A DNA stretch of 64,000 bases. Origin: Bordetella pseudohinzii. Its GTDB lineage: Bacteria > Pseudomonadota > Gammaproteobacteria > Burkholderiales > Burkholderiaceae_B. Positions 1 to 64,000 of the stretch are shown piece after piece. The notes below the pieces were generated by a model that was given only the letters and a program-made list of their open reading frames with translations, was not told where the DNA came from and did not search any database. The stretch covers positions 372,001-436,000 of the forward strand of contig NZ_JHEP02000002.1 in assembly GCF_000657795.2 (NCBI RefSeq), in the 5' to 3' direction. Made by a program: the position numbers and the translations under genes. How positions within the stretch are numbered: the first letter of the stretch is position 1; each line of letters opens with the position of its first letter.

Positions 1-33
1 CGGGCAGCAAAAGGTAATGCTGGAGCGAGACGA

Positions 34-270
34 TTATTCAGCGGGAACTTCCACCTGAAAGTTGACTGCGCGGGCCGGAACGACGGTCGAGATGGCGTGC
101 TTGTAAACCATCTGGGTAACAGTGTTGCGCAAGAGCACAACATACTGATCAAAAGACTCGATCTGCCCCTGAAGCTTGATGCCGTTTACCAGATAGATCG
201 ACACCGGCACGTGTTCCTTGCGCAGCGTATTCAGAAACGGATCTTGCAAAGTTTGCCCTTTATTGCTCAT
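34..270 (-). CDS. hfq: RNA chaperone Hfq
   Basis: Encodes a 78-residue Hfq, the hexameric Sm-like RNA chaperone that pairs small RNAs with mRNAs in the cytoplasm. The whole Sm core is visible: the proximal-face region around Q9-F12, the Sm1 stretch [13 protein letters not shown] (29-41) and the Sm2 signature YKHAIST (56-62). The protein lacks the long flexible C-terminal tail of the 102-residue E. coli protein, ending shortly after the Sm2 strand. A GGAG ribosome site lies about 8 bases before the ATG. It follows hisC by 183 bases on the same strand, in the der-hisC-hfq order; hflX would be expected next, beyond the window edge. Confidence 0.98.
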
Positions 271-453
271 TGGCCAGGCTCCATTTGTTTGTTTTGAGTG
301 GTGGCAAACGCCGAGATCTGTACTCTACAGGGTTTTCCCGGGCCGTGCCACTTGGCCCAGGATGGAATTGCCACGAGAGATTTCAGTTCCCCCGAACCGG
401 CGGGAACCCCGCGAAAATGGGGCCCGCCACCAGGGCGTCATGCCGGAAAATCG

Positions 454-1527
454 TCAGTTCAATAAGGTCTTCAATGCGGTAATCAGGCTGGCGCACTCGG
501 CGTCCGTACCGACCGTGATGCGCAGGAACTGGTCAATGCGGGGACGCTTGAAGTGCCGAACGATGATACTGCGTTCGCGCAATTGCGCGGCCAACGCCGC
601 GCCGTCGTGCGCCGGGTGGCGCGCGAACACGAAATTGGCGGCCGAAGGCAATACCTCGAAGCCGAGTTCGACCAGCCCGGCCGCCAAACGTTCCCGGGTG
701 GCGATCACGGCCAGGCGGGTGCGGTCGAAGTGGGCCTGGTCTTCGATGGCCGCGATGGCGCCCGCCGCGGCCAGGCGGTCGATGGGATAGGAGTTGAAAC
801 TGTCCTTGATCCGGTTCAGGCCCTCGATGAGGGCCGGATGGCCAATGGCGTAACCCACCCGCAGCCCGGCCAGCGAACGCGACTTCGAGAGCGTCTGCAC
901 CACCAATAGATTGGGATGGCGGTCCACCAGCGCGACCGCGGACTCGGCGCCGAAATCGACATAGGCTTCGTCGATCAGCACGACGCACTGCGGATTGCCG
1001 GCGGCCAGCCTTTCGATGTCGGCCAAGGGCAGGGCCCGCCCGGTGGGCGCATTGGGATTGGGCAGGATGACGCCGCCGGCCTGGCGGCCTTGGCTCGGCA
1101 GATAATCGTCGACCACCACGCCAAACGCCTCATCCAGGGCGACTGTCGCATGCTCGATCTGATAAAGACCGCAATAGACCGGGTAGAAACTGTAGCTGAT
1201 GTCGGGAAACAGCAGCGGGCGGCCCTCATGCTTGAAGAAGGCCTGAAAAGCATGCGCCAGCACCTCGTCGGATCCGTTCCCGACGAAGACCTGCTCGGGC
1301 CGCACGCCCAGCGCGCGCGCCACCGCCTGGCACAGGCCTTCGGAGGCGGGATCCGGATAAAGCCTGAGCGTATCGCTGGCGGCGGCGCGTATGGCCTGCA
1401 GCGCCTTGGGCGAAGGCGGATAGGGATTCTCGTTGGTGTTGAGCTTGACCAGATTCTGCAGCTTGGGTTGCTCGCCGGGCACATAAGGACTCAGCGTGGC
1501 AACAATGGGACTCCAATACTGGCTCAT
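454..1527 (-). CDS. hisC: Histidinol-phosphate aminotransferase
   Basis: A 357-residue class I/II PLP aminotransferase, matching histidinol-phosphate aminotransferase, which converts imidazole-acetol phosphate to histidinol phosphate in histidine synthesis. Visible are [11 protein letters not shown] near the N terminus (30-40), the aspartate of LIDEAYVDF (D186) that contacts the PLP ring nitrogen, and the Schiff-base lysine in [10 protein letters not shown] (K215). The start overlaps the der stop by 4 bases (ATGA), so translation is probably coupled. Lying in the der-hfq cluster rather than a his operon suggests it may be one of two paralogues; aromatic transaminase activity is possible. Confidence 0.93.
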
Positions 1528-2879
1528 TCCTTGTCCTGCGCGTAAGGATTGCGCGATGCCTTGAATTCGATGCGCAAGGGCGTGCCGGCCAGATCAAAGG
1601 CGTTGCGGAAACGGGTCTCGAGATAGCGGCGATACGAGTCGGGGATGGCGTCCAGCGCGCTGCCGTGAACGACGATGAGCGGCGGGTTCTGCCCGCCCTG
1701 GTGCGCGTAGCGCATCTTGGGACGGAAAATCCCCTTGCGCGGCGGCTGCTGCTGCTCGACCGCGGCCTGCAGCTCGCGCGTGAGCTTGGGCGTGGACAGC
1801 TTGGCAAAGGCCGCGGCATGCGCGGCATTGATCGATTTGAGCAAGGGGCGGATGCCCTGCCCCTTGAGCGCCGAAATGGTGTGCATGCGGGCAAAGGACA
1901 GGAAACGCAGTTTGCGCTGAAACTCGCGCTCGATGCGCTCGCGCTGCTCTTCGTCCAGGCCGTCCCATTTGTTGATGGCCACGACCACGGCGCGGCCGGT
2001 TTCGAGCACGAAACCCGCGATGTGCGCGTCCTGCTCGGAAATCTCCGCCTGAGCGTCCAGCATCAGCAACACCACATTGCTGGCCTCGATGGCCTGCAGG
2101 GTCTTGATGACGGAGAACTTCTCGACCGCCTCGAAGACCTTGCCGCGCTTGCGCAGGCCCGCCGTGTCGATCAGCGTGTACTTGCGGCCGTCGCGCTCGA
2201 AATCGATCTCGATGGCGTCGCGCGTGGTGCCGGGCATGTCAAAGGCGATCACGCGCTCTTCGCCCATGAGGGTGTTGATGAGCGTGGACTTGCCGACATT
2301 GGGGCGGCCGACAATGGCCAGCTTGATGCGATGATCGATGGCTTCTTGCGCGGCCTCGGCGGCCTCGTCTTCGGGCTCGACCAGGCCGTCCAGCGCGGTC
2401 TCGATCAGGTCGACGATGCCATCGCCGTGCGCGGCCGAAATCGGGTGGGGCTCGCCCAGGCCCAGCTCGTAGAAGTCCGAAGTGGCCTTGCCTTCGTTCA
2501 TGCCTTCGGCCTTGTTGACCGCCAGCAGGACGCGCTGCTGGCCGGATTTGCGCAGCAGGCGGGCGATCTCGTGGTCATGCGCGTTGATTCCCGCCCGCGC
2601 ATCGACCAGGAAGACCACCACATCGGCTTCGGCGATGGCCTGGCGGGTCTGGCGCGCCATCTCGGCCAGGATGCCGTCCTTGGCAACCGGCTCGAAGCCG
2701 CCCGTGTCGATCACGATGAAGGGGATGTCGCCCACCCTGCCCTCGCCGTAGTGCCGGTCGCGGGTCAGGCCGGAATAGTCGGCCACCAGCGCCGCGCGGG
2801 AGCGCGTCAGGCGATTGAAGAGGGTGGACTTGCCCACATTGGGTCGGCCCACCAGGGCAACAACAGGCTTGAAGGACAC
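1524..2879 (-). CDS. der: Ribosome biogenesis GTPase Der (EngA)
   Basis: A 451-residue protein with two tandem GTPase domains and a C-terminal KH-like domain, the Der/EngA architecture; it acts in 50S ribosomal subunit maturation. The P-loop GRPNVGKST occurs twice, at residues 11-19 and 191-199. Matching G3 motifs (DTGGF at 59-63, DTAGL at 238-242) and NKxD-type motifs (NKAE, NKWD) are present. The start is GTG; no ATG lies near the expected N terminus [11 protein letters not shown]. It sits 24 bases after bamB and overlaps hisC by 4 bases, in one minus-strand operon. Confidence 0.98.
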
Positions 2880-2903
2880 GGTGTAAGGCTTGTTCTAAGA
2901 GGT

Positions 2904-4061
2904 TCAGTTGGTGCCGATAAGGACCAGGTTACCGTTGCCGGTCTGGACCAGGACACCCTGGGGTGTGGTTTGCGGCGGCGATACGACGGCCCCGCCGCCC
3001 ACGGACAGGCGGGCGAGCAGGTGGCCATCGCTGCGCGACAGGAAGTGCACATAGCCCTCCATGTCGCCTACGGCCAAGGCCGAGCCCAGGAAGGCCGGCG
3101 CGCTCAGGGCGCGGTTCTTCAGGGCGGATTGTTTCCAGGCATTGGTGCCATTGCCGAGGTCGAAAGCGTGGACCACGCTGTACTGATCGGACGCAAAGGC
3201 GAAACGCTGGTCGATGCTCATGCCGGTGGAGCTGGAGAAATCCTTGGCCCAGACGGGACGGCCGCCCTGGGTGACGTCAAAGCAGACGATCCGCCCCTGA
3301 TAGGCCACCGCGCACAGCAGCGGGCCCACGATGCGCGGCTGGCCGACGACGTCGGTCAGCCGCTCCAGGTCGCTTGCGCCCTTGGGCGTGGCGACCGTGC
3401 CTTCCCATTGGACATTGCCCGAGGCCGCGTTGATGGCCAGCAGCTTGCCGCCAGGCAGGCCGGTGATGACCAGGCCCTCGGCCATGATCATCTGGGAGAC
3501 GCTGCGCAGGGCCAGCGCGGGACCAGGGCGCTGCAGACTCCAGAGGCGCTCGCCGCTATTGGCGTCGAAGGCCTGGATACGGTAGTCGCCGCTGCGCACC
3601 ACGACCACGCCATAGCCCACCACGGGCGGGACGGCGACGTCGCTGGTGGCCTGGGCGCGCCATTTGATCTTGCCGGTGTCGTCAAAGGCGACGACCGCGC
3701 CGCCCGGCGAGGCCACGGCGGTCGTGGTGCCGTCGCTGCCGACGCCCGCGGACAGCTTGGACTCGGCCGACGCTTTCCAGAGGAGGCGGCCGCTGGCCAG
3801 GTCGACCTTGGCGACCGAGCCGTCCGGCGCGGCGGCGTAGGCGGCCTCGCCCACCACGGTAGGCGCAAAACCCAGACCCGAACCGCTGCCCACCGATTGC
3901 GTCCAGACCGCGCGCACCGACATGCCAGGCGCGTATTCGGTCAGAGGAGCCGGGTCATAGCGGGTGTCCGAACTGGAGAACAGTGAGCACCCGGAAAGGG
4001 CCAGCAGCCCGCAGACCGCCACGGCACCGCGCCAGGCGCGGCCGGAAAGGGAAATGCGCAT
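2904..4061 (-). CDS. bamB: Outer membrane assembly lipoprotein BamB
   Basis: A 385-residue PQQ-repeat beta-propeller lipoprotein, BamB, a subunit of the BAM complex that inserts beta-barrel proteins in the outer membrane. The N terminus is a lipoprotein signal with lipobox LSGC (C25). Repeated blade motifs such as SGRLLWKASAES, GKIKWRAQA, SGERLWSLQR and SGNVQWEG are clear. The ATG at 4061 was chosen because GGAGC lies about 10 bases upstream; a TTG nine bases further upstream would leave almost no spacing. It lies 5 bases after yfgM, the conserved hisS-yfgM-bamB-der order. Confidence 0.96.
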   Translation of the reverse strand: MRISLSGRAWRGAVAVCGLLALSGCSLFSSSDTRYDPAPLTEYAPGMSVRAVWTQSVGSGSGLGFAPTVVGEAAYAAAPDGSVAKVDLASGRLLWKASAESKLSAGVGSDGTTTAVASPGGAVVAFDDTGKIKWRAQATSDVAVPPVVGYGVVVVRSGDYRIQAFDANSGERLWSLQRPGPALALRSVSQMIMAEGLVITGLPGGKLLAINAASGNVQWEGTVATPKGASDLERLTDVVGQPRIVGPLLCAVAYQGRIVCFDVTQGGRPVWAKDFSSSTGMSIDQRFAFASDQYSVVHAFDLGNGTNAWKQSALKNRALSAPAFLGSALAVGDMEGYVHFLSRSDGHLLARLSVGGGAVVSPPQTTPQGVLVQTGNGNLVLIGTN

Positions 4062-4066
4062 CGCGT

Positions 4067-4705
4067 TCAAGCTCCGGTCAAAGCATCGAGTTTCAGTTGC
4101 ACAACCTGGGTCAGCGGATTATTGGTGCCCAGGCCGTCAATCGCCTGCTGCCAGGCCGCGCGGGCTTCATCGCGCTTGCCTTGCGCCGCCAGGATATCGC
4201 CCCGGCGGTCGGCGAACAATGCGGCAAAGGGAGCCGGGGGATTGTTCAGCTGCGCCAGCGCGGCATCGTATTGTTTCTGGTCCAGCAGCAGCCCGGCCAG
4301 GCGCAGGCGGGCGACCGGCTGCAGCGCGGGCTGCTTGTCCTGCGCCGCCAGCCATTCGAGCTGCTGGCGGGCGCCGTCGACATCTTTTTGTTCGGCCAGG
4401 GCGTTGGCGGCGATCAGCACGCCGCGGCCGGCATAACCCGTGTGGGGATAGTCTTCGCGCAGGGTGTTGACGGCGGCCTTGATGCGGGCCGCGGAATCCG
4501 CGCCCCCAAGACGGGCCGCGTCTTCAAGCGCCTCGAAGTAGCCCATGGCCTGGTTGGCGCGATAGGTCTGGTAGGCCTTCCAGCCGCTCCAGCCGCCCCA
4601 CGCCACGACGACCGCGGTCGCCGCCGACAGCAGCAGCGTGCCGTAGCGCGCCCACCAGGCCTTGATTGCATCCAGTTTTTCCTGCTCTTCGAGATCGTAT
4701 GCCAT
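4067..4705 (-). CDS. YfgM-like membrane-anchored TPR protein
   Basis: A 212-residue protein with a short cytoplasmic N terminus (YDLEEQEKLDAIKAWW), one membrane segment at about 20-38 and a periplasmic tetratricopeptide-like region, as in YfgM/ancillary SecYEG translocon subunits. In E. coli YfgM associates with PpiD at the translocon; that role is inferred here from family and synteny. It lies 3 bases downstream of hisS and 5 bases upstream of bamB. The charged, alanine-rich helices at 55-205 are consistent with TPR pairs, but individual repeats are degenerate. Confidence 0.9.
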   Translation of the reverse strand: MAYDLEEQEKLDAIKAWWARYGTLLLSAATAVVVAWGGWSGWKAYQTYRANQAMGYFEALEDAARLGGADSAARIKAAVNTLREDYPHTGYAGRGVLIAANALAEQKDVDGARQQLEWLAAQDKQPALQPVARLRLAGLLLDQKQYDAALAQLNNPPAPFAALFADRRGDILAAQGKRDEARAAWQQAIDGLGTNNPLTQVVQLKLDALTGA

Positions 4706-4708
4706 GCC

Positions 4709-5995
4709 TTAACCCTTGGATTTCAACACGCTGGCCAGCGTTGCCAGCGCGACTTTTTCCTGCGCGCCCTCGCCACCGGCGTCGGCGCGCAGATATTTGA
4801 CGCTCGCGGTCTGGCTGGCCACTTCGTCGCCGCCAAGAATAACCGCAACACGGGCGCCGCTGGCGTCGGCGCGCTTGAACTGGGATTTGAAGCTGGCCGC
4901 GCCGGCATGCACGATGACCGACAGACCGGCATCGCGCAAGTCCTCGCCCACGCGGGCCGCCAGGCGCTGCGCCTCGTCGCCCTGGTGCACGATATAGACC
5001 TCGCACTCGGCCCGCGCCTGCTGGCCGGCGCTTTGCTCCCAGAGGTCGAGCAGGCGTTCCATGCCGATGGCGAAGCCGACCGCCGGCGCGGGCTTGCCGC
5101 CCAGCAGTTCGATCAGCCCATCATAGCGGCCGCCGCCGCATACCGTGCCTTGCGCGCCCAGGCGGTCCGTCACCCATTCGAAAACGGTGAGGTTGTAGTA
5201 ATCCAGGCCGCGCACCAGGCGCGGGTTCAGGCGGTATTCGATGCCGGCATCCTGCAGGCGCAGACACACGCCGTCGAAGTGGGCGCGCGAGGCCTCGCCC
5301 AGAAAATCGAACAGGCGCGGCGCGCCGTTGGCCATATCCTGAAGCGCGGGATTCTTGGTGTCCAGCACGCGCAAGGGATTGGTATAGAGGCGGCGCTTGC
5401 CGTCCTCGTCCAGGATGTCGGCGTGTTTTTCGAGATACTCGATCAAGGCGGCGCGGTGGGCGGCGCGCTCGGCCGGCTGGCCCAGCGAATTGAGTTCGAG
5501 CCGGATGTCGCTCAGGCCCAGCGTCTTCCAGAGGCGGGCCAGCATGACGATGAGCTCGGCATCGATGTCGGGACCGGCAAAACCCAGCGCCTCGACGTCG
5601 ATCTGGTGGAACTGGCGATAGCGTCCGCGCTGGGGGCGCTCATGGCGAAAGACCGGGCCGATGGAATAGACGCGATGCGGACGGTCATAGAGCATGTTGT
5701 GCTCGATGGCGGCGCGCACGACGCCGGCCGTCATCTCGGGGCGCATGGTCAGCGACTCGCCATTGAGCGCGTCGGTGAAGGTGTACATCTCTTTCTCGAC
5801 GATGTCGGTCACTTCGCCGATGCCGCGCGTGAACAGGCGCGTCTGCTCCAGGATGGGCGTGCGCAGGTTGCGGTAGCCATAGCCATGCAGCCACTCGCGC
5901 ACGATGTCCTCGAAGCGCTCCCACTGGGCGCTTGTGTCGGGCAACACATCATTCATCCCGCGAATGGCGGAGACTTTCTGGAAAGCTTGCGTCAT
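4709..5995 (-). CDS. hisS: Histidyl-tRNA synthetase
   Basis: A 428-residue class II aminoacyl-tRNA synthetase charging tRNA-His. Motif 1 (IRGMNDVLP at 11-19), motif 2 ([16 protein letters not shown]), the histidine-specific LVRGLDYYN segment and the motif 3 region (GFAIGMERL) occur in the expected order, followed by an anticodon-binding domain. Length matches the family. Start ATG at 5995 has only a weak ribosome site. It lies between ispG (41-base gap) and the yfgM-like gene in a conserved minus-strand operon. Confidence 0.98.
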
Positions 5996-6036
5996 TTATG
6001 TCATGCCGGCGGCAAACCGCCTGCCTGTCCTTGTAC

Positions 6037-7323
<1,287 letters not shown>

Positions 7324-7343
7324 ATTGGTTCGGAATGACTGGC

Positions 7344-7820
7344 TCAAAACCATTGGGAAGGCAGCCACTGCCGCGGCAGCCACCCTTGCCAGAAGGCGTA
7401 GGCCACGCCCACCGCCAGCAAGGCCACGATGACGATGATCCAGCCCCAGGAACCGCCGGTCGAACGCTCTTCGTCAACCGGCAGGCCGCCGCCATGCAGC
7501 GAACGGCTGGCCGCCAGGTTGGCGGCAGCCGGGGCATGCGCCTGGCCGTCAAGCGAGGCCACGACGGCCGCGCCATCGGCGCCCAGCAGGCGCGCGTAAT
7601 TGCGGATCAGGCCGCGCAGGGACACGCCGGCAGGCAGCTCATCCCAGCGTTCGGCCTCCAGGGCCTCGATCTGGCGCGCCGAGAACTTGATGCGGCTGGA
7701 GACCTCTTCGAGCGACCAGCCCTTGGCCTGCCGCAGACCTCGCAGGGCCGCCCCCACACTGCCGCCTTGCGCAGGCGCTGCCGGAGCGGGTTGAACGGCC
7801 GAAGCGAGATCCTGCGTCAT
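7344..7820 (-). CDS. RodZ-like helix-turn-helix membrane protein, short form
   Basis: A 158-residue protein with an N-terminal RodZ-type helix-turn-helix (about 21-88, with [19 protein letters not shown] and [13 protein letters not shown]), a linker, and one membrane segment (about 124-145) followed by only some 13 residues. RodZ links the MreB cytoskeleton to the cell-wall elongation machinery. Typical RodZ (337 aa in E. coli) has a large periplasmic beta domain, absent here. The ATG overlaps the rlmN stop by 4 bases (ATGA), and ispG follows, matching the usual rodZ-ispG order. The N-terminal half is clear; whether it keeps full RodZ function is open. Confidence 0.85.
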
Positions 7821-8965
7821 GCGTGCACCTGTCTGATGGGAATGGAGCGGGTGGCGGCGTTGCGTTCGGTGATGCGGGTGCGATCCTTGACCTCGCCGGC
7901 CAACTGGCCACAGGCGGCGTCGATATCGTCGCCCCGTGTCTTGCGCACGGTGGTGATGATGCCCGCGTCCATCAGGCGCTGGGCGAACACCTTGACCCTC
8001 GGCGCCGGCGAACGTTTCAGGCCGGAAGCGGGAAAAGGATTGAAAGGGATGAGATTCAACTTGCAGCGCACCTGGCGGGCAAGCTGGATCAATTCCTTGG
8101 CGTGCTGGTCGGTATCGTTGATGCCGTCCAGCATGCAGTATTCGAAAGTGATGAAATCGCGCGGCGCGTAGGCGAGATAACGCTCGCAGGCGGCCAGCAG
8201 CTCTTTCAGGGGATATTTTTTGTTCAGCGGCACCAGCTCGTCGCGCAAGGCGTCGTTGGGCGCGTGCAGCGACACGGCCAGGGCCACGGGGCAATCCTGC
8301 GACAGACGGTCCATCATGGGCACGACGCCCGAGGTGGAGACCGTCACGCGGCGGCGCGACAGGCCATAGCTGTTGTCGTCCAGCATCAGCCGCAGCGCCG
8401 GCAGGACCTGGTCATAGTTGAGCAGGGGCTCGCCCATGCCCATCATGACCACGTTGCTGATGACGCGGGTGTCTTCACCGCTGGCCTGGGCCAGGCGCGC
8501 GCTGCCGGCGTCGGCCTCGAGCACGCGCTTGGCCCACCAGAGCTGGCCGATGATCTCGCTGGTCTGCAGATTGCGGTTGAACCCCTGGTGGCCGGTCGAG
8601 CAGAAACGGCAATTGACCACGCAGCCCGCCTGGCTGGAAATGCACAGCGTGCCGCGGTCATCCTCGGGGATGAAGACGGTTTCAATCGCATTGCCCTGCC
8701 CGACGTCGAACAGCCACTTGCGCGTGCCGTCCGTGGAGCGCTGCTCGACATTGACCCGCAGCGCCTCGATGACGCATCGCTGGGCCAGCTGCGCCCGGAA
8801 GTCGCGCGCAAGGTCGGTCATGGCGTCGAAGCTATCCACGCCGCGCTGGTGTATCCAGCGCTGCAGCTGGCGGGCGCGGAACGGCTTGCCGCCCCATTGG
8901 CCGACCAGGTCGGCCAATGCCTTGGCATCCATGCCCAGCAGATTGATCGGTTCGACGGTATCCAT
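7817..8965 (-). CDS. rlmN: 23S rRNA/tRNA m2A methyltransferase RlmN
   Basis: A 382-residue radical-SAM enzyme that methylates C2 of A2503 in 23S rRNA and A37 in some tRNAs. The radical-SAM cluster motif CX3CX2C is C115-C119-C122 ([12 protein letters not shown]). The methyl-relay cysteine expected near the C terminus is C352 (DAACGQ), and the glycine-rich [11 protein letters not shown] segment is present. The first gene of the rlmN-rodZ-ispG run; it ends in a 4-base overlap with rodZ. The usual pilF/pilW gene between rlmN and rodZ is not present. Confidence 0.97.
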
Positions 8966-8994
8966 GACTTACCGGGTAAGGCAGCTAGCGGAAA

Positions 8995-9420
8995 TCAACG
9001 GCTGTGGATGTTGATTTCGGGGAAGAAGAAGGCCACTTCGACGGCGGCGGTTTCGGGAGCGTCCGAACCGTGCACGGCGTTGGCGTCGATGCTGTCGGCG
9101 AAGTCGGCGCGGATGGTGCCCGGGGCGGCCTTCTTGGGATCGGTGGCGCCCATCAGGTCACGGTTGGTCTGGATGGCGTTCTCGCCTTCCAGGACTTGCA
9201 CGAACACCGGGCCGGAGACCATGAAGTCCACCAGGTCCTTGAAGAAGGGGCGCTCTTTGTGCACGGCGTAGAAACGCTCGGCGTCGGTGCGCGACAGTTG
9301 CTGCATGCGGGCGGCGATGACCTTCAGGCCGGCCTGCTCGAAACGGGCGACGATCTGGCCGATGACGTTCTTGGCGACGGCATCGGGCTTGATGATCGAG
9401 AGGGTGCGTTGAATCGACAT
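8995..9420 (-). CDS. ndk: Nucleoside diphosphate kinase
   Basis: A 141-residue nucleoside diphosphate kinase, which balances NTP and dNTP pools by phosphate transfer through a phosphohistidine. The catalytic histidine is H117 in NAVHGSD, and the nucleotide-binding KPDAV (11-15) and GTIRADF (101-107) segments are intact. Length is standard. The ATG has a TTGGAG ribosome site 6 bases upstream. Rlm N lies 29 bases downstream on the same strand, the usual ndk-rlmN pairing in betaproteobacteria. Confidence 0.98.
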
Positions 9421-9736
9421 GGAAACTCCAAATTCTGCTGAGACAGTTTTGTGCTGAGGGATTTGACGCGAGTCCGGACAAAGCGTTCCGCGAATGGCTT
9501 CGCTGCGTCTTGCGCCTGGCTGTTTTGCACAGACGAGGACGCGATCACGCGCCCGAACTCATCAAAACCCGGATTCGGCACTGCCAACCAGTCAGATTTC
9601 TCCAATAAAAACAGGGACTTCTAAAAGGTTTACAGTAACCCAACATTCTAGCACGGCGCCAAGAAGCTATTACATCTTAAAATCAGTGGTTTGCCTGGCC
9701 CGCTTTTGCTGGCCCCCTGTCCGCCGGAACCCCGTA
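9421..9736. other. Divergent ndk/valS intergenic region
   Basis: These 316 bases separate divergent ndk and valS and must hold both promoters. On the minus strand the sequence at 9645-9653 reads TGCTAGAAT, an extended -10 element; if used, ndk would have a leader of roughly 215 bases. I see no convincing -35 partner. On the plus strand only weak -10-like hexamers (TAAAAT near 9675) precede valS. No conserved small gene is apparent, although a TTG-initiated frame runs out of phase into ndk. Confidence 0.35.
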
Positions 9737-12616
9737 ATGACCCAAGCTGCCGACCCCAAGAACGACACCGCGGAGCTCTCCAAGAGCTTCGAGCCCGCCG
9801 ACATCGAATCCCGCTGGTACGACGAATGGAACCGGCGCGGCTATTTCCAGGCCGGCCGCCACGTAGAAACAGGGACCGACCCCCAGCCCTATTGCATCCA
9901 GTTCCCGCCCCCCAATGTGACGGGCACGCTGCACATGGGCCATGCGTTCAACCAGACCATCATGGATGGCCTGATCCGCTACCACCGCATGTCGGGCGAC
10001 GACACCGTCTTCATCCCGGGCACCGACCACGCCGGCATCGCCACGCAGATCGTGGTCGAACGCCAGCTCGACGCCCAGAAGCTCTCGCGCCACGACCTCG
10101 GCCGCGAGCGTTTCGTCGAGAAGGTCTGGGAATGGAAAGAGCAGTCCGGCAACACCATCACCAGCCAGGTGCGCCGCCTGGGCGCCTCGGCCGACTGGCC
10201 GCGCGAATACTTCACCATGGACGACCGCATGTCGCGCGGCGTCGTCGAGACCTTTGTGCAGCTGTTCCGCCAGGGCCTGATCTACCGCGGCAAGCGCCTG
10301 GTCAATTGGGATCCCAAGCTGCTGACGGCCGTCTCCGACCTCGAAGTGCAGTCCGAGGAAACCGACGGCTTCATGTGGCACATCCTCTATCCCTTCGTGG
10401 ATGGCCCGCAGACCATCGTCGACAAGGACGGCAACACGGTCACGCTGCGCGGCATGACCATCGCGACCACGCGCCCGGAAACCATGCTGGCCGACGGCGC
10501 GCTGTGCGTGCATCCGGACGACCCCCGCTACAAGCACCTGGTCGGCAAGGAAGTCGAGCTGCCGCTGTGCGACCGCAACATCCCCATCATCGCCGATGAC
10601 TTCGTCGATCCGGACTTCGGCACGGGCTGCGTGAAGATCACTGGCGCGCACGATTTCAATGACTACGCCTGCGCGCTGCGCCACAAGCTGCCGCTGATCG
10701 TCATCTTCACGCTCGACGCGCACATCAACGAAAACGGGCCCAAGCAGTTCCAGGGCCTGGAACGCTACGAAGCCCGCAAGGCCGTGGTGGCCGAACTCGA
10801 AAAGCAAGGCTATCTGGTCAAGGTCGAGCCGCACAAGATGATGCAGCCCAAGGGCGACCGCACCGGCGTCGTGCTCGAACCCATGCTGACGGACCAGTGG
10901 TTCGTGGCCATGAGCCAGCCCGCGCCCGAAGGCACGCTCAACCCCGGCAAGAGCATCACCGAGGTGGCGCTGCAGGCCGTGGCCGATGGCCGCATCCAGT
11001 TCTACCCCGAGAACTGGACCACGATCTACAACCAGTGGCTCAACAACATCCAGGACTGGTGTATTTCGCGCCAGCTGTGGTGGGGACACCAGATCCCGGC
11101 CTGGTATGCCGACGACGGCCGCTGCTTTGTCGCCCACTCCGAGGAAGAGGCGCTGGCGCAGGCCCGCGCGGCCGGCGTCACCGGCCCGCTGACCCGCGAT
11201 CCGGACGTCCTGGACACCTGGTTCTCGTCCGCCCTGGTGCCCTTCACCACCCTGGGCTGGCCCGAGAAGACCGCCGACCTGGCCCGCTACCTGCCTTCCA
11301 GCGTGCTGGTGACCGGCTTTGACATCATCTTCTTCTGGGTGGCGCGCATGGTCATGCTCACCATGCACATGACCGGCAGCATCCCCTTCAAGCACGTCTA
11401 TGTCCACGGCCTGATCCGCGACGCCGACGGCCAAAAGATGAGCAAATCCAAGGGCAACACCCTGGACCCGGTGGACCTGATCGACGGCATCGACCTCGAA
11501 CAGCTGGTCGCCAAGCGCACCTATGGCCTGATGAATCCCAAGCAGGCCGGCGCCATCGAGAAGACCACGCGCCGCCAGTTCCCGGACGGCATCCCCGCCT
11601 TCGGCACGGACGCGCTGCGCTTTACCATGGCCGCCTACGCCACGCTGGGCCGCAACATCAACTTCGACCTCAAGCGCTGCGAGGGCTACCGCAATTTCTG
11701 CAACAAGCTCTGGAACGCCACGCGCTTTGTGCTGATGAACACGGAAGGCCATGCGCTGCATGGCGCCGAGCAGGGCGAGCTGTCCTTCGCCGACCGCTGG
11801 ATCGTCAGCCAGCTCCAGGCCCTGGAAAGCGAGATCGCCCGCGGCTTCGCCGACTACCGCTTCGACAACATCGCCAACGCCCTGTACCGCTACGTCTGGG
11901 ACGAATACTGCGATTGGTATCTCGAACTGGCCAAGGTGCAGATCCAGACCGGCAGCCCGGCCCAGCAGCTCGGCACGCGCCGCACCCTGATCCGCGTGCT
12001 CGAAGTCGTCCTGCGCCTGGCCCACCCGGTCATCCCCTTCATCACGGAAGAACTGTGGCAGAAGGTCTCGGTGGTGGCCGGCAAGCGCCAGGCCGGCACG
12101 GCCGACAGCGTCAGCGTGCAGCCCTATCCGCGCGCCAACCCCGAAGCCGTGGACAGCGCGGCCGAGGCCGAAGTCGCCGAACTCAAGGCCCAGATCGAGG
12201 CCGTGCGCGCCCTGCGCGGCGAAATGGGCCTGTCGCCGGCCCAGCGCGTGCCCCTGGTCGCCCAGGGCGATGCCAAGCTGCTACGCCGCAATGCGCCCTA
12301 CCTCGCCGCGCTGGCAAAGCTCAGCCAGGTCGACGTGGTCGACACCCTGCCGGATGCCGGCGCCCCGGTGCAGGTCGTGGGCGAAGCCCGCCTGATGCTG
12401 CATGTGGAGGTCGATGTCGTGGCCGAGCGCGCCCGCCTGGACAAGGAAATCGCGCGGCTCGAAGGCGAAATCGCCAAGGCCAACGGCAAGCTCGGCAACC
12501 CCAGCTTCGTCGAACGCGCCCCGGCCGCCGTGGTCGAGCAGGAAAAGGGCCGCGTGGCCCAGTTCAATGAAACCCTGGCCAAGGTGCGCGACCAGCGCGC
12601 CAAGCTGGGCAACTAA
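9737..12616 (+). CDS. valS: Valyl-tRNA synthetase
   Basis: A 959-residue class I aminoacyl-tRNA synthetase for valine. The HIGH-type motif is HMGH (66-69) within [14 protein letters not shown], and KMSKS is at 567-571. Between them lies the large CP1 editing domain, with [10 protein letters not shown] and TGAHDFND; the C-terminal tail (about 885-955) is a coiled coil, as in ValS. The ATG at 9737 was chosen over upstream in-frame codons because the conserved [12 protein letters not shown] start follows it. It ends 9 bases before a strong bidirectional terminator. Confidence 0.98.
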
Positions 12617-12624
12617 ACCCGCGT

Positions 12625-12665
12625 AAAAAAAATCCCCCGCGTCTATCCACGCGGGGGATTTTTTT
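12625..12665. terminator. Bidirectional intrinsic terminator, valS/trmD
   Basis: An eleven-base-pair GC-rich hairpin (arms AATCCCCCGCG and CGCGGGGGATT, eight-base loop) is flanked by an A8 run on the left and a T7 run on the right. It can therefore terminate valS (plus) and the rpsP-rimM-trmD operon (minus), which converge here. Confidence 0.93.
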
Positions 12666-12675
12666 ATCTGAAGGC

Positions 12676-13488
12676 TCAGGCGGCCGGTTTGCGGCGCCGG
12701 CGCTTGCGCGGATCGGGCGGCGGCTCCAGGCCCTGCAGCTCGGCCAGCCGGCATTCGTCGGCATGATCCAGCCAGCCCTGCTGCCGGGCGCGTTCGATAA
12801 GCTCGGGCCGCCGCGCCAGCGTCAGGCGCAATGACTGGTCCCGCCGCCAGCGCGCGATGCGGGCGTGGTGGCCGCTCATGAGCTCGGCCGGGACGGCCTG
12901 CCCCTCATAGACCTCCGGCCGCGTGTAATGCGGGCTGTCCAGCAGGCCCGACAGGGTGTCATTGAAGGAATCCTGCAGGGCGGAATCGCCGTCGCCCAGG
13001 GCGCCGGGCAAGAAGCGCACGGCCGCGTCGATCACGGCCAGCGCGGCAATCTCGCCGCCCGAGAGCACGAAGTCTCCGAGAGAGATCTCGTGCGTGACGC
13101 AGCGGTCGATGAAACGCTGGTCCAGGCCCTCATAGCGGCCGCAGACCAAGATCATGCCCGTGCCGCCCGAGATTTCCTGGGCCGCGGCCTGGTCGTAGCG
13201 CCGGCCCACCGGCGAGAGCAGCACCACCGGCGCCGGCGCCAGGCCCTGCGCCCGCCGCCCCGCCTGCGCGGCATGGACCGCCGCCTCCAGCGGCGCGGCC
13301 ATCATCACCATCCCCGGCCCGCCGCCATAGGGGCGGTCGTCCACCGTGCGGTGCACGTCGGCGGTGAAATCCCGCGGGTTCCAGGCCTGGAGCGACCACA
13401 AGCCCTGCGCATGGGCGCGGCCCGTGACGCCGAGATCGCGCACCACCCCGAACATTTCGGGAAACAGGGTGATGACGTCGATACGCAT
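12676..13488 (-). CDS. trmD: tRNA (guanine-N1)-methyltransferase TrmD
   Basis: A 270-residue SPOUT methyltransferase making m1G37 in tRNAs reading CNN codons. The trefoil-knot SAM site is visible as [34 protein letters not shown] and [11 protein letters not shown]. The C terminus carries a basic tail ([10 protein letters not shown]) longer than in E. coli. The ATG at 13488 overlaps the rimM stop by one base (TGATG), so coupling is likely, and the first residues [13 protein letters not shown] match the family start. Last gene of the rpsP-rimM-trmD operon; rplS is not immediately downstream. Confidence 0.97.
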
Positions 13489-14081
13489 CAGTCTTCCAGC
13501 GGCCAATCGCTGTCGATACGGCGCGCCGCGAGATCCACGGCGTGGATGTGCGCGCGCACGAAGGGCACCAGCATCTCGCGCGGGCGCCCCTTGGCGTCCA
13601 GCAAAGGCTGGCCATCCGCGTCCTGGCAAACGACGCGCAAGATGGCATGGGCCGCGTTTTCGAACACCTCTGCGACCACGCCCAGGCGCCGGTCCGCTCC
13701 CTCGGCGTTGCTGTGGAAGGCGCAACCGATCAGGTCGACCCAGTAGTACTCGTCGTCGGCGGCTTTCGGGAAGGCCGCGCGCGGCACCCATACCGAGGCG
13801 CCCTTGAGCGCTTCGGCCTGATCGCGATCCGCGACCCCCTCCAGCTGCGCGACCGCGCTGGCGCCATGCACGCGGCATTGCTGCACGGCATAGGCGCGCG
13901 GCGCGGGGCTTGCCCGGCCGGCAGGCACGGGCATCGCCAGCCACCACCGCGGCACCGCGCGCAACACATCAGCCTGGGCCGAGTGCGGCTGGACCTTGAT
14001 CCACCCCTTGACCCCGTAAGCCGACGCCACGCGGCCCAGCTCCACCAGGTCGTCAGGCAGCGAGTCCGCATGTTTGGACAT
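13488..14081 (-). CDS. rimM: Ribosome maturation factor RimM
   Basis: A 197-residue RimM, the 16S rRNA processing factor that binds ribosomal protein S19 during 30S head maturation. The N-terminal beta-barrel begins with [21 protein letters not shown] (12-32), and the C-terminal PRC-barrel includes [12 protein letters not shown] and [19 protein letters not shown]. It is joined to trmD by a one-base TGATG overlap, but separated from rpsP by an unusually long 314-base spacer. Confidence 0.96.
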
Positions 14082-14395
14082 GAGCAGATCCCAGAAATCA
14101 GTGTTCCACGCCCAAGCGCCCTGCCCGATGGCAAGGCGCGGCGTTTTTTTGCAAGCGGCAAAGAAGACAAAGCCACGCGCAAGGCGTGGCCGAGTCTACA
14201 GCGCTGGAAACGACATCAGCCCACATGGGAACCATGCCCTCGCAATGACAGCGGACACCGAAGGGCCAGGCCCTCGGGCGACACCCGCGCAGCGGCCAGC
14301 GCTATATCGCGTCACCGGGACCGGCAGGCTGGCGCCCGCCCTGCCCGGCTCATGGCCTGCCCTGGCCCGCGGGCCGGACAAGCCAGGCTCCAGGC
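14082..14395 (-). other. Long rpsP-rimM spacer with two hairpins
   Basis: This 314-base spacer within a normally tight operon holds no convincing gene; the short frame at 14196-14381 lacks family features. Two hairpins stand out. One at 14172-14190 (listed separately) resembles an attenuator in the direction of transcription. The second, 14116-14139, has a ten-pair stem with a four-base loop; it is followed on the plus strand by a T7 run (14144-14150), so in the minus direction the U-tract is on the wrong side. Confidence 0.5.
14159..14190 (-). terminator. Attenuator-like hairpin between rpsP and rimM
   Basis: Read on the minus strand, a perfect seven-pair stem GCCACGC/GCGTGGC with a five-base loop (14172-14190) is followed at once by the pyrimidine-rich TTTGTCTTCTTTG. 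The tail is interrupted, so termination may be partial. Position between rpsP and rimM would let ribosomal protein S16 be made in excess over RimM and TrmD. Confidence 0.5.
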
Positions 14396-14656
14396 TTAGG
14401 CAGCCGCGGAAACCTTGGCCGAGTATTCCTTGACCAGACGCTCGACAGCAGGCGACAGCTGGGCGCCGTTGTCAGCCCAGTACTTGACGCGGTCCAGCGC
14501 GATGCGCAGGTTTTCCGAGCCATCGCCGCCGACCGGGTTGTAGAAACCCACGCGCTCAACGAAACGGCCGTCGCGGCGATTGCGCGAGTCGGTAGCCACC
14601 AGATTGTAAAACGGACGCTTCTTCGAGCCGCCACGGGCCAGACGAATCACCACCAT
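14396..14656 (-). CDS. rpsP: 30S ribosomal protein S16
   Basis: An 86-residue ribosomal protein S16, a primary-to-secondary binder of the 16S rRNA 5-prime domain. The N terminus [17 protein letters not shown] and the VERVGFYNP segment (34-42) are the family signature, and length is standard. AAGGGA serves as ribosome site. It is the first gene of rpsP-rimM-trmD, preceded by a good sigma-70 promoter at 14692-14721. Confidence 0.98.
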
Positions 14657-14960
14657 AGGTAATCCCTTGAATTAGATGTGAAAAACGGGAAATTCTAGCA
14701 TCCAACCAGCGCCCCTGGCAAATAGCCTGCCGTTTTTTACCGACACACCCTGTCCGGGTGAGGCCGCAAGCTGCCGAAAAGGCCGGCCCAGCGTATGCTG
14801 AAGCGGCGCAATCAATCGGGGTCGGAAAGCGGATGCATCCTGTACCGGCCCATAAGACCCTGGCCGGTTGTGCAACGAGCCGGCGCATGCGCCAGTGCTC
14901 GGCAAGGCGAAGCATACACCCTCTCGGTCCTCTACCGCATCTCGCAAGGAGATCTTGGTC
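14657..14960. other. Divergent intergenic region rpsP / secreted protein
   Basis: These 304 bases lie between rpsP (minus) and the secreted-protein gene (plus). They hold the rpsP promoter (14692-14721), a small hairpin CACCC/GGGTG at 14747-14761, and the leader of the plus-strand gene ending in AAGGAGA (about 14946-14952). I see no gene and no clear -35/-10 pair for the plus-strand gene. Confidence 0.5.
14692..14721 (-). promoter_or_regulatory. Probable sigma-70 promoter of rpsP operon
   Basis: On the minus strand TTGCCA (14716-14721) and TAGAAT (14692-14697) are separated by 18 bases, a near-consensus housekeeping promoter, ending about 35 bases before the rpsP ATG. TG precedes the -10 by one base (TGCTAGAAT), giving an extended -10. 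Confidence 0.72.
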
Positions 14961-15569
14961 ATGAAAGTCCGCAAGTTGCTTGCCCTGGCACCCCGCGCAC
15001 GCGCAGCCGCCCTACTGGCGGCGACGCTGGCGCTCTCCACCCCTTTTCTTGCGCCCGCCGCGCAGGCGCGCGTCGTCGACGCCGCCCTGGTCACGGCCAC
15101 CGGCAAAGTCACGGCGGTGGATCCCTCCAACCGCACACTGACCGTCGTCGGCCCCAGCGGCGAAGCCGTCCCCCTGCAAGCCGGCCCGAAAGTCCGCAAC
15201 TTCGATCGCATCAAGGTCGGCGACATCGTGCGGATCAGCTATTACGAGTCGCTGGACATCGCCACCCGGCCCAAGGGTAGCGGCATCCCCGAGGTCCGCA
15301 CCGAAACCGCGCAGACCCGCGCCCAGCCTGGCCAGATGCCCCAGGGCGGCTCCGGCGTGCAGACCACGATCACCGCCGAGATCTGGCATATCAGCCGCAA
15401 CAGCAATACCGTCATCCTGCAGGGACCCAGCGGCGGCCGGCAGACGGTGGTGGTGCGGGATCCGCAAGCCATCAAGAAGCTGGCCACACTGAAAGAAGGC
15501 GATCTGGTGGACTTCACCTTCACCCGGGCCATGGCGGGCGCCGTGATCGCGCCGGCCAAAAAACCCTGA
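14961..15569 (+). CDS. Secreted protein of unknown function with internal duplication
   Basis: A 202-residue protein with a clear Sec signal peptide (basic MKVRK, hydrophobic 16-33, probable cleavage after AQA at 34-36). The mature part contains two related blocks of about 50 residues: 44-95 and 137-188. Each reads as a valine/isoleucine strand, an asparagine-containing turn, TVxxxGPSG, a second strand, and a GDxVxxxxT/Y end, consistent with duplicated small beta-barrel units. They are joined by a low-complexity T/Q/P/G linker (111-134). AAGGAGA 8 bases before the ATG fixes the start. A bidirectional terminator follows. I do not recognise a function; periplasmic location is inferred. Confidence 0.85.
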   Translation: MKVRKLLALAPRARAAALLAATLALSTPFLAPAAQARVVDAALVTATGKVTAVDPSNRTLTVVGPSGEAVPLQAGPKVRNFDRIKVGDIVRISYYESLDIATRPKGSGIPEVRTETAQTRAQPGQMPQGGSGVQTTITAEIWHISRNSNTVILQGPSGGRQTVVVRDPQAIKKLATLKEGDLVDFTFTRAMAGAVIAPAKKP

Positions 15570-15583
15570 GCGGCGGCCGCGCA

Positions 15584-15617
15584 GCAAAAAGGCAGCCCCG
15601 AGGGGCTGCCTTTTTGC
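15584..15617. terminator. Bidirectional intrinsic terminator
   Basis: A long perfect hairpin with arms GCAAAAAGGCAGCCCC and GGGGCTGCCTTTTTGC around a GA loop lies 14 bases after the secreted-protein stop and just after the tusA-like stop on the other strand. Both sides carry five A/T tracts, so it can serve both convergent genes. Confidence 0.93.
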
Positions 15618-15631
15618 GTGGGGCGGGCGGT

Positions 15632-15883
15632 TCAGCGCCGCCGCAGATAGTGCTCGATGCGATCGGCCTGGGCCACCTGCGCCAACAGGGCGTTGCCGCT
15701 TTGCTGGCAGAAGGCCTGGAAATCGCGCTCGGCCTTGGGATCGGTGGTGATGACCCGCAAGACCTGCCCGCTTGCCAGCTGCGCCAAGGCCTTCTTGGCG
15801 CGCAGGATGGGCAGCGGGCAGCTCAGCCCGCTGGCATCGACTTCCAGCTCGAAGGCCGGCAGGCCGGTATCAGAGCCGCTCAT
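15632..15883 (-). CDS. TusA-family sulfur-carrier-like protein
   Basis: An 83-residue TusA/SirA-family protein. The signature CPLP sits at C22-P25 in [17 protein letters not shown], followed by the helix and the [14 protein letters not shown] segment typical of the fold. TusA carries persulfide sulfur for tRNA 2-thiouridine or other sulfur transfer; which partner is used here cannot be read from sequence. The ATG lies 14 bases inside the 3-prime end of alaS, so the two are cotranscribed and translation is probably coupled. Confidence 0.9.
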
Positions 15884-18491
15884 TGACCCAACCCTGGACG
15901 CTGGCGATGGCCGCCGGCAGGGCCGCGGCATCGGTGCCGCCGCCCATGGCCATGTCGGGACGGCCGCCGCCCTTGCCGCCGACCTGGCCGGCGACAAAGC
16001 CCACCAGATCCCCCGCCTTGACCTTGCCGGTCAGATCGGCGGTCACGCCGCCCACCAGGCTGATCTTGCCGTCGGCGCTGGCGGCCAGCAGCACGATGGC
16101 CGACTTGAGCTTGTCCTTCAGGTTGTCGACCATGCCGCGCAAGGCCTTGGGATCGACGCCGGCGATGGTCGCGGCCAGCACCTTGACGCCCTTGATCTCG
16201 ACCGTGCCCTTGTCCGCCAGATCGTTGCCGGCGCTGGCGGCCAGTTTGGAGCGGGCCTGCTCCAGCTCTTTTTCAAGCGCCTTGACCTGGTCCTGGACCT
16301 GGGCGATGCGATCGGGCAGCTCGGCGGCGGGGGCGCGCAACACGCCGGCGGCACGCTGCAGCAGCGCGCTCTGGTCCTGGACCCAGACCAGGGCGTTGTC
16401 GCCGGTGATGGCCTCGACGCGGCGCACGCCGGCGGCGACACCGCTTTCGGAAACGATCTTGAACAAGCCGATGTCGCCAGTGCGGGCGACGTGGGTGCCG
16501 CCGCACAGCTCGCGCGAGAAACCGATGTCCAGCACGCGCACGGTATCGCCGTACTTCTCGCCGAACAAGGCCATGGCGCCGCCCTTGACCGCATCGTCGT
16601 AAGCCATGACGCGCGCCTGTGCCGGCTGGTTGGCCAGGACCTCGGCGTTGACGATGGCTTCCACGCGGGCGATCTGCTCGGCCGTCATGGGGGCATCGTG
16701 GGCGAAGTCGAAGCGGGTCTTGTCGGGATCGACCAGCGAGCCGCGCTGTTGGACGTGCGAACCCAGGACATCGCGCAAGGCCTTGTGCATCAAGTGCGTG
16801 GCCGAGTGGTTGCGCACCGTGCGCGCGCGGCGCACCGCGTCCACGCGGGCCAGCAGGCTGTCGCCGACCTTGAGCGTGCCCTCTTCCAGCACGCCATGGT
16901 GGCCGAAGACGCCCGCCTGGATCTTCAGCGTGTCGGCCACGGCGAAGCGCAGGCCATCGGCCTGCAGCAGGCCGGTGTCGCCCACCTGGCCGCCGGATTC
17001 GGCATAGAAAGGCGTGGCGTCAAGCACCACGACCGCCTGCTGCCCGGCCTTGACGGCATCGACCTGGGTGCCGTCCACGTAGAGCGCGGTCACCTTGACG
17101 TCGCTGAGTTCGAGCTGTTCATAGCCTTCGAAGCGGGTTTGCGCCCCCTCGTAGCTCAGGCCTTCGGCCATCTTGAACTTGCCGGCCGCGCGCGCCTGGT
17201 CGCGCTGGCGCTCCATGGCGGACTCGAAGCCCGGCATGTCGATCTCGACCTCGCGCTCGCGACAGATGTCGGCGGTCAGGTCGACCGGAAAGCCATAGGT
17301 GTCATACAGCGTGAAAAGCGTGTTGCCATCGAGCTGGCCGCCCTTGGGCACCTGGGCCAGCGCGACGTCCAGGATCTTCATGCCATGCTCGAGCGTCTCG
17401 CCGAAGCGTTCTTCTTCCTGCTTGAGGACCTGGGCCACGCGCTCGGCGGTCTTGGCGAGCTCGGGATAGGCCTCGCCCATCTCGGCCACCAGGTCGGGAA
17501 CCAGGCGATAGAAGAAAGGCTTGGTCTGACCCAGCTTGTAGCCATGCCGCAGCGCGCGGCGCACGATGCGGCGCAGCACATAGCCGCGGCCTTCGTTGCT
17601 GGGGATGACGCCGTCGACGATCAGGAAGGCGCAGGCGCGGATATGGTCGGCGATGACCTTCAGCGAGTTGTCTTCGAGATTCTTGGTGCCGGTTTCACGG
17701 GCGGCGGCGGCGATCAGCTTCTGGAACAGGTCGATTTCATAGTTGGAGTGCACGCCCTGCAGCACGGCCGCGATGCGCTCCAGGCCCATGCCGGTATCCA
17801 CGCAGGGCTTGGGCAGGCGCGTCATGTTGCCGGCCGCATCGCGCTCGAACTGCATGAACACGAGGTTCCAGATTTCGATATAGCGGTCGCCGTCTTCTTC
17901 GGGCGATCCCGGGGGGCCGCCCCAGATCTCCGGACCGTGGTCGTAGAAGATTTCCGTACACGGGCCGCAGGGGCCGGTATCGCCCATCTGCCAGAAGTTG
18001 TCCGAGGCGTAGCGGGCGCCCTTGTTGTCGCCGATGCGGATAATGCGCTCGGTCGGCACGCCGACTTCCTTGGCCCAGATATCGTAGGCCTCGTCATCCT
18101 CCTGGTAGACCGTCACCCAGAGTTTTTCGACCGGCAGCTTGTAGACCGTGGTGAGCAATTCCCAGGCGAAGCGGATGGCGTCCTGCTTGAAATAATCGCC
18201 AAAGCTGAAATTGCCCAGCATCTCGAAAAAGGTATGGTGCCGGGCGGTGTAGCCGACATTTTCCAGATCGTTATGCTTGCCCCCGGCGCGCACGCTGCGC
18301 TGCGACGAGGTGGCGCGTGAATAGGGACGCTTTTCCTTGCCGGTGAAGACGTCCTTGAACTGCACCATCCCGGAGTTGGTAAAGAGCAGCGTGGGGTCGT
18401 TACCCGGCACCAGCGAAGAGGACGGCACAATGGTGTGTCCCTTGGACTGGAAGAATTGCAGGAACTTCTGGCGAATCTCGGAGGATTTCAT
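15870..18491 (-). CDS. alaS: Alanyl-tRNA synthetase
   Basis: An 873-residue class II alanyl-tRNA synthetase. It begins [19 protein letters not shown], as in the family, with motif 1/2 around [12 protein letters not shown] and [18 protein letters not shown]. The editing domain shows HSATHLMH (about 561-568) and CGGTH (about 663-667), which bind zinc and deacylate mischarged tRNA. The C terminus has a coiled coil and a DHHA1-type domain ([15 protein letters not shown]). Length matches E. coli (876). A TATAAT promoter lies just upstream, inside the gap after pilV. Confidence 0.98.
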
Positions 18492-18523
18492 CGTGGATGA
18501 ATCGGGATTTTGGCGAATCTTTG

Positions 18524-18552
18524 ATTATAGAGGGTAGGCGGCCCCTTGCCAG
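18524..18552 (-). promoter_or_regulatory. Probable sigma-70 promoter of alaS
   Basis: On the minus strand CTGGCA (18547-18552) and a perfect TATAAT (18524-18529) are separated by 17 bases. The -10 lies 32 bases upstream of the alaS ATG, in the 83-base gap after pilV, so alaS need not depend on the pil operon. Confidence 0.78.
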
Positions 18553-18574
18553 GAAAGCCCTCCCGCGGGCCGGC

Positions 18575-19600
18575 TCAAGGCCCGCCCTCCGACGGGCGGA
18601 CGCAGACAAAACCCGTGGTCCAACCCTCGGTCTGCGTCCATTTGCCGCCATACGACACCGGGACCGCCGCAAAACCCGGCGGGCAGGCGCAGGCGCCGGA
18701 CATCGGGTTGACCATGGACTGGCCGGTGTGCAGCCCGCAGCCCGTGCGGTTGTTGTAGCCATAGGCGCCCCCGAAGCTGCCTTCCGCGGGCCGCCAGCGG
18801 CCGCGGTGGCATTGCAAGAGCTCGCCCTGGTCGCCTTGCGCCAGGGCGCCCGCCTCTTCGGGCGCGCAGGCGCGGCCCAGCACACGCCGGGCGCCGGCGC
18901 GCAAATACTCGCCCGCGCTCAGGCGCTGACCCGCCTGGATGGAGCCCGCCACGGTCAAGCCCGCCCTCAGCCGAGGGTCCCGGTCGTCGCCGACCCGCAC
19001 ATAGCGGGGATCCAGCCCGCCATGCGTCCCCGCCCATCCGACGGGGGTGCCCAAGGGCAAGGCCGTCATCCCGGGACGGGGAGGATTGGGATAGTGGAAC
19101 TGCGCGCCCTGGAGCTGCGGCCTCGCATATCCGCCCGCCGCGCCCATGGGCTGCAGCAGCGGCGCAAGCCGCATGAGATCGGCCTGCCCGCCGCGCGTGC
19201 GCAGGGCCTGGTCGGCCATGACCAGGGCATCCACGCGGCATGGCTCGCCCGGGCAGCCGCCATCGGGCAGCACGGCCAGGCGCACGCCAAAGCCCAGGGG
19301 CGCTCGCGCCGGAAAGCCCTTGGGCAACAGCCCTTGCCGCACCAGCTCGGCCAGCGTCGGCGCGGCCGGATCGGCAAAAGCGCCGGTCCGCGCCTGGCCC
19401 GTCGCCCAGCCCCCGAGGTCGCGGGCCAGGGCTTGTTCCAAAGCCAGCCGTATCTGTTCCATCCACTGCCCGCTGGCGCGCGCGGCCAGCTCCTCGGTCT
19501 GGCGAGCCCATTGCCCCGCCGCCAGCACCGCCAGCAACAGGCCGATGCTCATCGCCACGACCAGTTCAAGCAGGGCGAACCCGCGTTGCCGGCGCCTCAT
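18575..19600 (-). CDS. pilV: Type IVb minor pilin / adhesin PilV
   Basis: A 341-residue type IVb minor pilin like PilV of R64-type thin pili, which sits at the pilus tip and recognises recipient surfaces. It has a short prepilin leader MRRRQRG cleaved before F8 (FALLELVVAMSIGLLL), with glutamate at mature position 5. The C-terminal part is cysteine- and aromatic-rich (GACACPPGF, YGGKWTQTEGWTTGFVC), as in PilV tips. The ATG overlaps the pilS stop by 4 bases. No shufflon: the C-terminal end is followed by alaS, with no recombinase or inverted silent segments. Base usage matches neighbours. Confidence 0.88.
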   Translation of the reverse strand: MRRRQRGFALLELVVAMSIGLLLAVLAAGQWARQTEELAARASGQWMEQIRLALEQALARDLGGWATGQARTGAFADPAAPTLAELVRQGLLPKGFPARAPLGFGVRLAVLPDGGCPGEPCRVDALVMADQALRTRGGQADLMRLAPLLQPMGAAGGYARPQLQGAQFHYPNPPRPGMTALPLGTPVGWAGTHGGLDPRYVRVGDDRDPRLRAGLTVAGSIQAGQRLSAGEYLRAGARRVLGRACAPEEAGALAQGDQGELLQCHRGRWRPAEGSFGGAYGYNNRTGCGLHTGQSMVNPMSGACACPPGFAAVPVSYGGKWTQTEGWTTGFVCVRPSEGGP

Positions 19601-20181
19601 GGGAAGGTGAAGACAAAGGTGTTGCGCGCGGCGCATTGCGCCGAGGCGCGCGGGCCGTCATAAGCCTGCACGGGGCTGGCATCGGCGTTCTTGACCAGCA
19701 CCGCCGCGCCTTTGCCCTGCACGCTGACGCGCGACGCCAGGCCTTGCATGGCCGCCGCCAGGCCAGGGCAGGCGGCCGCGTGCACGCGATCCAGCGTCAG
19801 GGTGAAGGCCGAACCCGCCGCCTCGCCAGGCCGCGCGGCGCTGGCCAGGGCGATGCCGCCCTCGCCCAGGCCGTGGCGCACCGTCGCGGCCGCCCCTTGC
19901 CCGGAGACGGACAGCACGCCCGATTCGCGCATGGCCTCGGCAAGGAAAGCGGTGTTCATGCCCGCATAGGGCGCGGGGCCGCCCATCCCGGCGATACGCG
20001 CCCGCACCACGAAACGCTGCAATTCCTCGGCCAGCCGGGGCACCCGGCTTTCGACCACATAAGCCTCGATGGCCGGCACGCCGCTCACCGCCACGATGAG
20101 CAGAATGGCCGCCACGATCGAGATTTCTATCAGGGAAAAACCCTGCTGCCGCGCCCCGCGGGGCCGCAAAACATGGCGCAT
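19597..20181 (-). CDS. pilS: Type IVb major prepilin PilS
   Basis: A 194-residue type IVb major pilin. The 14-residue leader ends in G14 before F15, giving mature FSLIEISIVAAILLIV with glutamate at position 5. The C-terminal domain has two cysteines (C138, C183), able to form the disulfide-bounded D-region. Length and architecture match PilS of R64. GGGAGG lies about 8 bases before the ATG, the strongest ribosome site in the operon, as expected for the major subunit. It is 23 bases after pilR and overlaps pilV by 4 bases. Confidence 0.9.
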   Translation of the reverse strand: MRHVLRPRGARQQGFSLIEISIVAAILLIVAVSGVPAIEAYVVESRVPRLAEELQRFVVRARIAGMGGPAPYAGMNTAFLAEAMRESGVLSVSGQGAAATVRHGLGEGGIALASAARPGEAAGSAFTLTLDRVHAAACPGLAAAMQGLASRVSVQGKGAAVLVKNADASPVQAYDGPRASAQCAARNTFVFTFP

Positions 20182-20204
20182 GAACCAACCTCCCAAAAAA
20201 TGCG

Positions 20205-21305
20205 TCAATGCGCGGAATAAAAATGCGTCAGGCCACGCCTGAGCTCGTCGATGACGGCGTAATGCCAGAACACCAGCGCCAGCATGGCCGCCACCGTGGA
20301 CAACAACAGCAACCAGCGCCAGAGCAAGGCCTGGGCGGCCAGGCGCGGCAGCCAGGCCTGCTCGACCCGCTCGCGTGCGCGCGACAGCCCGGCCTCTATC
20401 CCGTGAGCGGCCATCATGTCGCTCATGAACCACCAAAGCTCCCGGTCCAGCAGGCCGGTATCGAAAGTGGACGCCCCCACTTCGCCGCCATCGATGCGCG
20501 CGAGCATCTGCGCGATGTGCGCGGCCAGCCATGGCATGGCGTAATGCCGCAAGGCCATCAATGCCATCCGCAGGCGCGCGTCGATGCTGCCGCTGTCGCG
20601 GATGAGGACTTCAAGCAGGCTCAGAAAGCGGATGGCCTGGGCGTCACGGTAGAGGCGCCAAGGGCCGATGCCATCGCAGTAGCCGCGCCATGGCCCATGC
20701 CAATGCCCCAGGGACCAGACCCACAATGACAAGCCGCCGGCCGCCGCCAGGGCCGACAAGGGCCCCGCCCACGCCACATGCGCGGCAAAGCCGAACAGCG
20801 CGCGCGTTTGCGGACCATGGTGCTCGATGGGCAGGCCGCCAAACACCTGCGCCAGGCGCGGCACCGTGAACAAGGGCATGGCCCACAGGGTGCAGACCAG
20901 GACAGCCAGCGCCAAGGCCGCGGTCCGCAGGCTGGCGCCCAGCTGCCGCCTGGCGGCATCGGCAAGGCGGCAGGCCTGGGCCAGATCGTGCAGCCCCTGG
21001 GCCAGGGCCGCGCTGCCGGCCGCCTGCGCCGTGGCCAGCATGAGGCAATCCTGGGCGGGCGCCACGCCGGCCCACAGGGCGGCGAGATCGCCGCCATGGG
21101 TGCCGCTGGCCCTGGCCCAGCGCGCGGCCAGCCTGCCGCGCCAATGCGCCGTCCCATAGCGGGCGGCATCCCGGGCGAAGACCTCGCGCAAGGCGATGCG
21201 GCCGTCGCTGGCCCGCAGCAAAGCGCCCAGATAGGCGTAATAGTCGGCGCGCGCGCGCTGGAAGCGCCAGGCATCAAGACGCAGAAGCCACCAGGACTCA
21301 CGCAT
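20205..21305 (-). CDS. pilR: Type IVb pilus inner-membrane protein PilR
   Basis: A 366-residue GspF/PilR-family polytopic protein, the inner-membrane platform of the pilus machine. Three hydrophobic segments are seen at about 125-147, 175-200 and 328-350, with cytoplasmic domains before and between them. The usual GspF halves are recognisable, though divergent. The ATG at 21305 lies 8 bases inside the end of pilQ, and a longer upstream frame is just the shadow of that gene. Confidence 0.9.
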   Translation of the reverse strand: MRESWWLLRLDAWRFQRARADYYAYLGALLRASDGRIALREVFARDAARYGTAHWRGRLAARWARASGTHGGDLAALWAGVAPAQDCLMLATAQAAGSAALAQGLHDLAQACRLADAARRQLGASLRTAALALAVLVCTLWAMPLFTVPRLAQVFGGLPIEHHGPQTRALFGFAAHVAWAGPLSALAAAGGLSLWVWSLGHWHGPWRGYCDGIGPWRLYRDAQAIRFLSLLEVLIRDSGSIDARLRMALMALRHYAMPWLAAHIAQMLARIDGGEVGASTFDTGLLDRELWWFMSDMMAAHGIEAGLSRARERVEQAWLPRLAAQALLWRWLLLLSTVAAMLALVFWHYAVIDELRRGLTHFYSAH

Positions 21306-22836
21306 GCGCGGTATCCAGCAGCTGGGCCAAGGCCTGCACGCCGCCCAGGTGCGCGGCCCAATGGCGAGGATCGAGTTCGCCGCGCAGCACCTTGCCCTTG
21401 AGCACCTCATGCCAGGGGGTCGGGCGGCCCTCCAACCCTGGCAGCACCTCGGCGGCCACGCTGCGGCCCAGATAACCCCGCAACAGCCTGGGCCCGCCGG
21501 AGCACCGCGCGCAGCCTGCCGCCCGGCGCAGGCGCAGCCGCTCCGCCGGCAAGGCCCGCAGCACGCGCGCCCAGGCGCCGGCCTGCGGGCCGCGCAACAG
21601 GGCTTCGGGGCCACGCGCGCAGTGCGGGCAGGGACGCGGCAAAAGCTCTTGATAGACCAGCAGCTTGAGAACGCCTTGCATGCGCAGAAAATCCGCCGGC
21701 ACGCCGATGAAATCCGAAGCCAGCCGGGCGGCAATGCCGCGCGCCGACCCCGCATGCACCGTGGTGTAGACACTTACGCCCGAGCCAGCCAGGTCCATGA
21801 AGGCCCGCCCGGTTTCGCGGTCGCGCACCTCGCCCAGATAGACGTCGTTCATGGCGCTGCGCTTGATGGTCTTGAGCTTGGCGTCAAAGACGCCGTCATG
21901 GTCGGCGTCCAGGCCGCGGCCCACCGTGTTCTGCAGCGCTTCGCCGATGCGCAGCTCGACCGGATCCTCCAGCGTGATGATCTTGCGCGTGGCGGACAAT
22001 CCCCGCAGCAAGGTCGCCAGCGTGGTGGATTTGCCGGACCCGACGCGGCCGGCCACGACGATGGCGCCGCCTTCGCGGGCGCCGGCCTGCCGCAGCAGGC
22101 GGACCTGCGAGGCATCAAAGCCCAGGTCGCGCAACTGGCCGCCCGCGAGGCTGTCGCGGCGCAGGATGCGCAGGCACACCGAAGGACCGTTGTCGGTCGC
22201 CAGCGACGCCCAGCGCAAGACCCAGTCCTGCTCATCGATGCGGCAGAGGAGACGGCCCTGCTGTTCGGCCAGCGGATCGAAGACGGCGCCATTGCCGCCG
22301 ACGACATCCATCCAGACCACGGCCAGCATATCGATCATGGTGGCGCGGGCCAGCGGGCCGACATCGGGCAGGCGCACGTAGCGTCCATCTATGCTGTAGC
22401 GCACCTCGGCCCGATCGGGACCCTGCACGTTGAGGTGGATGTCGCTGGCCCCCGCCCTCAGGCCGGCGCGGACGATGTCCTCGAACAGCAGGGCCAGTGT
22501 CGACCTGCCGCCCTGCCCTGCCGCGGCGTGCGCGGGCGCCGCCCGGCCGCCGCCCCGGACTTCACGCAGCAGGCTGAGCAGCAAGGCCGCATCGACCTCA
22601 TAGCAGGCGGGCCGGGCAATGGGATAGCCTTTTTCCGTCAGTTGCCGCAGAAGCTCGGCCACCCAGGCGCCACGGGCATAACGGGCCTGGGCCAGCACGG
22701 CGGCCTGGCCGCTGTCCAGCAGGACGGGACAGATATGGCCTGTCAGCCCGCCAAGCTCGAACTCTTCGTGCAAGACGCGCGACAAGGCGGGCTGGAGGTC
22801 GTCCAATGCGCGCAGCGGCGCTACCGTGTCATTCAT
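21298..22836 (-). CDS. pilQ: Type IVb pilus assembly ATPase PilQ
   Basis: A 512-residue GspE/PilQ-type secretion ATPase powering pilus assembly. Walker A is GRVGSGKST (263-271), followed by TLEDPVEL, an Asp-box-like LGEVRDRETG and a His-box TTVHAG. A C-terminal pair of CX2C motifs (CPHC, CARC) resembles the zinc-binding tetracysteine of GspE. Start is uncertain: ATG at 22836 (preceded by GGATGAG) or at 22845; both lie inside the 3-prime end of pilP. In R64 nomenclature this is PilQ and not the type IVa secretin of the same name. Confidence 0.93.
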   Translation of the reverse strand: MNDTVAPLRALDDLQPALSRVLHEEFELGGLTGHICPVLLDSGQAAVLAQARYARGAWVAELLRQLTEKGYPIARPACYEVDAALLLSLLREVRGGGRAAPAHAAAGQGGRSTLALLFEDIVRAGLRAGASDIHLNVQGPDRAEVRYSIDGRYVRLPDVGPLARATMIDMLAVVWMDVVGGNGAVFDPLAEQQGRLLCRIDEQDWVLRWASLATDNGPSVCLRILRRDSLAGGQLRDLGFDASQVRLLRQAGAREGGAIVVAGRVGSGKSTTLATLLRGLSATRKIITLEDPVELRIGEALQNTVGRGLDADHDGVFDAKLKTIKRSAMNDVYLGEVRDRETGRAFMDLAGSGVSVYTTVHAGSARGIAARLASDFIGVPADFLRMQGVLKLLVYQELLPRPCPHCARGPEALLRGPQAGAWARVLRALPAERLRLRRAAGCARCSGGPRLLRGYLGRSVAAEVLPGLEGRPTPWHEVLKGKVLRGELDPRHWAAHLGGVQALAQLLDTAHA

Positions 22837-23275
22837 CGGACTCATCCGCGGGCAGGATGCAAACCTCGGCCGAAGCGCCGCCTGCGCGCCGCAACCGCGC
22901 GCAGGGTGGCCGGATCTCAAGCAAGGCCAGTGTGACATCGGCGTCCGCCCCGCGCAGCCGCGCGACGCCGCGCTGGGCATGCAAGGCCACCCCGCCCGCC
23001 AGGAATTCGGCGCGTAGCCGCGCTCCCACGCCGTAGATGGCGCGCAACTCGAGGGGCGGGGACGCGGCAGGCCCGGCCGGGACGGCCGCGGCCGGCTCGG
23101 GCTGGACGGCGGGCTCGGCGGCCATCTCGTGCTGCAGCCATTGGCGCACGCTTTGCCCTAGGGCGCCCTCGTCCGCGCCATGCGCCATCGGCATGCATAG
23201 CAAGCCGAGCGCCGCGCAGCCTGTCCGCCGCCAGCGCAAGCGAAGCGCGCGTTCAGGGGCTGGAAGTATCGGCAT
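22829..23275 (-). CDS. pilP: Type IVb pilus protein PilP
   Basis: A 148-residue protein with an N-terminal signal peptide (basic RALRLRWRRTG, hydrophobic CAALGLLCMPMAHGA), matching PilP of R64-type thin pili, a small periplasmic component. The C-terminal half has the short beta-rich ELRAIYGVGARLRAEF and RGADADVTLALLEI strands. GAAGGAGA lies about 6 bases before the ATG. It overlaps pilO at its start and pilQ at its end, so the operon is translationally compact. Assignment rests on position and signal peptide plus weak family features. Confidence 0.8.
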   Translation of the reverse strand: MPILPAPERALRLRWRRTGCAALGLLCMPMAHGADEGALGQSVRQWLQHEMAAEPAVQPEPAAAVPAGPAASPPLELRAIYGVGARLRAEFLAGGVALHAQRGVARLRGADADVTLALLEIRPPCARLRRAGGASAEVCILPADESDE

Positions 23276-24374
23276 GAATGTCTCCTTCGAGAAACAGCAT
23301 GAGCGGGCTGTGCCGGGCATCGGAGCCCTGGGCCGGATCGACCTGCAAGCGCAGATGGCGCCAGCGCGCGGGCAGGATGTCCCAGGCCGGCAGCGCATAG
23401 GAGCGCAGGGGGCCGTTGAGCCGCAATGACCGCAGCCGGCCTTCGGCCGTGGCCGACCACGGCCCCATCCAGACTTCGGTGAATGCCGCGCGCCAGGGTT
23501 GCAGGGCGCGCATCCAGCGGCTATCCGCCGGCCGCGGATCGGCCTGGCAGATGCCGGCGGCCCGCCATCGCAGGACCGCCTCGTCCAGCCCGGGGAACTC
23601 AAGCTCCCAGCGAGAGGCAAGCTGGCCTTGGAAGTCCGCGCTCAGCGCCTGCAAGGACTCGGGCTGATAGCGCGCCCGGCACTGCCAATCGTCTTGCCGG
23701 GGCAGGCATTGCGCCTCGGCCAGGCGCCAGCCGGCAAGACGCATCGGCAATCGGTGCACGCTGTCCAGGACTTGACCCAGGCATAACGGGGATGGCGGCG
23801 CGAGCGCCGGCGCAAGCGCCTCGCTGTCCCGCGCCGGGGCCGCGCGCCCCCATCCGGCCCACAGGGCCACGCCGGCCAGCGGCAAAAGCAGCATGGCCAG
23901 CATGAAGGCCGGCCTGGGAGGCAGCGGGCGCAAACGCGCGGCCTGCAGCGGCGCGCCGTCCAGCGCCTGCCGCGCCCTGTCCGGGCGCCGGGATGGCTCC
24001 ATGCCCAGGCGCTGCAGCGCGGCCAGCGCCTGGTCCTCCTGGGTGAATACCTGGTCGCCGCCGGCCAGCACGGCGCCATCCTGCACGGCGACCAGCCAAT
24101 GGCGATCGTCCAGGGACACGACGGCGGCAAAGGCGTCGGGCGCGCAATGCGCGGCGACCTGCTGGGCGGCGGAATAGCAGACCCCGCGGCCGCGGATCCG
24201 GGCGCAGCCCGCCGCCATCGCGCGCTCGCCGCCGAGCAGGTAATGGCTGGCCCGCATCTGCCGGGCGCGCAGGCGGGCCACCGCCTGCGCATGGCTGCCG
24301 ACCACGGCGGACCAGGACATGCCATGCACCCATTGCCCCTTGGGTTGTGCCGGGCGCAGCCAGAGCTCAGCCAT
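23253..24374 (-). CDS. pilO: Type IVb pilus protein PilO
   Basis: A 373-residue PilO2/PilO-family protein of the thin-pilus system, predicted to sit in the inner membrane. The N-terminal cytoplasmic half reads like a PilM-fold domain (VVSLDDRHWLVAVQDGAVLAGGDQVF), one membrane segment lies at about 158-175 (MLAMLLLPLAGVALW), and the C-terminal half is periplasmic. GGAGGAAG lies about 6 bases before the ATG at 24374, which decides this start over an upstream ATG. Overlaps pilN by 8 bases and pilP by 23. Confidence 0.85.
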   Translation of the reverse strand: MAELWLRPAQPKGQWVHGMSWSAVVGSHAQAVARLRARQMRASHYLLGGERAMAAGCARIRGRGVCYSAAQQVAAHCAPDAFAAVVSLDDRHWLVAVQDGAVLAGGDQVFTQEDQALAALQRLGMEPSRRPDRARQALDGAPLQAARLRPLPPRPAFMLAMLLLPLAGVALWAGWGRAAPARDSEALAPALAPPSPLCLGQVLDSVHRLPMRLAGWRLAEAQCLPRQDDWQCRARYQPESLQALSADFQGQLASRWELEFPGLDEAVLRWRAAGICQADPRPADSRWMRALQPWRAAFTEVWMGPWSATAEGRLRSLRLNGPLRSYALPAWDILPARWRHLRLQVDPAQGSDARHSPLMLFLEGDIHADTSSP

Positions 24375-25941
24375 CGGCTTCCTCCAGCTGGGCGCTGAGG
24401 ACAATGACCGTCAGCAGCCGCTCCTGCCGCGCCTGGTCGCGCCCGCCGGCCAGCAGGGGCGCATCCGGCGTCAGGCGCTGGCGGTCGTAGCTGTCCGTGC
24501 TGCGGTCAAAACCGGACAGCACCACCGGATGCCCGGGACGCACGCGCACTTGCTGGACGCTGCCATTGCCGTCCAGATTGAGCTGCTGCACCTGGAGCGG
24601 CCTGTCGTCGTCGCCAAAGGCCAGCGCCTTGAGCGGCTGGGCGACCGTGTTGTCATAACCGATGGACAGCAAAATGCTGCCGTCGTCCTGCGCGTCCGGC
24701 AGCAGGGTCAGGAAGGTGCCCACCGTGACGCGCTTCTGGTTGACGGAGACCGTGGGCAGCTCGCTTGTGCCCTGGCGGGCCTGCAGCCCCTGGATCTGGT
24801 CGACATAGGAGAACGTGCTGTGCACGGCATAAGTGACCGGCCGGCGATTGAGCGTCAGTAAGGGAATGGAACGATGGTGGCGGACCGCGCCGTAGCGGGC
24901 CAGCGCGCCCAGGATGGCCTTGGAGCCGCTCCAGGGCCCTTGCGGCAAGCCGGCGCTCAGGCCTGGGGAAGCCGCCCGCAAAGCCGTCGGCAACATGCCC
25001 TCGACGGCGGCGCGCGCGCTGGCATGCAGGACCCGCCAATCGATCTCGCCCTCGGCGCTGTTGTGCATGACCAGGGTGATCTCCTCGAACAGCAGCCTCA
25101 CCCGCCGCCCGGCCCGGGCGTTTTCCTGCGCGATGAAGGTCTCGACGCGAGAGAGCGCGGCGGGCGTATCGGTCACGACCAGCGTGGCGCCTTCGTCGGC
25201 CAGCGCCGCCACGCCGGAACGCGAAAGAAAGGGCTCGATCTGCGTGCGCAGCATCTGCGAGGGGGAAGGCAGATCCATCGCCATGCTGGCCTGGATGGCG
25301 TGGTCGAACCCCTCGGCGTCGGCCGCGTGACGCCCGAGCCTGGCCTGCGATTGGATGGCCAGCGGCAGCAGGCGCAGGTCAAAGACCCGCGTCTGGCTGC
25401 GATAGAACTCGATGGCGCCGTCGTGATAGCGCCACCACACCAACAGACGCGCGGCCAGGGCATCGAGGATATCCGCCAGGGGCCGCGGGCCCTCCTGCAG
25501 CGCCACCAGCGGCTGGGCCGGCACGGCCAGCGCGGTGTTCTCGGCCAGGCGCGGCAGGAAGAGCTCGGCGGGCAGCAAGGCCTCGGGCAGCACGCGCACG
25601 GCGATGCCGGTGGCGCGCTGCAGGCGTTCGGCGATCAGGGGCAGCCCGGCGCGGCCGGCGAAGATCAGCGTGGTGTCAACCCGGGCGCGCAGCGGCGCGG
25701 GCAAGGCCACTTCGCGCGCCAAGGCCTGGGCCGGCCCCGCCAGCCAGGGTTTGCCGACCTCTTGGGCGGCCTCGCGGGCGCTGCGCGCCGCCTCGGCATC
25801 CAGCGCCCTCGCCTGTTCGTCATGCAGGGCCTGGACTTTGTCGCGCGATCGGCCAAGCGCATCGCGCAGGCTTTGCCATTGCGCCTGCAAGGCGCATCCG
25901 CCCAGGGGCAGGCATACGAGGAGCAGCCACAACCGCCTCAT
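24367..25941 (-). CDS. pilN: Type IVb pilus outer-membrane secretin PilN
   Basis: A 524-residue secretin lipoprotein forming the outer-membrane pore for the pilus. Lipobox LGGC places the lipidated cysteine at C16. N-terminal periplasmic N0/N1-like domains are followed by a secretin core with VTDTPAALSRVETFI, the LTLNRRPVTYAV region, GTFLTLLPDAQDDGSILLSIGYDN and a C-terminal QERLLTVIVLSAQLEE strand. Length and lipoprotein nature match R64 PilN. Start overlaps the pilL stop by 4 bases (ATGA). Confidence 0.92.
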   Translation of the reverse strand: MRRLWLLLVCLPLGGCALQAQWQSLRDALGRSRDKVQALHDEQARALDAEAARSAREAAQEVGKPWLAGPAQALAREVALPAPLRARVDTTLIFAGRAGLPLIAERLQRATGIAVRVLPEALLPAELFLPRLAENTALAVPAQPLVALQEGPRPLADILDALAARLLVWWRYHDGAIEFYRSQTRVFDLRLLPLAIQSQARLGRHAADAEGFDHAIQASMAMDLPSPSQMLRTQIEPFLSRSGVAALADEGATLVVTDTPAALSRVETFIAQENARAGRRVRLLFEEITLVMHNSAEGEIDWRVLHASARAAVEGMLPTALRAASPGLSAGLPQGPWSGSKAILGALARYGAVRHHRSIPLLTLNRRPVTYAVHSTFSYVDQIQGLQARQGTSELPTVSVNQKRVTVGTFLTLLPDAQDDGSILLSIGYDNTVAQPLKALAFGDDDRPLQVQQLNLDGNGSVQQVRVRPGHPVVLSGFDRSTDSYDRQRLTPDAPLLAGGRDQARQERLLTVIVLSAQLEEADG

Positions 25942-26633
25942 GTGGCGGCTCCGCGGCTGCGGTCGCAGCTTTGCGCCAAGGGGACGACGCGCAATACCTG
26001 GTTGGCATAGAAGCAGGGCTGCAGCGGCCGGTCGGCCAGTTCGGTGGCGCGCAGCAGCTCACGCACGGCCGTCTTGAACTCCCCCTCGAAGCGGGCCTGG
26101 CCCTGCAGCGGGATATCGGCGTTAAGCGCCCAGTGCTCGGCCGAGAAGGTCCAGCCGGCCTGCGCGGCCCAGCGCCCCAACACCGCGCGCAAGGTGGTGT
26201 CGGGCGGCCCGGCGACGAACACGGGTGCGGACGGCTCCGGCGCCGACGGCGGCGGCAGTCGCAGGACCTCGGGCTCCGGCGCCAGGGCTTGGGGCCCGCC
26301 TGCCCGGCGCGCGTAAGCCACCTGGCGGCCGCCGCGCAGCACCAGGGCCTGCCAATGGCCGGACAGGACGATATAGGGCTCGCGGCGCTGATAGGCCAAG
26401 GGCTGTTCACCCGCCGGCGTCTGGCCAAAAATGGCGGGAAGCTCTTGCCCGGGAGCGAACTGCAGCCAGATTTCCTGGCCGCCGGCAAAGACCTGCAGCG
26501 GCGCGACCTCGGGATCGCCGCTGAGCTGCCAATTGAAATCAAAATGGTCCGGCGCGACACGCCAGTGCGCGGACGATGACGCCTGGCAGCCGCAAAGCAG
26601 CAGCGCGGCGAACATGGAGAAAAAACTTCGCAT
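25938..26633 (-). CDS. pilL: Type IVb pilus protein PilL (TcpQ-like)
   Basis: A 231-residue lipoprotein-like protein, first gene of the pilus operon. The N terminus MRSFFSMFAALLLCGC gives a candidate lipidation cysteine at C16. The C-terminal region LRAVLGRWAAQAGWTFSAEHWALNADIPLQG is the TcpQ/toxin-coregulated-pilus-Q signature found in PilL, which helps localise or stabilise the secretin. It is shorter than R64 PilL, lacking an additional N-terminal region. ATG at 26633 begins the signal peptide; there is only a weak AGG ribosome site. The operon promoter is not obvious in the 177 bases upstream. Confidence 0.83.
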   Translation of the reverse strand: MRSFFSMFAALLLCGCQASSSAHWRVAPDHFDFNWQLSGDPEVAPLQVFAGGQEIWLQFAPGQELPAIFGQTPAGEQPLAYQRREPYIVLSGHWQALVLRGGRQVAYARRAGGPQALAPEPEVLRLPPPSAPEPSAPVFVAGPPDTTLRAVLGRWAAQAGWTFSAEHWALNADIPLQGQARFEGEFKTAVRELLRATELADRPLQPCFYANQVLRVVPLAQSCDRSRGAAT

Positions 26634-26762
26634 CCTGTGGGCCCTGTTTGGCAAGACAGGGCCATGATGGGCAAACGCGGGCGGGATCGGTAGACCGGCA
26701 TCTACGCTGGGATCGGATCGCGACAAGCGCCGCCCTGCCGCGCCGGCGTCTGCCCGACAAGC

Positions 26763-26790
26763 AAAAAAAAGCCGCCCCGAAGGGCGGCTT
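26763..26790 (-). terminator. Intrinsic terminator after UgpB-like gene
   Basis: On the minus strand a perfect GC-rich stem AAGCCGCCC/GGGCGGCTT with a TTCG-type loop is followed by eight T, 21 bases beyond the stop of the UgpB-like gene. It separates that unit from the pilus operon. Confidence 0.92.
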
Positions 26791-26810
26791 GGTCTGCCGG
26801 GAGGCTGCGA

Positions 26811-28145
26811 TCAGCGCTGCGCGGCCAGCGTGCGAGCCTGGCCGATGGCGTTGTTCAGCGCGGCCACGGGCGGCGTCTTGCCGTCGAAGGCATCGGTCAG
26901 CTGGGCATTCAGCGCATTTTCGATGCGTTCGTAGTTGGCGATGCGGAAACCGCGCGCATTGGCCGGCACCTGCTGCGCGCGCAGCGAGGCCACGACTTGC
27001 TGCGCGCCCGGGATCTTGTCATAGAACGACACGTCCGAGGCGCGGAAGGCGGCTTCGGTCAGCGGCAGATAGCCCGTGCGCTGGTGCCATTCGGCGGCCA
27101 CCACCGGCTTGGACAGCCAGGCCAGGAACTGCGCCGTGGCCTTTTCCTGGGCGGCCGGATTGCCTTCCAGCGCCCACAGCGCCGAGCCGGTCACAAAGGG
27201 GCGGCCGGGCGTCTGCGTGACCTGGTCGTAATACGGCAGCGGCGCCACGCCGAAGGACAGGCCGCGGGTGTTGTTGAAGGTGCCGAAGGCCGACGACGCC
27301 GCGGTCAGCACGCCGCATTCGCCCTTGGCGAAGAGCGCATCCGATTTGTTGTCGTTCGAGTAGGCGGTAAACAGCAGGGAACGCTTCCAGCTGACCATGA
27401 GCGACACATGGCGCATGTAGAGCGTGTCGAACTGCATGGTCGGCGCCTGCTTGGCCGCGGCCAGGCCGTTGCTGTTGCTGGCGTAGAGCTGGTTGTTCAC
27501 CGGCGCGAGGCTTTCCAGGTGAACCGCCACCTGGTTGCTCGAAGCGTAGGGGCAATCGATGTCGGCCACGTCGCGCAGCTTGAGCAGTTCGGCCTGCAGG
27601 GCCGTCCAGGTGCGCGCCGGCTGGTTGGGATTCAGGCCCGCTTTCTTGTAGAGGGTGGTGTTGTAGAACATCACCGGCACTTCGGCCATCCAGGGGAAGG
27701 CCAGGAGGCGGCCCTTGCCATCGCGCGTGAAGCTGGCGGTGTCCGGCAGGAACCAGTTCAGGTCCTTGATCGGGTACTTGGCCAGCAGCTGGTACATCGG
27801 CAGGATGGCCTTGTGTTCGGCCACGACCTCGGGGGAATGGTTGTCCGCCAGCTGGATCAGGTTGGGGCCCTTCTTGGCCTTGACCGCGGCCGTGGCCTCC
27901 TGCTGCAGGGCGGCCTGCGTGGGGAAGTCGCGCAGTTTGACTTCCACGGCGTCCTGTTCTTTGTTGTATTGCTTGGCCAGCTTCTCGAACTCGGCCTTGT
28001 TGGGGCCGGAGAGCGTGTGCCAGACCTGGATCTGGACGGTGTCGGCATGCGCCACGCCCATGGCCGCCATGGCCAGGCCAAACACCCAGGCGCGCCGGCT
28101 GGCGGCCATGGCACGGGTAATACCCGTCAATTGCAGTTTCTTCAT
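26811..28145 (-). CDS. UgpB-like ABC transporter solute-binding protein
   Basis: A 444-residue periplasmic family 1 solute-binding protein resembling UgpB, the sn-glycerol-3-phosphate/glycerophosphodiester binder. It has a signal peptide (probable cleavage after AHA, about residue 34), VWHTLSGPNKAEFEKLA at the mature start, and the UgpB-like AAEWHQRTGYLPLT and ANYERIENALNAQLTDAFDGKTPP segments. No permease or ATPase genes lie nearby, so it is an orphan here. The ATG is 4 bases after the dadA-like stop, with no clear ribosome site, so translation is probably coupled to it. Substrate is inferred only from family. Confidence 0.85.
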   Translation of the reverse strand: MKKLQLTGITRAMAASRRAWVFGLAMAAMGVAHADTVQIQVWHTLSGPNKAEFEKLAKQYNKEQDAVEVKLRDFPTQAALQQEATAAVKAKKGPNLIQLADNHSPEVVAEHKAILPMYQLLAKYPIKDLNWFLPDTASFTRDGKGRLLAFPWMAEVPVMFYNTTLYKKAGLNPNQPARTWTALQAELLKLRDVADIDCPYASSNQVAVHLESLAPVNNQLYASNSNGLAAAKQAPTMQFDTLYMRHVSLMVSWKRSLLFTAYSNDNKSDALFAKGECGVLTAASSAFGTFNNTRGLSFGVAPLPYYDQVTQTPGRPFVTGSALWALEGNPAAQEKATAQFLAWLSKPVVAAEWHQRTGYLPLTEAAFRASDVSFYDKIPGAQQVVASLRAQQVPANARGFRIANYERIENALNAQLTDAFDGKTPPVAALNNAIGQARTLAAQR

Positions 28146-28149
28146 AGGT

Positions 28150-29406
28150 TCATAGACCAAGAAAAGGAAATTCCGGCTCCGGCCGGCGTCCACTCAGTAG
28201 ATCCGCCAGGGCTCGGCCCGAACCCACCCCCATCGTCCATCCCAGCGTGCCATGTCCGGTATTCAAATACAGGTTGGCAATGCGGGTACGGCCGATGAGC
28301 GGCACATTCGAAGGGGTCGAGGGACGCAGCCCGGACCAATAACTGACACCCTCGAAATCGAGCGCATCAGGGAACAAGTCGCGCGCCAGGGAAGTCAGCG
28401 CCGCGCAGCGGCCGGTATTGAGCTCGCGGGAATAGCCCGAGAGCTCCGCCGTGCCGGCCATGCGCAGGCGGTTGCCCAGGCGCGAGAACACCACCTTGTG
28501 ACTGCTGTCGGTCAGACTGACCGAGGGGGCAGCCTCGGGTTTCAGTATAGGATAAGTCGCGGAATATCCCTTTGCGGGATACACATTGCAAGGAACGCCC
28601 AGGGGACGGACCAGTTGCGGACTGTAACTTCCCATGGCCACCACATAGGCGTCCGCGTCCACCCGGCCATAGCGGCCGTCCGGCTGGATGATTTCAACGC
28701 CCAGCACCTGCCCGCCTTCGCTCAACAGGCGCGTCACGCTCGTGCTGAAACGGAACTCGACACCAGCGGCCTCGCAGCGCTGCGCCAGCGCCACCGTGAA
28801 CAGATGCACATCGCCGCTTTCGTCTTCGGGCGTGTAGTCGCCGCCAACGATGTTGGCGCGCTGCGGCGCCAGCGCCGGCTCGATGGCGATGACCTCGTCG
28901 GCATTGACCACGCGGCGCTCGACCCCGAAGTCGCGCATCAGGCCGGCGGCGCGCTGGGAATTCTCGAACTCCTGCGGGTCGCGATAGAAATTGAGGATGC
29001 CGCGCTCGAGATGGTCATACTGGATGCCCAGTTCGGCGCGCATGCTCTGCAGGGTGGAACGGCTGTATTCGGCCATGCGGACCATGGCGCGGATATTGGG
29101 AGCCAGGCGGGAAGGCAGGCATTCGCGCAAAAAGGCCAGGCCCCACATCCATTGCCGCCAATCCAGCTGCGGGCGGAACAGCAGCGGCGCATCGTCCTGG
29201 AACATCCATTTCAGCAGCTTGAGCGGCGCCTGGGGGTTGGCCCAGGGTTCGGCATAGGAAACCGAGATCTGCGACCCATTGGCCAGGCTGGTTTCCTGGG
29301 CAGGCCCGGTGGAGCGGTCTATGACCACGACGTCATGGCCAGCCTGCCTGAGCCACCAGGCGCTTGAGATTCCGATGATGCCGCTGCCCAATACCGCTAC
29401 TTTCAT
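28150..29406 (-). CDS. dadA: D-amino acid dehydrogenase small-subunit family protein
   Basis: A 418-residue FAD-dependent DadA-family oxidoreductase that oxidises D-amino acids to 2-oxo acids, passing electrons to the respiratory chain. The dinucleotide fold GSGIIGISSAWWLRQAG begins at residue 7, followed by VVVIDRSTGPAQETSLANG; the C-terminal LRPSTPSNVPLIG and LNTGHGTLGWTMG segments are typical. ATG at 29406 has AGGAG 10 bases upstream; a TTG six bases earlier is less likely. Its stop lies 4 bases before the UgpB-like gene. No dadX racemase is adjacent, so the substrate could be another D-amino acid or amine. Confidence 0.88.
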   Translation of the reverse strand: MKVAVLGSGIIGISSAWWLRQAGHDVVVIDRSTGPAQETSLANGSQISVSYAEPWANPQAPLKLLKWMFQDDAPLLFRPQLDWRQWMWGLAFLRECLPSRLAPNIRAMVRMAEYSRSTLQSMRAELGIQYDHLERGILNFYRDPQEFENSQRAAGLMRDFGVERRVVNADEVIAIEPALAPQRANIVGGDYTPEDESGDVHLFTVALAQRCEAAGVEFRFSTSVTRLLSEGGQVLGVEIIQPDGRYGRVDADAYVVAMGSYSPQLVRPLGVPCNVYPAKGYSATYPILKPEAAPSVSLTDSSHKVVFSRLGNRLRMAGTAELSGYSRELNTGRCAALTSLARDLFPDALDFEGVSYWSGLRPSTPSNVPLIGRTRIANLYLNTGHGTLGWTMGVGSGRALADLLSGRRPEPEFPFLGL

Positions 29407-29516
29407 GCGCAAATCACTCCTGTGCGTCCCACGTCGACATGGGATTCTGCCGGATAGGATCCAGCCGAAATACTGGTCGGGCAGTTTACTCTTGCCGGCC
29501 CTGCCCGCCTATTTTC

Positions 29517-29568
29517 AAAAAAAAGGGGTTGCATCCCGGCCGGTTTCGGCGCGGAAGGCTCCCCCTTT
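29517..29568 (-). terminator. Possible intrinsic terminator after flavin reductase gene
   Basis: On the minus strand AAAGGGG and CCCCTTT arms, with an internal GC-rich segment between them, precede a run of eight T. The long loop makes this weaker than the other terminators in the window, but position just after the reductase stop fits. Confidence 0.4.
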
Positions 29569-29586
29569 CAGACCCTATATTAACGC

Positions 29587-30636
29587 TCAGGCTTGAGCGG
29601 CCTTGGCGAGGTCGGCCTCCGAAGTGAAGGCATCGGCGTAGAACTCCTCGGCCGGCAGGCCGCATTGCTGGCTGAACTCGCGCCGCGCGGCATCGACCAT
29701 GGGCGGCGCGCCACAGGCATAGACCTGGTAGCCCGACATATCGGGCAGGTCCTGCATGACGGCCTCGTGGACAAAACCCGTGCGGCCCGTCCAGCCGTCT
29801 TCTTCCAGGGCATCGGAAACCACCGGGATGAAACGGAAGTCGGGCAAGGTGTCGGCCCAGGATTGCGCCAGCTCGCTCATATAGAGGTCGCGCGGCCGGC
29901 GCCCGCCCCAATACAGAGACACCGGGCGGCGTATCTCCTTGTGCGCCATATGCTCGACGATGGCCTTGACCGGGGCAAAACCGGTGCCGCTGGCCAGCAG
30001 GATAATCGGTTTGCCGGAATCTTCGCGCAGGAAGAAGGAACCGAAAGGCCCCTCCAGGCGAAGAATTTCGCGTTCTTTCATTTGCGTGGCGCCGGCGCCG
30101 AAAACGTGGTCCGTGAACACGCCGCCGGGCATGTGGCGGATGTGCAGCTCCAACGGGCTGCCCTTGTGGGGCGCGCCCGCCATCGAGTAGCTGCGCCGCT
30201 TGCCGTCCTTCAGGATGAGTTCGATATATTGGCCGGCGTAATAGCGGAACTGCTCCGAGGCGGGCAGTTGCAGCTTGATTTCCATTACGTCCGGCGCCAG
30301 CGGCGTGAGCGTCTGCACGCGCGAGGGCATCTTGCGGATCTGGATGTCGCTGGCCAGGCGCACCTCGGTCGACTCGATCACCAGATCGCTTTGCGGCCGG
30401 GCCTGGCAGAACAGCGTATAACCCTCGGCCAATTGTTCGGGCGAAAGGATTTGCGCGGGCGTATTGCCCGCGTCGACCTCGCCGGCCACCACCTTGCCCT
30501 TGCAGGTCGAGCATGCGCCGGTACGGCAGCTATAGGGCAGCACAATGCCGGCGGCCAGTGCCGCGTCGAGCACCGTCTGGCCGGGCTCCACCTGGAATTG
30601 ATGCTGGCTGGGTTGGATGGTGACCTGAAAGCTCAT
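29587..30636 (-). CDS. [2Fe-2S] flavoprotein reductase (AscD-type)
   Basis: A 349-residue electron-transfer flavoprotein with an N-terminal plant-type ferredoxin domain, an FAD domain and an NAD(P)H domain. Cluster cysteines are C37, C42, C45 and C77 (CRTGACSTC ... FCQA). RRSYSMAG is the FAD-binding RxYS motif; ASGTGFAPVKAI and YACGAPPMV form the pyridine-nucleotide site. Such proteins are often annotated as CDP-6-deoxy-delta-3,4-glucoseen reductase, but no ascarylose or dideoxysugar genes are present, so that name is not supported. An oxygenase or other redox partner elsewhere is more likely. It follows panD by 53 bases. Confidence 0.88.
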   Translation of the reverse strand: MSFQVTIQPSQHQFQVEPGQTVLDAALAAGIVLPYSCRTGACSTCKGKVVAGEVDAGNTPAQILSPEQLAEGYTLFCQARPQSDLVIESTEVRLASDIQIRKMPSRVQTLTPLAPDVMEIKLQLPASEQFRYYAGQYIELILKDGKRRSYSMAGAPHKGSPLELHIRHMPGGVFTDHVFGAGATQMKEREILRLEGPFGSFFLREDSGKPIILLASGTGFAPVKAIVEHMAHKEIRRPVSLYWGGRRPRDLYMSELAQSWADTLPDFRFIPVVSDALEEDGWTGRTGFVHEAVMQDLPDMSGYQVYACGAPPMVDAARREFSQQCGLPAEEFYADAFTSEADLAKAAQA

Positions 30637-30689
30637 AGGGAATGCGAATCGAGTGTGGGTAAAACGGGCGCCCCCCGGGCGCCCGCGAT

Positions 30690-31058
30690 TCAGTCGGGAA
30701 ACTTGCGGATTTCCTTGACGCGGTTGGTCTCGTCGACGAGGACCACCTTGGGCTTGTGCCGGGCCGAGTCTTCTTCCGACATCGGGCCATAGGTGCAGAT
30801 GATCATCAGGTCGCCCACCTGGGCGCGGCGCGCCGCGGCCCCGTTGAGCGAAATGGCGCCGCTGCCGCGGGCCGCCTTGATGATATAGGTGTCGAAGCGC
30901 TCGCCATTGGTGACGTTGTAGAGCTCGATGCGCTCGAACTCTCGCATGCCGGCTGCGTCCAGCAGGTCTTCGTCGATGCCGCAAGAGCCTTCGTAGTGGA
31001 GGTCGGCTTCGGTGACCGTGACGCGGTGCAGCTTTGCACGCAGCATGATGCGTTGCAT
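30690..31058 (-). CDS. panD: Aspartate 1-decarboxylase precursor
   Basis: A 122-residue PanD, which decarboxylates aspartate to beta-alanine for pantothenate and CoA synthesis. The self-cleavage site that generates the pyruvoyl group is G24-S25 in HYEGSCGID. Conserved [13 protein letters not shown] and [18 protein letters not shown] segments are present, and length is standard. AGGAA lies before the ATG. It is divergent from the gdx gene and shares its 212-base upstream region; the reductase gene follows on the same strand. Confidence 0.97.
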
Positions 31059-31141
31059 AAAAAAATTCCTGGGTATGCGGGCCGGACCGCGAATGTTGCC
31101 GTGCCGCCCGAAGGGACGACCGCGGCCAGGAAAATTCCGGC

Positions 31142-31171
31142 TTGGCTCCTGGCCGACCGCTATTTTATAAT
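31142..31171 (+). promoter_or_regulatory. Probable sigma-70 promoter of gdx
   Basis: TTGGCT (31142-31147) and a perfect TATAAT (31166-31171) are separated by 18 bases. The predicted start of transcription, about 31178, coincides with the first stem of the riboswitch-like element. Confidence 0.72.
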
Positions 31172-31177
31172 TTTTGA

Positions 31178-31227
31178 GCCCCGGGACGACCCGGGGTCCA
31201 CCGCGACATCCGGGGACGGCCCCCTGG
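31178..31227 (+). promoter_or_regulatory. Guanidine-II (mini-ykkC) riboswitch candidate
   Basis: Two short GC-rich hairpins in tandem, each closed by an ACGR tetraloop, the defining architecture of guanidine-II/mini-ykkC RNAs. Hairpin 1 (31179-31196) is a perfect seven-pair CCCCGGG/CCCGGGG stem with loop ACGA (31186-31189). Hairpin 2 (31210-31227) has a GGGG/CCCC stem with loop ACGG (31216-31219) and outer CC/GG pairs. The element lies between a strong promoter and the ribosome site of a gdx/sugE gene, the classical target. Free guanidine would pair the two loops and raise expression, by family knowledge. No intrinsic terminator is seen, so translational control is more likely. Confidence 0.88.
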
Positions 31228-31270
31228 CCTGGCCGCCTTGCCTGCCAGCCAAGCAACAGGGAGCATCACC

Positions 31271-31588
31271 ATGACCTGGATCATCCTCGTCCTCGCCGGC
31301 CTCTTTGAAGTCGTTTGGGCGGTCGGTCTCAAATACACCCACGGTTTCACGCGCCTATGGCCCTCCGTCATCACGGTGGCGGGCATGATCGTGAGCTTCT
31401 GGCTGCTGGCCACCGCCATGAAAAGCCTGCCGCTGGGCACCGCTTACGCCGTCTGGGTCGGCATCGGCACCATCGGCGCCTTCGTGGCCGGCATCGTGCT
31501 GTTTGGCGAAGCCCTGAGCGGCCTGCGCGTGGTCAGCGTGCTGCTTATCGTCGCGGGCCTGATCGGCCTGAAGCTGGCCAGCGGCTGA
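31271..31588 (+). CDS. gdx: Guanidinium exporter Gdx (SugE), SMR family
   Basis: A 105-residue small multidrug resistance-type protein with four membrane helices, which as an antiparallel dimer exchanges guanidinium for protons. The central glutamate is E13 ([19 protein letters not shown]), and Gdx-subtype residues W16, S42, Y59 and W62 ([11 protein letters not shown]) are all present, which separates it from EmrE-type pumps. AGGGAG lies 7 bases before the ATG. It is transcribed from its own promoter and preceded by a guanidine-II riboswitch candidate. Confidence 0.95.
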
Positions 31589-31592
31589 GGCC

Positions 31593-32468
31593 TCAAAAAT
31601 CCAGTTCGACCTCGGCGCTGTCGCCCACGCGCAGCGTCGCCCCGCCCCGCGTGTCCACGATGCCGTTCTGGCCGAAGACGACGCCGATCTCCAGCTGGCG
31701 GTAAGCCGCCAGCGTCAGGCCCGGCTCCTGCCGGGGCACGGCGGTCGACTGGTCGACGTCCGGGACGCTGCAGCGGGTGCAGGGCTTGACCAGGGCCACG
31801 CGCATATGGCCGAAATCCACAGTGACGGTCGCGTCTTCTTCGAAGGCGGCCCAATCCTCGCCTTCGAGCACGATGTTCGGACGGAAACGATCCATGGGCA
31901 CGGGCTCGACGCCCTTGGCGGCCAGGCGCTGGTTCAGGTCGTCCAGCGACGCCTGGTTGGCCACCAATAGCGGGAAGCCGTCGGCAAAGCCAAAGAAATG
32001 GTCGCCATCGAAAGCGTCCGCCGCCTCGGGATGGCGCTCGCGCCAGCGCGAGACCCACTCTTCGCGCGCCGGACGCCGGGCCTCGCGGTCCACCTTCATG
32101 AGCCGGCAAGGCTCGCCCAGGAAGCGGCTCAGCCAATCGGCGAGCGCGGCGCTTTCGGCGCGGGCCGGCACCATATCGCGCCAGACCTCCACGGTTTCCA
32201 GCGTTTCGGCCAACTGGCTGCCATCCAACGGCACCTCGATATCGTCCATGTCGGGCGCGCTCAGATGCAGGGCGGAGTCGGTCAGCGCCGTATGGATAAG
32301 CGCCATGCGCGGCCATTGGCGTTGCGTCATGAACTGACCCGCCGCGGTCACGATCATCCAGCGGCGGTCATGGGCCAGGCCGGCGCGATCCACCCGGCTG
32401 TGGGCAAGGTCGATGCCATGGCATGACTTGATGGGATAGATATGCAGGCTGCGAACAGTAAGCGACAT
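31593..32468 (-). CDS. MOSC-domain (YcbX/mARC-like) protein
   Basis: A 291-residue protein with an N-terminal MOSC-N beta-barrel (LHIYPIKSCHGIDLAHSRVDRAGLAHDRRWMIV) and a C-terminal MOSC domain containing VKPCTRCSVPDVD (C230, C233), the molybdenum-cofactor cysteine region of YcbX and mARC reductases that reduce N-hydroxylated compounds. Unlike E. coli YcbX it has no C-terminal ferredoxin domain. It converges on gdx with only 4 bases between stops. ATG at 32468 begins the conserved MSLTVRSLHIYPIKS. Confidence 0.92.
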   Translation of the reverse strand: MSLTVRSLHIYPIKSCHGIDLAHSRVDRAGLAHDRRWMIVTAAGQFMTQRQWPRMALIHTALTDSALHLSAPDMDDIEVPLDGSQLAETLETVEVWRDMVPARAESAALADWLSRFLGEPCRLMKVDREARRPAREEWVSRWRERHPEAADAFDGDHFFGFADGFPLLVANQASLDDLNQRLAAKGVEPVPMDRFRPNIVLEGEDWAAFEEDATVTVDFGHMRVALVKPCTRCSVPDVDQSTAVPRQEPGLTLAAYRQLEIGVVFGQNGIVDTRGGATLRVGDSAEVELDF

Positions 32469-32565
32469 GATGGCTGACGGACCGGCGAATTGACCGGGCA
32501 AGCATACCAGAGGGTCATGGAGCCAGAGCGGCCTGATTCATGGTACCAGCGCACACGTTGCGACG

Positions 32566-32595
32566 AAAAAAAGCCCCGGCGCGGCGCGCCGGGGC
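32566..32595 (-). terminator. Intrinsic terminator after ectD
   Basis: On the minus strand a perfect ten-pair stem (GCCCCGGCGC/GCGCCGGGGC, three-base loop, 32573-32595) is followed by seven T. It lies 37 bases after the ectD stop and closes the ect operon. Confidence 0.93.
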
Positions 32596-32632
32596 AATGT
32601 CACCGCGGGCCCTCACACCCACGGCGCCTAGC

Positions 32633-33559
32633 TCATCGCTCGACCAGCTTGAGCGCGTCCAGCGGCGTGACGGCCTTGAAGGCCTTGCGCGTGGCGATAT
32701 GCTCGGGCCGGGGATCCAGCCCGTACTTGGGCGGATTGAGCGTGTTCTCCATGCTGTTGTAGACCATGAAGACATTGGATCTCGGCCACGGCGAGATATT
32801 GCTGTTCGAGCCGTGCATGGTGTTGCAGTCGAAGAACACCACCGATCCGGCCGGCGCCATCATGGTGCGTATGCCGCCCTGCTCGGCCAGCAATTGCAGG
32901 CTCACCGGGTCGGGCACGCCATATTCCTGCTTTTTGAGCGAGTGCTTGTAGTGCTCGCGCGGGGTCTCGCCCACGCAGGAAATGAACTGTCGGTGCGAAC
33001 CGGGCACCAGCATCAGGGGGCCATTGGTTTCGTTGTTGTCCGACAGCAGCACCGAGCAGCTCAGGGCGCGCATGGCGGGCATGCCGTCCTCGACGTGCCA
33101 GGTCTCGAAGTCGGAGTGCCAATAGAACTCCTTGCCCTTGAAGCCCGGCTTCATATTGGCGCGCGACTGATGGATATAGACCTCGGAACCCAGGATCTGG
33201 CGCGCCACATTGGCCACGCGAGGGTCGCGCGACAGGCGGGCCAGGATGGGACTGAGCACATGCACCATGAAGATGGAGCGCACGGCATTGCTGCCCGGCT
33301 CGGTGATGGCCTCTTCGCGCCGCACGATGGCGGGGTCGCGCGTCATGCGTTCGACCTCGGCCAGCAGCGCGGCCACTTCTTCGGCCGAGAAGAGGTTCTC
33401 CATCAGGAGAAAGCCGTCGTTCTCGTATGACTGCAGTTGCTCGGATGTCAGCGCGTCGGCATAGCTGCCCCCGCCATAGACCACCGGATCCTGACGCGCG
33501 ATGATGGCTGCGGCGCGGTCTGTCCGCGACGCATACGGGTCCTGCGCAGTGGAAATCAT
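32633..33559 (-). CDS. ectD: Ectoine hydroxylase
   Basis: A 308-residue non-heme Fe(II)/2-oxoglutarate dioxygenase of the PhyH family that turns ectoine into 5-hydroxyectoine. The EctD signature FYWHSDFETWHVEDGMP spans 145-161; the iron ligands are H148, D150 and H249 (TMHGSN). The N-terminal PYASR and VYGGG segments are also typical. It is the last gene of the ect operon, 17 bases after ectC, and ends before a strong terminator. Its presence indicates hydroxyectoine production for osmotic and heat stress. Confidence 0.97.
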   Translation of the reverse strand: MISTAQDPYASRTDRAAAIIARQDPVVYGGGSYADALTSEQLQSYENDGFLLMENLFSAEEVAALLAEVERMTRDPAIVRREEAITEPGSNAVRSIFMVHVLSPILARLSRDPRVANVARQILGSEVYIHQSRANMKPGFKGKEFYWHSDFETWHVEDGMPAMRALSCSVLLSDNNETNGPLMLVPGSHRQFISCVGETPREHYKHSLKKQEYGVPDPVSLQLLAEQGGIRTMMAPAGSVVFFDCNTMHGSNSNISPWPRSNVFMVYNSMENTLNPPKYGLDPRPEHIATRKAFKAVTPLDALKLVER

Positions 33560-33576
33560 CGTCAGCCTCCTATCGT

Positions 33577-33975
33577 TCAGGCCGCCTCGGCCTCGGGCAA
33601 GGCATAGACGCCGTCGGCGTCATGCACTTCCTGGCCGGTCAGCGGCGGGTTGAACACGCAGATCACGCGCAGCGGCTCCTTGCCGCCGCACAGCCAGTGT
33701 TCGTCGTGCTCGTTCAGGGCGTAGACCACGCCCGGTCCCAGTTCGTAGCGCTTGCCGTCGGCGATCGTCTCGATAGAGCCATCGCCCTCGATGCACCACA
33801 CCGCTTCAAGATGGTTCTTGTAGTGGATATGGGTGCGGGTTCCCGGGAAAATGGTGGTCTCGTGGAACGAGAAACCCATGTTGTCCTTCTTGAGCAGCAC
33901 GCGGCGGCTCATCCAGGTATCGGTGCGCACTTCGTCGGGGGTTCCGATCACATCTTTGACGTTGCGGACGATCAT
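33577..33975 (-). CDS. ectC: Ectoine synthase
   Basis: A 132-residue cupin enzyme that cyclises N-gamma-acetyl-diaminobutyrate to ectoine. The N terminus MIVRNVKDVIGT and the cupin strands ETTIFPGTRTHIHYKNHLEAVWCIEG and HDEHWLCGG carry the conserved metal and substrate residues of EctC. Length is standard. The start overlaps the ectB stop by one base (TAATG), so translation is coupled. Confidence 0.98.
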   Translation of the reverse strand: MIVRNVKDVIGTPDEVRTDTWMSRRVLLKKDNMGFSFHETTIFPGTRTHIHYKNHLEAVWCIEGDGSIETIADGKRYELGPGVVYALNEHDEHWLCGGKEPLRVICVFNPPLTGQEVHDADGVYALPEAEAA

Positions 33976-35279
33976 TAGCGTTTACCTCCAAAATTGAGAA
34001 CACGGGCCGAGGACTGCTTCTGGCCCAGGGCTTCGGCGACGCTGGCCTCGATCACATCCAGGCCGCGGGCGAGAAGCTCATCCTCGATGGTCAGGGCGGG
34101 CAGCAGCTTGAGCACTTCGTCATGCGCGCCCGAGGTCTCGATCACCACGCCGCGCTCGAAGGCCTTGCGGGCGATCTCGTTGGCCAGTTCCGGGGTGGTG
34201 GTGGCCACCAGCCCCTGGATCAGGCCGCGGCCGCGCACGGCCAGGCCGGCGTTGGGATAGCTGTGCGCCAGGTTCTCGAGCCAGTCGCGCACGACGCGCT
34301 CCTTGCGCTGCACCTCGTTGGAGAAGGCATCGCTGGCCCAGTAGGTATCCAGCGCCTCGGCGGCCGTCACGAAAGCGAGGTTGTTGCCGCGGAAGGTGCC
34401 GCTATGCGCGCCCGGCTTCCAGATGTCGAGCTCGGGCTTCATCAGCACCAGCGACATGGGCAGCCCGAAGCCGGAAAGCGACTTGGACAGGGTGATGATG
34501 TCGGGGCGGATACCGGCCGACTCAAAGCTGAAGAAGCTGCCGGTGCGGCCGCAACCCACCTGGATGTCATCGACGATGAGCAGCATGTCATGCCGGCGGC
34601 ACAGCTTTTCCAGCTCCTTGAGCCAGCGCAGCGTGGCGACATTGACACCACCCTCGCCCTGCACCGTCTCGACAATCACGCCGGCGGGTTTGTCCAGGCC
34701 GCTGCTGGGGTCTTCCAGCATGCGCTCCAGATAAGCGATGGTGTCGACGTCGGGCCCGAAATACCCGTCATAGGGCATGAACGTGGTATTGGCCAATGCA
34801 TAGCCGGCGGCGTCGCGGAATTTCACGTTGGCGGTGGCCGACAGCGAACCGCCGCTGACGCCATGAAAACCGTGGGTGAAGGAAATGATGTTGGGGCGAC
34901 CCTTGACCTGGCGCGCGATCTTCAGCGCCGCTTCCACCGCGTTGGTGCCGGTGGGGCCGGTGAACTGCAGGGTGTACTTCCAGTTGCGCGGCTTGAGCAG
35001 CACACGCTCGAAAGTCTCGAGAAAGCGCTTTTTCGCGCTGGTGGCCATGTCCAGGCCGTGCACCACGCCGTCGGCGGCCAGGTACTCCAGCAGTTTTTCC
35101 TTGAAGACGGGATTGTTGTGGCCGTAGTTGAGCGTGCCTGCGCCACTGAAGAAGTCGATGTACTCACGGCCTTCTTCATCTATCAGCAAAGACCCGCGAG
35201 CCTGGCTGAATATCACCGGAAAGGACCGGATGTAGCCGCGCACTTCGGACTCCATCCGGTCAAAAATCTTCAAATCCAT
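33975..35279 (-). CDS. ectB: L-2,4-diaminobutyrate transaminase
   Basis: A 434-residue class III PLP aminotransferase making L-2,4-diaminobutyrate from aspartate semialdehyde and glutamate. It begins with the EctB-typical MDLKIFDRMESEVRGYIRSFP. The PLP lysine is K266 (TLSKSLSGFGLP), and the aspartate of IVDDIQVGCGRTG contacts the cofactor. AGGGAGGAT lies before the ATG. A 117-base gap with a small hairpin separates it from ectA; ectC follows with one-base overlap. Confidence 0.97.
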   Translation of the reverse strand: MDLKIFDRMESEVRGYIRSFPVIFSQARGSLLIDEEGREYIDFFSGAGTLNYGHNNPVFKEKLLEYLAADGVVHGLDMATSAKKRFLETFERVLLKPRNWKYTLQFTGPTGTNAVEAALKIARQVKGRPNIISFTHGFHGVSGGSLSATANVKFRDAAGYALANTTFMPYDGYFGPDVDTIAYLERMLEDPSSGLDKPAGVIVETVQGEGGVNVATLRWLKELEKLCRRHDMLLIVDDIQVGCGRTGSFFSFESAGIRPDIITLSKSLSGFGLPMSLVLMKPELDIWKPGAHSGTFRGNNLAFVTAAEALDTYWASDAFSNEVQRKERVVRDWLENLAHSYPNAGLAVRGRGLIQGLVATTTPELANEIARKAFERGVVIETSGAHDEVLKLLPALTIEDELLARGLDVIEASVAEALGQKQSSARVLNFGGKR

Positions 35280-35396
35280 GTGATCCTCCCTATCTGTAGT
35301 TGAGGGACGACAAGTCCCAGGCCGCCCCCTTGCGGGACCGGCTGGACAAGCATCCAGAGGTGTTGCAGGACCGCGCGGCCCCTGCCCCGCTAAGGC

Positions 35397-35969
35397 TTAG
35401 TGGGGCACCGGCGCAAACGGCCCTATCTTCAACAACATCTCGTCGTCATGGTCCGCACCGCCAAACACCTGCCGGTCGAAATACGGCTGTTCGGAGATGT
35501 GGGCGCCCAATTCGGCGGCCAAGCCGGCGAAGGTACGGCGCGAGGCCTGGTTGTCAGGCCCCACGGTGGTTTCGAGATGGCGAACCTGACTGAGCGCGTC
35601 GCGTCGCAGCAGCGCGTTCAGCATGGCGCGGGCCAGTTTCTGGCCACGCGCGCTTTCATGCACCGCGACCTGCCAGACGAACAAGACGTCAGGCCGGGTC
35701 GGCGGCTGATATGCGGAGATAAACCCATCGATGCGCCCGCCGGCGCTCTCGGCCACCACGCAGGTGGCGCTGTGATGCTCGCACAGGAGCAGATAGGCAT
35801 AGAGCGAATTGAGGTCCAGCGGCGGGCAGTCTGCGATCAGCCGGTGGATGGCAGGGCCATCGGCCAGGCGCGGGGCCCGCATCTGATGGCTCTGTGCTTG
35901 AGGGGCCGCGCCGGGCGCGGCCGTGTGAGGGGAAAACGTAGCGAGTGTCTGTGTTTCGATATTTCTCAT
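35397..35969 (-). CDS. ectA: L-2,4-diaminobutyrate acetyltransferase
   Basis: A 190-residue GNAT acetyltransferase acting between EctB and EctC. The CoA-binding region [21 protein letters not shown] and the EctA-typical [16 protein letters not shown] and [14 protein letters not shown] segments are clear. The first 30 residues are a low-complexity extension before RAPRLADG. The start overlaps the ectR stop by 4 bases, tying synthesis to the regulator gene. Confidence 0.96.
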
Positions 35970-36511
35970 ACAACCAACCCCGATTCAGGCGGCGCGCCGC
36001 CCGTCGGGACCTCCAGAATGGGTGAGGCAGGGTCACCATGGGCGTCGGCCACATGTCCCTCCTCTTCCATCAGGGCCACGATGCGCTCCAGCGAGAGCGT
36101 GATCGTGGCCTGCTCCAGTTCGGGCAGCGCATTGAGCGCGTCCGCCAGATGCTTCTGCAAGGGCGAAGGCGCCTGGGACGCCAGCGTGCGGCCGGCGTCG
36201 GTGGCGGTGACAAACACGATGCGGCGGTCCTCGCGGCCGCGCTCGCGGCGGACCAGCCCCTTGTCTTCCAGGCGGTCGAGGATGCCGACCACCGTGCTCG
36301 GGCTGACATGGATTTCGCGGCTGATCGCGGTGGCCGTCATCGGGCCGTTGCGGATAACCGTGCGCAGGCACATCAGCTGCGGCGCAGTGATGTGGCTGAC
36401 CGCGGCGAGCTGACGCGAATGCAGGGCGATCGAGCGCGTGATGCGGCGCAGGGCGCGCAGGATGCGCAGGTCGTACTGCTGTGAGGGTTCCGTCGTGCTG
36501 ACGCTGTTCAT
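35966..36511 (-). CDS. ectR: MarR-family regulator of ectoine genes (EctR)
   Basis: A 181-residue MarR-family winged-helix repressor. The core includes [65 protein letters not shown]. It is the first gene of ectR-ectABCD with a 4-base overlap into ectA, the arrangement described for EctR1 in halotolerant proteobacteria, so autoregulation of the operon is likely. An inverted-repeat-like AT-rich segment lies between the -10 and its ATG. No strong ribosome site is seen. Confidence 0.9.
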
Positions 36512-36520
36512 GTCTGTGGT

Positions 36521-36544
36521 TCGAAAATTAATTTCTATACGAAT
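36521..36544 (-). promoter_or_regulatory. Candidate EctR operator
   Basis: A 24-base AT-rich segment bounded by TTCG and CGAA with an inner GAAA/TTTC dyad overlaps the start of transcription, just downstream of the ect -10 hexamer. Such placement would let a MarR-type repressor block initiation. The symmetry is imperfect, so this is tentative. Confidence 0.4.
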
Positions 36545-36571
36545 GATATGGACCGATGCGATTCAAGTCAA
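36543..36571 (-). promoter_or_regulatory. Probable promoter of ect operon
   Basis: On the minus strand TTGACT (36566-36571) and TATCAT (36543-36548) are separated by 17 bases, placing transcription start about 25 bases before the ectR ATG. Sigma-70-like. No other hexamer pair in this intergenic region scores as well by eye. Confidence 0.7.
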
Positions 36572-36708
36572 ACCAAAATTCCCTGCACGATGTAATTAAA
36601 TGAACACCGATTTGATGAAGATGACAAAAAATGCCGTTTTCTCAGGGGCTTGCCCGGGCAATCGTAACAAATGGGGACGTGTTTATTAGCGCTTTCCCCA
36701 GGTCTGAT

Positions 36709-36722
36709 AAAACATATGTTTT
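36709..36722 (+). promoter_or_regulatory. Palindrome AAAACATATGTTTT upstream of rpiR-type gene
   Basis: A perfect 14-base palindrome 46 bases before the RpiR-family start, in an AT-rich stretch unlike the surrounding DNA. It is a candidate operator for the adjacent regulator, which controls its own or the downstream aminotransferase/transport genes. Inference from position and symmetry only. Confidence 0.45.
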
Positions 36723-36767
36723 TTCTTTGATCGCAGATATATCATCTGTTTTTTTGGAGCGCCTGTC

Positions 36768-37691
36768 TTGATCCCCACCCTGCCCAGCGACCTGATCGAA
36801 GCCTTGCAGGCGCGCATCGAACAACTGCCGCCGGAGCTGCAGCGCGCCGCGCGCTGGGTGGTTGCCCACCCCGCCGAAGTGGGCCTGTGGTCCATGCGGC
36901 GCCAGGCCCAGAACCTGGGCGTGGCGCCCGCCACCATGCTGCGCCTGGCGCGGGCGGCCGGCTATGACAGCTATGAGGCCTTTCGCAAGCCCTTTCAGCA
37001 GGTGCTGGCCGGCCGCGCGCGCGGCGACTTCCATGATCGCGCGGCTGCCCTGCAGGCGGCCGCCTCCCAGGGCGGCCATGCCGTGCTGACCCAATACCAG
37101 ATCGCCGCCATGCAGTCGGTGTGCACCCTCAATCCGACGGACAGCTTCGATGCCACGGCCCGCACATTGCTGGCCGCGCGCCAGGTGGGTTTTCTGGGCA
37201 CGCGCTCGGCCTTCGGCATCGCCTACCAGATGCGCTATGCCTTCCAGCTCGTGCGGCGCAACAGTGTGCTGATCGACGGCCTGGGAGGCACCGCGGCCGA
37301 GGATGCCGACACGCTGCAGGAAGGCGACGCCCTGGTGGTCATTTCCCAGGCCCCCTACCCCGCGGCCTCGGTCCGCCTGGCCCGCCAGGCCGCCGCGCGC
37401 GGCGTGGCGCTGGTGGCCTTGACCGACGACCCGCTTTCGCCGCTGGCCGTGGGCGCGCGCCATGCCCTGTGCTTCAGCCCGCCGGACCGCGCCGACGTCG
37501 AGGCCTCCCACCAGGGGCCGGGCTCCTTTTTCCATACCACCGCCGGCCTGCTAGGCCTGGCCGAACACCTGATCGCGCGCCTGGCCGCCCTGGGCGGGCA
37601 GGCCGTGCTCAGCCGCCTGGCCGAAGTCGAGGCGCGCTTGAGCGAGGACGAGGTCTATTGGACCGCGCCGCGCCGCGCGCCCGCGGCCTGA
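36768..37691 (+). CDS. RpiR/MurR-family transcriptional regulator
   Basis: A 307-residue regulator with an N-terminal RpiR-type helix-turn-helix (about 1-77: LPPELQRAARWVVAHP ... LGVAPATMLRLARAAGYDSYEAFRKPF) and a C-terminal SIS sugar-isomerase-like ligand domain (about 130-275: LGTRSAFGIAYQMRY, DALVVISQAPYPAASVRLARQAAARG). The start is TTG, with GGAG 8 bases upstream; no ATG lies near. It is divergent from the ect operon and 30 bases before the aminotransferase gene. The ligand is probably the substrate of the neighbouring pathway and need not be a sugar phosphate. Confidence 0.92.
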   Translation: MIPTLPSDLIEALQARIEQLPPELQRAARWVVAHPAEVGLWSMRRQAQNLGVAPATMLRLARAAGYDSYEAFRKPFQQVLAGRARGDFHDRAAALQAAASQGGHAVLTQYQIAAMQSVCTLNPTDSFDATARTLLAARQVGFLGTRSAFGIAYQMRYAFQLVRRNSVLIDGLGGTAAEDADTLQEGDALVVISQAPYPAASVRLARQAAARGVALVALTDDPLSPLAVGARHALCFSPPDRADVEASHQGPGSFFHTTAGLLGLAEHLIARLAALGGQAVLSRLAEVEARLSEDEVYWTAPRRAPAA

Positions 37692-37721
37692 ACTCCCTTT
37701 CGCCATTTTGGATATCTCACC

Positions 37722-39056
37722 ATGAGCAACACCCATGTCATGCATCGCTCCCTGCGCCAGACGCCGCCCGTGGCAACCCGCGGCTCGGGCGTGTGGGTCT
37801 ATGACAGCGAGGGCCGTTCCTATATCGACGGTTCGGGCGGCGCGGCCGTTTCCTGCCTGGGGCACAACCACCCCGACGTGCAGGCCGCCATGCACGCCCA
37901 GATCGATGCCATCTCCTATGCCCATACCGGCTTTTTCACCACCGAGGTGGCGGAACGCCTGGCCGACCGCCTGGTCGCCAGCGCGCCGGAGGGCACCAGC
38001 CATGCCTATTTCGTTTCGGGCGGCTCGGAGGCGGTCGAAGCGGCCCTGAAGATGGCGCGCCAGTATTTCGTGGAGATCGGCCAGCCCGAGCGCCGCCATA
38101 TCGTGGCGCGCCGCCAGAGTTATCACGGCAATACGCTGGGCGCCCTGGCCGTGGGCGGCAATGCCTGGCGCCGCGCGCAGTTCGCGCCGCTGCTGATCGA
38201 CGTCAGCCATGTATCGCCCTGCTATGCCTATCGCGATCAATTGCCGGGCGAAAGCGACGACCAGTACACGGACCGGCTGGCCGCCGAGCTGGAGGCGACC
38301 TTCCAGGCCCTGGGCCCGGCGACGGTCATGGCTTTCGTGGCCGAGCCCGTCGTGGGCGCCACGGCCGGCGCCCTCACCGCGGTGCCGGGGTATTTCCGCA
38401 AGATCCGCGCCGTGTGCGACCGCCATGGCGTGCTCTTCATCGCCGACGAGGTCATGTGCGGCATGGGCCGCACGGGCACGCTATACGCCGTCGAGCAAGA
38501 GGGCGTCACGCCGGACCTCATCACCATCGCCAAGGGCCTGGGCGGGGGCTACCAGCCCATCGGCGCCGTCATGGCGCAGGGCCGCATTGTCGAGGCCATG
38601 CGCGCCGGCAGCGGTTTTTTCCAGCACGGGCACACCTATCTGGGCCACGCCGTGGCCTGCGCCGCCTCCCTGGCCGTGCAGGAAGTCATCGAGCGCGACC
38701 GCTTGCTGGCGCGCGTGCGCCAGCAAGGCGAAGGATTGATGCAGCGCCTGCGCGCGGCGCTGGGCGAACACCCCCATGTCGGCGATATCCGCGGACGCGG
38801 CCTCTTCCTGGGCGTGGAGCTGGTGGCCGACCGCGCCAGCAAGACGGTCTTCGATCCGGCGCTGGCCGTGCACGCGCGCGTCAAGCGCGAGGCCATGGCC
38901 CGCGGGCTCATGGTCTACCCGATGGGCGGCACCATAGACGGCCGCCAGGGCGACCACGTCCTGATCGCCCCGCCCTTCATCATCAGCGATGACGAACTCG
39001 ATCAACTGACCGACCGCCTGCGCGGCGCCATCGACGCCGCCACCGCGCGCGGCTAG
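37722..39056 (+). CDS. Class III aminotransferase, substrate unknown
   Basis: A 444-residue fold-type I PLP aminotransferase of the omega-amino-acid group. The PLP lysine is K271 (TIAKGLGGGYQPIG); FVSGGSEAVEAALKMARQ binds the phosphate, and FIADEVMCGMGRTG carries the cofactor aspartate. A short GGTIDGRQGDHVLIAPPF segment near the C terminus is common in such enzymes acting on amines or omega-amino acids. Between an RpiR regulator and a TAXI-TRAP transporter, it probably deaminates the imported compound. Relatives include diaminobutyrate-using DoeD in ectoine catabolism, but doeA, doeB and doeC are absent, so that link is weak. Confidence 0.9.
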   Translation: MSNTHVMHRSLRQTPPVATRGSGVWVYDSEGRSYIDGSGGAAVSCLGHNHPDVQAAMHAQIDAISYAHTGFFTTEVAERLADRLVASAPEGTSHAYFVSGGSEAVEAALKMARQYFVEIGQPERRHIVARRQSYHGNTLGALAVGGNAWRRAQFAPLLIDVSHVSPCYAYRDQLPGESDDQYTDRLAAELEATFQALGPATVMAFVAEPVVGATAGALTAVPGYFRKIRAVCDRHGVLFIADEVMCGMGRTGTLYAVEQEGVTPDLITIAKGLGGGYQPIGAVMAQGRIVEAMRAGSGFFQHGHTYLGHAVACAASLAVQEVIERDRLLARVRQQGEGLMQRLRAALGEHPHVGDIRGRGLFLGVELVADRASKTVFDPALAVHARVKREAMARGLMVYPMGGTIDGRQGDHVLIAPPFIISDDELDQLTDRLRGAIDAATARG

Positions 39057-39075
39057 CCATAACGCTTTCATCAAA

Positions 39076-39101
39076 GGCGTATTGCTCGCGGGCAATGCGC
39101 C
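39076..39101 (+). other. Intercistronic hairpin
   Basis: Arms GGCGTATTGC and GCAATGCGCC pair over ten positions (one G-U) around a six-base loop, between the aminotransferase stop and the binding-protein start. There is no T-run, so it is more likely an mRNA-stability or processing element than a terminator. Confidence 0.55.
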
Positions 39102-39155
39102 ATCCGCCGGCGCAGACCGGCCTATCACGGGGAAATACCCCCAAAAGGAGTTTGC

Positions 39156-40142
39156 ATGAACGCCAAACACACTTTGGGCAATCGCTGGGCGCTGGCGGCC
39201 GCGGGCCTGGCCATCGCCCTTGCCACGAGCACGCCCGCCTCGGCGCAACAGAAGTTCGTCAGTATCGGCACGGGCGGCGTCACCGGCGTCTACTATGCCG
39301 CGGGCGGCGCCATCTGCCGCCTGGTCAACAAAGACCGCTCCTCACATGGCATCCGCTGCTCGGTGGAGTCCACGGGCGGCTCTGTCTTCAACGCCAACAC
39401 CATCAAGGCCGGCGAACTGGACCTGGGCGTAGTGCAATCCGACGTGGGCTATAACGCCTATCACGGCGAAGGCCAGTTCAAGCAGGCCGGCGCCTTCCCC
39501 AAGCTGCGCTCGGTCTTCTCCATCCATCCCGAGCCTTTCACCGTGGTGGCCCGCAAGGAAGCCAACATCGGCAAGTTCGAGGACTTCAAGGGCAAGCGCT
39601 TCAACGTGGGCAACCCCGGTTCGGGCACGCGCGCCTCGATGGAAGAGCTGCTGTCCTCCATGGGCTGGACCCTGAAGGATTTCTCGCTGGCCTCTGAACT
39701 GCGCCCCGACGAGCATGGTTCGGCGCTGTGCGACGGCAAGATAGACGGCTTCTTCTACGGCGTGGGCCATCCCTCGGCCAATATCCAGGACCCCACCACC
39801 AGCTGCGGCGCCAAACTGGTGTCGCTGACCGGCCCGGCGGTCGACAAACTGGTGGCCAAGTATCCCTATTACGCCCACGCCACCATCCCCGCGGGGCTCT
39901 ATCCCAACAATCCCCAGGAAACCAAGACCTATGGCGTGACGGCCACCTTCGTGACCTCGGCCGATGTGCCGCAGGAGACTGTCTATCTCGTGGTCAAGGC
40001 GGTGTTCGACAACTTCGAAGACTTCAAGAAACTTCACCCGGCCTTCGCCAACCTGAAGAAGGAAGACATGGTCAAGAACGGCCTGTCCGCGCCTTTGCAT
40101 CCGGGCGCTGAAAAGTACTTCAAGGAAAAAGGCCTGCTCTGA
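39156..40142 (+). CDS. TAXI-family TRAP transporter solute receptor
   Basis: A 328-residue periplasmic TAXI-type TRAP binding protein. A signal peptide is cleaved after ASA (residue 30). The mature start [26 protein letters not shown] and [27 protein letters not shown] are the TAXI signature, with [15 protein letters not shown] later. AAAGGAG precedes the ATG. It partners the fused membrane subunit 69 bases downstream. TAXI receptors bind glutamate, other amino acids or dicarboxylates; the ligand here is unknown. Confidence 0.95.
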
Positions 40143-40211
40143 TGCGGTGCCCGCGCCCGGCAACGGGCGCGATCAGCGCGCGCTGCGCGCCAAGACAAGT
40201 AGGGGAAGTCC

Positions 40212-42815
40212 ATGACTCAACACTCCACCACGGCCGATCTCGAACAGATGGTGGCCGAGGCCGACAGGGGGGGCCGCCACGCGGGCGGCCTGGCCGGCGC
40301 GGTACTGGCCGCCGGCGCGCTGCTCTGGTCGCTGTTCCAACTTTGGTATGCCTCGCCGCTGCCTTTCGCCCTGAACTGGGGCATTTTCAACGATACCGAG
40401 GCCCGGGCCCTGCACCTGGGCATCGCGATGTTCCTGGGCTATCTGGCCTACCCGGCCAGCAAGCGCGCCGCGCGCGACCACATGCCCTGGTATGACTGGC
40501 TGCTGGCCCTCGCGGCCGGCTTCTGCGGCGCCTACCTCTATCTCTTCTACAAAGAGCTGGCCGACCGCCCCGGACAGCCCACGCCGCTGGACGTGGCCTC
40601 GGCGGTGGCGGGCCTGCTTTTGCTGCTGGAAGTCACCCGGCGCGCCCTGGGCCTGCCGATGACGGTGTTGGGCGCGGTGTTCGTGGCCTATGTCCTGCTC
40701 GGGCCCTGGATGCCCGATGTGCTGGCGCACCGGGGCGCGTCGATCGAGCGCCTGATGTCGCATATGTGGCTGACCACCGAAGGCGTCTTCGGGGTGGCGC
40801 TGGGCGTTTCGGTCTCGTATATCTTCATCTTTGTGCTGCTGGGCTCCTTGCTGGACAAGTGCGGCGCCGGCAACTACATGATGCAGGTCTCCTTCGCCCT
40901 GCTCGGGCATCTGCGCGGCGGGCCGGCCAAGGTGGCCGTGGTGTCCTCCGCCGTCAACGGCCTGGTGTCGGCCTCCTCGGTGGCCAATGTGGTCACCGGC
41001 GGCATCTTCACCATCCCGCTGATGCGCAAGGCCGGCTACGGCGCGGTGCGCGCCGGGGCCATCGAAACCGCCTCCTCCGTCAATGGGCAGATCATGCCGC
41101 CGGTCATGGGCGCGGCGGCCTTCCTGATGATCGAATACGTCGGCATCCCCTACACGGACATCATCCGCCACGCCATCCTGCCGGCCTCGATCTCGTATAT
41201 CGCGCTGTTCTACATCGTCCACCTGGAAGCGCTCAAGCTGGGCATACAGCCCATGATGTCGGCCGGCCAGGCGCGCACGCCGCTGCAGAAGCTGGCCGGC
41301 TGGGGCATGGGCATCAGCGGCACGCTGATCGTCATGGGCGCGGTCTATTGGATAGGCACCGGCGTGCAGGCGCTGGCCGGCGCGGCCGCGATCTGGATAC
41401 TGCTGGCCTTGCTGGCCCTGCTCTATGTCTGGCTGCTGCGCGTGGCGGCCCGCCATCCCGACCTGCCGCAGGACATCGACATCGAACATCCCGTGCGGCC
41501 CCAGCCCTGGCCCACCGTCAGGGCCGGCCTGCACTTCCTCATTCCCATCGGCATCCTCGTGTGGTGCTTGAGCGTGGAAGAGCTCTCGGCCGGCCTGTCG
41601 GCCTTCTGGGCGGCCCTGGCCATGCTGGCGCAGATGGTCACCCAGCGCCCCATCATCGCCTGGTTCCGCGGCCAACCCGCCGGCCCGGGCTGGCGCCAGG
41701 GTTGGCATGATGCGCTGACAGGCCTGCAGGACGGCGCGCGCAACATGATAGGCATCGCGATTGCCTGCGGCACGGCCGGCCTGATCGTGGGCGCGATCAC
41801 GCTCACCGGCCTGGGCCTGCGCATGACGGCTTTCGTCGAACTGGTTTCCATGGGCAATGTCCTGCTCATGCTGATCTTCACGGCCATCGTCTGCCTGATC
41901 TTGGGCCTGGGCATGCCCACGACGGCGAACTACATCCTCATGGCCACGCTGATGGCGCCGGTCGTGGTCGAGCTGGGCGCGCAAAGCGGCCTGGTCATCC
42001 CGCTGATCGCCGTGCACATGTTCGTCTTCTACTACGGCATCATGGCCGACATCACGCCGCCGGTCGGCCTGGCCACCTTCGCCGCCGCGGCCATCTCCGG
42101 CGCGGATCCGATCAAGACCGGCATCCAGGGCGTGACCTATGCCATGCGCACCGCCGTGCTGCCCTTCATGTTCGTCTTCAATCCGGCCCTGCTGCTGATC
42201 GACGTCAACTACGGCTGGGAACTGGCCATGGTGGTCGCCGGCGCCACGCTGGCCTCGCTGACCTTCGCGGCCGCCACCATGGCCTGGTTCCGCGAGCGCT
42301 GCACGGCGCTGGAAGTCCTGGCCTTGCTGCTGGCGACCTTCATGCTGTTCCGGCCCGACTGGTTCATGAACCACCTGGCCGAGCCGCACCAGAACCAGAG
42401 CGCGCAAACGCTGCTGCGCACGGCGGCGGAGCTGCCTGACGGCGCGCGCCTGATCGCCACGGTGCGGGGGGTGAATATCGAAGGCGACGAGCTGACCAAG
42501 ACCGTGGCGGTGGCTCTGCCCGCGCTGCCGGAGACCGAAACGCTCACGGGCGAGGCGGCCGGGCGCAAGCGGCTGGCCGACGCCGGCCTGAGTTTCATGG
42601 CCCTGGGCGACCAGGTCCAGGTCTCCAACGTGCGCTTCGGCAGCGCCGCGCGGCGCTCGGGCTGGGAACAGGGCTGGGACATCGTGGAAATCAAGACGCC
42701 CAATCCGGCTCGCTGGTCGGAGTTCTGGTTCTATGTGCCGGCGCTGCTCATCCTGGCGGCCATCTGGTGGCGCCAGGGCCGCCGCGCGCCGGCCGGCAAG
42801 GCGCGGATGGCCTAG
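40212..42815 (+). CDS. TRAP transporter 4TM/12TM fused permease
   Basis: An 867-residue TAXI-TRAP membrane protein with fused small (DctQ-like) and large (DctM-like) subunits. Hydrophobic segments run from about 25 to 730. The DctM part shows LLDKCGAGNYMMQVSFALLG, VNGLVSASSVANVVTGG, NGQIMPPVMGAAAFLM and GLGMPTTANYILMATL. The last 150 residues form an extra domain (DUF3394-like, with SAARRSGWEQGWDIVEIKTP, resembling a PDZ loop) ending in one more membrane helix and a basic tail. GGGGAAG precedes the ATG. Its stop overlaps that of the DUF418 gene on the other strand by 4 bases. Confidence 0.94.
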   Translation: MTQHSTTADLEQMVAEADRGGRHAGGLAGAVLAAGALLWSLFQLWYASPLPFALNWGIFNDTEARALHLGIAMFLGYLAYPASKRAARDHMPWYDWLLALAAGFCGAYLYLFYKELADRPGQPTPLDVASAVAGLLLLLEVTRRALGLPMTVLGAVFVAYVLLGPWMPDVLAHRGASIERLMSHMWLTTEGVFGVALGVSVSYIFIFVLLGSLLDKCGAGNYMMQVSFALLGHLRGGPAKVAVVSSAVNGLVSASSVANVVTGGIFTIPLMRKAGYGAVRAGAIETASSVNGQIMPPVMGAAAFLMIEYVGIPYTDIIRHAILPASISYIALFYIVHLEALKLGIQPMMSAGQARTPLQKLAGWGMGISGTLIVMGAVYWIGTGVQALAGAAAIWILLALLALLYVWLLRVAARHPDLPQDIDIEHPVRPQPWPTVRAGLHFLIPIGILVWCLSVEELSAGLSAFWAALAMLAQMVTQRPIIAWFRGQPAGPGWRQGWHDALTGLQDGARNMIGIAIACGTAGLIVGAITLTGLGLRMTAFVELVSMGNVLLMLIFTAIVCLILGLGMPTTANYILMATLMAPVVVELGAQSGLVIPLIAVHMFVFYYGIMADITPPVGLATFAAAAISGADPIKTGIQGVTYAMRTAVLPFMFVFNPALLLIDVNYGWELAMVVAGATLASLTFAAATMAWFRERCTALEVLALLLATFMLFRPDWFMNHLAEPHQNQSAQTLLRTAAELPDGARLIATVRGVNIEGDELTKTVAVALPALPETETLTGEAAGRKRLADAGLSFMALGDQVQVSNVRFGSAARRSGWEQGWDIVEIKTPNPARWSEFWFYVPALLILAAIWWRQGRRAPAGKARMA

Positions 42816-43981
42816 TCCGCCACCCGCCAGGCGGGCCTGCGCCACAAAGTCAGCGCGCGCAGGCCCCATTCCACCGGACCATAGGCATGGCCGCGCAGCC
42901 ACCAGGCCGACAAGGGCAGCTGGATGGCGAAAACCGCCACGGCCAGTCCCAGCGTCGCGGCCGGCGACACCTCGCCCATCCCGCCCAGGCCCCAGGCGGT
43001 GAACAGCCAGGCGCCGGCCAGCGACTGCAGCAGATAGTTGGACAGCGCCATGCGGCCCGCCGGCGCCAGGCAGGCCTGCAGGGCCGGCCAGCGGCGACAG
43101 GCCAGCAGAAAGAGCGCGCCATAGCCCAGCGTCTGCAAGGGCGCGGTGAACAATCCCAGGCCCAGCCCGGCCAGGCTCCAGGCCGGTGACCAGGGCGGCT
43201 CGGTACTCAGGGCATAAAGCGCCGAGCCGGCCAGCCCGACGGGCAAGGCCAGCCAGGCCAGTCCTCGCAGAACGGCCGAGGGCGCCGCGGCCAGGGCCTG
43301 ACGCTTGCCCAGGGCCATGCCGGCCAGAAACATGGCCAGCACATTGGGGCCCTGCACGCCGAACACCATGATCCAGACTTCGCCGGTCAAGTCGTTCCAA
43401 TGCTGGGCGATCACCTGGGCGACGCTGCCCCGATAGGCCGCCACGGCGGCAAGGATGTCGGCCTGCTGCGCCAGCAGCGCCTCGCCAGTCCAAGGCTCAT
43501 CGACGGCCAGCAAGCCAACCGCCAGCCAGAAGCCTGCCCCGAGCGCGATCAGGCCCAGGGCCGTGAACAGCGCGCGCCTGGGCGTCCAATGCCGCCAACG
43601 CAGCAACAGCAGGCCGATCAGGCCATAGGCCAGCAGAATATCGCCCTGGTAGAGGAGCAAGGCGTGGGCCAGGCCCAGCAGCATCAAACCCAGGAAGCGG
43701 CGGCGCAGGCGCTTGACAGGATCGGCGCCGGCCCGATGCGCGGCCTCGAACTGCAGCGTGAAGCTATAGCCGAACAGAAAGGCGAACAGCAGGTAGAACT
43801 TGGTCTCGAACAACAGGGCGACCAGCATCTGCACCGCCCGGTCGATCGGCCGATCGAAGTGGGGATCGGCCAGGCCCGAGCCGAGATAAGGCAGGGCGAA
43901 CACCTGGTAATTGACCACGACGATGCCCAGCAGCGCGAGTCCGCGCAGGGCATCGAGTTGCGGCAGGCGGGAAGACGTCAT
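42812..43981 (-). CDS. DUF418 (YeiB-like) membrane protein
   Basis: A 389-residue polytopic membrane protein starting LPQLDALRGLALLGIVVVNYQVF, the hallmark of the YeiB/DUF418 family, which resembles acyltransferase-like membrane proteins. The C-terminal RMALSNYLLQSLAGAWLFTAWGLGGMG and PLSAWWLRGHAYGPVEWGLRALT segments are also typical. About ten hydrophobic segments are seen. It lies 41 bases after parC on the same strand. Function is not established for the family. Confidence 0.88.
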   Translation of the reverse strand: MTSSRLPQLDALRGLALLGIVVVNYQVFALPYLGSGLADPHFDRPIDRAVQMLVALLFETKFYLLFAFLFGYSFTLQFEAAHRAGADPVKRLRRRFLGLMLLGLAHALLLYQGDILLAYGLIGLLLLRWRHWTPRRALFTALGLIALGAGFWLAVGLLAVDEPWTGEALLAQQADILAAVAAYRGSVAQVIAQHWNDLTGEVWIMVFGVQGPNVLAMFLAGMALGKRQALAAAPSAVLRGLAWLALPVGLAGSALYALSTEPPWSPAWSLAGLGLGLFTAPLQTLGYGALFLLACRRWPALQACLAPAGRMALSNYLLQSLAGAWLFTAWGLGGMGEVSPAATLGLAVAVFAIQLPLSAWWLRGHAYGPVEWGLRALTLWRRPAWRVAD

Positions 43982-44022
43982 GCGATGGCCGGCAAAGCGC
44001 GGGGGCCGAGGCCCCCGCGGGT

Positions 44023-46338
44023 CTACAGCACAGGCGAGAGCAAGGGCTGCTTGGGACGCACATCCAGCGCGCGCCCCTTGCGGGCGCGCTTGCCAACATA
44101 GGGTGCGAGCGTGGCGCCCACGAGAACGTCCTCGGTGGGCTTGTTGCGGTAGATGCCCGCGGCGCGCAGGCCGCCGGCGCCGATGGGCACGGCCTGATCC
44201 AGGCGGTCGTTGGCGTCCAGGCCCATGAGGATGGTGCCGCGCCCGCCGCCCGACAGGCTCTTGAGTTCATCCAGGCCGAAGACCAGCAGCTTGCCCTTGG
44301 AAGACAGCAGGGCCAGCTGATTCGCGCCCTCGAACAGCGGCACCGGCCGCAGCAGGGCATCGCCCTTTTCGAGCGTGACGAACTGCTTGCCCGCGCGCTG
44401 GCGGCTGCTCATGTCCGACAAACGGGTGGCGAAGCCATAACCGCTCTGCGTGGCCAGCAGCCAGCGGCTGTCGGGCGCGGCGGCCACCGTATGCACGATG
44501 CGCGTGCCCGCCTCGAGATCGATCATGGTGGTCACGGGCTGGCCATCGCCGCGCGCCGACGGCAGGCCGGCGACCGCCACCGAATACACGCGCCCGTTGT
44601 CGCCCAGGGCGATCAGCGTATCGGTGGTGCGGCATTCGAAGGCGCCATACAGATCATCGCCCTGCTTGAAGCTGAACTGGCTGGCGTCATGGCCATGGCC
44701 CTGGCGGGCGCGCAGCCAGCCATTGCGCGAGACGATGACGGTCACCGGTTCATCGACCACCTTGGTTTCGAGTACGGCGCGCTCGGCGCTTTCGATGAGG
44801 GTGCGGCGCTCATCGCCATACTGCTTGGCGTCGCTCTCGATTTCCTTGATGAGCGTGCGCTTGAGCGAGCTGGGATTGTCCAGCAGGTCTTGCAGGCGCA
44901 GCTGCTCTTCGCGCTTGTCGGCAAGCTCCTGCTCGATCTTGAAGCCTTCCAGGCGCGCCAGTTGGCGCAAGCGCATCTCCAGGATGTCTTCGGCCTGGCG
45001 CTCGGTCAGGTCAAAGCGCGCCATCAGCGCCTGCCTGGGCTCGTCGGATTCGCGGATAGTCTGGATCACCTCGTCGACATTGAGGTAGACCACCATGCGG
45101 CCTTCGAGCACGTGGATGCGGTCCAGGACCTTGTCCAGGCGGTAGCGCGTGCGGCGCAGCACCGTCTCGGTGCGGAAGGCCACCCACTCTTCCAGGATGT
45201 CGCGCAGGCCTTTCTGGCGCGGCCGGCTGTCGGTGCCGATGCACACCAGGTTGATCGGCACATTGCTTTCCATGCTGGTCTGGGCCAGCAGGGTATTGAC
45301 GAACTCATCGCGGTCCACCCGCGAGGTCTTGGGCTCGAAGACCAGCCGCACGGCCGCATCCTTGCCCGACTCGTCACGCACCGCGTCCAGCAGCGCCAGC
45401 ATCATGGCCTTGCTTTGCTGCTGCTCGGGCGTGAGCGATTTCTTGCCGGCCTTGACCTTGGGGTTGGTGAGCTCTTCGATTTCTTCGAGCACTTTCTGGC
45501 ACGAGGTGCCCGGCGGCAGCTCATGGACCACCAGCTGCCACTGGCCGCGCGCCATTTCCTCGAACTGCCAGCGCGCCCGCGCCTTGAGCGAACCGCGCCC
45601 GGAGGCGTAGATCTGGGCGATGTCGGCCGCCGGCGTGATGATCTGCCCGCCGCCGGCGAAATCCGGGCCCGGGATGAGCTGCCGGATCTCTTCGTCGGCC
45701 AGCTTGGGATTGCGGATCAGGGCCACGCAAGCCTGGGCCACTTCGCGCAGGTTGTGCGAGGGAATCTCGGTGGCCATGCCCACGGCGATGCCCGAGGCGC
45801 CGTTGAGCAGCATGACCGGCAGGCGCGCCGGCAGCATCTGCGGCTCTTGCTGCGAGCCGTCGTAGTTGGGCACGAAATCGACCGTGCCTTCGTCCAGCTC
45901 GTCGAGCAGCAGGCGGGCAATCGGCGTCAGGCGGGCTTCGGTATAGCGCATGGCGGCGGCATTGTCGCCATCGCGCGAGCCGAAATTGCCGTGGCCGTCG
46001 ATCAGGGGATAGCGCAGGGAGAAGTCCTGCGCCATGCGCACCATGGCGTCATAGGCGGCCTGGTCGCCGTGCGGATGGTATTTGCCCAGCACGTCGCCGA
46101 CCACGCGGGCCGACTTCACGGGCTTGGCGCCGCTGTTCAGGCCCATGGCCTGCATGGCGTAGAGGATGCGGCGCTGCACGGGCTTCTGGCCATCGCCCAC
46201 ATCGGGCAGCGCGCGGCCGCGCACCACCGAGACGGCGTAGTCGAGATAGGCCTGCTCGGCATACAGGCCCAGCGTGATGGCGGCGTCGTCGCCGTCGGAC
46301 GGGGGATCAAACAGCCCCGCTTGATTGCTGTCAGTCAT
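44023..46338 (-). CDS. parC: DNA topoisomerase IV subunit A
   Basis: A 771-residue ParC, the DNA-cleaving subunit of topoisomerase IV that decatenates daughter chromosomes. The active-site tyrosine is Y132 ([14 protein letters not shown]). The quinolone-determining region is [15 protein letters not shown]; the positions equivalent to E. coli Ser80 and Glu84 are Q93 and D97. The C-terminal beta-pinwheel is shorter than in GyrA and has no GyrA box, supporting ParC. It follows the ycxB-like gene by 13 bases; parE lies upstream of that. Confidence 0.96.
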
Positions 46339-46351
46339 GGTGTGTGTTCTG

Positions 46352-46938
46352 TCAATGGCTCAACAGGGCGCGCGGCACATGGGCGCGCAGTTCGGCGCGC
46401 ACGGCCTGCAGGTCTTCCTCGCGCTGGCCGCGCTTGGGAATGATGACGCCTTGCGTGGGAGCAATGAAAAGAAAGAGATAGTCGGCGGTTTCCTCGGCAT
46501 CGCGCACGAGGTCCCAGGGCAGGCTGCCGCTGGCGCGTTCGCCGGCGTCGGCCACGCCCTCGGGACCGAAGTCCAGGCGATGCTTGCCCAGGAAGGGGTT
46601 TTCGGGATCGCGCTTGAGGGCGCGGCGGACATTGGCGCGCGCCATGGCCGGGATCAGGCGTTCAAAACCCAGGCTCAGCAGCGCCAGCGCGACGGCCGCC
46701 ACCACGGCCGCCTGGAAAAAGGTCGGCATGGCCGCGCCCCAATCCATATGGCCCTGGGCATCGCGCGTGCGCGACACGATCAGCAGCAGCAGGCCGACGA
46801 TCATGATGCCCGCGAAACGCAGATGGCTGCGCAGGCGCCGCCGCTTCAATTCGCGCCGCGTATGCGCGTGCGTGATGAAAGCCTCGTAGTCCTGGACCGT
46901 CAGGTCCAGGGTGAGGCTGGCCGTCTTGACCTCGCTCA

Positions 46939-46939
<1 letters not shown>
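46352..46939 (-). CDS. YcxB-like membrane protein
   Basis: A 195-residue protein with two membrane segments (about 42-60 and 73-95) and a C-terminal cytoplasmic YcxB-like domain ([52 protein letters not shown]). The family has no established function. Its ATG overlaps the parE stop by one base (TGATG) and it ends 13 bases before parC, so it is embedded in the topoisomerase IV operon. The start is fixed by that overlap and by conserved sequence starting a few residues later. Confidence 0.87.
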
Positions 46940-48900
<1,961 letters not shown>

Positions 48901-49082
48901 GTTATCCCCAACATCTGTGGAAAAAAACCTACATTTTACGTACAAGCCCATATCTGGCGCGGCTTTCGGTGGGATGCGCACGCCCTGAGCAGGCCGGTAT
49001 TCGGTAGGATGGACGAAACAGCGAGCCGCCCAGGGCGCTCGCGCCGCATCATGCTACACAAAACCGGCAAACCCTGTTGTTA

Positions 49083-49111
49083 TTGACAGTGGTATGCTTT
49101 AATCCTTCTAA
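49083..49111 (+). promoter_or_regulatory. Probable sigma-70 promoter of trxA
   Basis: Perfect TTGACA (49083-49088) with TTCTAA (49106-49111) at 17-base spacing, about 60 bases before the trxA ATG. The 270-base parE-trxA region is otherwise featureless to my reading. Confidence 0.65.
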
Positions 49112-49170
49112 CAAACAACAAAGGCCCCGGCCCCGTTTCTGGCCCAAGGCCTCCGTCGGATATCCCCATC

Positions 49171-49497
49171 ATGAGCGAGCAAATCAAGAACGTCAGCGAC
49201 GCCAGCTTTGAAGGCGATGTGCTGAAGTCCAACCAACCCGTGCTGGTCGACTACTGGGCGGCTTGGTGCGGTCCCTGCAAGATGATCGCCCCCATCCTGG
49301 AAGAAGTCGCCAGCGAATACGCCGGCCGCCTGACCGTGGCCAAGCTGAATGTCGACGAAAACCAGGGCACGGCCGCCAAGTACGGTATCCGCGGTATCCC
49401 TACCCTCATGCTCTTTAAGGATGGCCAGGCCGCCGCGACCAAGGTCGGCGCCCTGTCCAAGTCCCAGCTCACCGCATTTCTGGACAGCGCGTTGTAA
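49171..49497 (+). CDS. trxA: Thioredoxin
   Basis: A 108-residue classical thioredoxin, the cytoplasmic dithiol reductant. The active site WCGPCK is at 32-37 (C33, C36). The cis-proline segment [15 protein letters not shown] is intact, as is the buried DYWA aspartate. Length and order match E. coli Trx1. rho follows 114 bases downstream, the conserved trxA-rho order; cotranscription is likely. Confidence 0.98.
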
Positions 49498-49611
49498 ACT
49501 ACGCGCAGCGGACGGCGCGGCGCCCACGGCGGCGCGCCAAGAGTACCGCGCGAGCCCGTCCGAGGCTCGCCGCCAGATCCCATCTCATATCTCTCCCCCA
49601 CATTCACCGCG

Positions 49612-50868
49612 ATGCACCTCAATGAACTGAAGGCGCTGCACGTGTCGCAGCTGCTGGAAATGGCCGCTGGCCTGGAAATCGAGAACGCCAACCGCCTGCG
49701 CAAGCAGGAGTTGATGTTCGCCATCATGAAGCGGCGCGCCAAGCAAGGCGAGCAGATCTTCGGCGACGGCGTCCTGGAAGTCCTGCCCGACGGTTTCGGT
49801 TTCCTGCGCTCGCCCGAGACCTCGTATCTGGCCAGTACCGACGACATCTATATCTCGCCGTCCCAGATCCGACGCTTCAACCTGCATACGGGCGATTCCA
49901 TCGAAGGCGAAGTCCGCACGCCCAAGGACGGCGAACGCTACTTCGCGCTGGTCAAGGTCGACAAGGTCAATGGCGTCACGCCCGAGACCATCAAGCACCG
50001 GATCATGTTCGAGAACCTGACGCCGCTGCACCCCAACCAGGTGATGCGCCTCGAACGCGATATCAAGAGCGAAGAAAACCTCACCGGCCGTATCCTCGAT
50101 ATCTTCGCCCCCATCGGCAAGGGCCAGCGCGGCCTGATCGTCGCCCCGCCCAAGTCGGGCAAGACGGTGATGATGCAGCACATCGCGCATGCCATCACCA
50201 CCAACTACCCGGATGCCGTCCTGATCGTCCTGCTGGTCGATGAGCGCCCCGAAGAAGTGACCGAAATGCAGCGCACCGTGCGCGGCGAAGTGGTCGCCTC
50301 CACCTTCGACGAGCCGGCCACGCGCCACGTGCAGGTCGCCGAAATGGTCATCGAGAAGGCCAAGCGCCTGGTCGAGATGAAAAAAGACGTGGTCATCCTG
50401 CTGGACTCGATCACCCGCCTGGCCCGCGCCTACAACACCGTGGTGCCCGCCTCGGGCAAGGTGCTGACCGGCGGCGTGGACGCCAACGCCCTGCAGCGTC
50501 CCAAGCGCTTCTTCGGCGCGGCGCGCAACCTCGAAGAAGGCGGCTCGCTCACCATCCTGGGCACGGCGCTGATCGAAACCGGCAGCCGCATGGATGAAGT
50601 CATCTATGAAGAATTCAAGGGCACCGGCAACTCCGAAGTGCACCTGGAGCGCCGCCTGGCCGAAAAGCGCGTCTACCCGGCGATCAACCTGAACAAGTCG
50701 GGCACCCGCCGCGAAGAGCTGCTGATCAAGCCCGAGCTGCTGCAGAAGGTCTGGGTGCTGCGCAAGTTCATCCACGACATGGACGAAATCCAATCCATGG
50801 AATTCATCGTGGACAAGATGCGCGCCACCAAGACCAATGCCGAATTCTTCGACATGATGAAGAAGTAA
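49612..50868 (+). CDS. rho: Transcription termination factor Rho
   Basis: A 418-residue Rho, the hexameric RNA helicase that ends factor-dependent transcription. The N-terminal helical and cold-shock-like RNA-binding domains include [18 protein letters not shown] and [17 protein letters not shown]-loop PPKSGKT is at 179-185; Walker B and R-loop regions are [10 protein letters not shown] and [14 protein letters not shown], and the Q-loop [15 protein letters not shown] follows. Length matches E. coli (419). Confidence 0.99.
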
Positions 50869-50896
50869 GCACGGCGGCGCGGAGTTCCTCCGCGCC

Positions 50897-53800
50897 TCAA
50901 TGGCCGGTATCGAATTCCGGCAACGTCTGGCGGGAAGGCGTGGGCACGCTGAGTTCGACCGGCTCCACCTTGGGATCGTCCCAGGAGCCGGACACCTTGT
51001 ACTCCAGCGTCATGGCGCGCGCCAGCGGCTGCTTGAGCAGCCATTGCGTCACAAAGGCGCCCAGACCCACCAGAGGATTGACCAGCGCGGCGGTCGCCAC
51101 GGCCGCCCCGCTGGCATCCAGATTGGGCACCACCACGGCCTTGAGATCCCAGCGCTCGCTGATGATATTGGTGTTGCCCGCCAGCACAATGGCCGCCACG
51201 GGCCCGTTCACCTTATAGCCTTCGGTCTTCAGCACCCCGCCATCCAGCGACATCTGGCCGCGCACGGTGTCGAAGGGAAAGCCGTCGCGCAGGAGATTGA
51301 CCGGATTGAAGTCCAGCCTGGCCAGGCGCTGCAGCGACTGGAAGGACAGCAGTTCCAGCAGCCGGGCCGTGCGCGAATTGACATTCAGGAAGCGCCCTTT
51401 GTCGATGCTCACCGTGGCGCTGCCGCTGATGTCGCCGGGGTTATGGGTCCATGGCAGATTGCGCCAGGTGAAATCCGCCTCGGCGCTGCCCGTGCCGGCG
51501 GCCATCACCTGCTTGAGTCCGATGCGGTCCAGGAATTTGCCGAAGTCCTTGAAGTCCGCCTGGGCCTGCACGCTCAGGCCGCGCTGATCGCTGTCCAGGC
51601 GCCAATTGCCAGTGGCCTTGAGCGTGGCGTCGGCATTCTCGATCTGCAGCTTGTCCAGGCGCCAGAGACGGCCGCGCGCGGTATTGGTCCCCAGCAACGC
51701 CAGGCTGCCCAAGGGCTTGTCGTACAGCGAGAAGTTCTGCACCTGCAGATCGATGCCGGGGATGTCCGAGAGGTCATTGCCCGAGGACAGGCTGTCCTCG
51801 GCCTTGTTGCTGTCGCTGGCGCCGCCCAGGGAAAGATGCTTGAGCCGCGCCACGATATGTCCGGCGATCGCGCCGGAGGCTTCGGTCCACTCCAGCGTGC
51901 CGGTCGCCTGGCGCGACTCCATGTCGACGCGCCACTGGGCCGGCGCGGGCCGCTGGGCAAACAGCTTGAGGTCGATGAGGTTCAGGCTGGAGGTGCGCAG
52001 GATCGCGGTCGCCAGGTTGACCTGGTTGACCACCGGCATCGTGGGCTGGCCGTTCTTGCGCGCCGTGGCCGGGTTGGCGGGCTGATCGAACGCTTCGAGG
52101 ACCGCGTCCCAGCCCTGCAAGTCCAGTTCGGGCAGCGAAGCGGCCAGCGTCAGGCCCTGGCGGGGCAGGGTCGCGGCGCGGTTCACGCCCAGCGCCCCGC
52201 GGGCAAAATACGTCCCGGACTTGTCGCCGGGATCGCGCTCCAGCAGCACATTGACGTTGTCGCCCAGGCTGCCGGTCAGCCAGCGCCGGCCGCGGCTGCC
52301 GGCGTCGGTGGCGGGGCTCCATTGCAGCATGAGCGGCAATGCGGCCGCCGCGCTCTTGCCGACCGGCGCCGGCATATCGATGGCCAGGCCCGTCAGGTCC
52401 GAGCGCAGGGAAATATCGACTGAACCGCCGCGCAGGTAATTGAGCTGGCCGCGATAAGCGGTCTTGCCCGAAAAACGGTTCATCGCGCGCGCATTGATGA
52501 GCTGGGTCAGCGCATTGCCGGCCAGCGTGCCCTCGAATTGCAGCGGCTCGCTGCCCTTTTCCATCTTGCCCCAGATGCGCGCCGGCCCGCCCAGGAACTC
52601 GGCCCGGATGTCCTTGACGTGGATACCCCGTTCTGAAAAATCCAGCGCGCCGTGCACCTGGTCCAGCACCGGGATTTCCGGCATGAACTGGAAACTGTTG
52701 CCGGCAAAGACCACCTGCCCCTCGACCTTCGTGTCATCGGCGTTGAGCAGCGGCACGTCCAGCTTCAGCGGCACGTGCCAGTCCCCGGTGCCCGAGGACT
52801 CGCTCAAGGCCTCGTCCAGCAGTCCGCCCAGCGGCGAATTGGCCGCCAGCGCCAGATAGGCCGGCACCGGCCCGGAACTCATGCCGTCCAGGATGAGCCG
52901 GGCGTTGTGCTCCATATCGGGAATACGCGCGCTGACCGCCCCCAGGGTAATCACCTGCTCGGGCCCGGTGGGCACCTGGCCGCCGCCCGGCGAATCCAGC
53001 GTCAGGCTGGCCTTGTCCACGGCGAAACTGCCGCCCAGCTTCTCCAGCCTGGGCCAGGCCTTGCGGCCGGCGCGGGCGGGCGCGTAATCGACCGTCGCGT
53101 CGCTGAACTGGCCGGCAATGCGGAAGGCCCCCTGGGCGCCCGGCGCGGCGAAAGGAAAATCGTCCAGGTCGCCCTGGATGGTCACCGCCGCGTCGCGGAC
53201 ATCGCCTGCCGGCAAACCGATGGCCAGCCACTCGCGCGCATCGTGGTTCACCTCCAGCGGCAGATAGCGATGGATCGCGCTCATGCGGGCCCGCGTGATC
53301 GCGCCGCGCAGATCGGCCGTGCCGGCGGCGGACTTGCCCTCGGCGCGCCAGGTGCCATAGAGGCGCAATTCCACATCGTCATTGGCCAGGCGCAGCTGAG
53401 CCAGGTCCATGCGCAGCGGCTGGCCGTCCGGGCGGACAAAGCGCGTGTCCAGCTCCAGTTCGTCGGCCGCGATATCCGGAAACTCGAACAGCTCGGGCAG
53501 ATGCGCGCCGGCCTGTTCGGCGTAGGCCTTGACGCTCATGCCAGCCCCATCCGGGCTCTTGGCCAGCGGCAGATCGCTCAGTTGCAGCAGATCGCCGGGC
53601 AGGCCCTGCACGCGCCAGCGCAGGCGGCGCGCGGCCAGGCCCACACTGTCCTCGCCCGGGCCGCCGGCCTGCCAGGACAGGCCGCGCGTGACGGCGTCCA
53701 GCGTGAAGTCGGCCAGCTTGCCATGATCGATCTGCAGCCAGGCGCGCGTGGCCAGCCGGCCCTGCACCCGGGGAATGTCCAGCCAGGGACGCCAGGCCAG

Positions 53801-54535
53801 CGGCTCGGCATCGCCCAGTTCGGCATAGATCTGGCCGCTCCAGCTGGCCGGGTTGTGCGGCTGGGAAGCAAAGAGGCTGCGGTTGAACTCGCCGCGCACG
53901 ATGACGCTGGCGGCCAGTTCGCGAGGCGGACGCGCCCGCAGCGAAAAGCGATGCGAAAGACTGCCGTTGCGCACCAGCAAGTCCAGGCTGCTCAAGGCGA
54001 TCTCGGGCACCTGCCGGACCTCGTCCTGCCACCGCAGCGTCGTGTCGTAGAAGGTGACTTCGCGCAGCCGCGCCAGCCAGGCAAGCAAAGGGCTGTCGTC
54101 CTGACGGTCCTGCTGGCTGGGATCGAAGGACTGCCCGGCGACCCAGATCAGGCCCTGGGCATCGCGGCGCAGCGTGATATCGGCGCCATCGACCCTGAGA
54201 GTCAGCAGCGCCGGCGACATGCGCAGCACGCTGCGCCAGCCGAGCACGGCGCTGACGGCCGGCACGGTCAGGACGGCCTCGGCGTCCTCGGCGGTATGGA
54301 TGCGCACGCCGCTTAGCTTGAGCCGGGGATTCAGGCCGCGCCAGTCCGCGCTCAGATGATCGATATTGACGCGCGCGCCCAGGGCCTGGCTGGCATACTG
54401 TTCAATGCGCGGGCGCCATTCGTCGGCGCGCGGCAACACCCAGTAGCGCAGCCCCAGAAAGCCGATGGCGGCCACTCCATACAGGGCCAACAGGCCCCAG
54501 AAGAGCCAGCGAAGGACTTTGGTGGGTACACGCAC
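50897..54535 (-). CDS. YhdP-family AsmA-like protein
   Basis: A 1212-residue protein with one N-terminal membrane helix (about 9-30) and a very long beta-rich body, the YhdP (TIGR02099) type of AsmA-like proteins. In E. coli YhdP, TamB and YdbH move phospholipids across the periplasm to the outer membrane; that role is inferred here. C-terminal AsmA-type segments include LARLDFNPVNLLRDGFPFDTVRGQMSLDGGVLKTEGYKVNGP and NPLVGLGAFVTQWLLKQPLARAMTLEYKVSGSWDDPKVE. Start is GTG; ribosome site is weak. It converges with rho, 28 bases between stops, and is divergent from glnE. Confidence 0.92.
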   Translation of the reverse strand: MRVPTKVLRWLFWGLLALYGVAAIGFLGLRYWVLPRADEWRPRIEQYASQALGARVNIDHLSADWRGLNPRLKLSGVRIHTAEDAEAVLTVPAVSAVLGWRSVLRMSPALLTLRVDGADITLRRDAQGLIWVAGQSFDPSQQDRQDDSPLLAWLARLREVTFYDTTLRWQDEVRQVPEIALSSLDLLVRNGSLSHRFSLRARPPRELAASVIVRGEFNRSLFASQPHNPASWSGQIYAELGDAEPLAWRPWLDIPRVQGRLATRAWLQIDHGKLADFTLDAVTRGLSWQAGGPGEDSVGLAARRLRWRVQGLPGDLLQLSDLPLAKSPDGAGMSVKAYAEQAGAHLPELFEFPDIAADELELDTRFVRPDGQPLRMDLAQLRLANDDVELRLYGTWRAEGKSAAGTADLRGAITRARMSAIHRYLPLEVNHDAREWLAIGLPAGDVRDAAVTIQGDLDDFPFAAPGAQGAFRIAGQFSDATVDYAPARAGRKAWPRLEKLGGSFAVDKASLTLDSPGGGQVPTGPEQVITLGAVSARIPDMEHNARLILDGMSSGPVPAYLALAANSPLGGLLDEALSESSGTGDWHVPLKLDVPLLNADDTKVEGQVVFAGNSFQFMPEIPVLDQVHGALDFSERGIHVKDIRAEFLGGPARIWGKMEKGSEPLQFEGTLAGNALTQLINARAMNRFSGKTAYRGQLNYLRGGSVDISLRSDLTGLAIDMPAPVGKSAAAALPLMLQWSPATDAGSRGRRWLTGSLGDNVNVLLERDPGDKSGTYFARGALGVNRAATLPRQGLTLAASLPELDLQGWDAVLEAFDQPANPATARKNGQPTMPVVNQVNLATAILRTSSLNLIDLKLFAQRPAPAQWRVDMESRQATGTLEWTEASGAIAGHIVARLKHLSLGGASDSNKAEDSLSSGNDLSDIPGIDLQVQNFSLYDKPLGSLALLGTNTARGRLWRLDKLQIENADATLKATGNWRLDSDQRGLSVQAQADFKDFGKFLDRIGLKQVMAAGTGSAEADFTWRNLPWTHNPGDISGSATVSIDKGRFLNVNSRTARLLELLSFQSLQRLARLDFNPVNLLRDGFPFDTVRGQMSLDGGVLKTEGYKVNGPVAAIVLAGNTNIISERWDLKAVVVPNLDASGAAVATAALVNPLVGLGAFVTQWLLKQPLARAMTLEYKVSGSWDDPKVEPVELSVPTPSRQTLPEFDTGH

Positions 54536-54618
54536 GGGACTATCGGCAATTGACGCATCTTGGGGTATCGTCCCCTTATACCTGAAACCGGCCCCGCCGT
54601 CTTCCCATACCTACCGCC

Positions 54619-57390
54619 ATGTCGTCACCAACTTCTTCCTTCGACCAGGCATTGGCCTGGTCCGGCCACCTGCGCCGCCGCCTGGACGCCCACCCCGATC
54701 TGAGCGCCTGGCTGGGACAGGCCGCGGCCGAGCCGCTGACCGCCGCGCGCCTGAAGGCCTGGATGCACGAACTGGCGGGCAGCGACGCCACGTTACCCGT
54801 GGATACAACTCGGACGGTGCTGCGCAAGCTGCGCGAGCGGGTTTTCCTGTCGCTGATCGTGCGCGACCTGGGCGGACAGGCAGACCTCGAAGAAGTCGTC
54901 GGCGCCATGACCACCCTGGCCGACCTGGCGGTCTCGGCCGCCTATCGCAGCGTGGCCGACGACCTCATGCAGGCGCACGGCATGCCGCGCGAGGCCAGCG
55001 GCGCGCCGCAGGAAATGCTGATCGTGGGCATGGGCAAGCTGGGCGGACGCGAACTGAACGTATCCTCGGACATCGATCTTGTCATGCTCTATGGCGACGA
55101 GGGCGATACCGACGGCCCCCGGCGCATCAGCAATCATGAGTTCTACGGCCGCCTGACGCGCCGCATGATGCCCGTGCTCTCGGAGGCCGACGCCAACGGA
55201 CAGGTCTTCCGCACTGATCTGCGGCTGCGGCCCGACGGCGACGCCGGCCCGCTGGCCTGGAGCCTGGATGCTTTCGAGCACTATCTGATCGGCCAGGGCC
55301 GCGAATGGGAGCGCTATGCCTGGCTCAAGGCGCGCCTGATGCCGGCCCAGGCATTTGCCGGCAGCGACAGCCGCCTGCAGGCGCAGCAGCTCGAAAGCCT
55401 GCGCGTGCCCTTTGTCTACCGCAAGTACTTCGATTTCGACGCCCTGGCGGCGCTGCGCGCGCTACGCGAACGCATACGCCAGGACTGGCAGCGCCGCGCC
55501 CTGGCGCGCAACGGCGTGGACAGCGCCAACAACATCAAGCTCGGCGACGGCGGCATACGCGAGATCGAATTCGTGGTGCAGCTCTCGCAGCTCATCCGCG
55601 GCGGGCGCATGCCCGCGCTGCAAAAGCGCGGCCTGATCGAGGCCTTGCACGCCGAGCGCGACGCCGGCCTGCTGCCGGCCGAAGACGCCGCCCGCCTGGA
55701 GGCGGCCTACCGCTTTCTGCGCCGCACCGAACACGCCCTGCAATACCGCGAAGACGAGCAGACCCATCTGCTGCCGGGCGACCGCGCCCAGCGCGACGCG
55801 CTGGCCCGCGCCCTGGGCTATGCGCCAGCCGAGTTCGAAGACACCCTGGCCGGGCACCGCGAATTCGTGTCGCAGACTTTCCGCAACGCCTTCCGCCTGG
55901 CTGGCATGGGCGAAGAAGACGAACCGCCGCGGCGCGGGCCGGCCAACGCCGAGGAACAGCTGGGCCAACAGATCCAGGATGCCTTCGGCGACCAGGCCGA
56001 AGACCTCCTGAACCGCACCGAATCCTTGCTGTCCAGCCACCGTATCCGCAGCCTGCCCGACAGCAGCCGCCGGCGCCTGGAGGCGCTGCTGCCGGCCGCC
56101 TTGCAGGCCGCTTCGCAGACCAGCGCGCCGCTGGAGGCCGCCACCCGTCTGTTCGACCTCATCGAGGCCATCGCCCAGCGCAGCGCCTATCTCGCCCTGC
56201 TGGCGGAATACCCCGACACGCTGGCGCGCGTGGCCCGCATGGTGGCCGCCAGCCCCTGGGCGGCGCAATACCTCACCCAGCATCCGCTGCTGCTCGACAG
56301 CCTGATCGACTGGCGCACGCTGTTCGAGCCGCTGGATTTCGCGCAGATCGCCCGCCAGCTTGGCGCCGACCTGGACGCCTGCCGCCTGCCCGACGGCAGC
56401 CCCGATGTCGAACGCCAGATGAATCTCATGCGCGACGTCCAGCGCCAGGCCAGCTTCCAGCTGCTGGCCCAGGACCTGGAAGGCAGCCTGACCGTCGAGG
56501 CCCTGGCCGACCAGTTGTCGGCGCTGGCCGACCTGCTGCTGGCCGAAACCATCCGCCGCGTCTGGCCCCTGGTCAACCGCAAGCCCGACGCGCAGCCGCA
56601 TTTCGCCATCATTGCCTACGGCAAGCTGGGCGGCAAAGAGCTCGGCTATGCTTCCGACCTGGACTTGGTCTATCTCTTCCAGGATGACCGCGAGGATGCC
56701 GCCGAGGTCTACGCCAAGCTGGGCCGGCGCATGACATCCTGGCTGTCGACCATGACGTCCTCAGGCCGGCTCTATGAGGTGGACCTGCGGCTGCGCCCGG
56801 ACGGCGACGCCGGCCTGCTGGCGGTCTCGCTGGAGGCTTTCGAGCAATATCAGCGCAAGCATGCCTGGCCCTGGGAGCACCAGGCTCTCACGCGCGCGCG
56901 CTACGCCGCGGGCGACACCGAGGTCGGCGCGGCCTTCGAACGCATCCGGGGCGAAATCCTCGTCATGCCGCGCGACACCGAGGCCCTGCGCGCCGAGGTG
57001 CTGGCCATGCGCGACAAGATCAGCGCCGGCCATCCCAATCACAGCGAGCTTTTCGATCTCAAGCATGACCGCGGCGGCATGGTGGACGTGGAGTTCGTCA
57101 CCCAGTACCTGGTCCTCTGCCATGCCGGCAGCCACCGGGTGCTGGTCAACAACCTGGGCAATATTGCGCTCTTGCGCCTGGCCGGCGAAGCCGGCCTCAT
57201 CCCGGCCGAGCTGGGCCTGGCCGCCGGCGATGCCTATCGCACCCTGCGCCGGGTGCAACACCAGATGCGCCTGAAGGGCATAGACCGCGCCCGGGTGCCG
57301 CCCGAAGAATTGAGCGCCGAGCGCGAGGCGGTCAGCGGCCTGTGGCGCACGGTATTCGGGGACGCAAGTCTGTCGGGAGCAACGTCGTAA
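54619..57390 (+). CDS. glnE: Glutamine synthetase adenylyltransferase/deadenylase
   Basis: A 923-residue bifunctional GlnE controlling glutamine synthetase by adding or removing AMP in response to PII and glutamine. Two nucleotidyltransferase sites are seen: the N-terminal removase, [19 protein letters not shown] (D151, D153), and the C-terminal transferase, [19 protein letters not shown] (D680, D682). A helical linker with [19 protein letters not shown] joins them. Length fits the family (about 946 in E. coli). It lies divergent from the YhdP-like gene. Confidence 0.96.
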
Positions 57391-57430
57391 AATAGGGGCT
57401 TACGTTGGCCCCTTCTGCCGGTTTTTTGCC

Positions 57431-58105
57431 ATGTCTGAACTCCTTCGCCCCAAACTCGAACTTCCCGCCGGCCACGGCAAGGTGCTGCTGCACTCCTGCT
57501 GCGCGCCCTGCTCCGGCGAAGTGATGGAGGCCATCACGGCCTCGGGCATCGACTACGACATCTTCTTCTACAACCCGAATATCCATCCGGTGAAGGAGTA
57601 CGAAATCCGCAAGCAGGAGAACATCCGCTTCGCGGAAAAGCATGGCATCAAGTTCATCGACGCCGACTACGACATGGACAACTGGTTCGACCGCGTCAAG
57701 GGCCTCGAAGACTCGCCCGAACGGGGCGAGCGCTGCACCGTCTGTTTCGACATGCGCTTTGAACGCACCGCGCTCTATGCCCATGAGCATGGCTACGACA
57801 CGATCACCAGCTCGCTGGGCATCTCGCGCTGGAAAGACATGAACCAGATCAACGGCTGCGGCGAGCGCGCCGCCGCGCGCTACGACGGCATGCTCTACTG
57901 GACCTACAACTGGCGCAAGGGCGGCGGTTCGCAGCGCATGATCGAGATCAGCAAGCGCGAGAACTTCTATCAGCAGGAATACTGCGGCTGCGTCTATTCG
58001 CTGCGCGACACCAACCGCCATCGCCGCGCGCAGGGCCGCGAGCGCATCCACATCGGCGTGAAGTTCTACGGCAAGGAAGACCTCATCAACGAGGAATCCC
58101 TCTAA
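57431..58105 (+). CDS. queH: Epoxyqueuosine reductase QueH
   Basis: A 224-residue QueH (DUF208), the non-cobalamin enzyme for the last step of queuosine synthesis. Cysteine pairs expected for the [4Fe-4S] cluster and catalytic centre are present: CC/C at 23, 24 and 27 ([10 protein letters not shown]), C102 and C105 (CTVC), and C185 and C187 (YCGC). The [13 protein letters not shown] and [16 protein letters not shown] segments are characteristic. It follows glnE by 40 bases. It replaces or complements QueG. Confidence 0.95.
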
Positions 58106-58112
58106 AGGCCGT

Positions 58113-59504
58113 TCAGCATTCGACGATATTGACGGCCAGGCCGCCGCGCGCGGTTTCCTTGTACTTGGTCTTCATGTCGGCGCCCGTCTCGCGCATGGTC
58201 TTGATGACCGAATCCAGCGACACATAATGATGGCCGTCGCCGCGCAGCGCCATGCGCGCGGCGTTGACCGCCTTGACCGAGGCCATGGCATTGCGCTCGA
58301 TGCAGGGAATCTGCACCAGCCCTCCTACGGGGTCGCAGGTCAGCCCCAGGTTGTGCTCCATGCCGATCTCGGCGGCGTTCTCCACCTGCGCCACCGAACC
58401 GCCCAGCACGGCGGCCAGCGCGCCGGCCGCCATCGAGCACGCCACGCCCACCTCGCCCTGACAGCCGACCTCGGCCCCCGAGATCGAGGCGTTGTACTTA
58501 TAGAGCAGGCCGATGGCGGCGGCCGTGAGCAGGAAGTCGCGGATCCCCTGGCGGCTGGCCAGCGGCACGAAGCGGTCGTAATAATGCAGGACCGCGGGAA
58601 TGATGCCCGCCGCGCCATTGGTCGGCGCGGTCACCACGCGCCCGCCGGCGGCGTTTTCTTCATTGACCGCCATGGCGTAGAGGTTGACCCAGTCCATCAC
58701 CGACAAGGGGTCGGACAGCGCGCGCTCGGCGCGCTGGGTGAGGCTGCGATACAGCTCGGGCGCGCGTCGGCGCACTTTCAGGGGCCCGGGCAGATCGCCG
58801 TCGGCCTCGGGGTGGCCGATGCCACAGCCGCGGCTGACGCAATCCTGCATGACCTGCCAGATGCGGTCCAGACCTTGCTCGACCTCGGCCTGGTCGCGCC
58901 AGGTGAGCTCATTGCGCAGCATCACGCCGGCCACCGACAGGCCGCTTTCCTGGCACATGAGCACCAGCTCGCGGCCCGTGCGGAACGGAAACGGCATCTG
59001 GTCGTGGGCGGCGATGACCTGGCTGTTGGAGGCGCCGGGCGTGACGACGAAACCGCCGCCCACCGACAGATAGCGCGACTCGCGCAAGCATGCGCCGGCC
59101 GCGTCGAAGGCGTGGAACTTCATGCCGTTGGGATGTTCGGCCAGCGCTTCGCGGCGATAGAAAAGCAGGTGTTCTTTTTCGATGAAGGGCACGGAATGCC
59201 GGCCCAGGATGGGCAGCAGGCGGCTGGCGCGCACGGCCTGCAGCATGCCGGGGATGGCCGCGGGATCGACGGTGTCGGGCGCCTCGCCCATCAGGCCCAG
59301 CATGACGCCTTTGTCGGTGCCATGACCCTTGCCGGTGGCGCCAAGCGAGCCATAAAGCTCGCAGCGCAGGCTGGCCACCGCGGGCAGCAGCCCATCGCGC
59401 TCCAGGCCCTGCACAAAAAGCAGCGCCGCGCGCATGGGCCCCACGGTATGCGAGCTGGACGGGCCGATGCCGATTTTGAACAGGTCGAAGACGGAAACTG
59501 CCAC
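58113..59504 (-). CDS. sdaA: L-serine ammonia-lyase
   Basis: A 463-residue single-chain iron-sulfur L-serine dehydratase that converts serine to pyruvate and ammonia. The N-terminal beta domain begins [24 protein letters not shown], and the catalytic alpha domain has [35 protein letters not shown] and [20 protein letters not shown], including cluster cysteines. The start is GTG, with CAGGAGGTT 5-6 bases upstream, which decides it. It is divergent from the phosphate transporter gene. Confidence 0.96.
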
Positions 59505-59616
59505 CTGGAACCTCCTGCCGGACGCAGCCGGCGCATAATGCCCTCATGATACGCGGCGGCCGCGGCGGCGCGGACCAGGCCGGACGCCGTGTTTCCCCCC
59601 GGAAGCGGGACGTGCG

Positions 59617-59651
59617 ATTATTACAGAATTATTACGTGTCATATTCAGATT
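59617..59651. promoter_or_regulatory. Tandem 11-base-period AT-rich repeat (possible Pho box)
   Basis: The octamer ATTATTAC occurs twice, at 59617-59624 and 59628-59635, one helical turn apart, and looser copies continue to about 59651. On the minus strand the segment reads like two CTGTNAT-type units with AT-rich spacers, reminiscent of a Pho box. The downstream Na/Pi transporter makes PhoB control plausible, but the match is partial and in reverse orientation. Confidence 0.35.
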
Positions 59652-59680
59652 AGCGTCAGGCCGCGAGCCTCAGGAGAACT

Positions 59681-61345
59681 ATGTCGGGATTGCTGTCCAT
59701 GCTGGATTTCGCCGGGTATGTCGCCCTGCTGCTCTGGGGAGTGCACATGGTGCAGACGGGCGTGCAGCGCGCCTTCGGCGCGGCCCTGAGCGCCGCCCTG
59801 GGGCGCGCGCTGGGCACCCGCGCCCGGGCCTTCGTGGCCGGCCTGGGGATCACCGCCGCCCTGCAAAGCAGCACGGCCACCGGTCTGATGATCACGGGTT
59901 TTGCCGCCGGCGGCGTGGTCGGACTGGTCCCCGCGCTGGCGGCCATGCTGGGCGCCAACGTCGGCACGACGCTGATCGTGCAGCTGCTGTCCTTCGACCT
60001 GACCTCCCTGGCCCCTCTGCTCATCCTGGCCGGCGTGTGGATGTTCCGCCGCTATCCGCCCGGACGCACCCGCGACCTGGGACGGGTCTTCATCGGCCTG
60101 GGCCTGCTGCTCATGGCCCTGCACGCCCTGGTCGAATTGTTCGAGCCGCTGGAGCAGGCTCCCCTGCTGTCCGTCATCCTGCAATCGCTGGCCTCCCAGC
60201 CCGTGCTGGCCGTGCTGCTGGCCGCCGCCCTGACCTGGGCCGCGCACTCCAGCGTCGCCGTGGTCGTGCTCATCATGTCGCTGGTCAGCCAGCAGGTCGT
60301 CAGCGTGGACGTCGCCATGGCCCTGGTGCTGGGCGCCAACCTGGGCACCGCGGTCAATCCCATGATCGAAGGCGTCACGGGCGACGATCCGGCCGCCCGC
60401 CGCCTGCCGCTGGGCAATCTGCTGACCCGCGTCGCGGGCGTGCTGGCCGGCCTGATCCTCCTGCCCTACATCGGCCCGCTCATGGCCAAGCTGGAGACCG
60501 ACCCCAGCCGCGTCGTGGCCAACTTCCACACCGCCTTCAACATCGTGGTCGCCCTGGTCTTCCTGCCCTTGCTCACGCCTTATGGCGCGCTGCTGTCGCG
60601 CTGGCTGCCCAAGCGCAGCGACCCCAACGATCCGGCGCGGCCGCAATACCTGGACGAATGGGCCCATGATATGCCCGCCGTGGCCCTGGGCAATGCGCGG
60701 CGCGAGGCGCTGCGCATGACCGACATGCTGCAGACCCTGCTGCTCTATGCCCGCGCGGGCTTCAAGCGCGACAACCGGCACCGCATGGTGCAGGCCCGCC
60801 AGCTCGACAGCGCGCTGGACAAGCTCGAAAACGCCATCACCACCTATATCGCCACGCTGGACCAGGAAAACCTCACCCAGGAAGACCGCCAGCAGCTCGA
60901 CAGCATCCTGGCCTTCACCAGCAACGTGGGGCACGCGGCCGACATCGCCTTCCATGGGCTGCTGGGCCATATTTCGCGCCTGCGCAAGCAAGGGCTGCTG
61001 CTCTCGCCCGAGCAGCGCGCCCATATCGACGACACGCTCGCCGCCCTGGTGGCCAATCAGCGCCAGGCCGCCGCGCTGTTCGTCAATGACGATCTGCGCC
61101 AGGCCCGCGCTCTGGCCGGCGAAAAATCGCGTTTCCGCGCCATGGAGGCCGAGGCGGCCGAAGCCCATCTGCACAAGATCAAGGGCGGCGAAGTCGATGC
61201 CGCCGAGGCCGGCGCGCTCTACCTGGACATCCTGCGCGACATGAAGGGCATCAACTCGCACCTGGTCGGCGCGGCGGCCTATCCCCTGCTGGCCCGCCAC
61301 GGCGAACTGCTGCCCAGCCGGCTGCGCGACGCCAATGCCGATTGA
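59681..61345 (+). CDS. Na/Pi cotransporter family protein with PhoU-like domain
   Basis: A 554-residue NptA/Na-Pi cotransporter-type protein. Two inverted transport repeats are seen as ALQSSTATGLMITGFAAGG with GANVGTTLIV and TWAAHSSVAVVVLIMSLVS with GANLGTAVNPMIEG, the QSS-type signature. The last 200 residues (about 345-545) are a soluble helical PhoU-like domain (LDSALDKLENAITTYIATLDQENLTQEDRQQLDSIL). AGGAGA precedes the ATG. Whether it imports or exports phosphate is not readable. Confidence 0.93.
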   Translation: MSGLLSMLDFAGYVALLLWGVHMVQTGVQRAFGAALSAALGRALGTRARAFVAGLGITAALQSSTATGLMITGFAAGGVVGLVPALAAMLGANVGTTLIVQLLSFDLTSLAPLLILAGVWMFRRYPPGRTRDLGRVFIGLGLLLMALHALVELFEPLEQAPLLSVILQSLASQPVLAVLLAAALTWAAHSSVAVVVLIMSLVSQQVVSVDVAMALVLGANLGTAVNPMIEGVTGDDPAARRLPLGNLLTRVAGVLAGLILLPYIGPLMAKLETDPSRVVANFHTAFNIVVALVFLPLLTPYGALLSRWLPKRSDPNDPARPQYLDEWAHDMPAVALGNARREALRMTDMLQTLLLYARAGFKRDNRHRMVQARQLDSALDKLENAITTYIATLDQENLTQEDRQQLDSILAFTSNVGHAADIAFHGLLGHISRLRKQGLLLSPEQRAHIDDTLAALVANQRQAAALFVNDDLRQARALAGEKSRFRAMEAEAAEAHLHKIKGGEVDAAEAGALYLDILRDMKGINSHLVGAAAYPLLARHGELLPSRLRDANAD

Positions 61346-61413
61346 CGCGCCGCCCGCCAGGCTGCAACATAGCCGGGCCGGGCAGATGCCGGCACCCTCA
61401 CAGGCGGAGCGTC

Positions 61414-62085
61414 ATGGCACGGCTCAATACTCAGCTTGTCATCTTTGATTGCGACGGCGTCCTGATCGACAGCGAAATCATCGCTGCCCGCGCCCAATCC
61501 CAGGCCCTCGCGGCCCATGGCATCCCTATTTCGCCCGAGGAAGCCGCGCGGCGCTTCGCCGGCATTCCCGACCACGATATGTGGCTGACCCTGCAGGCCG
61601 AATTCCACACCACGCTGCCGGCCGGCTTCGAGCTTGATTACGCCGCCCATCTGGCACGGATATTCGAGAACGACCTGCGTGCCCTGCCCCATGTGCAGGC
61701 CCTGGTCGACACCTTGCGCGCGCGGCGGGTGCCGTTCTGCGTGGCCTCCAGCAGCACGCCGGACAAGCTGCGCACGGCGCTGGGCCTGACCGGCCTGTGG
61801 CCGCTGTTCGATCCGCATATCTTCAGCGTGAGCCAGGTCAAGCGGGGCAAGCCGGCGCCCGACATCTTTCTGTTCGCGGCCGACAGCATGGGGGTGACGC
61901 CCGACCACTGCCTGGTGGTCGAGGACAGCGTGCCAGGCGTGCAGGCCGCCCGCGCGGCCGGCATGCGCGTGCTGGGCTACACCGGCGCCTCGCACATCGC
62001 GCCGGGCCATGACGGCAAACTGCGCCAGGCCGGCGCGGTCGATACCGTCGCCGACCTGGCCTATGTCGCCAACTATGTGACCTGA
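61414..62085 (+). CDS. HAD-family hydrolase
   Basis: A 223-residue haloacid-dehalogenase-superfamily phosphatase, subfamily IA. Motif I is FDCDGVLIDS (nucleophile D12, acid D14), motif II ASSST (111-115), motif III K143/K146 in VKRGKPAPD, and motif IV VVEDSVPG (D171). A helical cap lies between motifs I and II. GGAG 6 bases before the ATG at 61414 sets the start. Probably a small phosphate-ester phosphatase; substrate unknown. It follows the Na/Pi transporter by 68 bases. Confidence 0.9.
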   Translation: MARLNTQLVIFDCDGVLIDSEIIAARAQSQALAAHGIPISPEEAARRFAGIPDHDMWLTLQAEFHTTLPAGFELDYAAHLARIFENDLRALPHVQALVDTLRARRVPFCVASSSTPDKLRTALGLTGLWPLFDPHIFSVSQVKRGKPAPDIFLFAADSMGVTPDHCLVVEDSVPGVQAARAAGMRVLGYTGASHIAPGHDGKLRQAGAVDTVADLAYVANYVT

Positions 62086-62103
62086 ACCCGGCCGCCAGAT
62101 GGC

Positions 62104-62898
62104 TCAGGCTTTCAGGTAGCGCTCGAACCAGGCCAGCATGCGGGCCCAGCCGTCCTTGGCGTCCTCGGCGTTGTAGCTGGGGCGGTAATCGGCCAGGAAG
62201 GCATGGCCCGAATTGGGATAGACCACGAAACTCGAGGCCTTGGAGGCGGCATTGCCGGCGGCCAGCTTGGCTTCCATGGCGCGCACGTCTTCGACCGGGA
62301 TGCTGGAGTCCTGGGCGCCATACAGGCCCAGCACGGGGGCGTGCAAGGCGCCGGCCACGTCGAAGGCCACGGACTTGATCAGCGGCCCGTGACCGGAAGC
62401 CAGCTTGCCATACCAGGCCACGCCGGCCTTGACCTTGGGGTTATGGGCCGCGTACATCCAGGTGATGCGCCCGCCCCAGCAAAAACCGGTGATGCCCAGG
62501 CGGGAGGCGTCCGCCCCTTGCGCCTGGGCCCAGGCCAGGGCCGCGTCCAGGTCGCCAAAGACCTGCTCGTCGGGCACCTTGGCGACGAGTTCGGCCACCA
62601 GCTTGGGGATGTCGGTATAGGCCGACGCATCGCCCTGGCGCTGGTAGAGATTGCTGGTCACCGCGAAATAGCCGGCCTTGGCCAGGCGGCGGCAGATATC
62701 CTTGATGTGCTCGTGCACGCCGAAGATCTCCTGCACCACCAGCACCAGCGGCGCGCCCTTGACGCCCTCGGGCGCGGCGTAATAGGCCTGCTGCGTGCCG
62801 CCAGGCACGGGCAGCGCGAAATCCCCCTGGGCCAGCCCCTGGGTATCGGTATGGATGGTGGTGGCAGCGGCGGCGCCGGCGGCGGGGGCGAAACTCAT
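62104..62898 (-). CDS. Dienelactone hydrolase family protein
   Basis: A 264-residue alpha/beta hydrolase of the carboxymethylenebutenolidase family. The catalytic triad reads C140 (GFCWGGR), D197 (YGAQDSSIP) and H232 (NSGHAFLADYRPSYN). The N terminus has an alanine-rich stretch but no clear signal peptide, so it is probably cytoplasmic. No chlorocatechol or aromatic-degradation genes are nearby, so a role in that pathway is not supported. Converges with the HAD gene. Confidence 0.9.
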   Translation of the reverse strand: MSFAPAAGAAAATTIHTDTQGLAQGDFALPVPGGTQQAYYAAPEGVKGAPLVLVVQEIFGVHEHIKDICRRLAKAGYFAVTSNLYQRQGDASAYTDIPKLVAELVAKVPDEQVFGDLDAALAWAQAQGADASRLGITGFCWGGRITWMYAAHNPKVKAGVAWYGKLASGHGPLIKSVAFDVAGALHAPVLGLYGAQDSSIPVEDVRAMEAKLAAGNAASKASSFVVYPNSGHAFLADYRPSYNAEDAKDGWARMLAWFERYLKA

Positions 62899-62936
62899 GA
62901 GCGGACTCCGGATGGCAGGGGCCGCCCGCCTGGCCG

Positions 62937-63773
62937 TCAGTGGCGATGGTGGTCCGCTTCGAGCGCCGTCCCGGCGCGGTCACGGCTATGGTCATGACCA
63001 TGGTGCATGAAAGTGGTCACGCCATAGATGATGGCCACGCCCACGGCCACGAGCAAGAGCTGCGGCACGGCGTCGGAGACGGCCACGCGCTCGTGCATCT
63101 GCGGCATGAGGTCGGCGACCGAGATATAGAGGAAACTGCTGGCCGCGACCACCAGCACATAAGGCACCAGGGTCTGCGCTTCCTGCAGCACGAAGTATCC
63201 TACACCGCCTCCGATGGCCGTGCATAGGCTGGTGAAGAGGATGAGCCCGAAGGCGCGCCGGCGCGGCAGGCCCGCATTGATCAGCACCACGAAGTCGCCC
63301 AGCTTATGCGGGACCTCGTGCACGATGATGGAGGCCGCCGTCAGCACGCCGAGAATCGGGTCGGTGAGAAAGGCCGCGGCGACCAGCACGCCATCGCAAA
63401 GATTGTGCAGCGAGCTGCCGATCAGGATGAGGACGCCGCCGCGCCGGGCCTCGTGGCGGTCATGGCCTTTGTGATGATGATGGCCATCATGCTCGTGATG
63501 ATGGCTGTGCCGCAAGAGCGCGATCTTCTCCAGCACGAAGAAGCCGATCAAGCTGGCCAGCATGAGGCCGAAGAGCGTGTGCACGCCGGCGCCGGCCTGC
63601 TCGAAGGCTTCGGGCAACAGGTGCAGCAGCGCCACCGACAACAGAACGCCCACTGACAGGCTGACCATGTGGTGCAGGTATTGGGCAAAGACGCGGTAGG
63701 CCAGCCAATGGGCGATGGCGACCGCGATCAAGCCGCCTGTGACCGTGGCCAGAATGATCCAGAGAAGCAGCAT
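62937..63773 (-). CDS. ZIP-family metal transporter
   Basis: A 278-residue ZIP-family divalent-metal transporter with about eight membrane segments. The conserved metal sites appear as LLHLLPEAFE (49-58), HNLCDGVLVAAAF and HEVPHKLGDF. A cytoplasmic histidine-rich loop at 89-107 (HSHHHEHDGHHHHKGHDRH) probably binds zinc; another His-rich tail is at the C terminus. A 13-base AT-rich palindrome lies about 30 bases before the start codon. Zinc is the likely substrate. Confidence 0.93.
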   Translation of the reverse strand: MLLLWIILATVTGGLIAVAIAHWLAYRVFAQYLHHMVSLSVGVLLSVALLHLLPEAFEQAGAGVHTLFGLMLASLIGFFVLEKIALLRHSHHHEHDGHHHHKGHDRHEARRGGVLILIGSSLHNLCDGVLVAAAFLTDPILGVLTAASIIVHEVPHKLGDFVVLINAGLPRRRAFGLILFTSLCTAIGGGVGYFVLQEAQTLVPYVLVVAASSFLYISVADLMPQMHERVAVSDAVPQLLLVAVGVAIIYGVTTFMHHGHDHSRDRAGTALEADHHRH

Positions 63774-63801
63774 GGGAATGGGATGAGGGTGGCGGAAAGC
63801 G

Positions 63802-63814
63802 CAATATTATATTG
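63802..63814 (-). promoter_or_regulatory. Palindromic operator candidate upstream of ZIP gene
   Basis: CAATATTATATTG is a perfect palindrome around a central base, containing a TATAAT hexamer on the minus strand about 30 bases before the ATG; an adjacent GTTTCAAAC is also symmetric. This 6-1-6 AT-rich layout resembles Fur-superfamily (Zur) sites, although not a consensus match. A repressor here would cover the -10 region. Confidence 0.5.
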
Positions 63815-63864
63815 TTTCAAACGGGCAGGAGGGATGCGCGCCTCCGCTTCGCCCCCGGGACGGC

Positions 63865-64000
63865 TCAATCCCGCGCTTCCAGGGCCCGGTTGATCCGCAG
63901 GGCCAGCAGCGTGCAGGCCGTGCCCGACAGCAGGTAGATGCTGACCGCCACCAGCCCGAAGCGCGCCGACAGGGCCAGGGCCACCAGCGGCGCGAAGGCC
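63865..64000 (-). CDS. C-terminal end of a membrane transporter (partial)
   Basis: The last 45 codons of a minus-strand gene that runs off the window. The visible residues, FAPLVALALSARFGLVAVS and IYLLSGTACTLLALRIN then RALEARD, contain one or two membrane helices and a short basic/acidic tail, as at the C terminus of major-facilitator transporters. The gene start is outside the window; identity beyond a membrane protein is inferred. Confidence 0.6.
   Translation of the reverse strand, partial: AFAPLVALALSARFGLVAVSIYLLSGTACTLLALRINRALEARD

Follow-up and report, generated by a model that had tools for sequence, protein, structure and literature searches.

The leader of gdx in the window (the whole 64,000-nucleotide stretch of Bordetella pseudohinzii DNA analyzed here) appears to be a guanidine-II riboswitch that activates the translation of a Gdx guanidinium exporter, through an arrangement that extends from a promoter at the first hairpin (P1) to release of the Shine–Dalgarno (SD) sequence. 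We place the probability of this reading at roughly 0.8. Specifically, without guanidine the sequence CCCUG, which runs from the P2 3′ strand into the bases that follow it, would pair with CAGGG of the SD, and the resulting blocking helix, capped by an additional hairpin (P3), would keep ribosomes off the message. Two guanidinium ions, expected from the class to bind cooperatively, would stabilize a kissing-loop complex of P1 and P2 that takes the P2 3′ strand, whereupon the blocking helix would open, leaving the SD free and allowing the exporter to be made. As guanidine stabilizes P2 in this scheme, it should free the SD, which corresponds to a translational ON switch. We infer guanidine binding, loop kissing, the transcription start and the direction of switching from the sequence, and regard the window leader as a clean guanidine-II instance with a readable switching part.

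With respect to the aptamer, direct reading confirmed the two tandem hairpins with ACGA and ACGG loops that had been described in the original prediction. P1 spans 31178–31197 on the forward strand (strands 31178–31185 and 31190–31197, loop ACGA at 31186–31189), and is separated by a 14-nt linker (31198–31211, +) from P2 at 31212–31223 (+; strands 31212–31215 and 31220–31223, loop ACGG at 31216–31219). The first stem, which had been called a perfect seven-pair GC palindrome, indeed contains seven G–C pairs together with one outer G–U pair, and P2 consists of four G–C pairs. The covariance-model search proposed with the original prediction was positive, and it supports both the guanidine-II assignment and these boundaries. 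In a cmscan run over the whole window, the Guanidine-II model RF01068 matched 31178–31224 (+) at 40.4 bits, above its cut-off of 32 (E = 0.00014 when 4227 Rfam families are run over 64 kb), and this was the only Rfam match above cut-off in the window. Across the 4,538,520-base genome, where its E value is 2.3e-6, no other RF01068 match passed the cut-off either, a second one of 21.9 bits appearing only when E values up to 0.1 were admitted; the Guanidine-I and Guanidine-III models had no match in the same genome. The available text of PMC5486947 defines the class by two GC-rich hairpins with ACGR tetraloops, and the window RNA resembles it in its two GC hairpins, its ACGA and ACGG loops, its 14-nt linker, its place in the 5′ leader of gdx and the lack of any terminator found there. 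The aptamer also lies upstream of a guanidine exporter gene, which begins 47 nt past P2. Taken together, these observations support membership of the known guanidine-II (mini-ykkC) class, for which guanidine is described as stabilizing the P1–P2 complex (available text of PMC5486947 and PMC7544219); guanidine binding by the window RNA itself is predicted.

The gene that follows, gdx (sugE; 31271–31588, +, ATG to TGA), encodes a 105-residue protein (P0001) of the SMR family that is predicted to function as a Gdx guanidinium exporter, as had been proposed, with the proton-coupled transport expected of that subtype. This assignment is supported by the NCBI SugE equivalog model NF008512 (149.6 bits against a cut-off of 126), by a match to Pfam PF00893 and by the best solved relative, 6wk5, which is Gdx-Clo (PDB 6WK5; PMC7695847, available text). 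The alignment with Gdx-Clo covers residues 1–104 and retains all five substrate-site residues at their positions (E13, W16, S42, Y59 and W62), the remainder showing ordinary sequence divergence. The earlier description of these as "all Gdx-type residues" holds insofar as all five are present in P0001, but only W16 is specific to Gdx. According to the available text of PMC7695847, W16 is conserved in Gdx and replaced by Gly or Ala in Qac proteins, and is the sole discriminator between the two among the five, whereas E13, S42, Y59 and W62 are shared by SMR proteins in general. The one further SMR gene in the genome (L112) is 41% identical, carries A16 and scores 72.2 bits against the SugE cut-off of 126.

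In terms of genomic context, gdx is flanked by a divergent panD, encoding aspartate 1-decarboxylase (30690–31058, −; TIGR00223, 170.7 bits against a cut-off of 106), and by a convergent MOSC-domain gene (31593–32501, −; Pfam MOSC_N 118.2 bits and MOSC 68.6 bits, with no NCBIfam match). The MOSC gene was present at all 16 gdx loci searched, and panD at 10 of the 16. Beyond it, an ectoine cluster occupies 32633–36511 of the window (−), with ectD, ectC, ectB and ectA above their NCBIfam cut-offs and a MarR-family regulator gene adjoining.

A chance match in a GC-rich leader deserves consideration, as the motif is small, GC-rich palindromes are easily made, and the leader folds with an energy that is ordinary for its composition (z = −0.30 for 31177–31300 relative to shuffled sequence). 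The values for 31178–31223 (z = −0.11) and 31212–31275 (z = 0.48) are not unusual either. Moreover, one related genome (G036) holds an RF01068 match of 33.4 bits at an unexpected place, 288 nt upstream of an open reading frame of the sodium/calcium exchanger family (L138, 1501–1546; PF01699), which may be fortuitous, as may other values near the cut-off. The window match, however, scores 40.4 bits, has no rival above cut-off in 4.54 Mb and sits directly upstream of the expected gene, and comparison with relatives contradicts coincidence. Two ACGR hairpins within 150 nt were found in 66 of 83 gdx leaders of the family (stems of at least 3 pairs; 81 matches of the family search plus G200 and G201, with L232, cut by a contig end, counted as a miss), and at 63 of 80 named loci when stems of at least 4 pairs were required or 66 of 80 with at least 3. 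We consider coincidence to be exceedingly improbable.

Comparison with closer relatives also indicates that RF01068 overlooks much of this lineage, which changes the counts and not the concepts. The best named gdx relatives returned were three Achromobacter loci at 82% identity, in a listing from which the window's own genome, or genomes very close to it, may be missing. A gdx gene of at least 75% identity was found in 11 of 15 genomes of the window's genus; its leader passes the RF01068 cut-off in four of the 11 (G000, G132, G200 and G201), carries two ACGR hairpins at longer spacing in five more (G113, G148, G068, G197 and G163), retains a single ACGR hairpin, P2, in G176 and has two ACAG loops in G036. 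We defined the lineage as 31 leaders, comprising these 11, 16 from the related genera g4 and g16, that of G050 and the three named Achromobacter leaders. Only 4 of the 31 pass the RF01068 cut-off, and 25 of the 27 that are missed nonetheless have two ACGR hairpins, including all 16 of g4 and g16, genera with no member among the 58 genomes with an RF01068 match. Loop-to-loop spacing is 46–51 nt in these 16 leaders compared with 30 nt in the window, and this longer P1–P2 spacing is the likely reason that the model misses them.

Loss and decay among the relatives bear on whether the window leader might itself be a relic in decay that has lost its response to guanidine. In addition to the single hairpin of G176, the gdx genes of G005 and G047 (L197 and L199) keep a TATAAT promoter ahead of a leader without a recognizable ACGR hairpin pair. 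In G092 (L253), panD adjoins the MOSC gene; the interval between the two contains neither a gdx match nor a GGAC[AG][AG]CC core, and a promoter-like TATATT remains. The window, by contrast, keeps both hairpins, both loops, the promoter and the SD, and its score is well above cut-off, and we regard decay as very unlikely. Retention of the riboswitch–gdx pair suggests selection. The original prediction had gone further in stating that the element shows this organism to meet free guanidine, which overreaches, since exposure cannot be shown from sequence. One further relative, G188, had no match for gdx or panD; a candidate of 21.4 bits in that genome (L142) was set aside, as no ACGR hairpin pair could be seen by eye on the strand printed.

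Upstream of the aptamer, the TATAAT promoter that had been noted ahead of the first stem is present at 31166–31171, as part of a sigma-70-type promoter TTGGCT-18-TATAAT (31142–31171, +) that matches at 10 of 12 positions and was the only one found in 30900–31700 (mean of 0.2 in shuffles). A gap of just 6 nt separates TATAAT from P1, and this geometry recurs in the lineage: 30 of its 31 leaders have a TATAAT ahead of them, which in 29 of these 30 lies 13–15 nt upstream of the P1 loop (19 nt in G050). Transcription therefore very likely starts at or beside P1, to judge from promoter geometry. The reported lack of a terminator hairpin also holds, as the search returned no terminator-like site within the leader and a single candidate, at 31142–31156, that overlaps the promoter.

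In terms of the switching part, our folds point to the SD region CAGGGAG (31257–31263, +) and to a candidate anti-SD, CCCUG (31222–31226, +), which joins the last bases of the P2 3′ strand to the next 3 nt and emerges from folds of three fragments and from partner-swap tests. Ligand-free minimum-energy folds form P1, lack P2 and pair CCCUG with CAGGG at 31257–31261. In the fold of 31177–31275, the SD bases 31259–31261 are unpaired with probabilities of 0.01, 0.00 and 0.01, and these rise to 0.53, 0.05 and 0.41 when P1 and P2 are enforced, at a cost of 2.1–3.9 kcal/mol across the three fragment lengths. The SD is thus only partly freed, with base 31260 unpaired at 0.04–0.10 in the three fragments; these values come from ViennaRNA, whose model does not include the loop–loop contact. 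This apparently mutually exclusive pairing of P2 and the anti-SD, together with the swap tests below, supports without proving the earlier suggestion that control is probably exerted at translation.

Between P2 and the start codon lies P3 (31224–31248, +), a feature absent from the earlier description, in which CUGGC and GCCAG form 5 pairs around a 15-nt loop, other pairings also being possible. A stem of at least 5 pairs occurs at this location in all 31 lineage leaders, with a mean best stem score of 19.4 versus 13.0 ± 0.6 (maximum 14.3) for 200 mononucleotide shuffles, a comparison that counts related leaders as independent. The window has one of the weakest P3 hairpins of the lineage. The P2 loop lies 55 nt before the ATG in the window and 46–56 nt (median 51) before the start in the 29 lineage leaders with two cores, and 61 nt in G176, which has P2 only. 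The corresponding distance in 41 other family leaders is 23–45 nt (median 31), counted up to where the protein match begins, a point that in some leaders is at least one codon past the start codon. The long distance in the window is explained by P3, the extra hairpin that separates P2 from the SD.

Consistent with a functional pairing, anti-SD and SD partners of the lineage match each other better than swapped partners do. Of the 31 leaders in the lineage, 29 were usable in this test, as were 41 of the 55 outside it, the rest lacking two GGAC[AG][AG]CC cores; once identical anti-SD/SD pairs had been merged, 27 and 39 distinct leaders remained, respectively. In the lineage, the pairing energy of the own partners was reached in 6 of 5000 permutations, and in 22 of 20,000 with a second leader set. 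With swaps confined within genera, 807 of 20,000 reached it, a much weaker signal which implies that part of the complementarity reflects shared descent. Some lineage leaders pair poorly (G036, −1.2 kcal/mol; L003, −2.9; G118, −3.0), and the rest of the family displayed no excess in the same test (1969 of 5000). RNAalifold on the aligned P2–ATG segments recovered only P2, and neither P3 nor an anti-SD helix, from an alignment that misplaces P3 in several rows. Overall, the anti-SD complementarity is likely to represent an expression platform specific to this lineage, as judged from these folds and comparisons.

The proposed platform shares its principle with known guanidine-II systems. For Gloeobacter violaceus, a stem that overlaps both P2 and the ribosome-binding site has been suggested (PMC5486947, available text); the window would follow the same switching principle and adds the cap hairpin. 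In Pseudomonas aeruginosa, guanidine-dependent initiation has been measured (PMC9561414, available text), and the likeness there lies in an SMR exporter gene that is switched ON at translation, the ON direction being our inference for the window. The blocker of the SD differs, in that flanking bases are proposed in P. aeruginosa according to the available text of PMC9561414, whereas in the window this role is likely to fall to the P2 3′ strand together with what follows it. This precedent nonetheless leaves a less probable, though by no means negligible, explanation in which a genuine aptamer acts through a different switching helix, such as a P0 in which flanking bases pair with the SD, or by altering the stability of the mRNA or the access of Rho to it. 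The P. aeruginosa P0, formed by 5′ and 3′ flanking sequences, is described as sequestering the SD, and by our reading of the numbering two of the four anti-SD bases mutated there fall in the linker (PMC9561414, available text); in addition, bases of the P2 5′ strand also pair with the beginning of the coding sequence in our folds that extend into gdx. A transcription start at P1, however, leaves little room for a 5′-flank helix of the P. aeruginosa type, with almost no 5′ flank before P1 under the conserved geometry of 6 nt from TATAAT. Nor do the swap controls reveal any excess of own-partner pairing with the SD for the linker (4937 of 5000) or the bases before P1 (1934 of 5000), and the P1 3′ strand shows nothing as well (1117 of 5000). 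We therefore favor sequestration of the SD by the P2 3′ strand.

A variant of the aptamer was encountered in the gdx leader of G036 (L119, reverse strand), where direct reading reveals two intact stems in the place of the guanidine-II hairpins, each capped by an ACAG loop. Its P2 carries a change on both sides, from GGGG/CCCC to GAGG/CCUC, its SD looks weak, and its minimum-energy fold keeps P1 and pairs the P2 region otherwise. Such ACAG hairpins were found in 1 of the 83 family leaders, that of G036, and in 0 of the 80 named loci. This leader may be the product of coordinated loss; that it is a relative of guanidine-II whose ligand has changed seems improbable. When 268 family genomes were searched for a pattern of two GGACAGCC cores, 58 had matches, which we judged to be chance because a reversed control pattern matched similarly often (assessed by eye and not summed); its allowed gap of 10–40 is too short for G036 itself, and the search therefore does not bear on the ACAG variant. 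A further elaboration is seen among the named Achromobacter loci, two of which have no third hairpin between P1 and P2; the leader of Achromobacter xylosoxidans (L002) contains one at this location, GCCGG-ACGG-CCGGT, with its loop 74 nt before gdx.
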